Positions 1-64,000 of a stretch of 64,000 nt of DNA are shown in pieces. The stretch's first letter is position 1; every line of letters begins with the position of its first letter. Both the position numbers and the translations under genes were made by a program. This DNA is from Macrotrachela quadricornifera (lineage: Eukaryota; Rotifera; Eurotatoria; Philodinida; Philodinidae): NCBI GenBank assembly GCA_022393335.1, contig JAJEKB010018610.1:1-64000 (forward strand), in the 5' to 3' direction. A model generated the notes under the pieces. The model was not told the origin of the DNA. It saw only the letters and a program-made list of their open reading frames with translations, and made no database searches.

Positions 1-1985
1 AAATTATTTTTAGTTTTGTTCTATTAAAAAAAATCATACTCAATGCCCAAAATAATAATGTACTTTTATGACATGTATTTATGGAATATTCTCATGCTTT
101 CTTTCCTTTAACTCCAAATTTGTAGTCCAAAGAAAAACTATGAAAAAGCCCGTTTGCTATAGGACAAGAACATAAAAAAGAGAAAAGAAAAAAAAAGCAT
201 CGAACGAAAAGAGAATAACATATGTCATTTGATGATTATTCATTTTCTTGTTTTGTAAATCATTTGACCTCAGTTTCATTCATAAGACTTGATGACAAAT
301 ATCTATCATTTACTATATTTTCAAACTTTTGCCTTTCTATAGGCAATAAATAAGCAAAATAAAAATAGATAGAAACACAAATGATTATATATTCTAATCA
401 ATAGTATCTTCAGTTAGATACGAGATGACATACGCTTTATTCTTAATAGTCATACTAATTATCATATAACCTTGTTAAAGTATATTCGTAATAATAATAA
501 TAATAAAAAAGCAAACTGGCGAAGGACTTTATAAATGTTGTGCTTCACACCACATTACTAATGATAATAACAATACCATCTTTAATTAATTCATGATCAT
601 TGTATATTGAAGTTAATTTAGTGAAGTAATAAAAAACATCTACTATTCAAAGTGTAATTAATTTTATCAATTTCAAATAAAATATCGAATGTGGTATAAA
701 GAATGGTATTGTCTATATTTTATTTATTTTTTTTATTAACCTTCATTGTAAAAATATACAATTAGTCTCAAAATATGCTCAATATGATTTGACACAAAAT
801 AGGGAATTTTGTAAAGTAAATGTAATTTTCTTCATTCTTTAACGATAGATAGAAATACTAAAATCATTCCTCTGTTCATTTTCTTATGATGATTATATTG
901 TAATATCTTTATCAATCTCTATTGATCAACAATAAATGGAAAAGAAAAAAAATAAAGCCTTTGTTTCTTGAAATAATATTTTTAAATCAATTATTAATCT
1001 TATTCTAGCATTTATAGTGTTATCAAAAAATTCTTCTCATCTTGTTAAACTTTATGTCCATCTTTGAAAAACATCAATTAACGTTACCTCATAACTGTTA
1101 ACAACGAGTATACTTGTTAGAGCAATCTTTATGAAAAAGATGGAGACTGTAATTCTTTAACTCTTGTTTCTTTATATACTGTAAGTCAAGTCTAACATCC
1201 TGCATTGGTTGGAGCTCGCTCTACTTGTTTTAATGTTAATATCCAAGTTCGCCATTACGACGATCGTACACGACCGTATACATGTTGTGGGACACTCGTT
1301 TAGTATGCTCCGTATTACGGTCGTTTATCGCCGTATTGTATACGACGAAATACTCTTCTCGTCAACTACTGTGTAATCTGTGCTGTAAAACGACTGTATT
1401 TTACCGCATCCTGACATATGATAATGTAAACGATCGTATCCGACTCTATCATAACACACGATCAACTTCTATTAGAAAAAAAAGGCCTTTTTTCTAAATA
1501 TCTATTCCATTGGATATAAGAAAGTGACAATAGAAAAATGTTAAGCAAATTTTGAAATCGATTTTTTTTATTCAAATCTTAACAGAACATCCAAAAGATG
1601 TAGTTGCAATATATGCAAGTGTACTTTTTTAAAAGCTGCAACAGATGACGCAAGTTAATGTCATCTATTAGGGTTAGATAGCTTTGCTTGTCTTTCTTTC
1701 GAATTGCACACACATATTGTTAGTAATATTTCAAAACTGAAAACCTTTTGAATATCATAAAATATCTTCGAAAAGCATGACAGCAAGTTTCAAGTTTTTC
1801 TCCGTTAGTCTGTCAAAATGTGATTGTTTTTCAAAATGTCATTTATATATTTTGAAAAAAATCTCGATGCATCTTCCTGTGATAAAAACTCAATTTCGAC
1901 ATATTTTCGATAAATTAGTGTTCCTGAAGAATCCTTGAGTGTACCCAGTTAGAGAAAATATGTAAATTTGACGATAGAATGACAC
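1..1985. other. gene-free AT-rich stretch
   Basis: I see no supportable gene. The stretch is AT-rich with frequent stops in all frames. A patch at about 1200-1470 is visibly richer in G+C and in CGTAT/ATACG words and contains a 71-codon open frame, but that frame has no recognisable domain. It may be an old transposon fragment. Confidence 0.6.
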
Positions 1986-2058
1986 GCCCGTGTGGCTCAG
2001 TGGCTAGAGCACTGGTCTAGTAAACCAGGGGTCGACAGTTCAATTCTGTCCTCGGGCA
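1986..2058 (+). tRNA. tRNA-Thr (anticodon AGT)
   Basis: A 73-base cloverleaf can be folded by eye. The acceptor stem is GCCCGTG with CTCGGGC plus discriminator A. The D stem is GCTC/GAGC. The anticodon stem CTGGT/ACCAG closes the loop CTAGTAA, so the anticodon is AGT and would be read as inosine-GU for threonine codons. The variable loop is GGGTC. The T stem GACAG/CTGTC closes the loop TTCAATT. There is no intron. The one flaw is a T:T mismatch at acceptor positions 6 and 67; all other stem pairs are Watson-Crick. A run of eight T follows 14 bases after the gene, as expected for RNA polymerase III. Probably functional, though the mismatch leaves room for a decaying copy. Confidence 0.9.
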
Positions 2059-2072
2059 TAAATAATTGCGAA

Positions 2073-2080
2073 TTTTTTTT
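2073..2080 (+). terminator. Pol III terminator T-run
   Basis: Eight consecutive T residues lie shortly downstream of the tRNA-Thr gene. This is the usual RNA polymerase III stop signal. Confidence 0.75.
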
Positions 2081-2089
2081 ATTCTCTTA

Positions 2090-2640
2090 CACAGCTGTTG
2101 CTACCGCCGTTGTATAGATGGGACGCAATGATAACGATTCAGTTTTGAGACATGTTGGACTTGCTTGATATAAATCTTTTAAAAGGCTTTTTGAAATTTT
2201 CATCGTGTTAATATGGCATTGTAGAGGATCTGTGCAAGTGTTTCATTAAAAGACTTGAGCGATCTTTTTACGACTGTTACTATCTTAAATGATATTTTTG
2301 AGATCAGATGCGATTATTTTAGAGATTAACCTCTTCAAGTACATTCATCAGAAATGAATTGATCCTCTCATTGTTTCTGGCACATACGATGGTATCCAGA
2401 TCGATTCCTGATGGGTACGATCCGTATCCCGAAGGCTTCCACAGGAACATGATGTTCTTCTCTATTATTTTCGTTGTGCGGTATATGATGACTTCTTGTC
2501 GGATATTACTTTCATATCCTGTATGTCTATTTCGCAGTTTTCAGGAGGAACATCGTGTAAACTTGCAGAAAATGTTCACAAAACCCATTACTTCTAGCGG
2601 ATTTTAGCCTGATCTGATTGCCAGAATCAACAACTTGGAA
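2090..2640 (-). pseudogene. possible decayed coding sequence, unknown
   Basis: This segment is richer in G+C than its flanks. The minus strand shows two adjacent stretches of about 33 codons that look protein-like in composition but lie in different frames, separated by stops. An 82-codon frame on the plus strand at 2359-2607 is an alternative reading without recognisable domains. I cannot name a family. A relic of a transposon or a dead gene is the most economical reading, and chance remains possible. Confidence 0.22.
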
Positions 2641-3349
2641 ATACTTCAACTGGGATGTATTCAAATGTTTTCCCATTTCAATGAAATTTTCAATATTCGT
2701 AGAACTTTTTCATTCTGATAAAAATTATTTTCAAACACCTTTGTTTTGATTAAGATGTTCTTAAATAACTATAAGCGGCAAAATCCTAAAACCTCTCAAA
2801 AAATTCTTTTTTTTTCAATTTGGATTTTTGCTATTTGTAGTATTTTAAGAGTATCTTCATCAAAAGAAAGTAGTTTTGAAAATCTTTTTTTAGCAAAATG
2901 CTTTGAATGAAAAGATTCATCGAAATCACAAAAACATTTATATACAATATAGTTAATGCGTTATACAAATATCCAGCTATAATAGTAAGAGCGTTCAATC
3001 TTTTCACAAACAGGTTAGAAGAACAAACTCTTTTTATGGTAAGTATAACTCACTAAGTTTTACAAGATATATTAAGTGTTGACTCAAAAAAAGAATGTAC
3101 ACCTGACAACGTTTCCTTGCTAGTATTTTGGCATCTTGTCAAATTTTTTATTTAAATAGAATATAATAGCTTATGTTTAGATATTATCGAACTTTTTTGA
3201 TTATTCATTTTTCAGAATTGTGAGGCTTTGCAGAGAGAAAGAATCGATCTTTGTGAAGATGGATGATTCTCGATGAAAAGCATATTTATTTCGAAATGAG
3301 CGACGCCTTATATAGGTGAAATGAGAGAGATAACGCCGAGAATCACAAA

Positions 3350-3590
3350 GTGAGAGAGAGTGAATACAGTAATGAATACGTCGGGATGAACACAGTAACA
3401 GAGTGAATACATTTATGAAAACACAAAGAGAAAGTGAATACGATAAGTGAATATATAACGATGAACATAAAGAAAGAGTGAATATGACAAGAAACGTTAA
3501 TCACATATGATAAGAGAACACAGAACGAATAACATATGTTACGAGAACACAGAACGAATAACATATGTTACGAGAACACAGAACGCAAGA
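3350..3590 (+). repeat. degenerate repeats ending in a 29-bp tandem repeat
   Basis: The left part repeats loose variants of GTGAATAC and GATGAACA several times. From 3514 the sequence becomes a clean tandem repeat of a 29-base unit beginning GAGAACACAGAACG and ending ATATGTTAC: unit 1 at 3514-3542, unit 2 at 3543-3571, then a partial third to 3585. There are no spacers of constant length between conserved repeats, so this is a minisatellite, not a CRISPR array. Confidence 0.8.
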
Positions 3591-3927
3591 GAAAATGTAC
3601 AAGATCATATATGTCCTCTATGACTAGAACGCAAAAATGAACAACAGTTAAAAGAAACGATAATAATATATGTGCTATAGACAGTATCATACTACCTAAC
3701 AAGAATAAAATTTACTTTAGCTTATTTCACTAAAATGTTTTCTTAAAATTTAAACAGAAATTTGTGTTTGTAATTGAGAAACAAATATATTATGAGATAA
3801 ACAAAAATTATCAGTTTAAAAAAATAGCAATACGGGAAAAGTAAAAAATACGATCATATTGAATAAATAGACAGAACAATGTTTTCTATATTCATAAGTT
3901 AATTTTAAGAAGAATCAACATTATGTT

Positions 3928-3977
3928 TGACCTGATAGAATGAAAGAGTGACCTGATAGAATGAAAGAGTGACCTGA
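3928..3977 (+). repeat. 21-bp tandem repeat, 2.4 copies
   Basis: The unit TGACCTGATAGAATGAAAGAG occurs at 3928-3948 and again at 3949-3969 without change. A third copy begins at 3970 and breaks off after eight bases. Confidence 0.85.
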
Positions 3978-4311
3978 AATGACTTATCGATCGATTCTTC
4001 TATTACATTCGTTTCTCTAGAAAGTGAATTATTTTTCTTTTATGTTAAACAACAATACTAATTTACGTTGGACTGATATATCATTACATATATATTCACT
4101 TTTTATTTCTTTCAATAGACTACTATTTGAAATATATCTGTCGAAAAAGTGAAGGAATGAATTTTCTCTTATCTCGATTAGTTATCATCACTATATTTGT
4201 CCTTTGTTTCCTCTTCGTATAAATATCACTGTATGTTAAATATATTTCATATCATTTTTGTTGTCATATCAAGTAAGCTTGTTATTTATTTTCTATATAT
4301 AATTAATAGAA

Positions 4312-4323
4312 TTTTTCTTATAG
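4312..4323 (+). promoter_or_regulatory. 3' splice acceptor before the start codon
   Basis: A pyrimidine-rich stretch ending TTTTTCTTATAG lies 13 bases upstream of the ATG at 4337. It can serve a 5'-UTR intron or spliced-leader addition. The same arrangement recurs upstream of several genes in this window. Confidence 0.45.
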
Positions 4324-4336
4324 TTAAATCAAGCAA

Positions 4337-4963
4337 ATGTATATTAAATTACTTTTACTTATTACTATTAGTATTATTAATGCACAGCATGATTCTTATT
4401 CATTAAGAATAGAAGATGATGCTGCAACATATGTTCATCTACATATGAAATATCTTCAACGTTTACCATCTCTTCATGTTCGTTCGATTTTTGCTAAAAG
4501 TTGTAGAATTGTGCATGACTGTTGTCCAGCACAACGTTATAATTTATTTAAATTGATTCATGAAAATAAAATTCCAGATACATGTATTAAAGCCCCAGGT
4601 ACAATAGTATTTCAATCATATACACCAGAATGTAAAAGTTTGGTTCAATCATGGTATAATTTTGGAAAGCCTGGTAGTGCATATAATAAATATGTAGATG
4701 CTATTCGCAGCATTCCAGGTGCTTCCAATCGAGCTCAATATCGACGATCATTAATGCTTAATGTATGTTCTGCTGATGAATTAGAAGCTTATTATTGTCA
4801 ACCAGAAAATCGAGTACCACTTCAATCATGTGTAGAAAAAGTTTTACGATCAATTGCTCGTAAAGAAGGTGCCGATAGTTATCATACATTTGTTCATCAA
4901 TTCAAAAATGATTTTAAAAGTATTTATAATGCAATTCACATAGCTTTTCCTTATGTAGTCTAA
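4337..4963 (+). CDS. orphan secreted cysteine-rich protein, 208 aa
   Basis: This is a single-exon frame of 208 codons that starts at the first ATG after a splice-acceptor-like site. The N-terminus is a classic signal peptide: Met, one Lys, a hydrophobic core of Leu/Ile up to about residue 14, and a likely cut after Ala16. The mature part has eight cysteines (56, 62, 63, 83, 99, 134, 144, 155), enough for four disulfides, and there is no second membrane segment, so export is likely. An AATAAA polyadenylation signal sits at 4995-5000. I do not recognise the family; no enzyme motif is visible. Codon choice matches the recognised genes of the window, which supports a real gene. It stands alone, with no other gene within about 2 kb upstream or 4 kb downstream. 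Whether it is lineage-specific needs a database search. Confidence 0.8.
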   Translation: MYIKLLLLITISIINAQHDSYSLRIEDDAATYVHLHMKYLQRLPSLHVRSIFAKSCRIVHDCCPAQRYNLFKLIHENKIPDTCIKAPGTIVFQSYTPECKSLVQSWYNFGKPGSAYNKYVDAIRSIPGASNRAQYRRSLMLNVCSADELEAYYCQPENRVPLQSCVEKVLRSIARKEGADSYHTFVHQFKNDFKSIYNAIHIAFPYVV

Positions 4964-5861
4964 CTATTTTTTTATTTTATCTAAATTTTCTTTGAATAAA
5001 TAAAATTTCAATATTGTAAAGTGTATCTTTTTTTCATAAGATTTACTTTGACTAATAACACAAAATAATTTAGAAATAAAAAAACAATATAACGGGTAGT
5101 CGGAAAATTTTAGCACAAAATATTTGACTCATTTTTGCGCATTTAAATGCAATGAGAAGGAGTAAGAAGTAGTGAACCAGAATCAGAATTTAATGCTCTT
5201 TCAGAATAATTAATCAGAATTTTTCTACGACTTTTGGCTATTGAACTAGAAGTAAATCTTTAAAAGATTCAAAAATATCTTTTGGATAACAAAAACACAC
5301 ATGAAATTTGTTTCAGGAGTTCTACAAAATTTTACTGAATATATGAAAAGATGTTTTTCATGCAATATTTTGAAAAATCTTTCCTTATTCATGTCATATC
5401 TATATATAGGATTTGTTCAATGTCAGGATTTATTCGAATCTGTACGAATATAATTGATTTTAAATACATTCCATTTTCTTGTCGTCTATTTAATTATCAT
5501 GAATATGAAAGTTTAAATATTTTGTGTTTATATATATAAATAAAGAGATTAAAACTGTCTGATCAAGAAGAATACATCTAAACAAAAGGAAGACAATGAA
5601 AGTATCTTATATCGAACTATTAATATCTATATGTTTACAACTATTTGATCAATAGTAAAAGTAACTCACATTTGAATAAACTGATTCAATATATATATGT
5701 TGCGACAGAATAATGAAATCTTAGTTAAATTAAATTTACATTAATTATTGTTGAATTAGCACGCTTGATTATATCTATATTCATCTGATGAAACAATTTT
5801 GAAATTGGACGAATTATTAGTTCGTGAAGTCTTACTGATTCTATATGGAAATAGAATGAAA
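4964..5861. other. gene-free stretch after the secreted-protein gene
   Basis: Beyond the 3' UTR and poly(A) signal I see only AT-rich sequence with short chance frames. Confidence 0.55.
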
Positions 5862-7097
5862 CCCTAGTCGAACTTTTTTATTCAAGTGCTTGCCAGGACT
5901 TGAGCTCAAGATGTGTCCATAGCGCATGCCTTTCTGCCCACAGACAAGCGCTTGAACGCGTGCATGAGTCATGCGTCCGTATCAAGATAGTCATGCACTG
6001 AACTCATGACGATCATATAAAGGGATAGCTTAGAAACAATCAATTTGAATAAAAGAACTACAACTTTTCTATCCGAGATTAAATGACGATCCTTAGTGTT
6101 TACACTATTTAAGTCGGACTAAATTGATTTAGATTGCCTTTTCGTTTTCTTACTTACAATATTTATTTTTTTAAACTATGAATTTTTATTGATAACTGGT
6201 CATTGTGGGCGTTAAATTGACGAAAAAAAGAAAGAACAAAAATTGGTTCAAACTGATATTAAATGGATTATATTTATCAACTTATCATGCTTGAGTATAG
6301 GTGTGAAAATGAATGAGTATGGATTTAGGGCTGACACCAAGGGGAAAAAAGTAGCATTTCGTACTTCTGAAGTACAGAGAAGTATGAAGAATTACGAAAG
6401 TCTGCTTTTTCCCCCTTGGCTGGCACTTTATCTTTACTTTACTCGGTAAAGTAAAGTAAGCCAACTTTATCCGACAAATAAAGTAAAGTGAATTACAATA
6501 TTTTAAGTTTATCATTCATTCACTAGCCCAGCGTCATGCATTGGTAATACCACAACACATCAAAATCTTTCAGAAATATTTGCTTATGTATTAAGTGAAG
6601 AATAAAGTAAAATATGCATACTCTGCATTACCGAGTAAAGTAGAGAATACTTTACTTTTCCAAAGCAAAATAAAAATAAAGTGCCAGCCCTAGTGTGGAT
6701 GCTATAGTTCTCTATCAGTAAATTGACTCTAATTCCTTTAAAGTCTGATGAAAACAGCATTTACAATATATTATTCGATGCGTCTCGAAAAACTCTTCAA
6801 CATGAGATATTTGGTTCTTAATATCTCAATAAGTCACCTTGGTCGAGAAGGTCCTTTAAACACCGTGGTCAGAACTTTTGATTCACCCTAAATACTTGCT
6901 TGTTCAAGATACACAAGTGCTTGAACAAGGAGTTCAAGTACATGAAAAAGAACAATAAGCGATAGGACAAGAATCCCAAGCGCTTTAACTTTTTTAGTCG
7001 TCTCAAGTCTTGACTCAAGATGTGTCCATAGCGCATCCAATTCAGGCTCAAGAAACTCAAGATTTGCATGCGCTTGCTAGAAAAAGTTCGACTAGGG
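5862..7097. mobile_element. inverted-repeat element with subterminal repeats
   Basis: The 17-mer CCCTAGTCGAACTTTTT at 5862-5878 returns as its exact reverse complement at 7081-7097. Just inside both ends lies a 23-base sequence beginning CTCAAGATGTGTCC, at 5905-5927 and 7014-7036, in the same orientation. Variants of CAAGCGCTT are scattered in both end regions. No transposase frame is visible. No convincing target-site duplication is seen: the flanks share only AAA. This looks like a non-autonomous DNA element of about 1.24 kb, carrying a younger MITE at 6326-6692. Confidence 0.6.
6326..6692. mobile_element. hAT-like MITE with 8-bp target-site duplication
   Basis: The left end TAGGGCTGACAC (6326-6337) and right end GTGCCAGCCCTA (6681-6692) are inverted repeats with one mismatch. 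The flanks GTATGGAT (6317-6324) and GTGTGGAT (6693-6700) match in seven of eight positions, the duplication length typical of hAT elements. The TAGGG(C/T)-type ends also fit hAT. The interior is rich in ACTTTAC/GTAAAGT words in both orientations and codes for nothing. It lies inside the 5862-7097 element. Confidence 0.7.
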
Positions 7098-9660
7098 AAA
7101 GGATTGAGATCTACAAGATACATTAATTTCTGATTCAAAAGCGCTTCAACATCGGAAAACGTGTCTTGGTAAGATGAGACACTTGTGAGTTTCTTTATTT
7201 ATCTTAATGAAAAAGTTTATAAATATTCTCAAAATTGTATCATGTTTTCTATAACAGAAAGTAATATACTTTTTTTCATCAAATTTTTTCGTTATAATGA
7301 TCTCTCAATCATTATGATCCCTATGAAATGCTTTATTAGTATGCGTGCTAATATATTCTTATAGAAACTATGCAATAATGCCAGGTATATTTACAATAAA
7401 ACTCATAAAACTGTATGGAATTCTCGTTTCAGTAATTGTTTAAAGCTTTCATTATGTCTGAGACAGACTGTTCTTCAGTGATGCGTTAGCTAAGCAATAT
7501 TTTGCAAAAAAAAACTTGACCAGTGAAGAAATTATATGTATCTTTTAAGTGTATACAACTTTGGGGATAATCTATATATCGGCTATAATACAAATTAAGT
7601 TATTAGGATTATCTTCATCTCATATAAACTATCATGAGAAATCGACAGAATTATTATAATAAAAAGTTAGTATTTTTTAGTTGATATGGTTATCAAATGA
7701 GGTTGATTCAATAGTTAAGAATGTTTTAATAAATCGAAATATTTGATGAATTCTTCTTTGATTAGACTTTAACGTATATAATTAACTTGTATATACTCAT
7801 GGAACCAAATGTAAAACTTTTCATAAATAATATTTATTTTTATTTAGTATTCGAATGTATTTTACACATACTTGTTTATTTTCATCGATTCTTTATATAT
7901 GAAACAGAACAGTATTTATGTACATCTAATTTTAAACATTTCTTTCGATATTTTCATAAATTAATACCGATAAATGATGATAAAATCTTCAGATTATTGT
8001 TAATGATGATGATAGAGAAAATGTAAAGCTTCGAATATATTCATATCATAATAAAAAAATGCTTTTTAATTTTTTAAATGTGATGTTTATTTTAATAATA
8101 CTGCAATTTTAAGTTCAATATATGATGAACAGAACTGAAAATCAATGTGAAACAATTTATTAACTATTGCGCAATCATTCCTGAAGACAGTTTCAATATT
8201 TAGACATTTTAATATTAATGTATTATTGTTATTATTTATGCTTTCGATCAACAAAGTTTATCTTGTAGTTTTTTTCATTTTTGAATGGAATATGTGTCAG
8301 ATAAAAACTACTATTTCGATGATCGTCTAACAGATCATTAAAGTTCCGTTTATCATCATTTTAAAGTATTAGATACAACAAGTCTCGTATTTTTTTCTCA
8401 TAGATAATTTATCATGAAATTGTTGTATTCACTTCTACTACCTTACATTAATTCAATATTTATCTTGTCCGATGAATATTAATCAGAGATTAGATCGATT
8501 CGCTTTGAAACCGAAGCGATTAAGGAACTAGAAAACAGTCTCTGCAAGATCTGCATTGAAACTATAAATAAGTTCTACCATACTCAGAATCGAGATCATT
8601 GTACTACAGATGGTCTTTCCGACATTTCATCATTATTCTTGTCCTGAATTAGTCATAATTATAGCTTTCCTATCCTTCGCAAAAAATCAGCATTATATTG
8701 AGGTTCTTTGAGCACACAATTTTGGTTAAACACCTTCAGAAAAGTCTATCACGATATATAATATAAAGAAAAATAAGGAATAGTGGCCTAGATTAATTTA
8801 TAAAGCGATCAAAAAGAATTGAGACAACCAGTTTACTCAACTCTTATCATAGCAGAAATCAGAAGAAAGATTTACTAACTTACCTGAAAAAATTTAGAGC
8901 ACCTTACTTCCTTAGATTTTTCGAAAATACTTTCTTTTCTGTTTATTGTTTGTTTATTTTAATTTGCTCATTGTCTATTTTTTTCTACAGGATCATGACA
9001 ACGCCTTTTTTGAATTGAAAAAAGTTCTTTAGCTTAGGCCTCAATTACATCGAAAAAAGTAAAACAAATCAAGCAATATGATCGATGTATTATCATTTGG
9101 GTCATCTTTTTAAAATGAAATAGCTGTTAATTCAAACTTAATTCGCTTCATCTTTTTCAGTGTGAATGAGGCCTTAATGTTAAATTGATAATTAAAACAA
9201 CTCATTATGAACTTTATTTACAAGAAAAAATCAATTTTATAAAAAAAAAGAGAGAAAGAACATGGACTTTTCTGTATACTATTAAATTATAAATTTCAAA
9301 TTTCAATTAAAGCTGTTTGAAATACTTTAAAAAGAAAATAAGAATATACAGATGATTACTAATTAAACAAAAATAGAAAAACTAAAAAGAAAACTTAAAA
9401 ATGAATCTAATCAAGATATTAACACGTGCATCTATGAATGGTGCACTTTACAAAGAACAAATAATATTCTCACATTTGAGTGAAGGTAAAAGATAAAAAT
9501 ATGTGATTGAAATAAATAAAAAAACACATTTTCTTTACATAAATGCCCTCCTATCTGATCATTCCGTCAATATGAACGATTAATCAAAGTTCCAGTGATG
9601 TTCAGAATAGAGGGGTTTTACTGTAGATAATTAAAGAACAAGAAGTCATTTTGCCATTGT
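7098..9660. other. gene-free stretch
   Basis: There is only AT-rich sequence here. A 79-codon frame at 7787-8026 is rich in Phe/Ile/Tyr codons as random AT-rich DNA would give, and it has no domain. I see no RNA gene or clear repeat. Confidence 0.55.
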
Positions 9661-12600
9661 TTATGAGTACTTTTTGTGGTAGAAAGAAACATACAGTGAT
9701 TTATCATTAATTTTATATTGATCAGCATATTTTATCATATTAACTGCTTGTTGTGCATTATCGCATTGAAGAAAGGCATATCTAAATTAAAAAAAAACAT
9801 TAATTATTGAAAACTATATCCTTTGAGTATTTTCTAACACATATTATCTATTCTGATATTATTAATTTCGATTTCTATTATTTTTCCTTATATTACTTTG
9901 CTGTTCTTTTGTCTTAATGCTCCGATATAATCGAATTTCTATTAAATATGAGTTGCTTTCAAACTATATCTTATTATAAATCTAATTGATCAGTGATGAT
10001 TGTAGTGATGCTGCGTTATATACGAGACATTTACAGTTAAAATAAAATAATTGTATTTTTACCAAAAAAAGATCATTTTTGCATTCATGGCATTCGTCAT
10101 TTTGGTCAAGTACTTATATAATCATAACTATCTATGACATTCATTTTTAAATATCTTGTATCGATTTAGAAATAATTTAAACATAGCAAGAAAATGTTTT
10201 AGTTTCAATAAAAAAGAAAAAAAAGTGGTAAAGGGATTTGACAAATGCTTTCTAAAAGTTACACGCACAGTGATGAGTTCTTAGCGTATGTAGTACCTAT
10301 GAAAAAAAGATGTATGTAAAATACATTTAAGAAAATATATATATATTCCTCTATTGATTTTATGAATACACTACATGTTGCAGTTTGCTGTAAAAATAAC
10401 ACAAAGTCAGTGTATTAAATCTACATAAGGATGTTGAACTATTTGTCTTTCCCGAGAAAAAATTCGAATTTTGAATAATCTTCGAAGCAGACTACACTTT
10501 GAACATAATAAACATGAAACTTTTGTTTTATTAAACAATTAGATACTTACTAAAACAATGAAATATCTATAAAATAGAATTCGAAAAGTATGTCCTATAT
10601 AGAATGATGAAATTGATGTAAGACAAGTATTATCAGTCTTTTTCTCTTCGAATTAATAAATAATATTCTATAAAAAATATCATAATTATGCCATAAACTA
10701 ACAATAGTTATCGATTTCATGAATTTTATGAATACAAATCGAGGATATTTATACATATGATATATTATATCTATTTTAAAAATATTCTTATTATACTGTA
10801 GAATAAAAGGTTAGGAAACAAGACGATTGTATGTAGTCATTCTTAATGAGATCGCTTGTGATTACTACTTCATGAAAATTCGACTTGATATTGTGGAATC
10901 TATTACTAAAATAATATTCTTACCCCCATAAGAGTTTTATTGGTGCTTTAACATTTTTCCTTTTAGAATGATTGAATGCATAACGTGCTGGGCAATATTG
11001 TAATATTTGACAATTGGCAAACAAGTTTTGTAAATCGTTTTCACTAACATTTTCGGGTATTCTGCTGACAAAAATTTTTTTTTCATCATAAAATTGATAT
11101 CTTTTTCGAAGACGTGAACGTTCATGAGCGTATTCAATACGGCATGTAGAACCAAAACGATTTTGATCAATTGGTTGCAAAAGATTATATTCAGCATCTC
11201 TTGATGTACGATGTATAACAAAAGCATATCTAGAAAAGTATTATTAAATATTATTTGAGACAATTAATAGTAAAGATACTATAACATACTGAAAGTGTGG
11301 TGTTGTTTGACATTGCTTGAGTGTTACTTTAATACAACCGATAAAATGACGATATAGATCATTTATTCCTACATCACGTCGTAATTGTGATATAAATAGA
11401 GTCTTACGACCATTTAATTTTTTCTTTATCTTTTGTTTTTTAACATGAATTTTATGATAAAAATCTGTTGTTGAGTTGTTGTTAGGAATCAATGAATTAT
11501 TGGTCTAAATAAATTAAAATTTTTTTTTATTTAATGGATTACCCTAATTACAAAATAATGAAGCGCTATAGTTAAGAAATTAGTAATCTTATCATAGAAC
11601 ATAAATAATAGATTTTTACTTAATTTTTAATTAAAACTTATTTGATGAAGAATTTTTTGTTCGTCAAAATTATTAACTTTGTTTTCAGGTAAACAGTTCT
11701 TATTGATGAAAAGTAAGACTAATTTGTACTCTGTTGTTCACCTGAGATAGTTTAAGAACCAAACTTGATAAACTATTTTTGAGATTGGACTCTACTTAAA
11801 TTTGAAATGTCATTACAGTTGAGTGGTTAAGTTGTTCGACACATACGCACAGATTTCTGTGTTCAAACTTTGATGCTAGTAGACATAGAATCATCTTGAA
11901 CGTGTCATTACCGGCTGTTTATCTCGGATGACACATCCGATAACAAATTAACTACATAGCTGTCATACACCATGTAGTTTCTGTTACTAGTATATAGTTA
12001 GTCAGTGTGTAAAGAGAGTTTAAGTAATGAAGCTGAAGATCTATGAGCCAGGTAATACTTCCATTCAGGGCTTGAACTAGTAATAGTCGTAGAGAAAATA
12101 TCAGGCTATCAAAACTGCCTGGAGTATCACTTTATCATCTAAGTTTGAACTATTCTAGAAGATACTCCGCGAACTTCTCAATCGATTAATATATATTTTG
12201 GTACAAAATTCCGGCATCTTCTTTCTCTCTTTTGTTCTCTATGTTTTCATATTTTACAAGAAGTTTCTTATCGATTAGAAGTAAGAAATGAGCATGCATT
12301 TTTATGACTCACTCTATACTTTAGGATAATAAGACAGTTATAGGCTTAAATTGTAAAAAAATTGACAAGATCAAGTAGGTAGAGAGAAAGACTGGTGAAT
12401 AGCAGTATGTTAACATCATATTGTATATCTAACTTTGGAAGGAATATCCTCCTAAGCACATTTAAAAACATTTCGTTAGATGTTAATTCTACACCTGTTT
12501 CATTCTGAGAAGTAGCATCATGAATCTTGTCAAGATACTAGAAAAGTAGAGCATCAAATTCGCTATTTTATGAAATTAAATACTTTCAATTTCGAGTAAG

Positions 12601-15600
12601 ATTAGATGGACCACAATCTTACACAAATTGACCAATGTTCATCAAAAATATCGAAGATTGTAATTAAACGATTTAGTACCTCTTAGTTATTCATTGACAA
12701 AAAGATCATCCGAAAATAAAAAATGTCAGAAGCTAAATGCAAAGCGTTGAATCAAAACGTAAACAATTCTTTTTACTCTAGGTGAGATAATAATCAAGAA
12801 ATTCTTCCATTATAAATTTCGGCAGCCTTCACATCAATTATTATTTCTCTTATGGTTGGTTTTATATAAGAACTAGTATTCATTTAAAGGATTAGTTAGA
12901 TTTTTCAAAGTAGGAGTAATTTAAGCTACTTACTGATTGTTGAGTATGGTTATCGTTTAATACATTCTTTGATTGATCAGTTTGAGAATGTGTTAATACA
13001 GAAGCAGGTGGAGTGAAAGAAGTTATATTTATAAGATCTTCATATGAAACAAGCTCATTATTAATCAATGTATCACTGGTAATATTCTTCGATAGAAAAT
13101 CAGATATACACGTTGGATAAGATTGATTTTCTACAGTATTTGAAAGTTCAGGTAAATATTCTTGAATAATTGATTCTGTCGTTGTATCCATAGGCATATT
13201 GTTGTCATGCATATCCAAAAACGATATTTCACTATAGTTGCAAATAAAATACAAGTCAGATATATATAAATATACATATACTAATATAAAGAAATTTTTC
13301 TAAATTTTATTCGTAATTGATGAAAATAAACTATTATACAAACGATATCAAAAACGAATGAGTGTCTCAAATAGAAGTAGGCATCAGTCGCGTCCGAAAA
13401 ATCTGTGTTAGAAGTTTATTAGAGTCAGAAATTATTATATTGTAAAACAAGTATGTATCTTGATGAGAAAGAGTAAAATCAAGAAATGTAAACATATGAT
13501 GATAATTATAGGAAGATGAAAATACTTTTTAGCATGTTACTTAACATAGTTTTCGCAATATATTTTCGAAAATAAACAAAATTATTATTAACAGAAGTCA
13601 TAGAATAAAAATTTTGCGACTTTCTGAATGATGATGTCTATTATTATTAATAAATAGAATTGTATAGTCCAAGAGATAAATTTCTCATTCATTATTACTT
13701 AGAAAATATAAGTCAATTGATAAACTTTGTAGCTATAGATATAACTGTGATCGTTCAGTTTTTTGATAATTTATTTTATTATGTGCAGATTTATCATCGT
13801 CAGTTTTGAAATTTCTTCTTTTGATCTATTTCCATTGCGTGTTATGAATTAACTGAAAATGATCGAATTCGAAGGTTTGGAATCGATGCCTACCTATTTG
13901 AATATCAGTTAAATATTTGTCCGACATTTCATATAGAATACTTAATTAAATAGATTGAAGAAAATCTACAATTGTCGAAATATTTTAATGTAATATTAGG
14001 AAATGATGTAAAATGGTAAGATTTTTCATGAGAGAGAATTTTTGTTAAACATGACTTAATTCTTATATGACTCACTTGTGTTGTAAGGATTGATTTTGAT
14101 TAGTATTTTCATTGTGGATTTGTTTGTTTTGATCAAAAAGTGTATTACTAGTACGAAATAATATTGATTCAGGTGAAGATTCATCAAATTTATATTGAAT
14201 TTGTTGTAATTGTACTATTGGTTTTATATTTATTAATGAAATATCATCAACTAAAATAAATATTCAAATTATTTAGTTTTATCTTTAGCTATGATTCATT
14301 TCTGATAAACTTTAAACATTTTTTTCAATATTAGATAAAATCTCCGTTTTATCTATTTATTGACTTTATATTTTAAAAGAAGGATTTTATCATTCTATAT
14401 CATTATTGAAACTATGTTTAACCTTAGACGTTCTCATTTATAATATTGAAAATTCAAAAGAAATTTTCAATGAAACACTATACATGTAAAAAAAATATGT
14501 TATGATTTCTAGTATTGTATTTAAATGTTTATCGAAAATTGCAAATGAGAGCTATAAACTCAATTTAGAAATGATTTCCTATAATAAGAAATTGAAATAA
14601 TAGAGATTGAAAAAAATTGTATATTTTTTTAAAAATATTATTCTTCGATCTTTGATTCCAAAGACCTGTTGTAACGTATCGTTAACAAACAGTTACGCTA
14701 TCAAATAACTCATAAAGAGAGGTTTTTCATTGACTACAACATAATGTCTAATTATAACAACTTTGATGCAATAATTTTTAATAATTTTTGATTTGGAAAT
14801 CTGCTAAGAATCTGAGATAAACATAGATAAATGACAAATATCGACAACAAGATTGATAATTAAGAGCGTTTCTCTTCTTTTTTTAAAATTATTTCTGGTT
14901 ATCCTATAGAGTGCAATTATTTCGGCTAGGACTTTTACCATGGATAGAACACTATAAAGTGACATGTGTTCAAGGGAAAATTTTTTAAAGATAGTTTGAC
15001 GTAGATTTGCATTCGGGTATATTATGATTCTCATAAAACTTGATCTGATTAGGCTGAAAATTTTTTTGAGATACCTCAGAGGTAATTTTAAACATTTTCG
15101 AAAACGTTATGCGAACAATACATAAATATTCGAAACAAAATCAGGGTGTGGACTTTTAAAATTCTATAAATTTGAATATAAAGATAAAAAAACAACTCTA
15201 TCGAACAAAGCTAGCGGGTGGTTGTATGTAGATAGAACTGAGAAAAGTCGTCATAAAATCAATGAGTTTGTAATATTAAAAAGTTTTTAGATGATCTTAT
15301 GCTCAACTAGAAATCTAATCATTGGCGAAAAAAGTGGGAAGACATTCTGAATAGATTCATTTTCAGTGTTGTATCCAATATGGAGCTAGTGTCTTTCTAG
15401 AGATTAAGTTTGTCTTCTCAAAATTTAAAAATGCTCCTTCACAAGAGAAAACATGAACATAACACTACTCATTTACATTTTTCTATCGTATACACAGATA
15501 TACCAAAATCTTGAGTAACTTGGATTCAGTCTATACATAAATTATTTATGTAAAAAAATCTCAATGAGTCAAATTCTATTTCTTAATTTCGATTTAAAAT

Positions 15601-16708
15601 CGTTTAATTTTACCTTTCGTTAAATAACTTTCATTATTTATCCGAAAATTCGTTGATACAAAATTTTCTTCGTTTGAATCTAAAAAATAAATATTATATA
15701 AAATGATTATATTTTTACTGTTGTTTTTTTTAAATGTATTTAACCTTTTGAAGGACGTAATTTTCGTTGAATATATCTTTGTATAAGTTCATGTCGAAAG
15801 AAAGTGAAATCAAATTTTTTTGATAAATTTTTATTTTTATTACGACATTGACATGTATAATATGCATGACCATCTTCAATCCAACTAGGTAAAGCAAAAT
15901 CAATTGATTCATTCCAAATTTCATTTTGAAATAAACTTTGAAATAAAATTCCTTCTGATAATATAACAAATTCATTTGAATTTTGAATTATTTTATGATA
16001 TCGTATATTATATTTAATAAAAAATGATGGATCAATTAATAAATGATTATGATTAAAACAAATTGATAAATTTTCTTTTAAAAGAATATTTTCAAGATTT
16101 TTTCTTTCATTAAATGGAATAATATACCAATAACGAGGACCACCTGTATGATGATATACTAATGAACATAAATGATTTTCATTACTATTTAATGGAATAA
16201 CTGCATTTTTTCCATGTGATCTTATTAAATAAGGATTAAATTGATTAGTAAGATTTTTTCCACCTAATTTAAGTAATGATTGTTTTGAAATATGACGAAT
16301 ATTAAAATATGTTCGATTACTTTTTGCACGAAAAAAACTTTTGTTATGTAAAATAGATATACTTGATTGTTTTGGATTATTATTACAATGAGATAGATTT
16401 GACCAAAATGATGTTTCATCGTCTATCGATGGTGATGATGATGATGATACTTCTTTATTTAAATTTTCTTCTAAGTAAGAAAAATATATTGGTTCATTTT
16501 GATGAATTTTTGTTAGTCGTTGAATAGTTTCAGGTAATAAAGGAAATGTTTGTCTTTTTAATGGAAGTTTACACTTATTATTTAGTTTGATTTTTAATGC
16601 ACCATATTGTTTAAGAAGATTTTTATGCATATAAATAAATTTTAGAAGATTCGTTAAATCATTTTCAGTTATTTCTAATGTTGGAATATCTAGTGATATT
16701 GATGACAT
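9661..16708 (-). CDS. JmjN/JmjC-like pseudo-demethylase fused to two RRMs
   Basis: I assemble seven exons: 16708-15745, 15679-15614, 14250-14076, 13231-12934, 11504-11290, 11229-10924, 9781-9661. Every junction has GT/AG, all phases match, and the sum is 715 codons including TAA (714 aa). Residues about 8-70 resemble JmjN (IPTLEITENDL). About 130-285 resemble JmjC: YHHTGGPRYWYIIP aligns with the YLHFGEPKSWYAIP segment of KDM4/KDM5-type enzymes, and EFVI...FALPSWI with the domain end. The positions of the iron ligands (HxE and the distal His) are Asn, Asn and Phe, so demethylase activity is unlikely. After a polar linker come RRM1 (about 535-615; KTLFISQL, QYAFVIH) and RRM2 (about 623-711; KKIFVSRI, GYAFLQC). 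Inferred role: a nuclear chromatin- and RNA-binding protein. Alternative: exon 1 reads through to a stop at 15740 and is a separate gene; the 65-base intron with matching phase argues against this. Several introns are unusually long (0.8-1.4 kb). Confidence 0.72.
11821..11876 (+). repeat. tRNA-like remnant (SINE or pseudo-tRNA)
   Basis: The word GAGTGGTTAAG resembles the D-arm/A box of eukaryotic Leu or Ser tRNAs. About 28 bases later GTGTTCAAACTTTGATGC resembles a degraded B box. No complete cloverleaf folds. It lies inside the long fourth intron of the JmjC-RRM gene. A tRNA-derived SINE head is possible, as is chance. Confidence 0.3.
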
Positions 16709-19700
16709 TTTTATTTATCTAAAAAACAATTTAATATTAATACAAATTTTTTAAATAATCAAATTCTTCTTTTCATTTTATATGATAATGAATGTTAATT
16801 TTTATTGTTTGATTTATCTGTATAATTCTTACAAATATTCTCCTTGTTAATAAGCGATTGAGAGAGAATTTGTCGTTTATCGATTAACATTATAATCTAT
16901 AAGAAATTCAAATTCATCAACATAGTTTTTTTTAATTATGAGAAGATCTCATTTGTAAGAGAATTTTGTTAATGCAGTGATAAATGAAATTCTACCTTAT
17001 TAATTATAGCTAGAGTACTCTGGAAAGAATTCGGGCTGTTAGATTACTAGTATCGAGATACTGTTTTTTTTTCAGCACAATGCCGCGATCTTCTAAGATA
17101 TAGCAGAAAAACTAAATTTTGACTCTTGACTTAGGACATAATGTAGATATAAATCGTTATGAGAATAGTTAATTGTGGAAAGTTTGACTCTTTTCGTTAT
17201 GCTTATCCAAGGATATTGCTATAGTGAAAGCTTTTGTATATATCACTTATACAAATCGTAATATTTCCATGTTCTATTTCAGAAGAGAGACAATCAAAAA
17301 AACTGAAACTTTTACAATAAATCATTCTCATCAAGACCTATTTGTATGCGAATTTTCAAGTCAGTTTTTCTGCTATTTCTGAGCGAGATTACAACATTAT
17401 ACTAAAAATTATCCTAAAAATGCAATATCTCGAATGCATAAGCTAGCATATTGAACTCTTTTTTTTACGTTTATTTATAGTTCATTATGATATATATGTT
17501 ACACAGAGTTTCAATTTAAAAGTAATTTATTCTTTGAGGATCTTCTTTAATAAGAGTAAATATATATATTTCACTAAGTTAGAATAAATAATTGATATCT
17601 TACCGATTAATATATTTCTGAAAAAAATTCATTGATTTCTCTAATCATTTTTATATTTAAATTATTCAAATTAAGTAACGATTATTAAATACAAAGTGCT
17701 AAAATTACATTTGAATAACAGCAAGGTTTCACAAAATAATAAAATTTAACATTTTAATAAACTAATTTTTATCGTAAAGATTTTCTATAATTTCTTTTGA
17801 TTGAAGTAGTCTTTCATTTCAAATCACCGTCAAAGTCTTATTCTTTTTTTTGTCTTTTAGTGTTATTTCCAGTGTAGTTATTTGGTTTGATTCTCGTCTT
17901 TCTTTTATATGAAGAGCAATTACAAGGTTTATCTGAGTGTGTCGTACTTTTATCAGTACAAATCAAAGGTCGAAAACGAACCGAACCGAAATCAACCTAG
18001 AAAAAATCGTTTCGAATCTACCTCTGGTGCAAATCATATTTATTCCTATTATTAAATTTTATATTGACACTAAGGATAATATTTTGTTAGATAAAAATTA
18101 TCGTTATTCATTTTAAGATCTAGTCAGCAAAATAGAATCAGCGATTTTTAATCATATTCCTTAAACTCCGATGTGGGTCACATTTTTTGTAACCCGATCT
18201 GATTCGATCCGAGTTGGACATTGATATCCCTCATTGATAAATTTTTGATTCTAAGAAATAAATGTAATTTGACATACATAACGAATTAGTTGTGGAAATT
18301 TTTGTATAAAAATCTCCCTTATTTTGCTACGAAAATTTTGTAATGAAATAAATCTATGTAGTTATATCGCGCTATTCACAGTATAGTGATACATAGTAGT
18401 GTTGCTATTTTGATTCTCATTCTTTAGTTTTTTTGAACAATTTCTTGATCATAGAAAGAAGAATATGTAATTATAGTTTAATACCAATATATCATTAGAA
18501 GCTCCTATATTTTTGTTGACTTTTACGAAAAGAAATCTTTTTTCCGAATTTGTTGAAAAGTCAAATTCTCCATTAACTCATTTTTAGGATGAAATCTAAC
18601 CATTTCGAGGATAATAAAATGGGTAATATTTATAATTTTCTCAGAAACGGTTAGTTTCACTCAAGAACAATTTAGAATAAGAAGACTTTATATAAAAAGT
18701 ATATATAATCAATATACTGTATATATAAAATCATTCTTATTTCTAAAATTCCAAGATCATAGATCGATGAGTTCACATTCTAGTCCTACCAGTTTTGAGT
18801 TTCTACCGTTGAAACTGAATATATTATACTGAATGATTAGTCGATGGTAAGAATTACATGAATATAAATAGGTCTTACTAAGACTAATAAAAGTGGAGAA
18901 ACGTTTATGTTTATGACGCTTTGTTTCTCATGTCATTTGGATCGATCAAAAATTGTTAGTCGAGCTGCGGTTAATTTTGATTGACCGACAGTAACTACGG
19001 TTAGTCGACGATTAATTCCTGTCAAACATCTGTTTTTTATCATTACACTTTTACCTTTCTTCTCATTTCGTAAGTACGATGTAATCAAATCTATTTCATA
19101 AATTTATATTTAATAGCTTACAGGTAACGAAGTATCTGAGATCTCTAAGTTGTTCACGTAATTTGTAAGTTAATTGATAGGTTATGTGGATAATTTAAGG
19201 ATTCCAGATGTTTTCCTACTTATGGACCACTCAGTACGTACATTTGGATCAGCTATTGAATGGAACGTAAACTAAAAAGTAATAGTTCTATATTTTATCA
19301 GTTTATATTTATATTTGGATAAGCTGTTAAATGAAATCTAAATAAAAAAAAAAAGTAATTTAGTTTTTTAAAAATAAGTAAACAAAGTCAAAAGTTTAGA
19401 TTTCAATTGCCAATTATCGAAGTTAATTATCGGTTCGGTATACGATTACTGATTAATTGTTAGTTTTGATTTAAATCGCGGGTTACTATAAGCTTTCACA
19501 AAAAAAATATGACATCGACCTTAAGATACGGTTAATGTGATGTCAAAATATGTCTTTTTTTTCATTATTTCAAGTTAGCATTCATGTATTCTTCTTAGTG
19601 ATTCTTGAATAAATATATATCAAACAAATAATTTTATCGAAGTCTTTCAACAGTAAAAAATCTTATCCTTAACAATTTCTTTAATGTATCAACTAGAATT

Positions 19701-21391
19701 TATTCCATTGAAAATATTTTGAAATAATATTCAATCATATAATAAAACTAATTCTTTGATTTATTTCTTAAATTTTATATAAAAATATTGTTAACATACA
19801 TATATTTTTAGTAAAAAAACTTTTATTGTCTAATACTTTTTAAAACTTACATATTTATTTAAATTGATTATTATAATACAAATTTTTATTCTTCATATAA
19901 ATATTTCTTATTGCATAAATAATATTTTCCAATATAATAATAATATAACTTAATGTATAGAATATATTATATATGAAGATGTTTAATAAATGAAACAATT
20001 TTGATTAATCATAATTACACTATTCTTTTTAATTTTGTTGAATGTCATTGATAAGTATTTGTTATTCTAAACACATTCATTGTGTGTCAGATTAATCATC
20101 ATATGAGAACGTTTTATATTTTCTATGATTATAAGTAATCATCGTTACGCTTTTATGATTTTGCTGTATATACTCTTCGCATACTCAGTACTTTAAATAT
20201 ATATATTATATATACAGTATATTCAATATATGAGAATGAATGGTAATTTTAATATTTGTAGTCGATCACCACTATGTCTTTAAATATTTATTAGTATTAA
20301 TACATGTATTATGTAATTTGTTTTTCTATTTTGTGCAATAAAAAATCAAGGTGTCATTTCTTATTGATTTATTGTCCGTTAAATAAAAAGGGATTAATAG
20401 TCATTAGATATAATAAGTCAAAAAATTATTCATTAATTTATATATTTTTTTTCTTGTTTTTTTACTGCAGTTATGCAATGAAATAAATGGGAGAATTTGA
20501 TAAGATTTATCTATTATTTAGGCATATAAATATTGACCTTGAATTTATTTTGGTTCTTTTAATTTAACCTTTTAGTGAGCAGTGGATTATATATGCACCT
20601 GTTTTTTTTTCTTTCTGTTCTCCCGTATCCTCCCCCAGCTTTTTTCTATTCAAAAGTCACTCGTCAAATAGTTAATGAAGTAAGAAAAGAAAATATATGA
20701 ATAATTTTTCAATTGATTGTATCTTTTAAAAAACAAAAATCATTGTTTATACAATCTTCCACGGTTGTCCTATATTGAATCATCTATTGTTTGCTATTAT
20801 TTCACCTGAATAGATATATAAAAAAATATGTAAATAATATGTTTTGATTTATGCGTTCTTTATTAATATTAACCTTGATCATGTTTATATCTGTTTCCAT
20901 TTTCTTATATGATTTACATATGAAAATATCTTCTATTGTACATTGATGTGTAATTAGTGTCAATAAAATTAACATTAAACATTATGATTGAATCTACTAA
21001 CATTCCTATTCACAGTATTTACATATTTTATTTGTTATCGAATATACGAAAAGAATAAGTAACTTATATTGTTTGATAAAAAGAAGTTTGTATTCTAAAG
21101 AAAACATTAACTCATTACATATAACTAATTAATACCAAGATTTTATAAATTAGCAAAAGAGCCAAAATATTAAAAAAAAATCGACTAAATTTATGCAATA
21201 ATCACAAATGTCAGAACCAAAAGGAAATTATTCTTTTCGTTAATGATAATATAAAATTTATTATCACTGGATTCTAAATATTTCTTACTAAATTTTACAC
21301 AAAGTAGATATTGACTACTCTTTTTTTCAATTCAGTTCTCAGTTAATCATTTAACAGAACAAGACAGAATAGAATATTTGGTTCATTCTTG
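16709..21391. other. gene-free stretch
   Basis: The stretch upstream of the JmjC-RRM gene shows no supportable coding region. It holds AT-rich sequence, a diverged tandem duplication at 19241-19362 and AT palindromes near 18700 and 20200. The 60-codon frame at 20304-20486 looks like chance. The promoter of the minus-strand gene should lie in the first few hundred bases, but I see no defined element. Confidence 0.55.
19241..19362 (+). repeat. diverged tandem duplication, about 73-bp period
   Basis: The block starting TTTGGATCAGCTATTGAATG at about 19243 recurs about 73 bases later as TTTGGATAAGCTGTTAAATG. In both cases it is followed by a TAAA...AAAGTAAT tail. The copies differ at roughly one position in five. 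Confidence 0.55.
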
Positions 21392-21395
21392 TTAA

Positions 21396-21741
21396 AGAAT
21401 CTGTCCGTACAATGTCAACTTTTCTGCTCCAGTTAGAATTTGCAAAAATTTCTAGTTAAAAGTGACCAGAGCATGGTCCTTAGTGAAACACCATAGCTGG
21501 TTTCTTTCAAACTCGAAAAAAGATTTTTTCGAAATCTCTGTACTCTCTCTCAAGATCTCGAGCGAAGAGTGTTCTTTTGACCTCTTCAGAGGCTGTACGG
21601 AAATTTCGAAAAAATCTTTTTTTAGTTCGAAAGAAACCAGCTATAGCGTTTTATTTAGGACCAAGCTCTGATTACTTTTAACTAGAAATTTTTGCAAATT
21701 CTAACTGGGGCGAAAAAGTTAACCTTACACGGACAAGTTCT
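21396..21741. mobile_element. TTAA-flanked hairpin MITE
   Basis: Two arms of about 150 bases, 21396-21545 and about 21590-21741, are near-complete reverse complements. For example GTTAGAATTTGCAAAAATTT in the left arm is mirrored exactly in the right arm, as are AGCTGGTTTCTTTC and GATTTTTTCGAAAT. Only a short spacer separates them. The element is flanked on both sides by TTAA (21392-21395 and 21742-21745), the target duplication used by piggyBac-type transposases. There is no coding capacity, apart from a 69-codon frame running along the hairpin. The transcript would fold into a long hairpin. Confidence 0.78.
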
Positions 21742-21745
21742 TTAA

Positions 21746-24700
21746 TATTTGAATTTTTCTCATAAAAAAACCATATTGGTTTTTTGAATTTAAAAAAATA
21801 AAATAATCAGAGATGGAAGACTTCGACTCGAGATTGAAATCGCACATGGTCAACGTTACTTATCTTTGCAAAATACACAATATAGTTTACAATGATTCAT
21901 CGACCTATATTTAAAAATATATGTTTGAATAACTATTAATTTAAGATCTGATCTACCTCAAAGAAATTTTCAACCGAGGACCATGGTATTTGACCTAGTA
22001 TATTCTTTCAAAAAACCAATAATTAAACTTATAGAATGGAGGCCGAAATAGGACTTTTGGATGTTGCATTAAGAAAGCATAAACGAAAAAGATTTTCCGT
22101 TTATTTTGAAAAAGCTTGATTTTCAAGCATTACATAGTGAAATCACGAGTAATTTTTGCAGGAAATGGAGTTTTTTGATAGCGAAGGTGCTCTTAAATGA
22201 AAAACTTATTGAAAAATATCTAAACGTCTTGATTAAATTTCAGTTTTAAACAAATCTATGTCACGTTAAGGAATACGTCGTACCTTGACTCATATATAGA
22301 ATACATTGTCTTGTTTACTTTCAATTATTTAGATTTACGATAATAACCAAAATCTTTAAGATGTGCTCCATTTTATTTTGTTTCCAATTAAAAACAATTC
22401 TTTATACATAAACTAGAATCTTTCTTCTATTATCTCTACTATACCTTTATTTTAGTTATTTACTTACTTATTTCGAAGTATATCCATGTAGGTAAGCGTG
22501 TTTCGCTTTAGTCCATTCTTGCTCTAATACCTTTGAATAATAGTGAATCGTAAGACATGATATACCTTCGTTTTCATTTCGCTATAGATTGTGACCGAAC
22601 AGAAAAGAAAAAGTCATAATAGATACGAATATAATGGTAAGAGCAAACTATAGAACGAAAGAAATACATTGTAATTGGTGGCGTAACGAATATAGAATGT
22701 TTCATATGCGTCGTGATATACAACTGTAGTCCAAAAATTTGTACTTTTTTTTATACATATTATTTTTTATCAGACCTATTCGAATTGGTTTATATTGTGA
22801 CTGATAGTCTACGAAGAGTGCTGTGAAACAGCATAATCTGATACCTCCGTTGTTCATCTTTAGAAGAAATAGAAAAAAAAGTTCTTTTGTTGTTAAGATA
22901 TAGAAAAATTATTTACAACACGAACATCAACATTTTTAACTTCACATGAAAAATGATAGTTTACCTATTTTCTTATAATTTCTCTTCTCAACATTACAAT
23001 GATGGTTCAAAGGAGATTTCTGTGAGCTTAATAACTAAGATATTAAATGACTACTTGAATATTGATGATGTATTAATTTGAACGAACTTTTCAATGACAC
23101 GACAGGTATATTTTCAATCATTTTTCTCATTAGACATAATCTTGTTAATAAACCTTGTGTAAAGCAGTATTGCACTTTTCATTGCTTATAACCAACAGAA
23201 AAAAAAGGGTCGTTTACAAGCATATTGACTAAATAAAAACCATCAAAACTGTACCTCAATATATAACAGACAATATATCTTTGTTTGCAAGATGATCTCA
23301 TCTATAAATATGTTTTTTACTTTTACAGGTATATAATTCAGTTGTTCGTTTGAATTTTTTCAACAACAGCGATGTATTTTAATCTAGTATTATTGTGATT
23401 GATAGTTTTTAGTAGAATACCTGGTATAATATTGATATATAATCGACTCTCCATGAGAGAAGAAGGTTATATAATTGTATAAATATATGTATTAAAAATA
23501 AAAAAACAGACTATAGTTCTCTATAGTCATCATCTACTATCATTATGGAAGGATCAGTTCTAAAAAAATGACGCTTATAGTTAATTTGAGCCATTGTAAA
23601 ACAATTTTAAGATAAAAAAAAATTCGTAAAATATTTTTGACTACAGCTGTATGGACATCGAGTATGTGTAGAGAACGAAAAAAGAACGACCTTAACTGTA
23701 AAATATAAATTATATCATATGTTCTGAATGTCAAGAAATAGAAGTAATTAGTTACTTGTTGTATTTCTAACAAATTAGTTTATCGGATACTTCGTACAAA
23801 AGAAGTCATGTACGAATATTTTATTCTCCTTCTTTTTTATATTACTCACATACATTGACGTATTGAGCAAAAACGCAAATGACTATATCTATTACGTTTA
23901 AATAATTATTGCACTATCTAGATGTTAGACATAATAAGCACATGTTTCAATTATGGTTAGAGAATTATAATCTAAAACTAAATAATTGTACATGTAATGC
24001 AGTGTTATAACGCCACACTGGAATGAAGTGCAAACGAACTCATGAAGAAACCGAAAACAACCCTACATCACTAACACTGTGTTTCTTTGTACTTTTCTTC
24101 TTACGTTTTAAATAATTATATTATGTCGTTGAAGTCAATGACGTTTGGATCTACCATTACTTATAGTTACCATTCTATTAAAAAATGGTTTTCTTGAAGC
24201 ATAAGACACATAGGAACAGTTTTTAATTCAACCTAAATCTTGTTTATTGCGAACTTCATAATAACGGTCTGATGAGAACTTTCCCAGATGGTTAAAACCT
24301 TTTGAAGTGATATTTTGCCTATCAGTGGGATCTGTTGAGACTAGAACAAGGCCGACAGTTTAAGAATCCGTATACCTTCTTTGCGAAGTTATGACTGCTC
24401 TAGTGGTTTTATGGCATATGACAAAATATTTAAAAAAATATTAAATGACAAAATTTTGACTATATAATGAGAATATCAAGTAAACTACATTACGAAATAG
24501 CTTTTGATTGGCCCTGCTAGTCCATATAGTAAGAAAGTTATATGCTTAAGAATGTGTTTCATAAAAAAGAAAAAATAAGGATAACTCCTATTTTGTAAGT
24601 TCTCTAAAACAAATTCTTTTCTTAATAGAAATATCATGAAATTCTCTTCTAGTTCATCAGATTTTATTTATAGGCAAAATATCATTTCAAAAGCTTTTAA

Positions 24701-26688
24701 TCACTTGAAGGAGTTCACTCGTGAGTATGATCTGTAGCATAGAAATATATACCTCTTCACATTTACCGTTTGAGTTTAATAGGCTGAAATCTATCATTTT
24801 GGGTCGCATCCTCAATAAACAGAATAGTTTTTCTTTTAAATTTGTGAAAATATTTAACATATTGATACTTGAGTGCATGAGTTTCAATTTTTTCTGGGTA
24901 TATTAAGTGCTATAAAATTCATGCTGTAAGACGAATAGTTCTTCCAAATTGTTATATTTAGCCAAAAGATATAAAAACTTAAGTTTGATAACAGAAACAA
25001 TAGATTAGATCCACATTGCTCTTTCTCTTGCATTATTTTCCATTTATTTAGTCACATTTTGACGAATGAAACTTTTGAATTTGAAAGAAAATATAATGAT
25101 ATTTATATATTTCTAAATGCACTTGATTCTTTATTTTTAAAAAGTAAATATATCTTCCTGTAATAGGTAGATAGGCAAACATCAAGTGTAACAACACGAT
25201 ATATTAATTAATATTCTTTTTTTTATCACTACCAACACTTCGATACATTATATTGTTAAAAAATAAGGATAATACATGAAAAGATACATTGAAAAAATCT
25301 TGTCTATACATTTTTTAACACACTTGTTGGAACATTAGAAGAGCGAAAAACCATGTCAATAACTAAAATTTCACTTCTACAAAGCTATCATTTAAATTTT
25401 TCATTGAAGTTATTATAAATACATTTGGGTTGTTCTTTCATATGTAAATGAATCAAAAAAAAGAAAAAAAATTCTCCATAGAACAGAAAAGTTTATTTCA
25501 TGTGCCTCTATATTTTGCCTTTCTCTTATTATTGGTATTTTCAACATTTGACCATATAAGTAAAAGTACATGTCTTCTTTAAGGACTTAAAGTAAAGTGA
25601 ATATTCTTTGCTTCTTTGGTATTAATGAATTTTTAAAACTTATTACAAAATTTCTTCTGGTGAAAAATAAGCGTTTTTCAGAGTGTGTCTGATACTTCAG
25701 CATTTTTATTCAAAGAATATAAAATATAAACCATCCATTTCAAACAGTATTGAATATATGTAAAGAAAATTTTAGTTCAAATGGAGGTAATACACCTCAA
25801 GAAAGAGGGATAGAAGGAATCATTTTGATCCATTTTGTGCTCATTATATCATAGAAAACAATATTTTGAAACTTTGAGTGTATGACAGTTTTTTTTGCGC
25901 TCATCAATATTTATTTCTACAGAAACTCCAGAGAAGAAGAGAGTACCACTACTTCAAGATTATCATCATAAAATATCCTTATAGTCAAAAAGCCATCTAT
26001 GATTGTAATATGTACTCATAATGCATAAATTCGATGATTTTAATATATTCGTTTAGGAAGAGCATGTTGCATTATTAAGTCAAATTTTATTTATTCATCT
26101 TTATAGATATGCTTTAACAAAATCTAATAGTTTATAGTTCTTCTTTTCATTTTCATTTTCATATTTAAAAAAAGCATAACAACAAGAAATTCTATTGAGC
26201 AAGGATATCATCAAAAATATTATTTAAGCAGTCCCTATGTACATTGAACGAAAACAGAGTTTAATCAACAGTAGGTTATTGATTGGTTTAACAATTCACT
26301 AATAGAATAAATGTTAGTTGGAATAATATGATTCATTCAATTTTAGTTTTTTTTAGTCTTCTTTAATCAATAACAAATAAATCTTAGCTATTTTTATTTG
26401 TAATATATATTGTTATTGATATCTTAATATAGTTGAATATAATAAATTAAAATTGACTATGATAAATTGACGATTCAATTTAATTTAATAATGAATATTA
26501 TTTAGTTTAAATTAAAACCATTTAATATGACCAATATTGATTGTTTCTACTTAGTTGCTTAACAACCAAGAAGGTAAAGATTCATACATCTATATATGAA
26601 TCATTGAATTTGTTTGCATAAATCTTTTATTTGAAAAAAAAAATCAATCATATTATTCTAAGATTATTCTTATAATATAAATTTTTAG
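21746..26688. other. gene-free stretch upstream of SCAPER
   Basis: About 5 kb without a supportable gene. Overlapping 61- and 66-codon frames on opposite strands near 24.7-24.9 kb and a 76-codon frame at 23543-23773 have no domains and look like chance. Bases 26560-26688 are the likely SCAPER leader; they end in a splice acceptor directly before its ATG. Confidence 0.55.
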
Positions 26689-29600
26689 ATGACAAATATT
26701 TCAGTACCAGAACACGAACCATTACCACAAAATTCCAATTGGTATATTAAATTTTTTTTCTATTTTAATTAATTCTATCTTTTAAAAATTTTTCTAGTTC
26801 TTCAAATGATATTCCTTTTCGTCAAATCGATTCAAATTCATCTGATATTCGTTCACGTTATTGGACATTTTTATTTGATAATTTAAAGCGATCTATCGAA
26901 CAAATCTATCAAACATGTGAATCCGATAAAAATCCATTACAATGTCAAGTTAGTTTATTTTTATTTTCATTAATCTATAAAAAAATTTTTTTTTTTAAAT
27001 AATTTATTTCAATTTAGGAAATTATTAAATTTCTCTATCAATATTGTAAAAATTTTCAAATACTAATGAATAATTTTCAACATGATAAAAATCTTACTGA
27101 TGACATAAAAAAGTAAAATATTTGAAATTTTTTTTAAAATAAAACAATTTTATTTTGTTAAAGACCATATGAACATTCTCAATCAATGTGTAATGGTAAT
27201 TTTTTAAAAGAATATATCTTTGTAAATAATATTCTTTAAATATAGATGAAGTACATCTTTCCGATGATTTATTACGACGACAAAAACGTTTACATAATAG
27301 TGATATAAATTTACATGTAAATAATTCATCTTATCATCGTTCATCAATTGATTCGAATAAATTAAAACGACAAAAATCAAATAAATATCGTATTTTACCT
27401 GAAAGTTCAAGTTTACTTTCATTACCATCATTATTTTCATCATCAACATTAACAAATGAATCATCTATAACATTAATTTCAAGTACAAATCAATCATTAT
27501 TATTATCTAAACGAACTTTACCTGATGAAACAGCTGGAGATGCTGATGATGAAAAAGATATTCGAGATGAATCAATTGATATTAATCGATATCATCGATA
27601 TCATCATAGAATTAAACAACAAAGTATAACATCAGAAGAAGATAATGAAGAAATATTAATGAGAAATCATCGAGGAATGATTGATTTTATGGATCGAGTA
27701 AGTTTATTTGAAATTAAAAATGTATTTTTATATCTCGATAAATATGTTCATATATCTTGAGATCACAATAAAATTTTATTCATTTGTCTTAAGTTCAAAA
27801 TCATTTAATTGAAAAACAAATTGGATTATTTATCATTCTTTTGTAGCAAATATTTGATGCATTTGATCAAGAAGAATCATTAACTGCTGCATTAGAAGCA
27901 GAACAAGAACGAACAATTGCTTCATTAATGGCAGAACAAGAAGATCTTGAACAACAATTAAATAATGTTAGTGATGATGATCTTCTATTAGGTGGTGATG
28001 ATGGATCAGAATTAGAAGAAAGTGAATTATCAGTAAATAGAAATAAAATTAGTTTTTTTTTTATTTATTCTTTATATTTAATATTATTTAGACAACAAAA
28101 ACTTCGAGTTATTTTATGTCATTACAAGGTGATCAAGATGAAAAAGAGTTAAGTTTAATTGATCTTTCACGTGATGATAATGATTCTGATCCTGATGGAA
28201 AATCTCGAACAAAACATCTTCGTCTTCATGAAAAACTTTCATCACCATCACGTATTCGGTATTATTCTTATATTAATTATTAAATAATCTTTTTCAATTT
28301 TTTTTTATTAGACCTTTAAGTGAAACGCTTCGTGAAGCAGCTGAACGTCAAGGTATTATAATACAATTTTCTTTTTATTCATCTATTCATATATATTTAG
28401 CACGAGCATTAACAAAACGACAAACATTACGCGATGAGAAAGCTCGGAAATTACGTGAATTAACTCAACGAGTAAAATCAAATTTCTTGTTTTTAAATAA
28501 AAGATTATCTCTATATAATTTATTATTTTTCAGGTTACTGAAGTACGTCAATGGAAAGAAGAGTTAATAAAAGCACGTAAAACTACAATTGAAATAAAAA
28601 TGACACGAGCAGAAGAAAAACGTCAATATTTATTATTATTAAAAGCTAAAAAAGCTGGTGATGAAGATTTAAAAGGACAAGAAATAGCATTTATAAAATG
28701 TTTACAACAAGAAAATCGTCGACAAACATTAAAAGAACGTTATCAAAAAGAAGAACAAATTAAACAATTACTTGAAGAAGAACGTGTTAAAAAACATGAT
28801 GAACATAAACAAAAAGAATTAGCAGCTGAAAATCGACGAAAAGAATTAGAAGCTATAAGACAAACACGTCTTAATGAAATGCAAGAAAAATGGAAGACAA
28901 AAGAGAGAATGATTGAACAACATTTAAATGAAAGAAGAAAACAAAAACAAACTGCTGCAATTGCTAAACAAAAGTAAATCGAAAAATTTCTTAAATCATA
29001 ACCATTAATATTATAATACATTCGAAAGTTTTCCTGATAAGTATAATCTATTGAATTTATCCTCGAGAATTTTGAATCTGACAAGCTTTATTGATAAAAT
29101 AGAAACTGAGACTTGAAGGAGTAAAACTATCTACAAAGAAAAAAACAGTAGACTTCAATAGATGATTAGTATTAGTTGTGAAATAGTATCTCATACATAC
29201 TTATATAGCATGAATATTAGTATTTTATAGTTTTTCATATTTTATTAAAATCTGAATACAGAAATGATCATCTTATGCATTCGTTAATAATTCATTGTGT
29301 TACCATTTCATACTTGATTTTATATTTTAGGAGTTTTCAACAAAAGCGTGCTGAGCGTGTTGCATATCTCAAAGCATCAACTGTTGAATTAAAGAAAAAA
29401 TTAGCATTAAAAGTTTGTTCTATTCTCTATCTTATTTCATTATCATAATCAAAAATTTTTTTTTTATGTTATCTATAGCAAGAAGAAAGTGAGAGACGAC
29501 ATATAACACAACTCGAAGAAATTCGTCGAAAAGCTATAGAAATGAGTACATTACGTGGTCCAAGTGCTGAAGATCATCATCATGTATCTCCAACACCTGA

Positions 29601-32600
29601 TGATAGTAAAACAACAACATCTACCACAAGTATTCTAATAACTGATGATCTAGTAGCAACTCGTAAATGTTGTACATTGTGTAATCTCTTGGTCAGTTTT
29701 ATTATATGTCTTTCTAATAATTTTTTTTGAATAATTTTTTTTCTTTTAGTTAGCTTCTGATCTTCATTTACAAACACATTTACGTGGTACTCGTCATAAT
29801 CAATTATTAATCGAACGATTTAATCAAAAAAATGAAAATGGAACAAAAAAACAACCAACACAACAAGAAATTGTACGAATTTTTTTATTCAGATATTTTC
29901 TTTTACTAATATAAAAATTATTTTTTTTTAGGATACATTTAATACAGAATCTATAGTAGTTGTTACGAATGATGATATTATTCGACAAGAAATGTCTTAT
30001 AATCGAGAACGTAAACATACAATGAAAAAACGAGCAAAAAAGTTACGTCTTCGTATTGGCCAACGGTAAATATCAATGAGATATATATAGTATCTATTAT
30101 TATTTGAAAATTTTAGTTCAACAGCATATGAAGCTGAAAATTCTCAACGTCCTTATTTAACATCAACACATAAAGCACGGTAAAATTAAAGATTATAATT
30201 TAAAATTAAATAGATTCAAATTCTTTTTTTCTCTAGTATTCAAAGATTTTTAAATGAATTAGAAAAATCATTGAATACAACAGCTAGAAAAGAACCATTA
30301 AATACAACAAATTATTTAGCATGTCAACGTATTCTTATGGAATTTGTTAAAATTTTTGATACGCATGGTTATGAAAAAGTAATATAATCTTTTAGAATAT
30401 TAGAAAAATAATTCTTTTTTTTTTCTATAAAATCATTTAGGATTCACCACTTGAACAACGTGTTTTTTTTAGTTTAAATGGTTATTCTACATTAAATAAA
30501 ATGATTGAATTAAGAGCCGAATGTAATAAACCAGCACTTGCACCTGAAAGGTAATATTTCTTTAAAAATTTAATATATTTTATTTATTAAATAAATTTAG
30601 TCTTATTGCATTAACTGTCTCAGTTTATCAAGCAGCAACAAATAATAATCTTGATAATGCAATTTATCTATTAAATAGTGGTAAAATTTTAACACTTGTA
30701 GAAAGCCTTATTCGGCATTTAAATGTAAGTAAAAGATTAATTTAATTAAATTTTTTATTAAAGAAATTATTTTAGGGTTTAAAAACTGATGATTTAACAA
30801 CAAATAATGATCAAAATGAAAGTGAAAAATTAGCTCAAATTGATCTAGTAACTAATTTAACTGAAACACTTGCTAGTTTACTTACAATGTACAATTCAAT
30901 AGTAAAAGAAATACAAAATCGTGAACATGAAAATAAAGAAGATAAATTAACAATGAGTCGTTTAACAGATTTTATTAGGTAAATTAAAATAAAAAAAAAT
31001 AACAAACTAATTTTATTATATCATTAAGTTATATGGCAAATGTTGGTGTTCTTGATCGAATAGCATTATTTTTTCGTACAGCACGTGCTGTTATTAATAC
31101 AACAAAATCTCATATACCAGATATGATTATTCATTGTTTAAATCTTTTACAACAAATGATTGATTTTTCTAAACCAAAGTAATAATATTTAAGATTTGTT
31201 TATAAAGAAAAAAAAAAGAAATTATATTTTAAATTAGATTCTATCTTCCTCCATTTGGTCAATCATCAAAAAAATCAGTTAATGATCCAGCACAAGTTTT
31301 AAATATAATGAAATCAACAAATTTTTGTGAAATTCTTTCATTACTTTATGGAATTCTAATACATGAAACTGATAATAATAATCAAATAATTACTGAAAAT
31401 AACAATAATAATAATAGTACAGTCACTTTACATGAAAAAACAATTCATATTGTAATTAATTCAATGATATTATTAAATACAATTGCTATATTAGATCTTG
31501 ATACATTTCAAGTATGTCATTTTTGAAATTAATATAACATGTTAGTTGTAATAATGTAAAAAGATATTCTTGTCTTTGAAAAATTTCTTAAGAATGACTG
31601 TATGAAATTTTTTGAAATACTCAGAGTAGTTAAATGCTAGTGATTTAGATGTAAGTTGCAACGAAGGCAAAATTCGCAAATGCTTTTATTCGGAACATTT
31701 ATGAGAGGATAACAGTTAAATTGAAGTAGAGTTTCACTCTTGCAACATGTTATAATACAATACTTTATGATTGAAAAACATACACTTTAATCTGATTGGA
31801 ATATTCACAGAAAAGTTTCAGCTTAATCAGATATATTATATAAGAGAAAAGAGAATAAAAACTTCAGTTTTTCGTTTCAAAATCTAGTTTAAAAAAAATA
31901 CAAAGAAAGTTGCTTTTTTTTAATTTTTTTAAGCATGAAATAGATTTGTTTTGAAGTTTTTTTAAGCGTAAAAGGAGGGTTTTAATTTCTCCAAATATGA
32001 TCATTCGACAAAGGGCATTTAAATCTACCTATCAACAGCGAAAACAAACTGAAAAATTTGGGTCAAGAAATAGAGAGGTTTCTTTACTTCTAGAAATACA
32101 CACAGTGCGATCAAGATGCCTTAGTGGTGAATGGCTATTCTTTCAATTAAAGCATCCCCGGGATAAATACAATTGAACTCAAAATATATGTCCTTGATCA
32201 TTCTTTGATATTCACTATAACTTGTTATGATTGACATCTATTTATCATCAACATGTATTGATAATAACCAATAATTCACAAAGTGAAACGTAGATCAGTA
32301 AACTCTCTCGGATAAGGACTGATGCAAAAGTTCTGGCACACATGTCAGGCTTGACTGTGAACAGGTGAAAGATGTTAGAAACTCAATCCTATTTTCATCA
32401 CATAGAGCAGAGCCTGTAGATCAAAAGTGCAATTTTCAAAAAAAAAGATCTTTGACCTATAACGGCTCCAAAATTGTGCAACACATAAGGGAACTACAAT
32501 GACTTTGAAACTTTCACATTTGGTTTTGCTGTAATTAAGCTAATTTCCATAAACTTTGATGAATTTTATTCAGACTTTGTAGTTCGACACATTAAAGTGT

Positions 32601-33997
32601 TAGTTCTCCAAAACACTGAGTTTTAGTCATTAGACTTCATCGTAGCGCCAAGATACACTTTCATTCTACAGATTGGCAGTTTTCGCATCTTTCTAAACTT
32701 TGATCACGATCTATGCCTCGTAGTTATAATGAAGTTCAAACTGATGCTTCAAAAATTGTTGAAATCAGAAACCATTGATAGAAAAACCGATGAAAAAATT
32801 CATTTTGAGTCAATTTTTACTAAATAGAAATTGACCTATATCTACAGATGGCAATAGTAGTTTGAGGCCAAACTTTTTTCAAAGATGGTCCCTCAGTTGC
32901 TTAGGAATCTGACAGTAAAAGAAAATTTGGAATATACAAGAAGCTGAAACACTAAATAAAACTATAAAATTTAAACGATTATAAGGCTTTTTTGGTTCCT
33001 TCCGAGTCACACAGCTTTGGACATGTTGTAAGTCAAAAATTTTTATTTGGAAGATATATTTTTGTTCTATAAACTTGACTCTACTCAACAGGAAAAGAAT
33101 TGGGTTTCTAGCATCTTTCGTTTGTTCACAGTCAGGTTTGACACTTGTACGACGATTTATGCATCAGTCATTATAATATCAACCGCTTTACCGTATTTCA
33201 TACATTAATCCTGCAGTCATTACACGAATAGATTTTTTTATGCTTCAGTCTCGTCATTCTGCTATTGTTTGAAAATCTAAGAGAAAAACCGTTTCGTTAC
33301 TTTATTAAAGTGAAGAATGAATTTTATTTATTTCGTATTTAGACAACTCTTGGTGAAGAAACTATTTCTCTTCAACTTCGACATGTAGCTAATTATATTC
33401 TTTCTTATTGTAATAATAAACAAACAACAATAAATGATAATCTTTTACATCAAATTATTCCTCTTATTGGTTATTATTGTGTTTTGAATCAAGATAATCA
33501 AGTTTGTTAATTTATTTCGTATAAAATAATTTTTAAAATCAAATCTTTCTTGTTTTTAGTGTCGTTTAGCATTTGGTAATCGACCAACTGTCCTTCAACA
33601 ATTATCATGTTTACCATTTCGTTATTTTGTTGAATCAAAATATATGGATATACTTTTTCCAACATTAATTTCCTGTTCATTTGATTGTGATACAACACGA
33701 TCAATACTTCAAACTGAAATGTCACTTGATCTTATAGCAAATTTTATTGAAGTAATTTGGTTTTTTTTTCTTCTGAATATTTATCCAACTTTTTATTCTT
33801 TTTTTTAATAGACAAAAATGAGTAATGAAGATGATAATGAATCAACACTTTCTGCATTTCATATGAGATTTCCACGTGAAGAGTGGAGTAATGCATTGAT
33901 ATATTATCGACCAATGTCAAAACGAATTGAGAAAAATCATAATGATGAAGAAAAGGAAAATGAATCTCATCGAACTGATCCTGAAATTAAATCTTAA
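26689..33997 (+). CDS. SCAPER: SCAPER, S-phase cyclin A-associated ER protein
   Basis: About 24 exons joined by mostly 50-60 base introns give roughly 1,280 codons by my estimate (human about 1,400). The N-terminal SCAPER domain is clear (RYWTFLFDNLKRSIEQIYQT at about 26850-26915). A serine-rich low-complexity part, an acidic part and a long Glu/Lys/Arg-rich coiled coil follow (28.4-29.5 kb). A C2H2 zinc finger is split by an intron (CTLCN at about 29670; HLQTHLRGTRH after 29750). The rest is a conserved helical C-terminal half ending in TAA at 33995-33997. In vertebrates SCAPER binds cyclin A/CDK2 at the endoplasmic reticulum and takes part in co-translational tubulin mRNA decay; those roles are known of the family and not visible here. 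The start follows an AG acceptor directly. One intron (about 31513-33342) is 1.8 kb and contains a transposon-like element. Confidence 0.92.
32315..33171. mobile_element. TA-flanked inverted-repeat element in SCAPER intron
   Basis: The left end reads AGGACTGATGCA and the right end, reverse-complemented, ATGACTGATGCA. The inverted similarity continues for about 75 bases (TTGACTGTGAACA against CTGACTGTGAACA; GAAAGATG, then TAGAAAC in both). TA dinucleotides flank both ends (32313-32314, 33172-33173), as in Tc1/mariner insertions. I see no transposase frame. Its insertion accounts for about half of the extra length of this SCAPER intron. Confidence 0.6.
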
Positions 33998-35176
33998 AAG
34001 AATATATTTTTTTTTGGCCTAAATCTCATTTATATTTATATTTTCTTATCCATGTGTGTATGTTTTTTTTTCACTTTTTTTCTACAATGCATTAAACAAA
34101 AAAACAAAACAAAATCATTCGATGTCACAGAATTCCATTTTTGTACAAATGAAATTTCTTGTATATAAAAAAAACGAAAGACATTTTCTATGTCTATTAA
34201 ACATTTTTCTAATAAACTAAAGGAATCTTTGAAGTTTTTCCTATAAATGATTACATGTATGCGTCATGAAAATATTGAATGTAATAAATGCAACATAAGT
34301 TCGTTTACTACTTATATTAGTACTGCGATAAAAAACAAATTTCCGTGTGTTTTAAAGTGTAAAAAGAGAAATTTGGTAAAATTTTGTTTAACGTATGGTA
34401 TCCAGCATTGAATTTGTATGTACATTATTCATATTTTTATTAGTTTGATGCCCGATACAAATGAACTATATCCTGTTTGATCACGTATCGTTCGACGTTG
34501 TTTTGTTCATATATTTTCTATGGTCGAATTACCACTCTCAATTCATTATATAAATAAATTTTCCAAGTATTTTTGTGTTGGCCCATTTTTCACTAGGAGA
34601 CGTCACTCTAGGGAGCTATCAGGATTTATCTGTTGATAAAATATAATAATAAGTGAAGCCAACGTGCTGCATTAATTTTAGTTTTGATATAGAATTGTAA
34701 TACACTACTGGGAAAACGTATTCTCCTTCCTTGGATCTTAGTCCTTGCAAGGGCTAAACGTCTGAAAATCAGTCCACAAGTAGTTCATAGGGAATTTAGG
34801 TCAGTAGCATTAAAATTCCTCAAGCTAGAATGGAGATATAATAGGTGCGATTTATCTTTATTGTGAATATCGTAACTCAATAGTAGGAAGATCTTTTGAG
34901 TCAACCAATTTCTCATTTTGTGGCTCTGCATTATGGCTATTTCTGTTATAAATTTTATTAAAGCCAATAAAGTTCTTGATCAACTAGATCATTTATACTG
35001 AAAACATGGATATATATATACAGAAACAGCGAAATATCATTGAAAGATCAATAATTCAGCAAAAATGTGATAGATCAATCTGAAACTTTCAAAAGAGGAT
35101 ACTTTACTAAATAAAAATGGCATATCAATCATTATCATGAACTTATCAAAATTTTAGAGTCTCCAATATTCAATTA
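33998..35176. other. SCAPER 3' flank, gene-free
   Basis: Holds the SCAPER 3' UTR, with A-rich possible polyadenylation sites near 34090-34210, then AT-rich sequence. I see no gene. A 60-codon minus-strand frame at 34785-34967 has no recognisable domain. Confidence 0.5.
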
Positions 35177-35832
35177 AATGAGCTCATCTTTCGAACAATA
35201 AAGGAGACCGTATTATTCTAGAATTTGATGCCAAACGATCGATAATCACGTAAATATAAAATTAAAAACAGCATATAATTTAGTAAACTTAGTTTTAATT
35301 GTTTTCATGCCAATGTGTCAAAACATTTTCGTATGTCAATACTTTACTAGAAACATTATTTCTGGCAGATCAACATTCTTAGAAACAATACAAACCAGCT
35401 ATCTCCTCTAGAAAATGAAATATTAAAATATAAATTGCCATTAATTATAACAAAACTGCTACACATAAGTTATAGTATTCGCATTCTTCAGCAATTACCA
35501 TCTAAACTTTTAAAAGTATGAATTATTTGAGTATGATAAAAATCATATAATTGTATGCTATAATTTGATATAAAATTCTCGTAAACAAATATCTAGCTAT
35601 CTCGAGCATAAAAATTTCCGTTGTTTAATAAATCTATCGAGTGATTTAAAATAATTTTCCTAGCGTAATATTGATATATAAAGATGCTTTCCCATATTGA
35701 TAGGAAAATAATTAAAACTGATCTTACTAAATTATAGGCTGCTTTTAATCTAATATATGAGTATTATCAATCTGTTAGTATTAAATTCTAGCCTAACATA
35801 TTCTTCTTTATTGTTCAAAAGATGAGCTCATT
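35177..35832. mobile_element. foldback element, 656 bp
   Basis: The end AATGAGCTCATCTT at 35177 is matched by its reverse complement ending at 35832, and inverted similarity extends about 85 bases inward (GAACAATAAAG; TCTAGAATTT against GCTAGAATTT; GATAAT). There are no coding frames. It abuts the 3' LTR remnant of the neighbouring retroelement and seems to have replaced or interrupted it. Confidence 0.6.
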
Positions 35833-35895
35833 TTCCTATACTAATAATATTGGATAATTACAATATGCCCATCAACACATCCTCTCACCTCTTCG

Positions 35896-35915
35896 AGACG
35901 CGCTTCTGCGCGTCT
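35896..35915. other. GC-rich perfect hairpin beside the polypurine tract
   Basis: AGACGCGC (35896-35903) pairs with GCGCGTCT (35908-35915) around the tetraloop TTCT. An eight-base stem this rich in G+C stands out in the AT-rich surroundings. It lies between the envelope remnant and the polypurine tract. Confidence 0.75.
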
Positions 35916-36114
35916 TTACAATAATAAACGGACACGAATGATATGTACAAAATATGGAGAAAGAAGAACTACAAAGAGAAAGAAATAGATATATTACAGT
36001 TGAAGTACATAAACTGATGCAGTGAATAAAGAAATCGTTAAAAGATGTGAGAATGTATTGTTTGAAAGTTTGTTTGATCTTTCTTATAGTGAGACTGGTG
36101 TTAACGATGGCATT

Positions 36115-37740
36115 TTAATTGTAGTGTTGGAGCTGTTTTTCTTTTTTGAGCATATACAGTAGATTTTTAATTAAGCCGATGAGAACAATTGTTATAACCG
36201 CTGGGCTAATTACAACGAAAGAGACTGAATGATTTAACCATAATGTATGTCACTCCATTGGTGATCGCATCGATGTATTAATATGAAGTCGATTATGAAT
36301 CGTATATTTGAAAGGTTGTGCGGTAGCTTTGTTCAATGAGTATTGTTGTTGAGTATGGAATGAAGAATAGTTAAGTCTTTTCGACTAGGCGGAGTCTGTA
36401 TTTTTTATTAGAGTCATCGTTAGTTCTAACTTGATCGATAATTTTGGTAAGAAGAACTGATCAAAGGTTAAAGATGTAGCGTCTACGTAATGGTAAGAGT
36501 TACTGATAATAGTTTGATCTTGTTGATGCTGATGATTTTATATTTTTCTGACTACAAAGATATGACCGAATGACATTTAATACTAGTATTCGTTGATACT
36601 GTCCAATGTTGTCCGCTTTGATGAACGAATATTGATGTTTAGAGATACTTCAGTTCAACATGCCGTTCGGTATGAGTCCATTAGAATCTAGCAAATACAA
36701 TTATCTTTTAGATCCTTCGAAATTAGTGGAGTTTCTTGGCATGATGACATTAGCTGGAAGTTAGATGAGTTTGATTCAGTTTATGAGCAGAGAATGAATT
36801 ACAATGATCCGTGTTTGACTTCTATAAAGGTTGGTATTTGTGCTAGTCTTACTCGTTTCTTCTATAATTGAAGGAAGTGAACATGAGTTTATAGATTGAA
36901 AAATTGTGCTTAATATTGACGAAAGGCTGCGAAGAAAGAAGTGAATGTTAGCATTCCAATTGTTTTTCTGTTTTTATGGCTTGTGACGTATTTGATGAGA
37001 TGAAGTCAATTCGTTGCTGAATAAGTAATGACATGATTAGTTCGAGCTACCACTCCCACTATGTCAGGTAAATCTTTATGGCGAATGAATTGTAAATGGA
37101 GTTTACTTGCATGTATATCTTCAATCGCTGTATGAATGAAGTATGTCTTCTACCGCATGGACGAACGATACGAACCTTTTACTTAATAAACATCATTGTC
37201 AATGTGAATGTCTTTAGCGATATTTTATGAGTTCGTACGTTTCTCGAATGTTCAATGGTGAACTCGATCGTTTATTAATTGCGATTGGTGCTTTATTTAA
37301 TTCGTGTGCCAATTTAAATTGTTCTTCCTTAAGATGTAACATTTAAGCACAGTGAGTATTTATTATCCCATCCATTGTACTAAAAGAATCTGCAATTATT
37401 TCTAACTCATTTTTCAAATTTTCCTATCAATATTGTATGTATCATCGAGAGCAAGAACAGTTGAATCAGCACTGATGGAGAGAATTTCTGCAATTAGTCG
37501 TTTTTGGTGTCATAACATAGCTGACTTTCTTTGCAGCGACAACTGGTTTCAAGCAGCATATATTTTCTACCATTGAAACGATTGTTGAGAATGGGATGAT
37601 GGTGTTTGTAGGTCGATAATCTGATTTACAATGTAAGGTAAAACCAGATGCAGTACGTACGACGTCGTTTTTTGGTATTGTAAAATCGATTATTGTATAA
37701 TTCTGTCGTTCAGAATAAAGACCTGCGGGAACGACGATCG
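36115..37740 (-). pseudogene. decayed envelope-like gene of the LTR element
   Basis: On the minus strand, an open stretch of about 90 codons covers roughly 37740-37450. It has paired cysteines and glycosylation-type sequons, as in an exposed glycoprotein. It ends in an in-frame stop. Further downstream, after frameshifts and stops, a short frame at about 36230-36115 encodes one strongly hydrophobic membrane-spanning segment followed by a Lys-rich tail and TAA. The order of ectodomain, single anchor, short cytoplasmic tail and then polypurine tract is that of an envelope gene in third position. The frame is broken in several places and cannot yield a full protein. I cannot assign it to a specific envelope class. 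Confidence 0.45.
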
Positions 37741-38100
37741 GGTATCGAAAGAAATAAGAAAAAAAGCCCGCTCCTACACCTTTTTTGATGTATTGAAGTG
37801 TAATAAATCTTTTAGCTCCATACTGATTTCAACTTATCTTTGTCAGAAATTAATGAGGCGGACGAGTGTTTCACAATGAAAAAAGTCAAAATTATGGATT
37901 GTATAAAATGTAACATCATGCGTCAGCATTACATCATAGTAACATTTTTCTCAACCGGTAAAAGTGGAACGGGAACGAAAATTCCCAAATGAACGGCGAA
38001 CTTGAGAACACAAAAACAGAAACAATAATTTTTTTTTTGGAAACAGAAACGAAAGTCACAAGAAGTTGTTCCTGTGGAGCTCTAATTCAGGGTTGCCAAT

Positions 38101-38612
38101 TGTAACGAAAATTCAGCGATGAGTACTTGGAGATTAAGAGGCAGCCGCTATTTTGCTTGTTGTTCAGATTGTTTCCTAAATCATTTCGATTGATAACTAG
38201 TTTTATTATTTGTTGAGTATGATTTTTATTTCAACGATAATGTAAACTTTACACACAATATTATATAAATTAATTACTTCTCTCTACTCCAATATTATCC
38301 TCTTCCTCTCATGCACGTTTTTTTGGGCTATTTCTACTTCTTTCTTTCTCTGAATTGATCTCGTAATCTCTTTTTTTGTAGAAAAGGAACGATGTGTGTG
38401 TACATTATATGAATAGTAGAACTTTGCCTCGATCGATTAGCGAGATGTCACGAAAGAATGATATTATACTCTAGTGATATTATTTATTAGTTGATATCAG
38501 ATAAAAGTGATACCACATCAGAATGATATAACATCATAATGATATCATATAAGGATGATACTATATACTAATAATGTTGGGTAGTCGTAATGTGCCTATC
38601 CGCACAATAACA
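38101..38612 (-). repeat. 5' LTR of the retroelement
   Basis: 512 bases bounded by TG...CA ends, with the primer-binding-like site outside its inner edge. The outer part matches the start of the truncated 3' LTR at 35833-35877. Confidence 0.5.
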
Positions 38613-39564
38613 AATATATTAAATTCGCATGTTTGATAATAATCATTGGTTATGTTTTGGCTTTAATGGTTCAATGAAAGATTACATTTTTCAGATTGTT
38701 TCTATGGATATATAATAGTACAAACTTGCAAACCTAGGAAACACAGAGTTAGAAAGTACTACATTTTATAAAATGATATTTTGTGTGCATTAGTGGATAG
38801 AAAATTACTACATTTCTTTGATTTTAAGAGAACTCAGATCGATCTAAACAAGTTTAGAACAGTATTTTCGAATTGACACAATCAATTATTAATTTATTTT
38901 GAAAATTATTTGCTCATATTCGGTGTCAAGCTTTATTGGATCATTTAAAATGATATTGCCACAAGAAAGTCGAGCATTATACTGATATCATTTGAGCAGA
39001 AATCACTATATATGTGATTGTTATGATTTTATAATTGTTTTTTCGCAAATTCGAAAGATTTATTTCGTCCTTTATTCTAATTAAAAAAAACTTTCATCTG
39101 TTAAAATATTTCTTAGTAAAGTATGAGAAAAAATGTACCTAATTGCTGTTGATAAATGAATAATATTCTATATAGCATATAGTAAAACAAAAGACATTTA
39201 TAAATACTTATAATTTAATAAATTTCTGATTGGTATAGTAATTTAGAAAAATAATCGAATATTAGATTCGAATGTTTGTTTCTCAGATAATCAGATCGAT
39301 CTTTCCAATAAAAATAAAACTTAATTTATATATTCTCTGTAGCAATAATATCAGTTCAAGAAGTTCCATCAATCCTATTGTTGTCATGACAACGACCACT
39401 ATATATTCATCATCATCTATTCTATCAAATATATTCTGCTAAATTTCCGTTTCTAAAATATTGAAATCCTTCATTAAAAAAGGTTTATATTGAAATCAAT
39501 CTAAAATTTATAGTTTAATTTTTCATTGGTTTCTATCATCTGCATTTATTTGTTTGTCATTTCA
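38613..39564. other. gene-free stretch upstream of RMP24-like gene
   Basis: AT-rich, with no supportable gene. The right end carries a pyrimidine-rich splice acceptor (TTTGTCATTTCAG, ending at 39565), 34 bases before the next start codon. Confidence 0.55.
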
Positions 39565-39599
39565 GTCATTATCATTGTTCCATTGAATATAAATATAAT

Positions 39600-40157
39600 A
39601 TGTTACCATCATTTGCTCATCAACGTCAATTATTTCTTCGTCAATTAATTCAAACATGTCCTGAAAATCTTTCAACTTTAAAAACTTATCTATCTTCCTA
39701 TTCAAATTTAATTTGTCCATCTTATAAAAAAACTCGTGATCCATTAGCAATGAAAGAACTTTCATCAAAATGTCCATCTTGTTCACATCTTTATTCATCA
39801 AATTCATTTCAATATCGTGGAAAACTTCATATTAATAAACGTTTACATTATCTTCTCTCTATTCGTCGTAAATATAAACGAATTCCAACACCAAATACTT
39901 ATAAACGTCGTTTATTAGATAATTTTACAACAAAATCACGTTCAAAATTATTAATTAAATGTTTTAAATGTGGAGAAATAAGAAAATTTCAAGGAGCAAC
40001 AAGAAAAGATATTCCAAATAAAACAGTTACAAAAATTGAATCTATAAAACCAAAACCACTTTCAAATAATGTAAAACTAAAACAAACATATGAGAAAATT
40101 TCATGTCGTTTTTTAAAAAAAGAAAGTAATCTTCGCGCATTTCTCGAACAACTTTAA
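39600..40157 (+). CDS. RMP24 (C18orf21)-like RNase MRP protein, 185 aa
   Basis: Single exon. The protein is basic, with two CxxC knuckles: CPSC at 58-61 and CFKC at 121-124. A Lys/Arg-rich stretch lies between them, and a hydrophobic RAFLEQL motif sits at the C-terminus. The same order occurs in vertebrate C18orf21, the RNase MRP subunit RMP24, which has a CPYC, a CKTC and a C-terminal FRNFLSSL-like end. I therefore infer a zinc-ribbon protein of the Rpr2/Rpp21-like group acting in rRNA processing in the nucleolus. Overall identity looks low, so the assignment is moderate. The ATG follows a splice acceptor by 34 bases. The stop is only 53 bases before the XPA start, suggesting a shared transcript. 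Confidence 0.62.
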   Translation: MLPSFAHQRQLFLRQLIQTCPENLSTLKTYLSSYSNLICPSYKKTRDPLAMKELSSKCPSCSHLYSSNSFQYRGKLHINKRLHYLLSIRRKYKRIPTPNTYKRRLLDNFTTKSRSKLLIKCFKCGEIRKFQGATRKDIPNKTVTKIESIKPKPLSNNVKLKQTYEKISCRFLKKESNLRAFLEQL

Positions 40158-40210
40158 ATTTTCATTTCAGATTAAAAAGAAAAAAAGAAACATATACATA
40201 TAAATATATA
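40158..40210 (+). promoter_or_regulatory. intergenic splice acceptor between RMP24-like gene and XPA
   Basis: TTTTCATTTCAG ends at 40170, 13 bases after the upstream stop and 40 bases before the XPA ATG. No room exists for an ordinary promoter. The simplest reading is a spliced-leader addition site inside a two-gene operon. Confidence 0.55.
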
Positions 40211-41059
40211 ATGTCTAATTCTGATGAAACTCTTACATCTGAACAACTCGAACGTATTGAACGTAATCGTCAACGTGCACTTCAACTTCGTGCTAGTTCA
40301 ACAAAAATTTATCAATCTCAAATAAAACCTGTAACACCATCTTGTACACGTAAACAACAAATTGATTCTCATGCTGGATTTTTTCTTGAAGACGATCCAA
40401 CATCTGTTGATAATCGTCCAGTAACTTATGAAACAATATCAATAATTCATCAAACAAAATCTGATCAGTTAGATGTATTTGGTATGCCATGTAATGAATG
40501 TCAAATGATTTTTTTAACATCATATTTATATAAAAATTTTGAAGAACCTATTTGTGATACATGTAGAGAAAAATATTCAATTAATGATGAAAAAGATGAT
40601 TGTGATGATGATGATGATGATGAACAATTAATACGTTATAGTTTAATAACACGTACATCAGCAAAAGAAAAATATTTATTAACTGATTATGATTTAGATA
40701 AACGTGAACCATTATTAAAATGTATTGAAAAAAAAAATCCACATAATCAACGTTGGGGTATAATGCGTCTTTATCTTCGTTGTCAAATTCAACGTTTAAG
40801 TCATCAAATACATGAAGGTAAAACTCAAGAAAAAGTTCTTGAACGTGAAGAAAAAAAATGTGAAAAAAAACGAAAAAAATATGAAAAACAAGTTGAACAA
40901 TTACGATTAGATGTTCGAACAAGTTTACAAAAAAAACGAATGAAAACTTTACATGAACATATTTATGATGAAAAAAATATAAAATATGATGAAAAAACTG
41001 ATATTTATACAAAAACTTGTTTAGAATGCGGACATCAATATCAATACGAAGAAATGTGA
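40211..41059 (+). CDS. XPA: XPA, nucleotide excision repair scaffold
   Basis: Single exon, 282 aa (human 273). Residues 94-118 form the C4 zinc finger with the human spacing (CNEC-x17-CDTC). The DNA-binding domain follows: residues 143-203 include the LITRTSAKEKYLLTDYDL segment and HNQRWGIMRLYLRCQI, the XPA signature. Then comes a Glu/Lys-rich helix (207-240) and the C-terminal CLECGHQYQYEEM, matching the TFIIH-contacting CGHELTYEKM end of human XPA. XPA verifies damage and holds RPA, ERCC1-XPF and TFIIH together in the nucleus. One difference from my recollection of the vertebrate protein is an acidic run (about 124-139, mostly Asp) directly after the zinc finger. The gene sits 53 bases behind the RMP24-like gene, on the same strand. 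Confidence 0.96.
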   Translation: MSNSDETLTSEQLERIERNRQRALQLRASSTKIYQSQIKPVTPSCTRKQQIDSHAGFFLEDDPTSVDNRPVTYETISIIHQTKSDQLDVFGMPCNECQMIFLTSYLYKNFEEPICDTCREKYSINDEKDDCDDDDDDEQLIRYSLITRTSAKEKYLLTDYDLDKREPLLKCIEKKNPHNQRWGIMRLYLRCQIQRLSHQIHEGKTQEKVLEREEKKCEKKRKKYEKQVEQLRLDVRTSLQKKRMKTLHEHIYDEKNIKYDEKTDIYTKTCLECGHQYQYEEM

Positions 41060-41944
41060 TGATCTTAGCATTTTATTTTTTATTCTTGCATAAATCAGAT
41101 ATTAATTAATTTACATTTAAAAAAAGTATTTTTTTGTTATTAAATTAATAAATAAAAATATAAATTGTTTATTATTTCAATTTTTTTTATTAAAAGAAAT
41201 AGTTAAAAATGATAAGTATATCGAGTGATAGTCGAAGAGAAATACATTCAGAAATTGTTTTTATAAATTTGTCAGAATTAATGAATGAATAGTAGATTGA
41301 TAGGTAGCTGACAATGAATTTCCGACTTAGCATGACCTGTTTAGGATGATACTTATCTCTAGGGGAATTCCAAAGATTTTGTCATTAAAGAGATATAGAC
41401 CTTGGAATGATTTCAAATTAAAAGCGACACCTGTGCGCAGTTTTTATCCGAATACTATTTTGAAATTAATTTCCGTTCTTTTAACACGAGTATCTAGTCG
41501 ACATGCTGTTAAAATAAGCATAGAAAGAAAATGATTTCACAATATTAAATCTTACTTTGAATGCAAAAAGAAAATGTTGATTATATTCTGAATCATGTGA
41601 GAAGAGTTTCATTTTTTCTATATGAAAATTATACTTGTTGGGACAAAAGGTTCTGTAAGTCTAGAAATAGAGTTGTGTGCAATATCTATAAAATATAATA
41701 GTAGCGCCTAGATTTCCTTCACTTAGCTTGTTAAAATCTGACCGTTTTGCACAAAACAAAAATATGTTGTGAAAGAGTAGATATTGATGTATCATCTTTA
41801 TAATAAAAAAAGAATCATATTCAACTTTTTTTCACTTCACATTCGAATTAGAATTTTTCTAATCGCAATTGTTTGATTCTATCAACATGTCCATGTTAAA
41901 ATAAAATTACTATATATCTTTAGATACTTTCATAATTATATTAG
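41060..41944. other. XPA 3' flank and prefoldin upstream region
   Basis: Contains A-rich polyadenylation-type sequence after XPA (AATAAATAAAAA near 41150) and no supportable gene; the 62-codon frame at 41346-41534 looks accidental. The stretch ends in a splice acceptor that touches the PFDN2 ATG. Confidence 0.55.
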
Positions 41945-42433
41945 ATGACTACGAAAACAACTGCTTCTTCATCTGGTAAAAAACCAGCATTAGCAGCTGA
42001 AGAACAACAAAAAATTGTAACTGGCTTTCAAACTTTACGTGAGGAACAAACTCAATTAGTACAAAAAACTCAAGATTTAGAAATGGATTTAAAAGAACAT
42101 GATCTTGTCTTATCAACTTTATCAGGTATAACAGATAAACAACGTCGTTGTTATCGTATGATTGGTGGTGTTCTTATTGAACATACAGTTGGTGAAGTTT
42201 TACCAGCTCTTCAAACGAATCGTGAACAAATTAATAATGTTATTGAAAATTTTAAACAAAAAACTGAAGAAAAAGCAAAAGATATAGCTGATTATAAACA
42301 AAAATATGATATACATTATTCGTATGAACGACCTCAACAACAACAACAAACATCAATAACTACTAATGATTCAGGAATAAAATCCAAGAAAGAATCACAA
42401 GATTCAGGTGTATTAATTGATAAAGAAAATTAA
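41945..42433 (+). CDS. PFDN2: prefoldin subunit 2
   Basis: Single exon, 162 aa (human 154). It is a beta-type prefoldin: an N-terminal helix (FQTLREEQTQLVQKTQDLEM, residues about 28-47), the conserved beta-hairpin region CYRMIGGVLIEHTVGEVLP (residues about 68-86), and a C-terminal helix (QTNREQINNVIENF onward). A polar Gln/Ser-rich tail follows from about residue 130. PFDN2 is one of six subunits of the cytosolic prefoldin complex that passes unfolded actin and tubulin to the chaperonin CCT. The ATG is directly preceded by a splice acceptor (TTATATTAG), which supports the start and suggests a 5'-UTR intron or spliced leader. Confidence 0.95.
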   Translation: MTTKTTASSSGKKPALAAEEQQKIVTGFQTLREEQTQLVQKTQDLEMDLKEHDLVLSTLSGITDKQRRCYRMIGGVLIEHTVGEVLPALQTNREQINNVIENFKQKTEEKAKDIADYKQKYDIHYSYERPQQQQQTSITTNDSGIKSKKESQDSGVLIDKEN

Positions 42434-42864
42434 AACAAACTCATTTCTTCCTTGTTATTATTGTGTGATGCTTTATAACCAACTAAAAAAAAAAGTAAAA
42501 CTTATACAAAATCTACTGTTTACACAAAAATATAAACATATATTCTACAGTCTGATCTTTCAAAATAGAAACATTCATATATTCTACGAGAAAAAATTTT
42601 TCAAAAATACAATATTCTTTAGTATAAATATTACGTTTTTGACATGCAACCATACTTTAGTGACATCTGTTATCATAATAAAATCGATTCAAAAAAGAGA
42701 ATCATCATATTTATTATCTAATCATATCGTTTCTTTATAAAACATAATCAACATAAAGAAAGAAAAGTTTATGAAATTGAATAATTACATATAGTTGTTT
42801 ATTTTAGATAGATATCATTCTTCTTTAAAACGAGCACGTGAGGAAATTAAAATAATCACCTAAT

Positions 42865-44130
42865 ATGATGGAAAGTGGAGATTATAATTCTATGGGTTCA
42901 AATCGTAATACAACTAATGATGATCAACAACAACAACAACAACAACAACAGCAACAACAACAAGATGGAAGAAGAAACCGACGAGTTGATTATCGATTTT
43001 TAATTCCATCTCGTGATGCAGGAGGTTTGATATAATATTTTTTTAATTTAAGAAAAAAGCAACAAAATTCTTTTTTAAAGCTATTATTGGTAAAGGAGGA
43101 AAAACTATTCAAGATCTTCGTTTAAAACATCATTGTCAAATTCAAATGGCTGACTGTGAATCACCTGAACGTGTTTTAATTATAAATGGTGATCAAACAG
43201 ATATACTTAATTGTATATCAGATATATTATTTAATATTCATGAAAATCATCAACGTTCAACAAAATCTGATCAAAGTGAAATTCGTGCATTAATTCATCA
43301 ATCCCAAGCAGGAGCATTAATTGGTAAAGGTGCATCACGTGTTAAAGAATTTCGAGAAAAACGTGAGTTGAAATGACAGCTAGAATATATTTGTCAAAAT
43401 AATAATAATCAGTGTTGATTTAGATAATATCGATGTTAAAATTTATCCACAATGCTGTCCAGGTGGTTCAACAGAACGATGTAAGAATATAATATTTCTA
43501 TAGATTTATTTATTTCAATTATTTTAGGTATTTCAATGCGAGGAAATAAAGATGATGTTATAAGATGTTTAACAGAAGTTTATAGTGTACTTGAGGGTGT
43601 ACCACCACGTGGACCTTATCGTTATTATGATCCATCAACATATAATGGTTATAATGTTCCTGATTATGGAGGTTATACGGATAATCAACAACATTTACGT
43701 GCGAATAATCCGTAAGAAAAATTATTTATAAAATTATTAAAATACAAAATTTTTCTTTTGTAAATATAGTTATGGACAACCGCAAGGTTATCCACAATAT
43801 GGTGGTGGATACAATCCATTACTTCAGCAAAGTGGACCAGTAACAACAACACAAGTGACCATTCCAACAGAATTGGCTGGTAAATTATTTTGATTTAATT
43901 TTTAAAAATAAAATAATTTAATATTTCTTATAGGTATTATAATCGGGGCAAAAGGTTCAAAAATATCACAAGTTCGACAAGAATCAGGAGCATCAATAAA
44001 AATTGATTCTGAACCTATGCCAGGTACTAATGATAGATTAATAACAATAACAGGTAATCCAAATCAAATTCAACAAGCCCAATTTCTACTTCAACAAGCA
44101 GTTCGACAATCTGGATTATGGAATCAATAA
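42865..44130 (+). CDS. HNRNPK: hnRNP K-like protein with three KH domains
   Basis: Six exons with introns of about 50-65 bases. After a short N-terminus with a polyglutamine run (CAA repeat, about 42926-42962) come KH1 ([24 protein letters not shown] loop), KH2 ([24 protein letters not shown] loop) and KH3 ([24 protein letters not shown] loop), so all three GxxG nucleic-acid loops are intact. The KH2-KH3 linker is short and Tyr/Gly-rich, with an RGPYRYY-type stretch, where vertebrate hnRNP K carries a longer proline- and RGG-rich segment. The order KH1-KH2-linker-KH3 at the very C-terminus is that of hnRNP K; a PCBP-type paralogue is the main alternative. Expected role: binding of C-rich RNA and single-stranded DNA in transcription, splicing and translation control. 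A splice acceptor (TTTATTTTAG) lies about 57 bases before the ATG. Confidence 0.88.
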
Positions 44131-44419
44131 TTATATTATTCAAACATGTTTATGATCATGGTGATAGATCCTGTGAGAAAAACAGATGGTTTCATTTTTT
44201 TTTCTTTGTTTGTTTTTAATGCGATTGATTGCGCGTATGTTCTTCCGTTTTTTGTTTACATACGGAGAATAAAGAAAAGAACGAAAATATAATAAAAATA
44301 AATCATGCGTTTCAACTCATGACTATATACAAAAACTAAAGTAGGTATATATAACTACTATACAATTGATTGCGACATAAAATTGACATAATTAAGTTAA
44401 ATTAATCATTAATACAAAT
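44131..44419. other. hnRNP K 3' UTR / ankyrin gene upstream
   Basis: The 3' UTR has AATAAA (about 44268) and A-rich sequence. No further gene fits in this 289-base gap. Confidence 0.5.
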
Positions 44420-45717
44420 ATGCCATGGCGATTAGCATTTCATACAATTAAAGTTCTTTTCTCATATTGGATGCCATATAAAATACAAATGTTTCGTGAT
44501 GCAATTTTTAATGGAGATATACAAACAATTCGAACATTAGCTGCTGAACGACCAAGATTATTACAACAAGCAATTGAAGCAGATGGAAATACAGCCTTAG
44601 GTACGGAAAATTTTTAATAATATATTTAAAGCAATAAAATTCTATTGAAAACCGGTTCAATGCAGAATTATCATTGAATTAGATAAATTTTATTCAGTAT
44701 ACCATTTTGAGAGGGATCGAATATAGGATTGACTAATACTTTCGGACAATGCATATTCGTGTGCAATATTCATTCGTGAAGTTCTCACTCTTAGCTCTTG
44801 CGGTTACTGTTGCGTGGAACTGTCGTGTTACGGAATATAGTCTTTACATCAAACGATAATACTTCATAAAAGTATCTGTAATATATTGTCTTATGAAATA
44901 TCATCGAAAATCGTTTATCTGATTTTTCTTTTGTAAACTATTTGAAATTTCGAATAAAAGTAATATAGTTGTATGATATATTAGGTTTGGCAATTGAATT
45001 AAGTGAAATAGATGTTGTTAAAATTTTACTTGAACTTGGTAGTGATCCAAATATTGCTAATATATATAATGGTAATCATCCATTATTTCTTTTGGCTAAA
45101 TTACGTTCACAAGAAAATTCTAAATTATCATTATTAGCTAAAATTTTACTTGATTCTGGTTCGAATCCACTCTATATAATAGAATCTCAAATTGATAACG
45201 ATAACAATCAACTTTATACAGCAGAAACACCATTACTCTCTTGTAGTAAGTCAATAATTTTTCTTTTAAAAAAAAAAGAAATCAAATATTCATTATTTTT
45301 ATAGTTCGTTATCAAAATGAAGATTTACTGAAAATATTTATTGAATATAAAGTCGATATAAATACATGTCATGCCGATACATTTACTAGTCCATTAATGT
45401 TAGCTGCAACACTTGGATATAATCATATATGTAATATATTAATTAATGCTGATGCTAATGTTAATGCAAGTGATTATCAAGGTAATACACCATTACATCT
45501 TGCTATTCAAAATTCTAATGAACAAAGTATAAATGTAATACGAACATTACTTGAACATGGAGCAGATACACATGCAGTTAATAATGAAGATGACACTCCG
45601 ATCATGCTTGCTCAACGTATGGAAAATGGTATATATGTTAATATTTTGAATTCACAAGTAACTGATAACTCTTCATCACATATATACGAAGAACTAAATG
45701 AATATTTTCATGGATAA
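44420..45717 (+). CDS. ankyrin-repeat protein, about 285 aa
   Basis: Three exons: 44420-44600, 44985 to about 45244, and about 45305-45717; phases match (G|GT and A|TT). The N-terminus is a short basic/aromatic segment (RLAFHTIKVLFSYWMPYK). Four to five ankyrin repeats follow, with typical helices and hairpins, e.g. VVKILLELGSDPNIAN, SPLMLAATLGYNHICNILI, GNTPLHLAIQNSNEQ and TLLEHGADTHAVNNEDDTPI. A short tail ends in YFHG. There is no catalytic, SOCS or membrane domain, so a protein-binding scaffold is all that can be inferred. I do not recognise a one-to-one orthologue. The gene converges on CREBRF; the two stop codons are about 405 bases apart. Confidence 0.82.
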
Positions 45718-46122
45718 AATATAAAGAAATGGAATATCTTACACACACACCGATCGTTTTTTTATGTACAAAATCAAAAAAAAACGAAAGAAAAAATTTA
45801 CAAACAGGATATATGAATAAAGATAAAACGAAAGAAGCAAATGATTGTTGAATGCCAAAAACGTTTTTGTTTTTGTTTTTTTCTTTTTTTTTATACAAAA
45901 AAACGAAAGAAAGAAAGAAAGAAAGAATGAAAAAAACGAAAAACCGGTGATCATCATCACTACAGCAAGAAAAAGAAAAAAAACACACCGGCCTACACAA
46001 GTTTTTTTTCACACTATGATTAAGTCACCGGAAAACATTTGAAAAAAAGAAGAAAACGAAACGGTTAACTATACTAATCTTTCACACGGATATCGTATAG
46101 ATGTGTACAAATGTTTGTATTT
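45718..46122. repeat. shared 3' region with GAAA microsatellite
   Basis: The gap between the convergent ankyrin and CREBRF genes holds only 3' UTR sequence, long A and T runs, and a GAAA/AAAG microsatellite at about 45901-45930. Long frames through it on both strands are low-complexity Lys/Phe artefacts. Confidence 0.6.
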
Positions 46123-49115
46123 TTATGTATTCAGACTTTGACTTCGTTGTTGTTTTAAAGTATATAAACTTTCCATATCGTTTATTATTGTTTGAACAAA
46201 ACCATCAGCATTTCCAGCTACTTGTTGATCTAAAAAGATGATAATAATAATTGAAATTATTTAGTAGAATATATATACTGTATTTAGTAGCAATAAGTTG
46301 ATCAAGTATAGCTTCAAATGATTGATTTGGTGATGATGATGGTGAAATAAGTCGACCATCACGATGTCGTTTAAGAATGATTAGTTTTGTTGATGCAATT
46401 ATATCAATTAAAGATTCTAAAAAACAAAATAGCATGCTTAGATTTTATGTAAATAAATTCTTTTACTATGACAACTACCAAGGTCTTTGACAGCAGGATA
46501 TTAAAAAGATATTTGGCTTCAAGCCAAATATTCTCATACAAAAGATAAATAATCAATTCTTTCTGAGAGATATATAATAAAAGAAAACAGAGGGTGTCGA
46601 AGTGCAAATCCTGTTTCTTTTTTTTTGCTGTTCTCTCCTACTGCCAAAAACGACAGAAAAGGAAAAAAAAACATCCTATGAAGACGTACTGTGTTCTTCG
46701 TTTAACCCATGTAGTTTAAGTTTATTTGCTTCATGTTGTGCTTTTTTACGAAGTCGGCATGCCCTGAATAATACATATTTATTAATAAAATTCAAAAAAA
46801 ATGAATTGTTTTTTTATTTTAAAATTGCAAACCTGCTTGCTATTTTATTTTTTTCTTTCTTAACTTCAGCTGTATCATTACTATTTATATGATGTTCAAC
46901 ATTATAAATTCCATGATAAACAGATGAAGAATTATTTGATAAATCACGTATTTGTTTTCCAAGTTGATAAAGTTTCATTGGATTTGGTGTAACATCATTT
47001 CCATCACCTTTTCGTAATTTATTAAATGTTTGTCCTTTTGTTTGTGTTAATTTTATTTGATAAACAGGATCACTAAATTCACGATATAAATGTGGATCAC
47101 GTTCTTTTAAATAAAGTATTCGTTTTGTTTTTGGTCCTTTTGATTGAACATTATATTGCCAAAAAAGTGATGATGATGATGAATTTGCTCCAGATATTTT
47201 TGGAAAATCTGCTGATGCCATTGGTTCATCATCTGATGTCATATCATTATCTTGAATAGGATCCGAAGAATTTTGTTCAATATCCGACCAAAGATCAGGT
47301 TCACTTTGTTGTTCAATAGTACAACTTGGACTACTTGGATCATCTATATAAAAAATTTGTTAAGTTTTTTTTTCTTTTTTGTATTTGAAAATTTCTTTTT
47401 ACCTTTAATTTCTTCAACAGGAAAATCAACTAAAGATAAACGTTTTCGAGTTGGGGGAGTTGAATCATCATTTACTGTTTGATTAATTGAGTATAATGTT
47501 TGTGGTTGAAAATTAATATCATTTGAAAATCTTGTTTGATTACGATGATGAACTGTTGGTGAACCATTAAATGATGATGATAAATTTGAATTTGAACGAA
47601 TTTGTTTTTGTTGATTTTCAACTTCCGAAAATGAATTTGATACTGGTCGAGTACAGCCAACTAATGGCCAATTTGAATTGGATGGAACATCTGTGTTATG
47701 TGTTGGGGATGTTGATTTATTTTGAAAAGATGCAGGATTAACATATGTTGAAGATGTTAAACGATATGGATCAAATAAATGAGGATCTATATATAAAATT
47801 GAGTCATAAGAATAATCAAAATGTCTAATAGAAAATTATATTTTAAGGAAATAATTAAATTGATAAGTTTCTGGCAATGAAAAACTATATAAATTTTTTT
47901 ATTACTATCGTAAAGCTAATGAATGTAAATTATGTGTGACAACAGTTGTTAATAAAGGCTTAAGAGTTAGTGAGAAAGTTTTTTATCAAAAGATTTATTA
48001 TTATATTATTCGAAAAGATCATTAAGTGCTTTGGATAATGTCATTTCTCGTATTGTTTTTATTTTAACGACATATTGGTTGTCTTTGCTATTTTTAAGTT
48101 ACCGTAAAACAAAAAATAACAAATTATTTTTATTTATCTAAGAAGGAAATATATAATTGAATCGAGAATTTTTTAAGTCTATTGTTTGTTTTTTTTTCTT
48201 TGAATATTTCTATATTTTTATCTTATTTGTTATCAGTTACTATAAATTAATATTTATATTCAATGCGATATCATGTGGGCTGAAACACATAATCTTATCT
48301 ACCCAGTTTACATCTCGAATTGAAATATAATCTAGCAGTTTCTATTTATAAATTATTGCTTAAATATATTGTTGAAAATTAAGAGACAAAATATAACTAT
48401 GAATATATCCAAAAAAAAAATACTAAATAAATATACCTAATTTATTTTGTTGTTGTTGTTGTAATGTTGGCCCATCATTCATACTAGCTGATCGAAAACG
48501 TTTAACATCTGATGGACCATTTGTATGACTTTGTAATTCAAATGGATATGATGTACCAAGAATAGAATTACTGTGTTGTTGTTGTTGTTGTTGTTGAATA
48601 TAAGGTGATAGATGTAAATTATTTGTTTGAAGAAATTGTGGGAAAGGATTAGAGTTTAGACTTAATGTCGTAAATTTTGGACTTATACCTAATGATGAAT
48701 AGGCAGATGTTGTTGTTGTATTTGATTGAGAACTATTATTAAGCATAAATGTTGTAGATGAAGATGGGAGATCATTTATATTTAATGGTTGACTGAAACT
48801 TGATGTTGTTGATGATGAAGGAGGATTTTCAAGTAAATCAGATATAGAATCTAAATCAAGATCAAGTGGTGTTACGGATAAAGAATTATTAAGTAATATA
48901 ACATCTTCATGTTCATGTTTCATTATTTCATCAATTTCATCACAAAAATCATTTGTTGATGTTGTTTGATCAGACCATTCTGTCATTGGACGATCTTTTG
49001 AATCTGTTTTCAAAAAAAATAAATAAATAAAATAAATATTTGAGAAAACTAATAAAATTGACTTACATGGATTTAATATTCCAGATATATCGCTTGCTTG
49101 ACTGAATCCAATCAT
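46123..49115 (-). CDS. CREBRF: CREBRF (CREB3 regulatory factor) homologue
   Basis: About eight exons. The first ATG, at 49115, begins MIGFSQASDISG; the upstream codon in the same frame is GTG. The N-terminal half is acidic and Ser/Thr/Gln-rich with polyglutamine, fitting an activation region (LDLDLDSISDLLENP). The C-terminal half is diagnostic: LFWQYNVQSKGPKTKRI, VTPNPMKLYQLGKQIRDLSN (human has a close DLTPNPKKLLQIGNELRKLN), then EKNKIASRACRLRKKAQHEA, the bZIP basic region, followed by KLKLHGL. Two small exons give SLIDIIASTK and VAGNADGFVQTIINDMES, matching the human end (VAGQTSEFV...). The stop is at 46123-46125. In vertebrates CREBRF binds CREB3/Luman, promotes its degradation and influences glucocorticoid signalling and energy storage. 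It is divergent with SIN3 across 1.6 kb. Confidence 0.88.
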
Positions 49116-50697
49116 AATCAATCTAGAGATATGCACTCCAAGATCAACAAAACGTTATCGAGATAAAGAGACACAACGCGTTAGAATGTAGAAAAAAGAA
49201 GATGAAAAGCACTTCATGATGTTCTTCAGTATAAACTTATTTTCTCTATATATACCCAAATGATTATTAATATATTATTATTAATATCAGGTAAGAAAAA
49301 GAATAAAAGAACAGTATACCGTTCTTTATTGTTCTCGAACGATTGAAAGAAGAAAAAAAAATACGTGAAGAACACAAATGAATATAAATAGTAACAAAAT
49401 ATTTATTTCTGACACATTATTTCTTTCCTATAAAGTTCATGAAAGGTTAACTAGAAAAACAACAACTACTAACCAATCGAGTATTAATTTATTGATTCTG
49501 TTTTTCTTCTGTCTTTTTATAGTACGAGGTTGTTAGAGTTTGCCTCATATACACAAACATGCGCCTTGTATGAGTATTTGTTCTGCAAGATAGAAAAGAA
49601 GCGAAAAACGGGTTATGTGTAAAGAAAGAAAGAAACAGAAAGAAAAACGAGAACTACTTGTTTTCTTTCACCCCATCTCTCTCTCTCGCGCTCGCTGTGT
49701 ATCCATTGCATAATGTTCTACAAAATATTCTCACGTAGTAAAAAGCTTGAAAGAGAATGAAACAAGCATTTATTCTTTACATTTGAAATAAACAACATAT
49801 TATAAGTTTTTTTATTTTTAACCCATACAATGTCAATGATTTCATTCTTGGGATTTATTTATCTCAAATCAAGATAATTGTACTGAAGAATATATGATAG
49901 AATAATACTAAACAGAAAAAGAAAATATATAATTAACAATACGAAAGCTTAATCATGTCTTTTTATACTATTTATATCTTTTCTTTCTAATGGTTGTAAT
50001 ATGAGGACAAAAGGTGCATAAAAAACATAGAGAAGTTACATGTACTTATATTGTCTGATTGTATATCTAATGAATAAAAAAAAAAAAGAAACACCTGTGC
50101 GAAGATAAAGAGTCAGCATAGCATTTTTTGCTATTACCATGAGTAAAATATGATTTACTCTATAAGCGAGAGAGAGAGGGGGAGAATAAGATAGAATACG
50201 TTTTTTTGTAAGAAAAGAAGAAAAAAACGATGTTAATGACCTTTTTTTCCTGTATATGTTTCAGTCATGTTTATTCAATGGCAGAAGAAAGAGGTGTGGC
50301 AAAAAATATTCTAAATATTCTTACGAATGAAATAAAAGAGAAAGCCTTGGTACGAGGATAGAAAAAAAAAAAAAAAAGGAAATATCTTTTCATCCATGAT
50401 TGTATTTTATTAGTTCATTCCTCGATCAATGATCGAATATTGAAGGTTAAAGAGACAAAAAAACAATATGGCTGAATTATATTTCTATTGGTTATTTCTT
50501 TCATATCGCCACAATCAATTCAAATATTTCAGCATATGTGGCGCTTATATGTTATAATTATTAGCACCAAACAGCGATCATTCTTAGTTTAAGATCGTCA
50601 TTTATGCTTTCTTTCTTACTGACGAATCTGTAAAAATAAAAAAGAAGCAAAATTATTCATATAAAAGAATACATTGTATTCAAAATAATTTGATCAT
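49116..50697. promoter_or_regulatory. divergent CREBRF-SIN3 intergenic region with GAGA/CTCT tracts
   Basis: This 1.58 kb region must hold both promoters. A CTCTCTCTCTCGCGCTCGC tract lies at about 49675-49693. The matching opposite-strand GCGAGAGAGAGAGGGGGAG lies at about 50165-50183. They are the most G+C-rich words of the region and resemble GAGA-type promoter elements. I see no TATA box that I would defend in such AT-rich DNA, and no extra gene. Confidence 0.4.
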
Positions 50698-53600
50698 ATG
50701 AACCCAACTCCTGCCAACAGTGGCAGTTTGGTATGTTATTTAATAAATAAATAAATCATTTTTTATATTTCGTTTTTTTTTTATTTTAGGGTTTGAATAC
50801 CATTGTTTCAACACTTGTTCCAAATCCATCAACGTTAGTATATTAAATTATTCTTTTAAATTTAAATAAATCTTTTTATTTTAGTCGACCATCATCAACA
50901 ACAATTGTTTCCAATATACAAAACGCTTCATCACCTGTAAATCTTTTTGCTAATTTACCTGGTGGTATTTTTCCACCAAATAATAATACCAATAATAACA
51001 ATAATAATAATAATACTATTAATTCATCAACTGCCAATCAAGGGCAATTAACATCATCAGTAAATTTATAATATATTCTTTTTATTTTTTAAAAATTTAT
51101 ATGATATTATTTTGTATTTTTCTAGCGCCTTAAAGTGGAGGATGCACTCAATTATCTCGATAAGGTGAAGAACCAATTTGCGCTTCAACCGCAAGTATAC
51201 AATCAATTTTTGGATATTATGAAAGAGTTTAAATCACAAAGGTATACAAAAAAATGTTTATTTTTATTGTTAAAAAGCGTCTTTTTTTTGTTCTTTTTTA
51301 GTATTGATACTCAAGAAGTTATCAATCGTGTATCAACACTCTTTCATGGTCATCCAGATTTGATTGTTGGTTTTAACACCTTTTTACCACCAGGTTATAA
51401 AATTGAAGTAAGCGATGAACATCATGGTTATATTCAAGTAACACATCCATCATCGCGAACAGAATCAATTGCAATTGGAGGTAGTACAAATACAACATAT
51501 AATTTATCAATAACAACACCAACAACAACATATCGTCAAACAGCTAATTTATTAAGTCAAGATAATGATGAAATTGATATATCTCAACAACAAACAAATA
51601 ATGCAACATCACAAGCTGTTAATGCATTAATATCAGCTGCTACTGCACCACAAATACCATATTTTGGTACAACAAGTGGTTTAAATTTATCAACAAAAAA
51701 TAATAAACAACAAATATCATCAAATGTAAATACTTCAACACAAGCAACAACAGTAGAAAAAAGTTCAAGTGGACAACCTGTAGAATTTAATCATGCAATA
51801 AATTATGTTAATAAAATAAAAAATCGTTTTCATCAGTAAATAAAAACTTTCTTTTTTTCTATTTTATTTTATTATTTTTTTGTAACTAATTTTAGAAGTC
51901 CAAATATTTATAAAACATTTCTTGAAATTCTTCATACATATCAAAAACAACAAAAAGATGCAAAAGAAATTCCTTCAGGTACTTTAACAACAAATACTGG
52001 TTCATCAATAATAAGTGGAATATCAAATCAATCAACATTACTTTCTGAAACTGAAGTTTATGCTAAAGTTGCACAATTATTTACTAATCATGAAGATCTT
52101 CTTGCTGAATTTAGTCAATTTTTACCTGATGCTACACAACAACCAACTGTAAATATCAATTAAAAAAATTAAAATAAAACTTCTTATTTCTTTTTTTTTT
52201 AAGGAACGTTCAAATTCTATTTCTGATATTTTATCATCATCTGGTAGTTCAACTCCACCAATATTTGCAACACAAACAAGTTCAATATCAACACCAGCAA
52301 CAACAACAGCAGCAATAACAACAACAAATCCAAATCCAATTGTAACTAATCCAACACCACGTTTAATAATTAGTAATCCAGTATCATCATCAACTATAAC
52401 AACACCATCAAATTCATCATTTTTAACAATAAATAATAATTCAAATTCATCACCATTATCATCCTTAGCAATGTTATCATCAGCACCATCATTTACGGTA
52501 TTAACATCAACAACAGTTAAAGATGAAGTTATTCGTCCACCATCACCAAAACGAACAATAACAGCAGCAACAACAACAACAGCAACCGCAACAATAACAA
52601 CGACAACAACAACTACAAGTGCATCAACTAGTACAAATAATATTCCTAATAAACGATCTGCTTCATCATCAAAATCACCAGCAGCAACAGCAACAACAAC
52701 AAAGAAAAAACGTTTAACAATGACTAATAATGTTCAACCAATATCACCAACAATTCGACATACAAGTACAACTGAAATAACAACAGGACAAAATAAAAAA
52801 TTATCTTCAATTGATGATATTGCTTTTTTTGAAAAAGTATATTTTTTATTTTTACTTTTTCTGTATAATTTTATATTCAATTTTGTTTTTCTTTTATATT
52901 TAAAGGTACAAAAAACACTTCGTAGTCCATTGGTATTCGATAATTTTTTACGTTGTATTTTACTTTATACAAAACGAATTATATCTCGTAGTGAATTATT
53001 TGAACTTATACAATCTTATCTTAAGTAAAGAAAAAACGAATTTAAAAAAAACAATCATTTTTTAATTTCTGTTTTGTTTAGTCATGTACCGGATTTATTA
53101 AAAACATTTCAAGATTTAATAAATCAACGTGAACCAGGTGATGTTATTATTCCAAAAAGTATCTATGATCAAAATGATACAGATAGTATGATTAGTATTG
53201 GTAAGTTTTTATATTAATAGAAACAATGTAATCTAAAGATTAATTGATTAATAGTTTTAAAGTATATATTCTATAAATTATTCAGTAACGAAAGTAAGAT
53301 TTTCGATCCAGTGATTTTAGATTTTACATCAGACTTTGTCGACTGAATCCTAATCACTACGAATTTTAGTAGCATCTATTTAATGAGTAATAAATTACGA
53401 TCTTGGGATACTATTGGATTGATCGAACTGAATCATTTTTCGGAATATGAGTCGGATTCAAATTCAAGCGGTTCTACCGTCAACAATTCTTTTTCTTTTG
53501 ATATTCCATTTTCATGTTTTATTGAAATTGAAATAATATTTTTCTTTTCTCCAGATTACGGTTCATGTTCTCAATATGGAACAAGTTATCGATCAGTTCC

Positions 53601-56600
53601 ACGTTCTTATATTCCTCCATCATGTAGTGGTCGAACACAATTATGTAAAGAAGTACTTAATGATCATTGTGTATTATTTCCAACATTTACTGATGAATCA
53701 TCATCAGTTGTATCAAAAAAAAGTGTTTTTGAAGAGCATATGTATAAAATTGAAGATGAACGTTTTGAACTTGATATTGTTATGGAAGTTAATTTAAGTG
53801 CAATAAGATCATTAGAAAGTGTACAATTACATATGAATTCATTAACACCAGATCAATTAAATCACTTTCAATTAGATGATCAATTAGGTGGACAATCAAC
53901 AGTTATACAAAAACAAGCAATACAAAGAATATATGGTGAACGTGCAAGTGAAATCATTGATGGATTAAAACGAAATCCACGTGTTGCTGTACCAATTGTT
54001 CTTAAACGGTATAAAAAATATGAATTAGATTTTTTATTTATTTATTATTATTATTATTATTATTTTAGATTAAAATCAAAAGATGAAGAATGGCGTGAAG
54101 CTAAGAAAAATTTTGAACGTTTTTGGAAAGAACAAAGTGAAAAATATTATCTTAAATCATTAGATTATATGGGAATAAATTGTAAAAATTCTGATGCAAG
54201 AATAATTCGTAATCGATATTTATTAAATGAAATTGAAAATATTAAAGATGAAGTAAAAAAAAAATAAACAAATAATTTTTGACATTTTTCTTATTTATTT
54301 CATTTTATTTATTACTAGCGTGATCAACATGTTTCTTCAAATACAAATCAATCACATTTAACATTTCGTTATGATGATTTATCAATACTTGATGATGCTG
54401 CATCATTAATTGTTTTTCTTGTTAAACGTCAAATGGCATTTGGAAAAGAAGATAAACAAAATATTAAAAAAATTATGTATCAATTTTTACCAGATTTTCT
54501 ATTTACACCAAGAGGAGAACTTAGTGATGATGAAGAAGGTAATTTTATATATATATTATATTATACGAATTCAAGTACTCTTCTCTCTTTGGGATGCTTT
54601 CAAATATTGTTACATTCTCTACCATTAATACAAAAAATATTAAATAGTTGGCTGCGATCATACATGTATTGCATATTTTGATCGAATGAATTTTAGAAGA
54701 TTACGAAGTTGTAGAGTAAATGTATGCCAGCCTCAGTCCCAACTACTCAATTTAGTACAAAAATCAATTAGGTATACATTTAATCTATATTGAATCTGCT
54801 GCATATTGACTAAAAATAGAAATATTTTCTCTACAACTGTATAACCTTGTAAAAGTTATTCGACTGATAATCCAAACTTGTTTTGACAGGTTGTCAAATA
54901 TTCAATCAAAATATGCAAAATATATATAATCACAATTAATTATCTTCTTGTTTTTTATTCTTTATAAGAAATGTAACAATATAAGTGCCTTAACAAGACA
55001 AGAATATTTTAATTAATTCAATATAAATTTTACAATTTTATTTTGTATAGATGATGATGAAGATGAAAATAAACGTGATAAAAAATCTCGACCAACACGT
55101 CATACAGATACAAATCGACGACGTAATAATGAATCCTTAACAACTAAACCTCGACAACTTGCACAAGAATACCAAAAACCAGTAAAATATTATTGATTAT
55201 TTTATTTTATTATATTTTATTTTTTTTTTTGTAATTTTAGGATGATATGTTTCATTTATTTCTTGTTAATGATAATTATTATTTTTTCTTTCGTCTTCAT
55301 CAATTATTATGTGAACGTTTATTAAAAATGTTTCAACAATCATTACGTTTAATTGAACAAGAAAATCGAGAATTAAATGAAAATAGTTCACAACATAATC
55401 GACAACCATCTGTTGCTACTTTACTTCGTTTATCAAATCGATGTATAAATTTATTTAAAAAACAAATAATTATATTTCTATATTCTTTTTTTTTCTTTAG
55501 CAAATATACCCGTTGATGATTATTATCCAGTATTTCTTGATATGGTAAGAAATTTACTTGATGGTAATATGGATAGTTCATCATATGAAGATTCATTACG
55601 TGAAATGTTTGGTATTCATGCTTATATTGCTTTTACAATGGATAAAATTATTCATAATTGTGTTCGACAAGTATAAAAAAAAATAAATAAATAAAAAAAA
55701 AATTCTTTTTATATTCTTTCTTTTTTAGCTTCATGCTATTGTAACTGATGAATCATCTGATGCAATAATGCGTTTATATTCACGTACTAATGGTACAGTT
55801 GGTCTTGTTGATAATCTTTATTCAACAGCACAACAAAATTTAGAAACTGCTTATCAACGTGAAATGGAACCATATGCAGATGGAAATCGTTTATTTCGTG
55901 TTTGTTCAGTATGTTAAAATTTAAAATTTATTTCTATTATTTTTATTTTTATTTTTATTTATTTAGTTCAAAAATGATCGACGAGTAACAACAACATTAA
56001 TTGTTATTGATTCATCTGATGATGAAGATGATGAAAGAATATCAGAAAATTGGACACATTATGTTGAATCATTTATACGTGATAATGAAAATGATCATAA
56101 TGAAGCAATAACAGCACGTATACGTTCGAAATTACGAAAAAATCCTCGATTTTTAATACGGTAAAATTAAAAATAAAAAAGCAGAATTTGTTAATTCGTT
56201 TTTTTTTTGTATTTAATAGAAATATTAAAAAACCATCGGATATGAGTGATCGTTCATTAACAGAAGTTACAACAACTAATAATGATTATTGTCGTCTTGA
56301 TACAAAAACACTTAAACGTAAACCATGCTATCGTGCCGGTTTCTATTTTTATAAACGAAATTCTTCACGTTCAATAAAACAAGTATATTTTTTAAATTTA
56401 TAGGAATACATCTATATTGAATTTTTTTTCATATTTTAGAATCATAAAAAATTATCAATTGAACAATATAATCGTTTTTCAAAATATTATCAAGATTGGT
56501 CATTAAAACATGTATCTGATAATGATAGCGATCCATATAATAATCTTTGGCTTAAAACATATCGACCGAATAATAATGAACAACAAAATATAGATATACA

Positions 56601-56682
56601 ATCAACAATTTCCAATAATACTAATGATCTCACACAACCACCTTATCGTCATTATCGACAATATCATACTGTTAATACATAA
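50698..56682 (+). CDS. SIN3: SIN3 transcriptional corepressor scaffold
   Basis: A multi-exon gene from ATG at 50698 to TAA at 56680-56682. PAH1 is nearly identical to animal Sin3 ([18 protein letters not shown] and [15 protein letters not shown], 51123-51410). PAH2 lies at about 51779-52150 ([17 protein letters not shown]). A long Thr/Ser-rich linker follows (52200-52800). PAH3 is at about 52805-53150 ([20 protein letters not shown]). The histone deacetylase interaction domain starts at about 53555 ([36 protein letters not shown]) and runs on to the Sin3 C-terminal domain. SIN3 is the scaffold on which HDAC1/2 assemble and DNA-binding repressors dock in the nucleus. Most introns are 50-65 bases; two are longer (about 53202-53554 and 54540-55050). 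An acidic stretch (54525 onward, continuing DDDEDEN after the long intron) sits between HID and C-terminal domain. Confidence 0.95.
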
Positions 56683-58323
56683 TAAAGAAAAAAAAACAAA
56701 ACTTATATGTTTCTATTTTACTTTGTTTTTTTTTTGATCATGTGTCCGTGCATATTTTGTATTTTACTTCCAGTCATTGTATGTATCATAGACACATGTG
56801 TAATGCTTCTGTTCGATTTCGTTTTTTTTCTTTTTTCTTCTTTTGTCGTACTATTATAACATATGTTTGTACATGATGGATTATATTAAACTATCAGCAA
56901 AAAAAAATACTTATACGATTTTTCTTCAGTTTTGTATTTTATCCTATATATATATATATATATATGCATATACATTATGAAAAAACAAATGATGTTTATT
57001 TATTATTCCTCACGTAAATAAAATGCATTCGTTATTGATAAAAAGAAAATAGATTAAGTTTTAATCCTGTATATTAATTGATTTATATTTGAAATGATTT
57101 GTATAGTTTTGTATTGAGAAAAGTTAAATATATCGTTAACTATAGAAATCGAAAACAGAATTACAAGAAATTAAATATCGTTTAATGATTGAAAAAGTAT
57201 CTTGCGTAGAATCTATTTTATATTTAGCTAAGGAATTCGATTTAACTGATGTGTTTTAATTAACAAAGATCAGATTCAATACTATATTGTCTTGAAAATC
57301 GGCGTCGTTTGTAAAACACCGATCAGATCTTACTTAAATATTATCAAATCTATTTTTATTAGATTTTTGATAGGATTAATGTAGAAAAGGTTTGATCAGG
57401 TCGTTTCAGTTCAATAATCTGAAAATAAGACTTATAAAACTTGAAAAGGATCTAGTCAAATTTTATATCAAATTAAAGCGCATTGAAAATAGGATTTATC
57501 GATATAAAATAGTAAAAATTATATTAACTTTAAAATGTTAAATTCAGAATATTCCTAGGATTTCTCACCAGATTTCTTGTTTTTTTTCACTGAAAATTTA
57601 CAATCTTTATATAGATGCACAGGATTTGGAGCATCACTAATTGATTGTATGAATATATATTATTGAATTTTATCAGCTCATGTTTGCATTTGGTTTAGCA
57701 GTTGGACCACATCTAAATGGGAAAAAATAATATTATTTTTATATATATCTGTACTTACGTTTCAATTAGCTATTGAACGAAATTTTAACAAAAAAAATTA
57801 TTGTATTTTGTGAAAGTAATCGAACAAAGTCGTCAGTTTGAGTTTCGAACGCGAATTATCCGTGATTAACTGACGATTTTGACTAAAATTGTCCGATATT
57901 ATCCGTTTCCAAGAATGAAGACAACATGAATTTAAAATTAAAACTAAAATTATATTCCAAACTCATATAAGTATCATTGTATCGTAAGCATTATCAAAAA
58001 GTAGCTCGAGATAGGAAACCCTCATAGAAATCAAAGAAACATCAAAAGTCTACTCTCTTAAGCAGCGGTGCTAAATCTTCCGTATGTCACAAAACTTAAT
58101 TCTACGATTCATAAAACAGAACTAGGTAGTTTCAGGTGAAACTTTTTTCTGCTTAAACAATATATTTTACACGACAGATTTATATATGAAGAACAAACAA
58201 CGGATATAAAGTACTTTATTTTACCAGGATTCATTTTTAATTATTTAACAAAGCTCCACTCGAGTTGTATAACACTGAAAACTAATTTATATGTTTCTCA
58301 GACATTTTTTCTATATGGGTTGG
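56683..58323. other. SIN3 3' flank, gene-free
   Basis: SIN3 3' UTR with polyadenylation-like sequence, a TA dinucleotide run at about 56946-56966, then AT-rich sequence without a gene. Confidence 0.55.
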
Positions 58324-59218
58324 TGAACTTTCATCACGGGAATTTTCAGCACGGAATTTTTAGCACAGGAATGTTCAGTACGCGGAATAATCAGCAAAAT
58401 GATTGTTCACCACGTCAGTATTGTAGAAACCGTAAACTCTTAATGATTTAACGAGTTTTAGTTCGAGTTAACAAGTTAACACGTTTTGAATTTGAGTTTA
58501 TGAGTTAACCTCTTTCATCCATCACCCCCTCTCTCGTTCCTCCGCTCCCTATTGTGCATTCACTTTCTATCCCTCTATCTTTCTCACACTCTCACTCTTC
58601 TCTCATGCTGCTCTCTCCCCCCTTTCCTCCATAGCATTACTCCATAGTCTTTCTCTCAAATCAGTTCATTTTCTCTCCTCTTTCGATTTCTCTATCAGTA
58701 TTTTCTTCTTTTTTCTTCAATTTCTTCTCTATTATCTCTCTACTCTCCCTTTCCATCCTCTCTCTATTCTGTCCATTCTCTCTTTTCACCATCACTATAA
58801 CCATCCCCGTTTCTCTCTCCATTCACCCTCACTATGCCTCTCACTTATCTCTCCTGTCACCTTCGCTATTTCTCCCCCTCACTCTCAGTACAACCCCCCC
58901 TCCCCCATTTCTCTCTCCCTTTGCCCTCACTATACCTCCCACTTATCTCTCCCGTCACCCTCGCTATTGCTCCCCCTCTTATTGTCTTTCCCTCACCCTC
59001 AGTATGACTCCTCCTTCTCTGTTCCTTCACCCTCAGTATAGTCCCCTCCTTTTGTCTCTCTCTTCAATCTTATTATTGCCCCCTCCTTTTGTCTCTCCCT
59101 TCGACCTTAGGTGTATGCAAAATATATGAGTTTTTCTTGGAGGTGAATATTCACGTGCTGAAAATTCCATGCTAAACGTTCCGTGCTAAAAATTCCCGTG
59201 CTGAACATTCCGTTTCCC
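58324..59218. mobile_element. inverted-repeat-bracketed element with pyrimidine tract
   Basis: The left arm (58324-58395) contains serial variants of the word GGAATTTTCAGCACG. The right arm (59143-59218) carries the reverse complements (CGTGCTGAAAATTCC, CGTGCTAAAAATTCCCGTG). Between them lies about 600 bases of C/T-rich sequence. No coding frame or clear target-site duplication is seen. Repeated words within each arm suggest subterminal repeats used by a transposase, but the class is unknown. Confidence 0.5.
58507..59108 (+). repeat. polypyrimidine minisatellite
   Basis: A strongly strand-biased C/T tract with words such as CTCTCTCC, CCCTCACTAT and ACTTATCTCTCC. Units of about 90-95 bases recur: CACTATGCCTCTCACTTATC at about 58828 returns as CACTATACCTCCCACTTATC at about 58927, each followed by GTCACC(T/C)TCGCTATT. 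Purine interruptions are few. Confidence 0.75.
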
Positions 59219-61081
59219 TGTCGATATACACCAAACTTATTGAAGAATCAGTAATCAGCATCAAATACATCGAAGCATAACATAATACCATAGTGATAAT
59301 TATCTCTGGTAGTAATGAAAAATGAAATTTACAATTCTATGCAGTTTTTGACTTTTAAATTATGAAAAATTGTTAAAAGTACTTAAACCAATCATTTAAA
59401 GTCCTCCTAAATACAAATTGATTCTATTGAATGCTAGAAAACAGAGAAACAACTTGAATGTTGTAATTTTCATTTTAAAATGTCGTTGCAGTTAACAGCA
59501 GATTCGACTTTTTTCAACGAATATTTTCATATTAATCTGTATCTAAGCAGCTTAACAGTGTGTCTTATACAACTTGATGAGTTACTTAGACCTAAGTTGA
59601 TGTGTGAACATTGATTGAAAAAAGCCTAACCTGTCTTTAACCTCATCGTTTTTTGCGAAAATTGTAGTTTAATTGAGTGTAAAAACAAAAATAAACAAAA
59701 ACAATCAAATATTCATCATCAACATTAGATACTGCATACAATACTGATCTTTTTTCTAAAATTCGAAGAAAATAGAAATATTGATCAACTGTAACTTTAA
59801 AAATTTTGAAGAAAAACAAAAATTAAAATTTCGAAACACTAAATATATTATTTTGTTTATAGTTTGATGTTGTTTTCAAAAATATATCCAAATAAATCAA
59901 TATTTATGAACAAAAATATTGAAAAATCTTTCACAGCATAGAAATAGACTAATTTTTCAGATGTTGATAAAATTTTATAACGTCGTATTTTTAAAAAATT
60001 GACACAAAACTACATCGAAATTCAATCAGAATGAACATATTCATTAGAGTTTATTGAGTACGTTTCAAAAATTGCTAATACAAGCGAACAAAACAAACTA
60101 TAAATCAGTTTTGTTGCAAACTTTCATTGAAGATACAGATAGTTGTCGTGCAATATATTATTGCTACTCATATAAATGTAACGCATGACTGAATATCATA
60201 CGCTGAAGGAGAATGTCATTTTCTATTGATTGATATCTGAATCTGTCAATCATTTTTTTTTCAAGGATATATATCACTACACTCGTTCATATAAATTTTC
60301 GAGTTGATTGCTTCAAAAAGGATTTCATGCAAAGATGAAACAGTGTACTTAAGTCATTTTACGGTACTTTATGTTACTTTAGATTGGTTAAAATTGTTGC
60401 AAACTTTCTTATAATAACGGCAAACACACATTCTAGATATAATGACTATTATTTATTTGGTGTCTATTAGTTAAAAATAAAATATAAAAAATCTGAAGAA
60501 AATCAGCGTAGTTTAACGTACTGTTGTATGCTAGAAACTACATTGGTACTTTCACATACTTTTCAATGTGCAGTACACTGTTTTTTTTCTTGTTTTCATG
60601 TGTACGTCATAGGCAAGATTTCCAAGAAATAGAGACACTTCAATTTCACATATTATCGATAGTGCTCTTTCTAGTGGTAGACGTAGCTTGCTTTTCTTTT
60701 GAGCTCAAACCTTTCTCTTTCATAAGTGGCTCGCAATAAGTTATACCGATTTGTAAAAACAAACTTTCAACGTTGTTGTACATCCAAATAATCAAGAGGA
60801 ATCAGATTAGTGTCAATTAGATATATAATTTTTTAAAATGATGATAAAATAATATTATTATCTAGCACCATCTGTTTTCTATGGATGTCGCACATGTAAC
60901 TAACGTCACCATTGGTTGATTAAATTATTCATCGGTTTTCGAAAGGTATATACCCTTCCTACCTTTCACTATTTCGATATTTTCGGCAATATTTAATAAT
61001 GCAATTATCAATTACTTCTGCTAGTAAATCATAGAACAATTCATTGAATAAAATACAATATATAATATGTTTTTTCCTTAG
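59219..61081. other. gene-free stretch upstream of PSMD1 exons
   Basis: AT-rich with no supportable gene; the 71-codon frame at 60524-60739 has no domain. The first PSMD1 coding exon with its ATG should lie here, but I could not find one whose phase fits the acceptor at 61081. MDVAH at 60880-60894, followed by a GTAAC donor, is close to the expectation but is out of phase. Confidence 0.45.
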
Positions 61082-64000
61082 GTGGTATTTTATCATTACT
61101 TGATGAAAACTCCGAAAAAAGTTTAATTTATGCACTTCATCGTTTAAATGCAATAGTTGATGTATTTTGGCCAGAAATTAGTGATTCAATATCAAAAGTG
61201 TACGAATATTAAATAATATATATATATTTTATTTTATTATTTTTTTTCTTTATGAAAATTTTCTAGAGAATCACTTTATGAAGATGAAACATTTACACAT
61301 CGGGAATTAGCTGCCCTTGTTTCATCGAAAGTTTATTATCATTTAGGTTCACTTGATAATGCGTTAACATATGCACTTGGTGCTGGAAATTTATTTGATG
61401 TTAATGATAAAACTGAATACGTTGACACAATAATTGGTTCGTTAAGAATAGTTTTTTCTCTAAAAAAAAAAGATAATATTTTCATTTTATTTTTAAGCTC
61501 ATTGTATTGATAGATATACTAAATTACAAGTAGAAAAATTCCAATCAGACAATTCTTCTCATATACAAATTGATCAAAGACTTGAGGATATTGTTAATCG
61601 TATGTTTCAAAGATGTTTTGATGATAAAAAATATAAACAAGTATAATTTAATATATTATATTTTTATTTGAATTAAAATATATTTTATTCTATTTTTAGG
61701 CAATTGGTATTGCATTTGAAACACGTCGAATAGATATATTTGAAAAAGCTATTAAAGAATCTGTATAATTCGATTATTTTTTCTTAAATTTATTTTATTA
61801 TATTATTTCTTTTTATAGAATAATTCAGATGAAATGTTGACCTATGCATTTAAAATAACGATGCAATTGTTACAAAATCGAAAATTTCGTACAGTTGTTT
61901 TACGTACACTTGTTCGTCTTTACCTTAGTTTACAAATACCAAATTTTATAAGTGTTTGTCAAGTAAAAATAAATATGATTTGTTTTTTTTGTTTTCTTTT
62001 TTTTAAATGAAAATATTTTTTCATTTTAGTGTTTAATCTTTCTTGATGATCCTGACCAAGTAGCAGATATATTACAAACACTTATTCGAGGTACATCTGA
62101 TCAAGTATTAATGGCTTATCAAATTGGTTTTGATTTATATGAAAGTGCAACACAACAATTTTTAAGTAAAATCCAAGAAACTTTACGTATTCAAGCCCCT
62201 ATTCCAATTATGATTGATAAGCAAGAAGGGTAATATATTGATTATTTAAACTGAAATCTTGTTGTTTATAGTAGTAAATTAATTGAGTAATGTCCTTGAG
62301 AAATAATTTCTATAAATACACTATAATTTATTTAATTTATATGATCATGGTTCATCTATAGAATTTAAAATAAATGATGTTCATTGTAATAACTATTCAT
62401 CTCTGAATATTGTCTGAAATCGAATCAAAATTGTCTTAATATCATGATTTTCATACTGTCAGCGTATCATTTACAAAAGAAGATCCGAACACTCCAGTCA
62501 GTATTAAATCGAGAATACATACATCATGTACACGTTAATGAGCTATGAACACCCAAAAAAAAAAAGGTTCGGATTGTTAGCTTATTACAGTCAAGATAGT
62601 ACATTTTTACGTTATTTTACAGTCCAAATGTTGTTGAATCCATTAGAAACACAAGTAACGTGGATCGAGGCGATCCACTAGGCCCCTCAATAGATCCTAC
62701 CGGCGAATACATTTGTTTTAGAGATTAAGATTCCGACTACAGTCAAGCGAATAATTAATAATAATTACAAATCGACCTCAGATTCAAAGTCTCTACTCTC
62801 GATTACCTTCGATCAAATTTTTAAGGTACTTATTGCTGAACCATCATTGATACCGCATTTTAGGATACTCATAGCTCATAGAAGGCAAGTGAACAGGAAT
62901 TTAAGATTAAAACTACATCAATTCACTCTTTCAAATCTGTAAAAACAATATCTTCATAGCTTTTCATATCCTTGTTTGATGAATTATAGTTTTCACGATA
63001 TAATTTAGATCTACTACTATTACTACTGAATCTATGGAAACAAATCAAGATGACACTAGTAGACAAGTACCAGACAATTCAACATTAGATAATCAAGAAT
63101 CTAAAGATAAAATAAAAACCCTAGTACGTATATAATATTTATCTAAATAAATTTTATTCTCTTTTTTTTTCTAAAGTCTCAAGAAGAAAAACAATTACAA
63201 GAACGTATTGAAAAACTTTTAAATATTGTCAATGGTGAAATTACCATTGGTGTACATATGCAATTCCTTATTAAAAATAATCATGCAGATTTATTAATTC
63301 TTAAACAAATCAAAGTAAATCATATAAATTTTCTTTCATTTTTGATTATAAATTATTAATTAGGATATTATAAGAAATCCAATATGTCATACAGCTACTG
63401 TGATTGCTAATAGTTTTATGTTATCAGGTACAACTTGTGATCAATTTTTTAGGTAATTTGAAAAAATAAAAAAAGAAATTTCTCTTTTAATTTTAATGAT
63501 ATTATTGTATATGTAGAGATAATATTGAGTGGCTTGCTCGAGCGACAAATTGGGCAAAATTTACCGTTGCTGCAAGTCTTGGTGTAATTCATAAGGGTCA
63601 TATAAAAGAAGCACTTAATCTAATGAGTGCTTATTTACCAAAAGATGCAGCAAATAATTCTCCATATTCTGAAGGTGGTGGTCTTTATGCTCTTGGTCTT
63701 ATTCATGCAAATCATGGCGGACATATTATTGAATATCTTATTAATCAATTACGATCAAATTCAAACCAAACTGATGTAAATTTAAAAAAAAATTGCTTTT
63801 TTTATTATAAATAAAAATTATTATTTTAAATGTTTATAGACTATTCGTCATGGAGCTTGTCTTGGTTTAGGTTTAGCAGCTATGGGTACAGCACGTAGTG
63901 ATGTTTATGAATTATTAAAAACAAATTTATTACTCGAAGATGCAGTTACTGGTGAAGCTGCTGGATTAGCTATGGGTCTTGTTATGCTTGGTACCGGATC
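61082..64000 (+). CDS. PSMD1: PSMD1/Rpn2, 26S proteasome base subunit (partial)
   Basis: Exons from 61082 to the window edge encode the N-terminal half. [20 protein letters not shown] matches the conserved start of Rpn2 after its first few residues. Next come [58 protein letters not shown] and [16 protein letters not shown] variable acidic linker (63010-63120) replaces the corresponding human linker. The PC-repeat torus begins with [20 protein letters not shown], then [36 protein letters not shown] and [18 protein letters not shown] at the edge. Rpn2 is a toroidal scaffold of the 19S regulatory particle that binds ubiquitin receptors such as Rpn13. Introns are about 50-65 bases except one of 0.78 kb (about 62231-63009). 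The start codon exon is unresolved and the 3' half lies outside. Confidence 0.93.

Follow-up and report, generated by a model that had tools for sequence, protein, structure and literature searches.

Does a minus-strand locus of a bdelloid rotifer encode a single protein in which a JmjC core, the histone-demethylase fold whose normal task is to erase histone marks, is joined to a pair of RNA-recognition motifs (RRMs), and, if so, can that core still act as an enzyme and what might the combination serve? The question is raised by a 64,000-nucleotide stretch of the Macrotrachela quadricornifera genome (hereafter the window), for which such a fusion had been proposed in an initial annotation. The architecture and the pseudo-enzyme status of the core are almost certainly as described below, and the overall reading, in which KDM4-derived pseudo-demethylases joined to tandem RRMs form a bdelloid family that would couple RNA to chromatin, is on balance modestly favoured.

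Gene model

The joined frame runs from 16708 to 9661 on the minus strand and specifies 714 amino acids and a stop, through seven exons with GT/AG borders and consistent phases (Table 1); exon lengths, phases and borders are all as first claimed. At both ends the model, which begins MSSIS..., agrees with annotated homologues. The RNP1 motifs of both RRMs straddle exon junctions, QYAFVIH that of exons 5 and 6 (RRM1) and GYAFLQC that of exons 6 and 7 (RRM2). Read without splicing, the exon-1 frame continues for one codon beyond the exon (Lys321-Gly) and then meets a stop at 15742-15740.

Table 1. Coordinates of the gene model in the window (a slash within a sequence marks the exon border).
Feature	Position	Strand	Description
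Exon 1	15745..16708	(-)	964 bp; residues 1-321 and first base of codon 322; entire KDM4-like JmjN/JmjC core
Pfam JmjC match	15932..16186	(-)	residues 175-259; iron-ligand places N174, N176, F256
Intron 1 donor	15739..15744	(-)	AAAAG/GTTAAA; phase 1
Exon 2	15614..15679	(-)	66 bp; GT/AG borders and frame fit; no homology support
Exon 3	14076..14250	(-)	175 bp; linker; homology weak to moderate
Exon 4	12934..13231	(-)	298 bp; linker; short acidic-hydrophobic stretch VSYEDLIN
Exon 5	11290..11504	(-)	215 bp; lysine-rich stretch and first half of RRM1, RNP2 LFISQL
Exon 6	10924..11229	(-)	306 bp; remainder of RRM1 and first part of RRM2, RNP2 IFVSRI
Exon 7	9661..9781	(-)	121 bp; end of RRM2 and stop

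Each exon piece was compared with six homologues, using 200 shuffles for each comparison. Both RRM pieces outscored 200/200 shuffles against every one of the six; exon 4 was matched by 0-5/200 shuffles in four homologues and by 14 and 51 in the remaining two, exon 3 by 1-10/200 in four and by 95 and 194 in the other two, and the 66-bp exon 2 was indistinguishable from shuffles throughout. Identity to homologue P0001 amounted to 148/321 in exon 1, 46/101 in exon 6, 18/40 in exon 7 and 2/22 in exon 2, the skipping of which leaves the reading frame unchanged; exon 2 is possibly optional.

A protein search returned 25 homologues, of which 23 are named, every named one from Rotaria or Adineta. Six of the 25 align over 95-99% of the product at 33-38% identity, and the best two, from Rotaria socialis (730 aa) and Adineta steineri (708 aa), contain both Pfam domains; rotifer proteins combining JmjC with RRMs were thereby found, at full length, in both genera. 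Among unspliced ORF-type relatives, a glycine lies within a 14-residue zone of the intron-1 donor in 67/79, the zone having been picked post hoc; the upstream glycine rate in these relatives is 1.1% per residue.

Domain composition of the predicted protein

Pfam recognizes both domains in the joined protein, JmjC at E 8e-15 (residues 175-259) and RRM_1 at 5e-5, the best RRM_1 stretch covering just 25 residues. When the C-terminal 194 residues are scanned, two RRM_1 stretches appear at E 1e-6; RRM1 by itself falls under the Pfam cut-off (E 0.014; 15.7 bits vs 20.7). The Pfam JmjN model matches neither the 714-residue product nor any of the 26 family members scanned, among which JmjC was detected in 26/26 and RRM_1 in 19/26. 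An AF2 model of exon 1 nevertheless superposes, from model residue 6, on residues 12-354 of KDM4A (2oq6_A), the JmjN part included. No PHD, Tudor, ARID or C5HC2 zinc-finger match was found in the Pfam scan of the product at E <= 1, which returned solely JmjC and RRM families.

KDM4 chains were the top matches in sequence searches of the PDB, and a fold search with the full-length model yielded KDM4 chains only among the matches listed, that model being weak outside the core (mean pLDDT 56). In the model of homologue P0002, the RRM region is predicted, with intermediate confidence, as two beta-alpha-beta-beta-alpha-beta units, and pLDDT is < 50 over linker residues 325-528. Through its RRM pair, the whole-protein profile matches nucleolin (7.1e-12) and Pub1 (7.2e-10), and the RRM profile matches also include PABP, ELAV and CELF chains. 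The aromatic positions of RNP1 are conserved across RRM-bearing rows of the family alignment, with Y574 present in 29/29, F576 in 24/29, and Y or F at position 676 in 21/21; the second position of the RRM2 RNP2 is V in 19/25 and F in the window. A linker motif of the SYEELMD type occurs in 7/29 RRM-bearing members vs 0.46 expected from shuffles, a weak signal given that the pattern was picked post hoc.

Loss of the iron site and retention of the zinc set

At the places of the three iron ligands the window reads N174-x-N176...F256, and an HxD/E at this site occurs in 0/134 family rows, a distal His in 0/133; a lone His at 174 and a D/E at 176 are each seen in 3/134. The place of the 2OG-binding lysine, which in KDM4 is that of the ...PK.W motif, is R192 in the window and H in 76, R in 54, L in 1 and Y in 1 of the 132 non-gap family rows. 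By contrast with these losses, the CHCC set (C217, H220, C286 and C288 in the window), presumably equivalent to the structural zinc site of KDM4, is complete in 128/133 non-gap rows.

These substitutions point to a pseudo-demethylase with an inactive core. An active demethylase is rejected on the missing iron-ligand set, which canonical KDM4 genes in the same genome retain as HTED...H. The earlier description as a histone-demethylase-like fold overlooked this loss: for a core that lacks the three iron ligands, the name demethylase is unfit.

Copies in the same genome

A search of the 450-Mb assembly containing the window gave 58 JmjC matches, of which 35 (window included) were kept as single open frames of 323-396 codons resembling exon 1, the remainder being canonical JmjC genes in split form, fragments, or frames of a different length. 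A check of 24 of the 35 with the family profile (20 loci, three more and the window) produced a match in all, and for the other 11 the assignment follows solely from the Pfam match and the open frame. Clustered at 90% identity, the 21 exon-1 copies compared form 14 groups, and some are accordingly allelic or recently duplicated; the genome holds about 35 family copies, and the locus belongs to a multi-copy family rather than being a one-off fusion. Within the window itself no second copy was detected, either by tblastn of the model (best E 0.51 outside the gene) or with the first 25 homologues at E 1e-3.

The genome was also searched for RRM exons with a single Rotaria exon 6, comprising the end of RRM1 and the start of RRM2, as query, and the best candidates only were scored. 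Of 23 matches, 22, counting that of the window, are found 1.4 to 21.5 kb downstream of a JmjC exon that has the same orientation, and the 23rd is on a 13,132-base contig that has no JmjC match. Counted from the JmjC side, 22/35 copies have an RRM partner and 13/35 have no RRM match, an absence that is no proven loss because one Rotaria exon served as query and only the best candidates were scored.

Closer inspection of 20 loci of 8-10 kb found the exon-1 frame in 20/20 and RRM exons or pieces in 10/20, all on the strand of the JmjC exon. Three loci extended by 5 kb showed no RRM there, and in two of these three, L009 and L019, an RRM lies about 20 kb away. For nine of the 13 partnerless copies, some 8-9 kb downstream of each were covered, with no RRM in seven and weak pieces only in two; in one of the seven, a further 5 kb also contained none. 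Among these nine, L020 shares 97.5% identity in exon 1 with L023, whose RRM lies at 13.8 kb; in L033 an RRM piece is cut by the end of the stretch, and L011 has weak RRM pieces. Part of the family may be without RRMs.

Splice borders can be compared where the relevant stretch was displayed. The exon-1 frame ends in an AG/GT donor in 15/20 copies, L027 has AA/GT, and in L009, L010, L012 and L018 the place falls outside the displayed end. An AG precedes the exon 6 YAF codons in seven loci, and the exon 6 end TTATGGGG/GTAAG is common to L021, L022, L024-L027 and the window.

Family history, selection and origin

The family set comprised 133 database proteins and the window, drawn in part from the best 120 of 157 matches; some of the other 37 are probably in the set by way of the 25-homologue search, and the rest are outside it. 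RRM profile matches at E <= 1e-3 were obtained for 30/134 rows, most of the others being single-exon ORF predictions. The tree, built from 129 rows after five of the 134 were dropped as too short, has no outgroup. RRM-bearing rows fall on either side of its midpoint, a distribution which suggests that the JmjC-RRM fusion predates most of the family's duplications. On starred branches the RRM label must nevertheless change 7 times or more, which may stem from real losses or from the many single-exon ORF predictions stopping at intron 1. When the RRM portion of P0002 served as query, P0002 and P0028 alone were recovered among 151 candidates; this search is uninformative on RRM-only relatives since it missed known family members. 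Viral contigs were considered as a source of relatives and gave 4 pattern matches, none of them confirmed.

The window copy forms a long branch and, of 58 conserved positions, deviates at 5, where the median is 2. Within the genome, dN/dS, for which no pair carries a significance test, spans 0.10-0.74 in seven near pairs (the high value at dS 0.011), an eighth pair being identical, and 0.21-0.45 in 14 more distant displayed pairs. For the window copy vs 20 others, dN is 0.42-0.53 and dS 0.44-1.44, dN exceeding dS for four (L024-L026 and L028), and the ratio is unreadable owing to divergence and AT content. Constraint on this copy would accordingly have to be read just from its intact frame and kept motifs.

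As to origin, the JmjC of the canonical KDM4 copies in the genome is split by an intron, whereas the RRM family holds its whole core in one exon, which makes it plausible that a retrocopied KDM4 core was joined to an RRM gene.

Proposed function and alternative explanations

In the preferred reading, the inactive JmjN/JmjC core would dock on a histone tail or a chromatin protein, the RRM pair would bind RNA that may be nascent or transposon-derived, and partners might be held by the flexible linker. A silencing or activating complex would in this way reach the chromatin where the bound RNA is made; inactive JARID2, with lncRNA and PRC2, offers the model parallel. RNA binding by the RRM pair is a likely component of this scheme, and the RNA-to-chromatin adaptor as the main role stands at about even chances.

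Two alternatives concern the premises of this reading. The locus might consist of two adjacent genes joined by error, given that the exon-1 frame stops one codon past the exon, that exon 2 has no homology support and that certain annotated relatives are JmjC only. This account is barely credible in the face of an order and strand that are constant in 22 loci, window included, of splice borders that match where displayed, and of annotated proteins from Rotaria and Adineta that span the whole length; on the same three lines of evidence it was rejected, a separate RRM gene is strongly disfavoured by sequence, and the single joined gene first proposed is upheld. It is likewise very improbable, if somewhat less so, that the core is an active 2OG oxygenase whose metal site has shifted to the conserved HHE of the family motif YHHEGG. 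In the 133 non-gap rows, H186 is kept in 130, H187 in 132 and E188 in 109, with Y185 and G189 invariant, but the window reads YHHTGG and hence carries T188, H or R stands in for the 2OG lysine of KDM4 in 130/132 rows, no non-gap row has a distal His, and the HHE lies 12 residues beyond the HxE place.

The other alternatives accept the fusion and differ on its use. An RNA-processing factor, in which the dead JmjC core would be a scaffold and the RRMs would act in splicing, stability or translation in the manner of nucleolin, ELAV or CELF, is the less unlikely of them, at roughly one chance in a handful: it agrees with the RRM profile matches to nucleolin, Pub1, PABP, ELAV and CELF chains and with an exon 6 kept almost like the core (31-46% vs 41-49% identity over 17 homologues), yet a core of more than 300 residues maintained at 41-49%, with a near-strict CHCC set and the YHH..GG motif, argues for a selected role of the core itself. 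Rather doubtful is a decoy or shield, whereby the inactive core, aimed by RRMs and RNA, would sit on H3K9me3/H3K36me3 chromatin and block active KDM4 at transposon marks. It draws on the closeness of the core to KDM4 in sequence and fold, on the canonical KDM4 in the same genome and on bdelloid work: according to excerpts of PMC8885841, heritable silencing in A. vaga would need to override H3K9me erasure by KDM4, and the complexes mediating between piRNA/Piwi and chromatin are undefined; a portion of PMC7943196 describes expanded Argonaute and RdRP families. A long shot that goes further still would see in the family the missing adaptor by which bdelloids link transposon RNA to silent chromatin, the RRMs catching nascent transposon RNA and the dead core, on methylated H3, blocking active KDM4 or recruiting SETDB1/HP1, so that H3K9me3 would outlive erasure in an asexual animal. 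If this were true, the dozens of copies of the family would be a counterpart to the amplified SETDB1, Argonaute and RdRP of bdelloids.

Relation to published work and significance

According to PMC8885841, bdelloid transposons carry H3K9me3 and SETDB1 is amplified, and a table in PMC12220480 gives an A. vaga gene with Brachionus KDM4B as best match. Taken together with the Argonaute and RdRP expansions, this literature makes the shield and adaptor readings worth testing, and is no proof of either. The terms 'JmjC' and 'jumonji' are absent from the main text of PMC8885841 and PMC7943196, and no description of the family appeared among the full-text literature matches listed, as judged by title and start of abstract; in databases, its proteins are entered without a name and with both Pfam domains. 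Pseudo-enzymes of the JmjC type are known, as are RRM proteins, and what appears new, as judged from those literature matches, is their domain order in one gene.

The interest of the family lies in its size within ancient asexual animals that have unusual transposon silencing, in supplying candidate proteins for the mediators, as yet undefined, that connect small RNAs with chromatin in bdelloids, and in providing, beside canonical KDM4 in the same genome, a KDM4 core that nature has preserved after its chemistry was lost.

Comparison with known systems

The closest relatives are the KDM4/JMJD2 proteins, with which the window family shares the JmjN/JmjC core fold across all of exon 1 and the CHCC ligand set. 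It departs from them in having neither the iron ligands nor the 2OG lysine, in the addition of RRMs, in a core contained in one exon rather than with JmjC split as in the canonical KDM4 copies of the genome, and in yielding no PHD or Tudor match, although the short human paralogue KDM4D is also without PHD and Tudor. Nucleolin, ELAV and CELF resemble it in two adjoining RRMs with RNP motifs, the similarity of sequence being weak, and to our knowledge none of these tandem RRM proteins has a JmjC core. ALKBH8 likewise unites an RRM with a 2OG-oxygenase fold in one protein, but that fold is of the AlkB type and not JmjC, is active, and is accompanied by a methyltransferase domain. JARID2 is alike in being a JmjN/JmjC protein with an inactive JmjC, a status judged for the window family from sequence, and unlike in that the window family has no ARID or C5HC2 match, is nearer to KDM4 in sequence and would contact RNA through tandem RRMs; as excerpts of a review have it (PMC11241480), JARID2 is inactive yet needed, and takes part in lncRNA-mediated targeting of PRC2.

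Conserved core motif and annotated relatives

Within the family alignment, the YHHEGG motif (positions 185-190 in the numbering of the window copy) is near-invariant, and it adjoins the lost active site of the family core.

Among the annotated relatives, three have odd structures that are possibly gene-model errors: a repeat lies inside P0017, PF05817 and JmjC are combined in P0072, and a C-terminal stretch of P0025 aligns to no other family member.

Other features of the window

Open frames and repeats elsewhere in the window are collected in the table below. Strand bias is strong at 58001-60000, where GC skew is -0.334.

Other features of the window, with domain matches or location
Feature	Coordinates	Strand	Match or location
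XPA homologue (nucleotide excision repair), open frame	40130-41059	+	XPA_C 8.1e-25; XPA_N 3.1e-12
Prefoldin subunit	41945-42433	+	Prefoldin_2 1.6e-21
Open frames matching Sin3 co-repressor	51126-54267	+	PAH 1.1e-16; Sin3_corepress 3.6e-31
Imperfect tandem array, C/T-rich, period 34	58814-58974		Within the strand-biased stretch 58001-60000

Other JmjC genes of the genome

Genome-wide, the top JmjC matches are the loci L001 and L002 (99.9 bits), in which the KDM4-type HxE pattern was looked for and not found. The same genome also carries canonical KDM4-like JmjC genes with HTED...H (L005-L008) and JmjC genes with HVED...H (L003-L004), the latter of which we take to be probably KDM5-like; introns interrupt JmjC in both the KDM4-like and the presumed KDM5-like loci.
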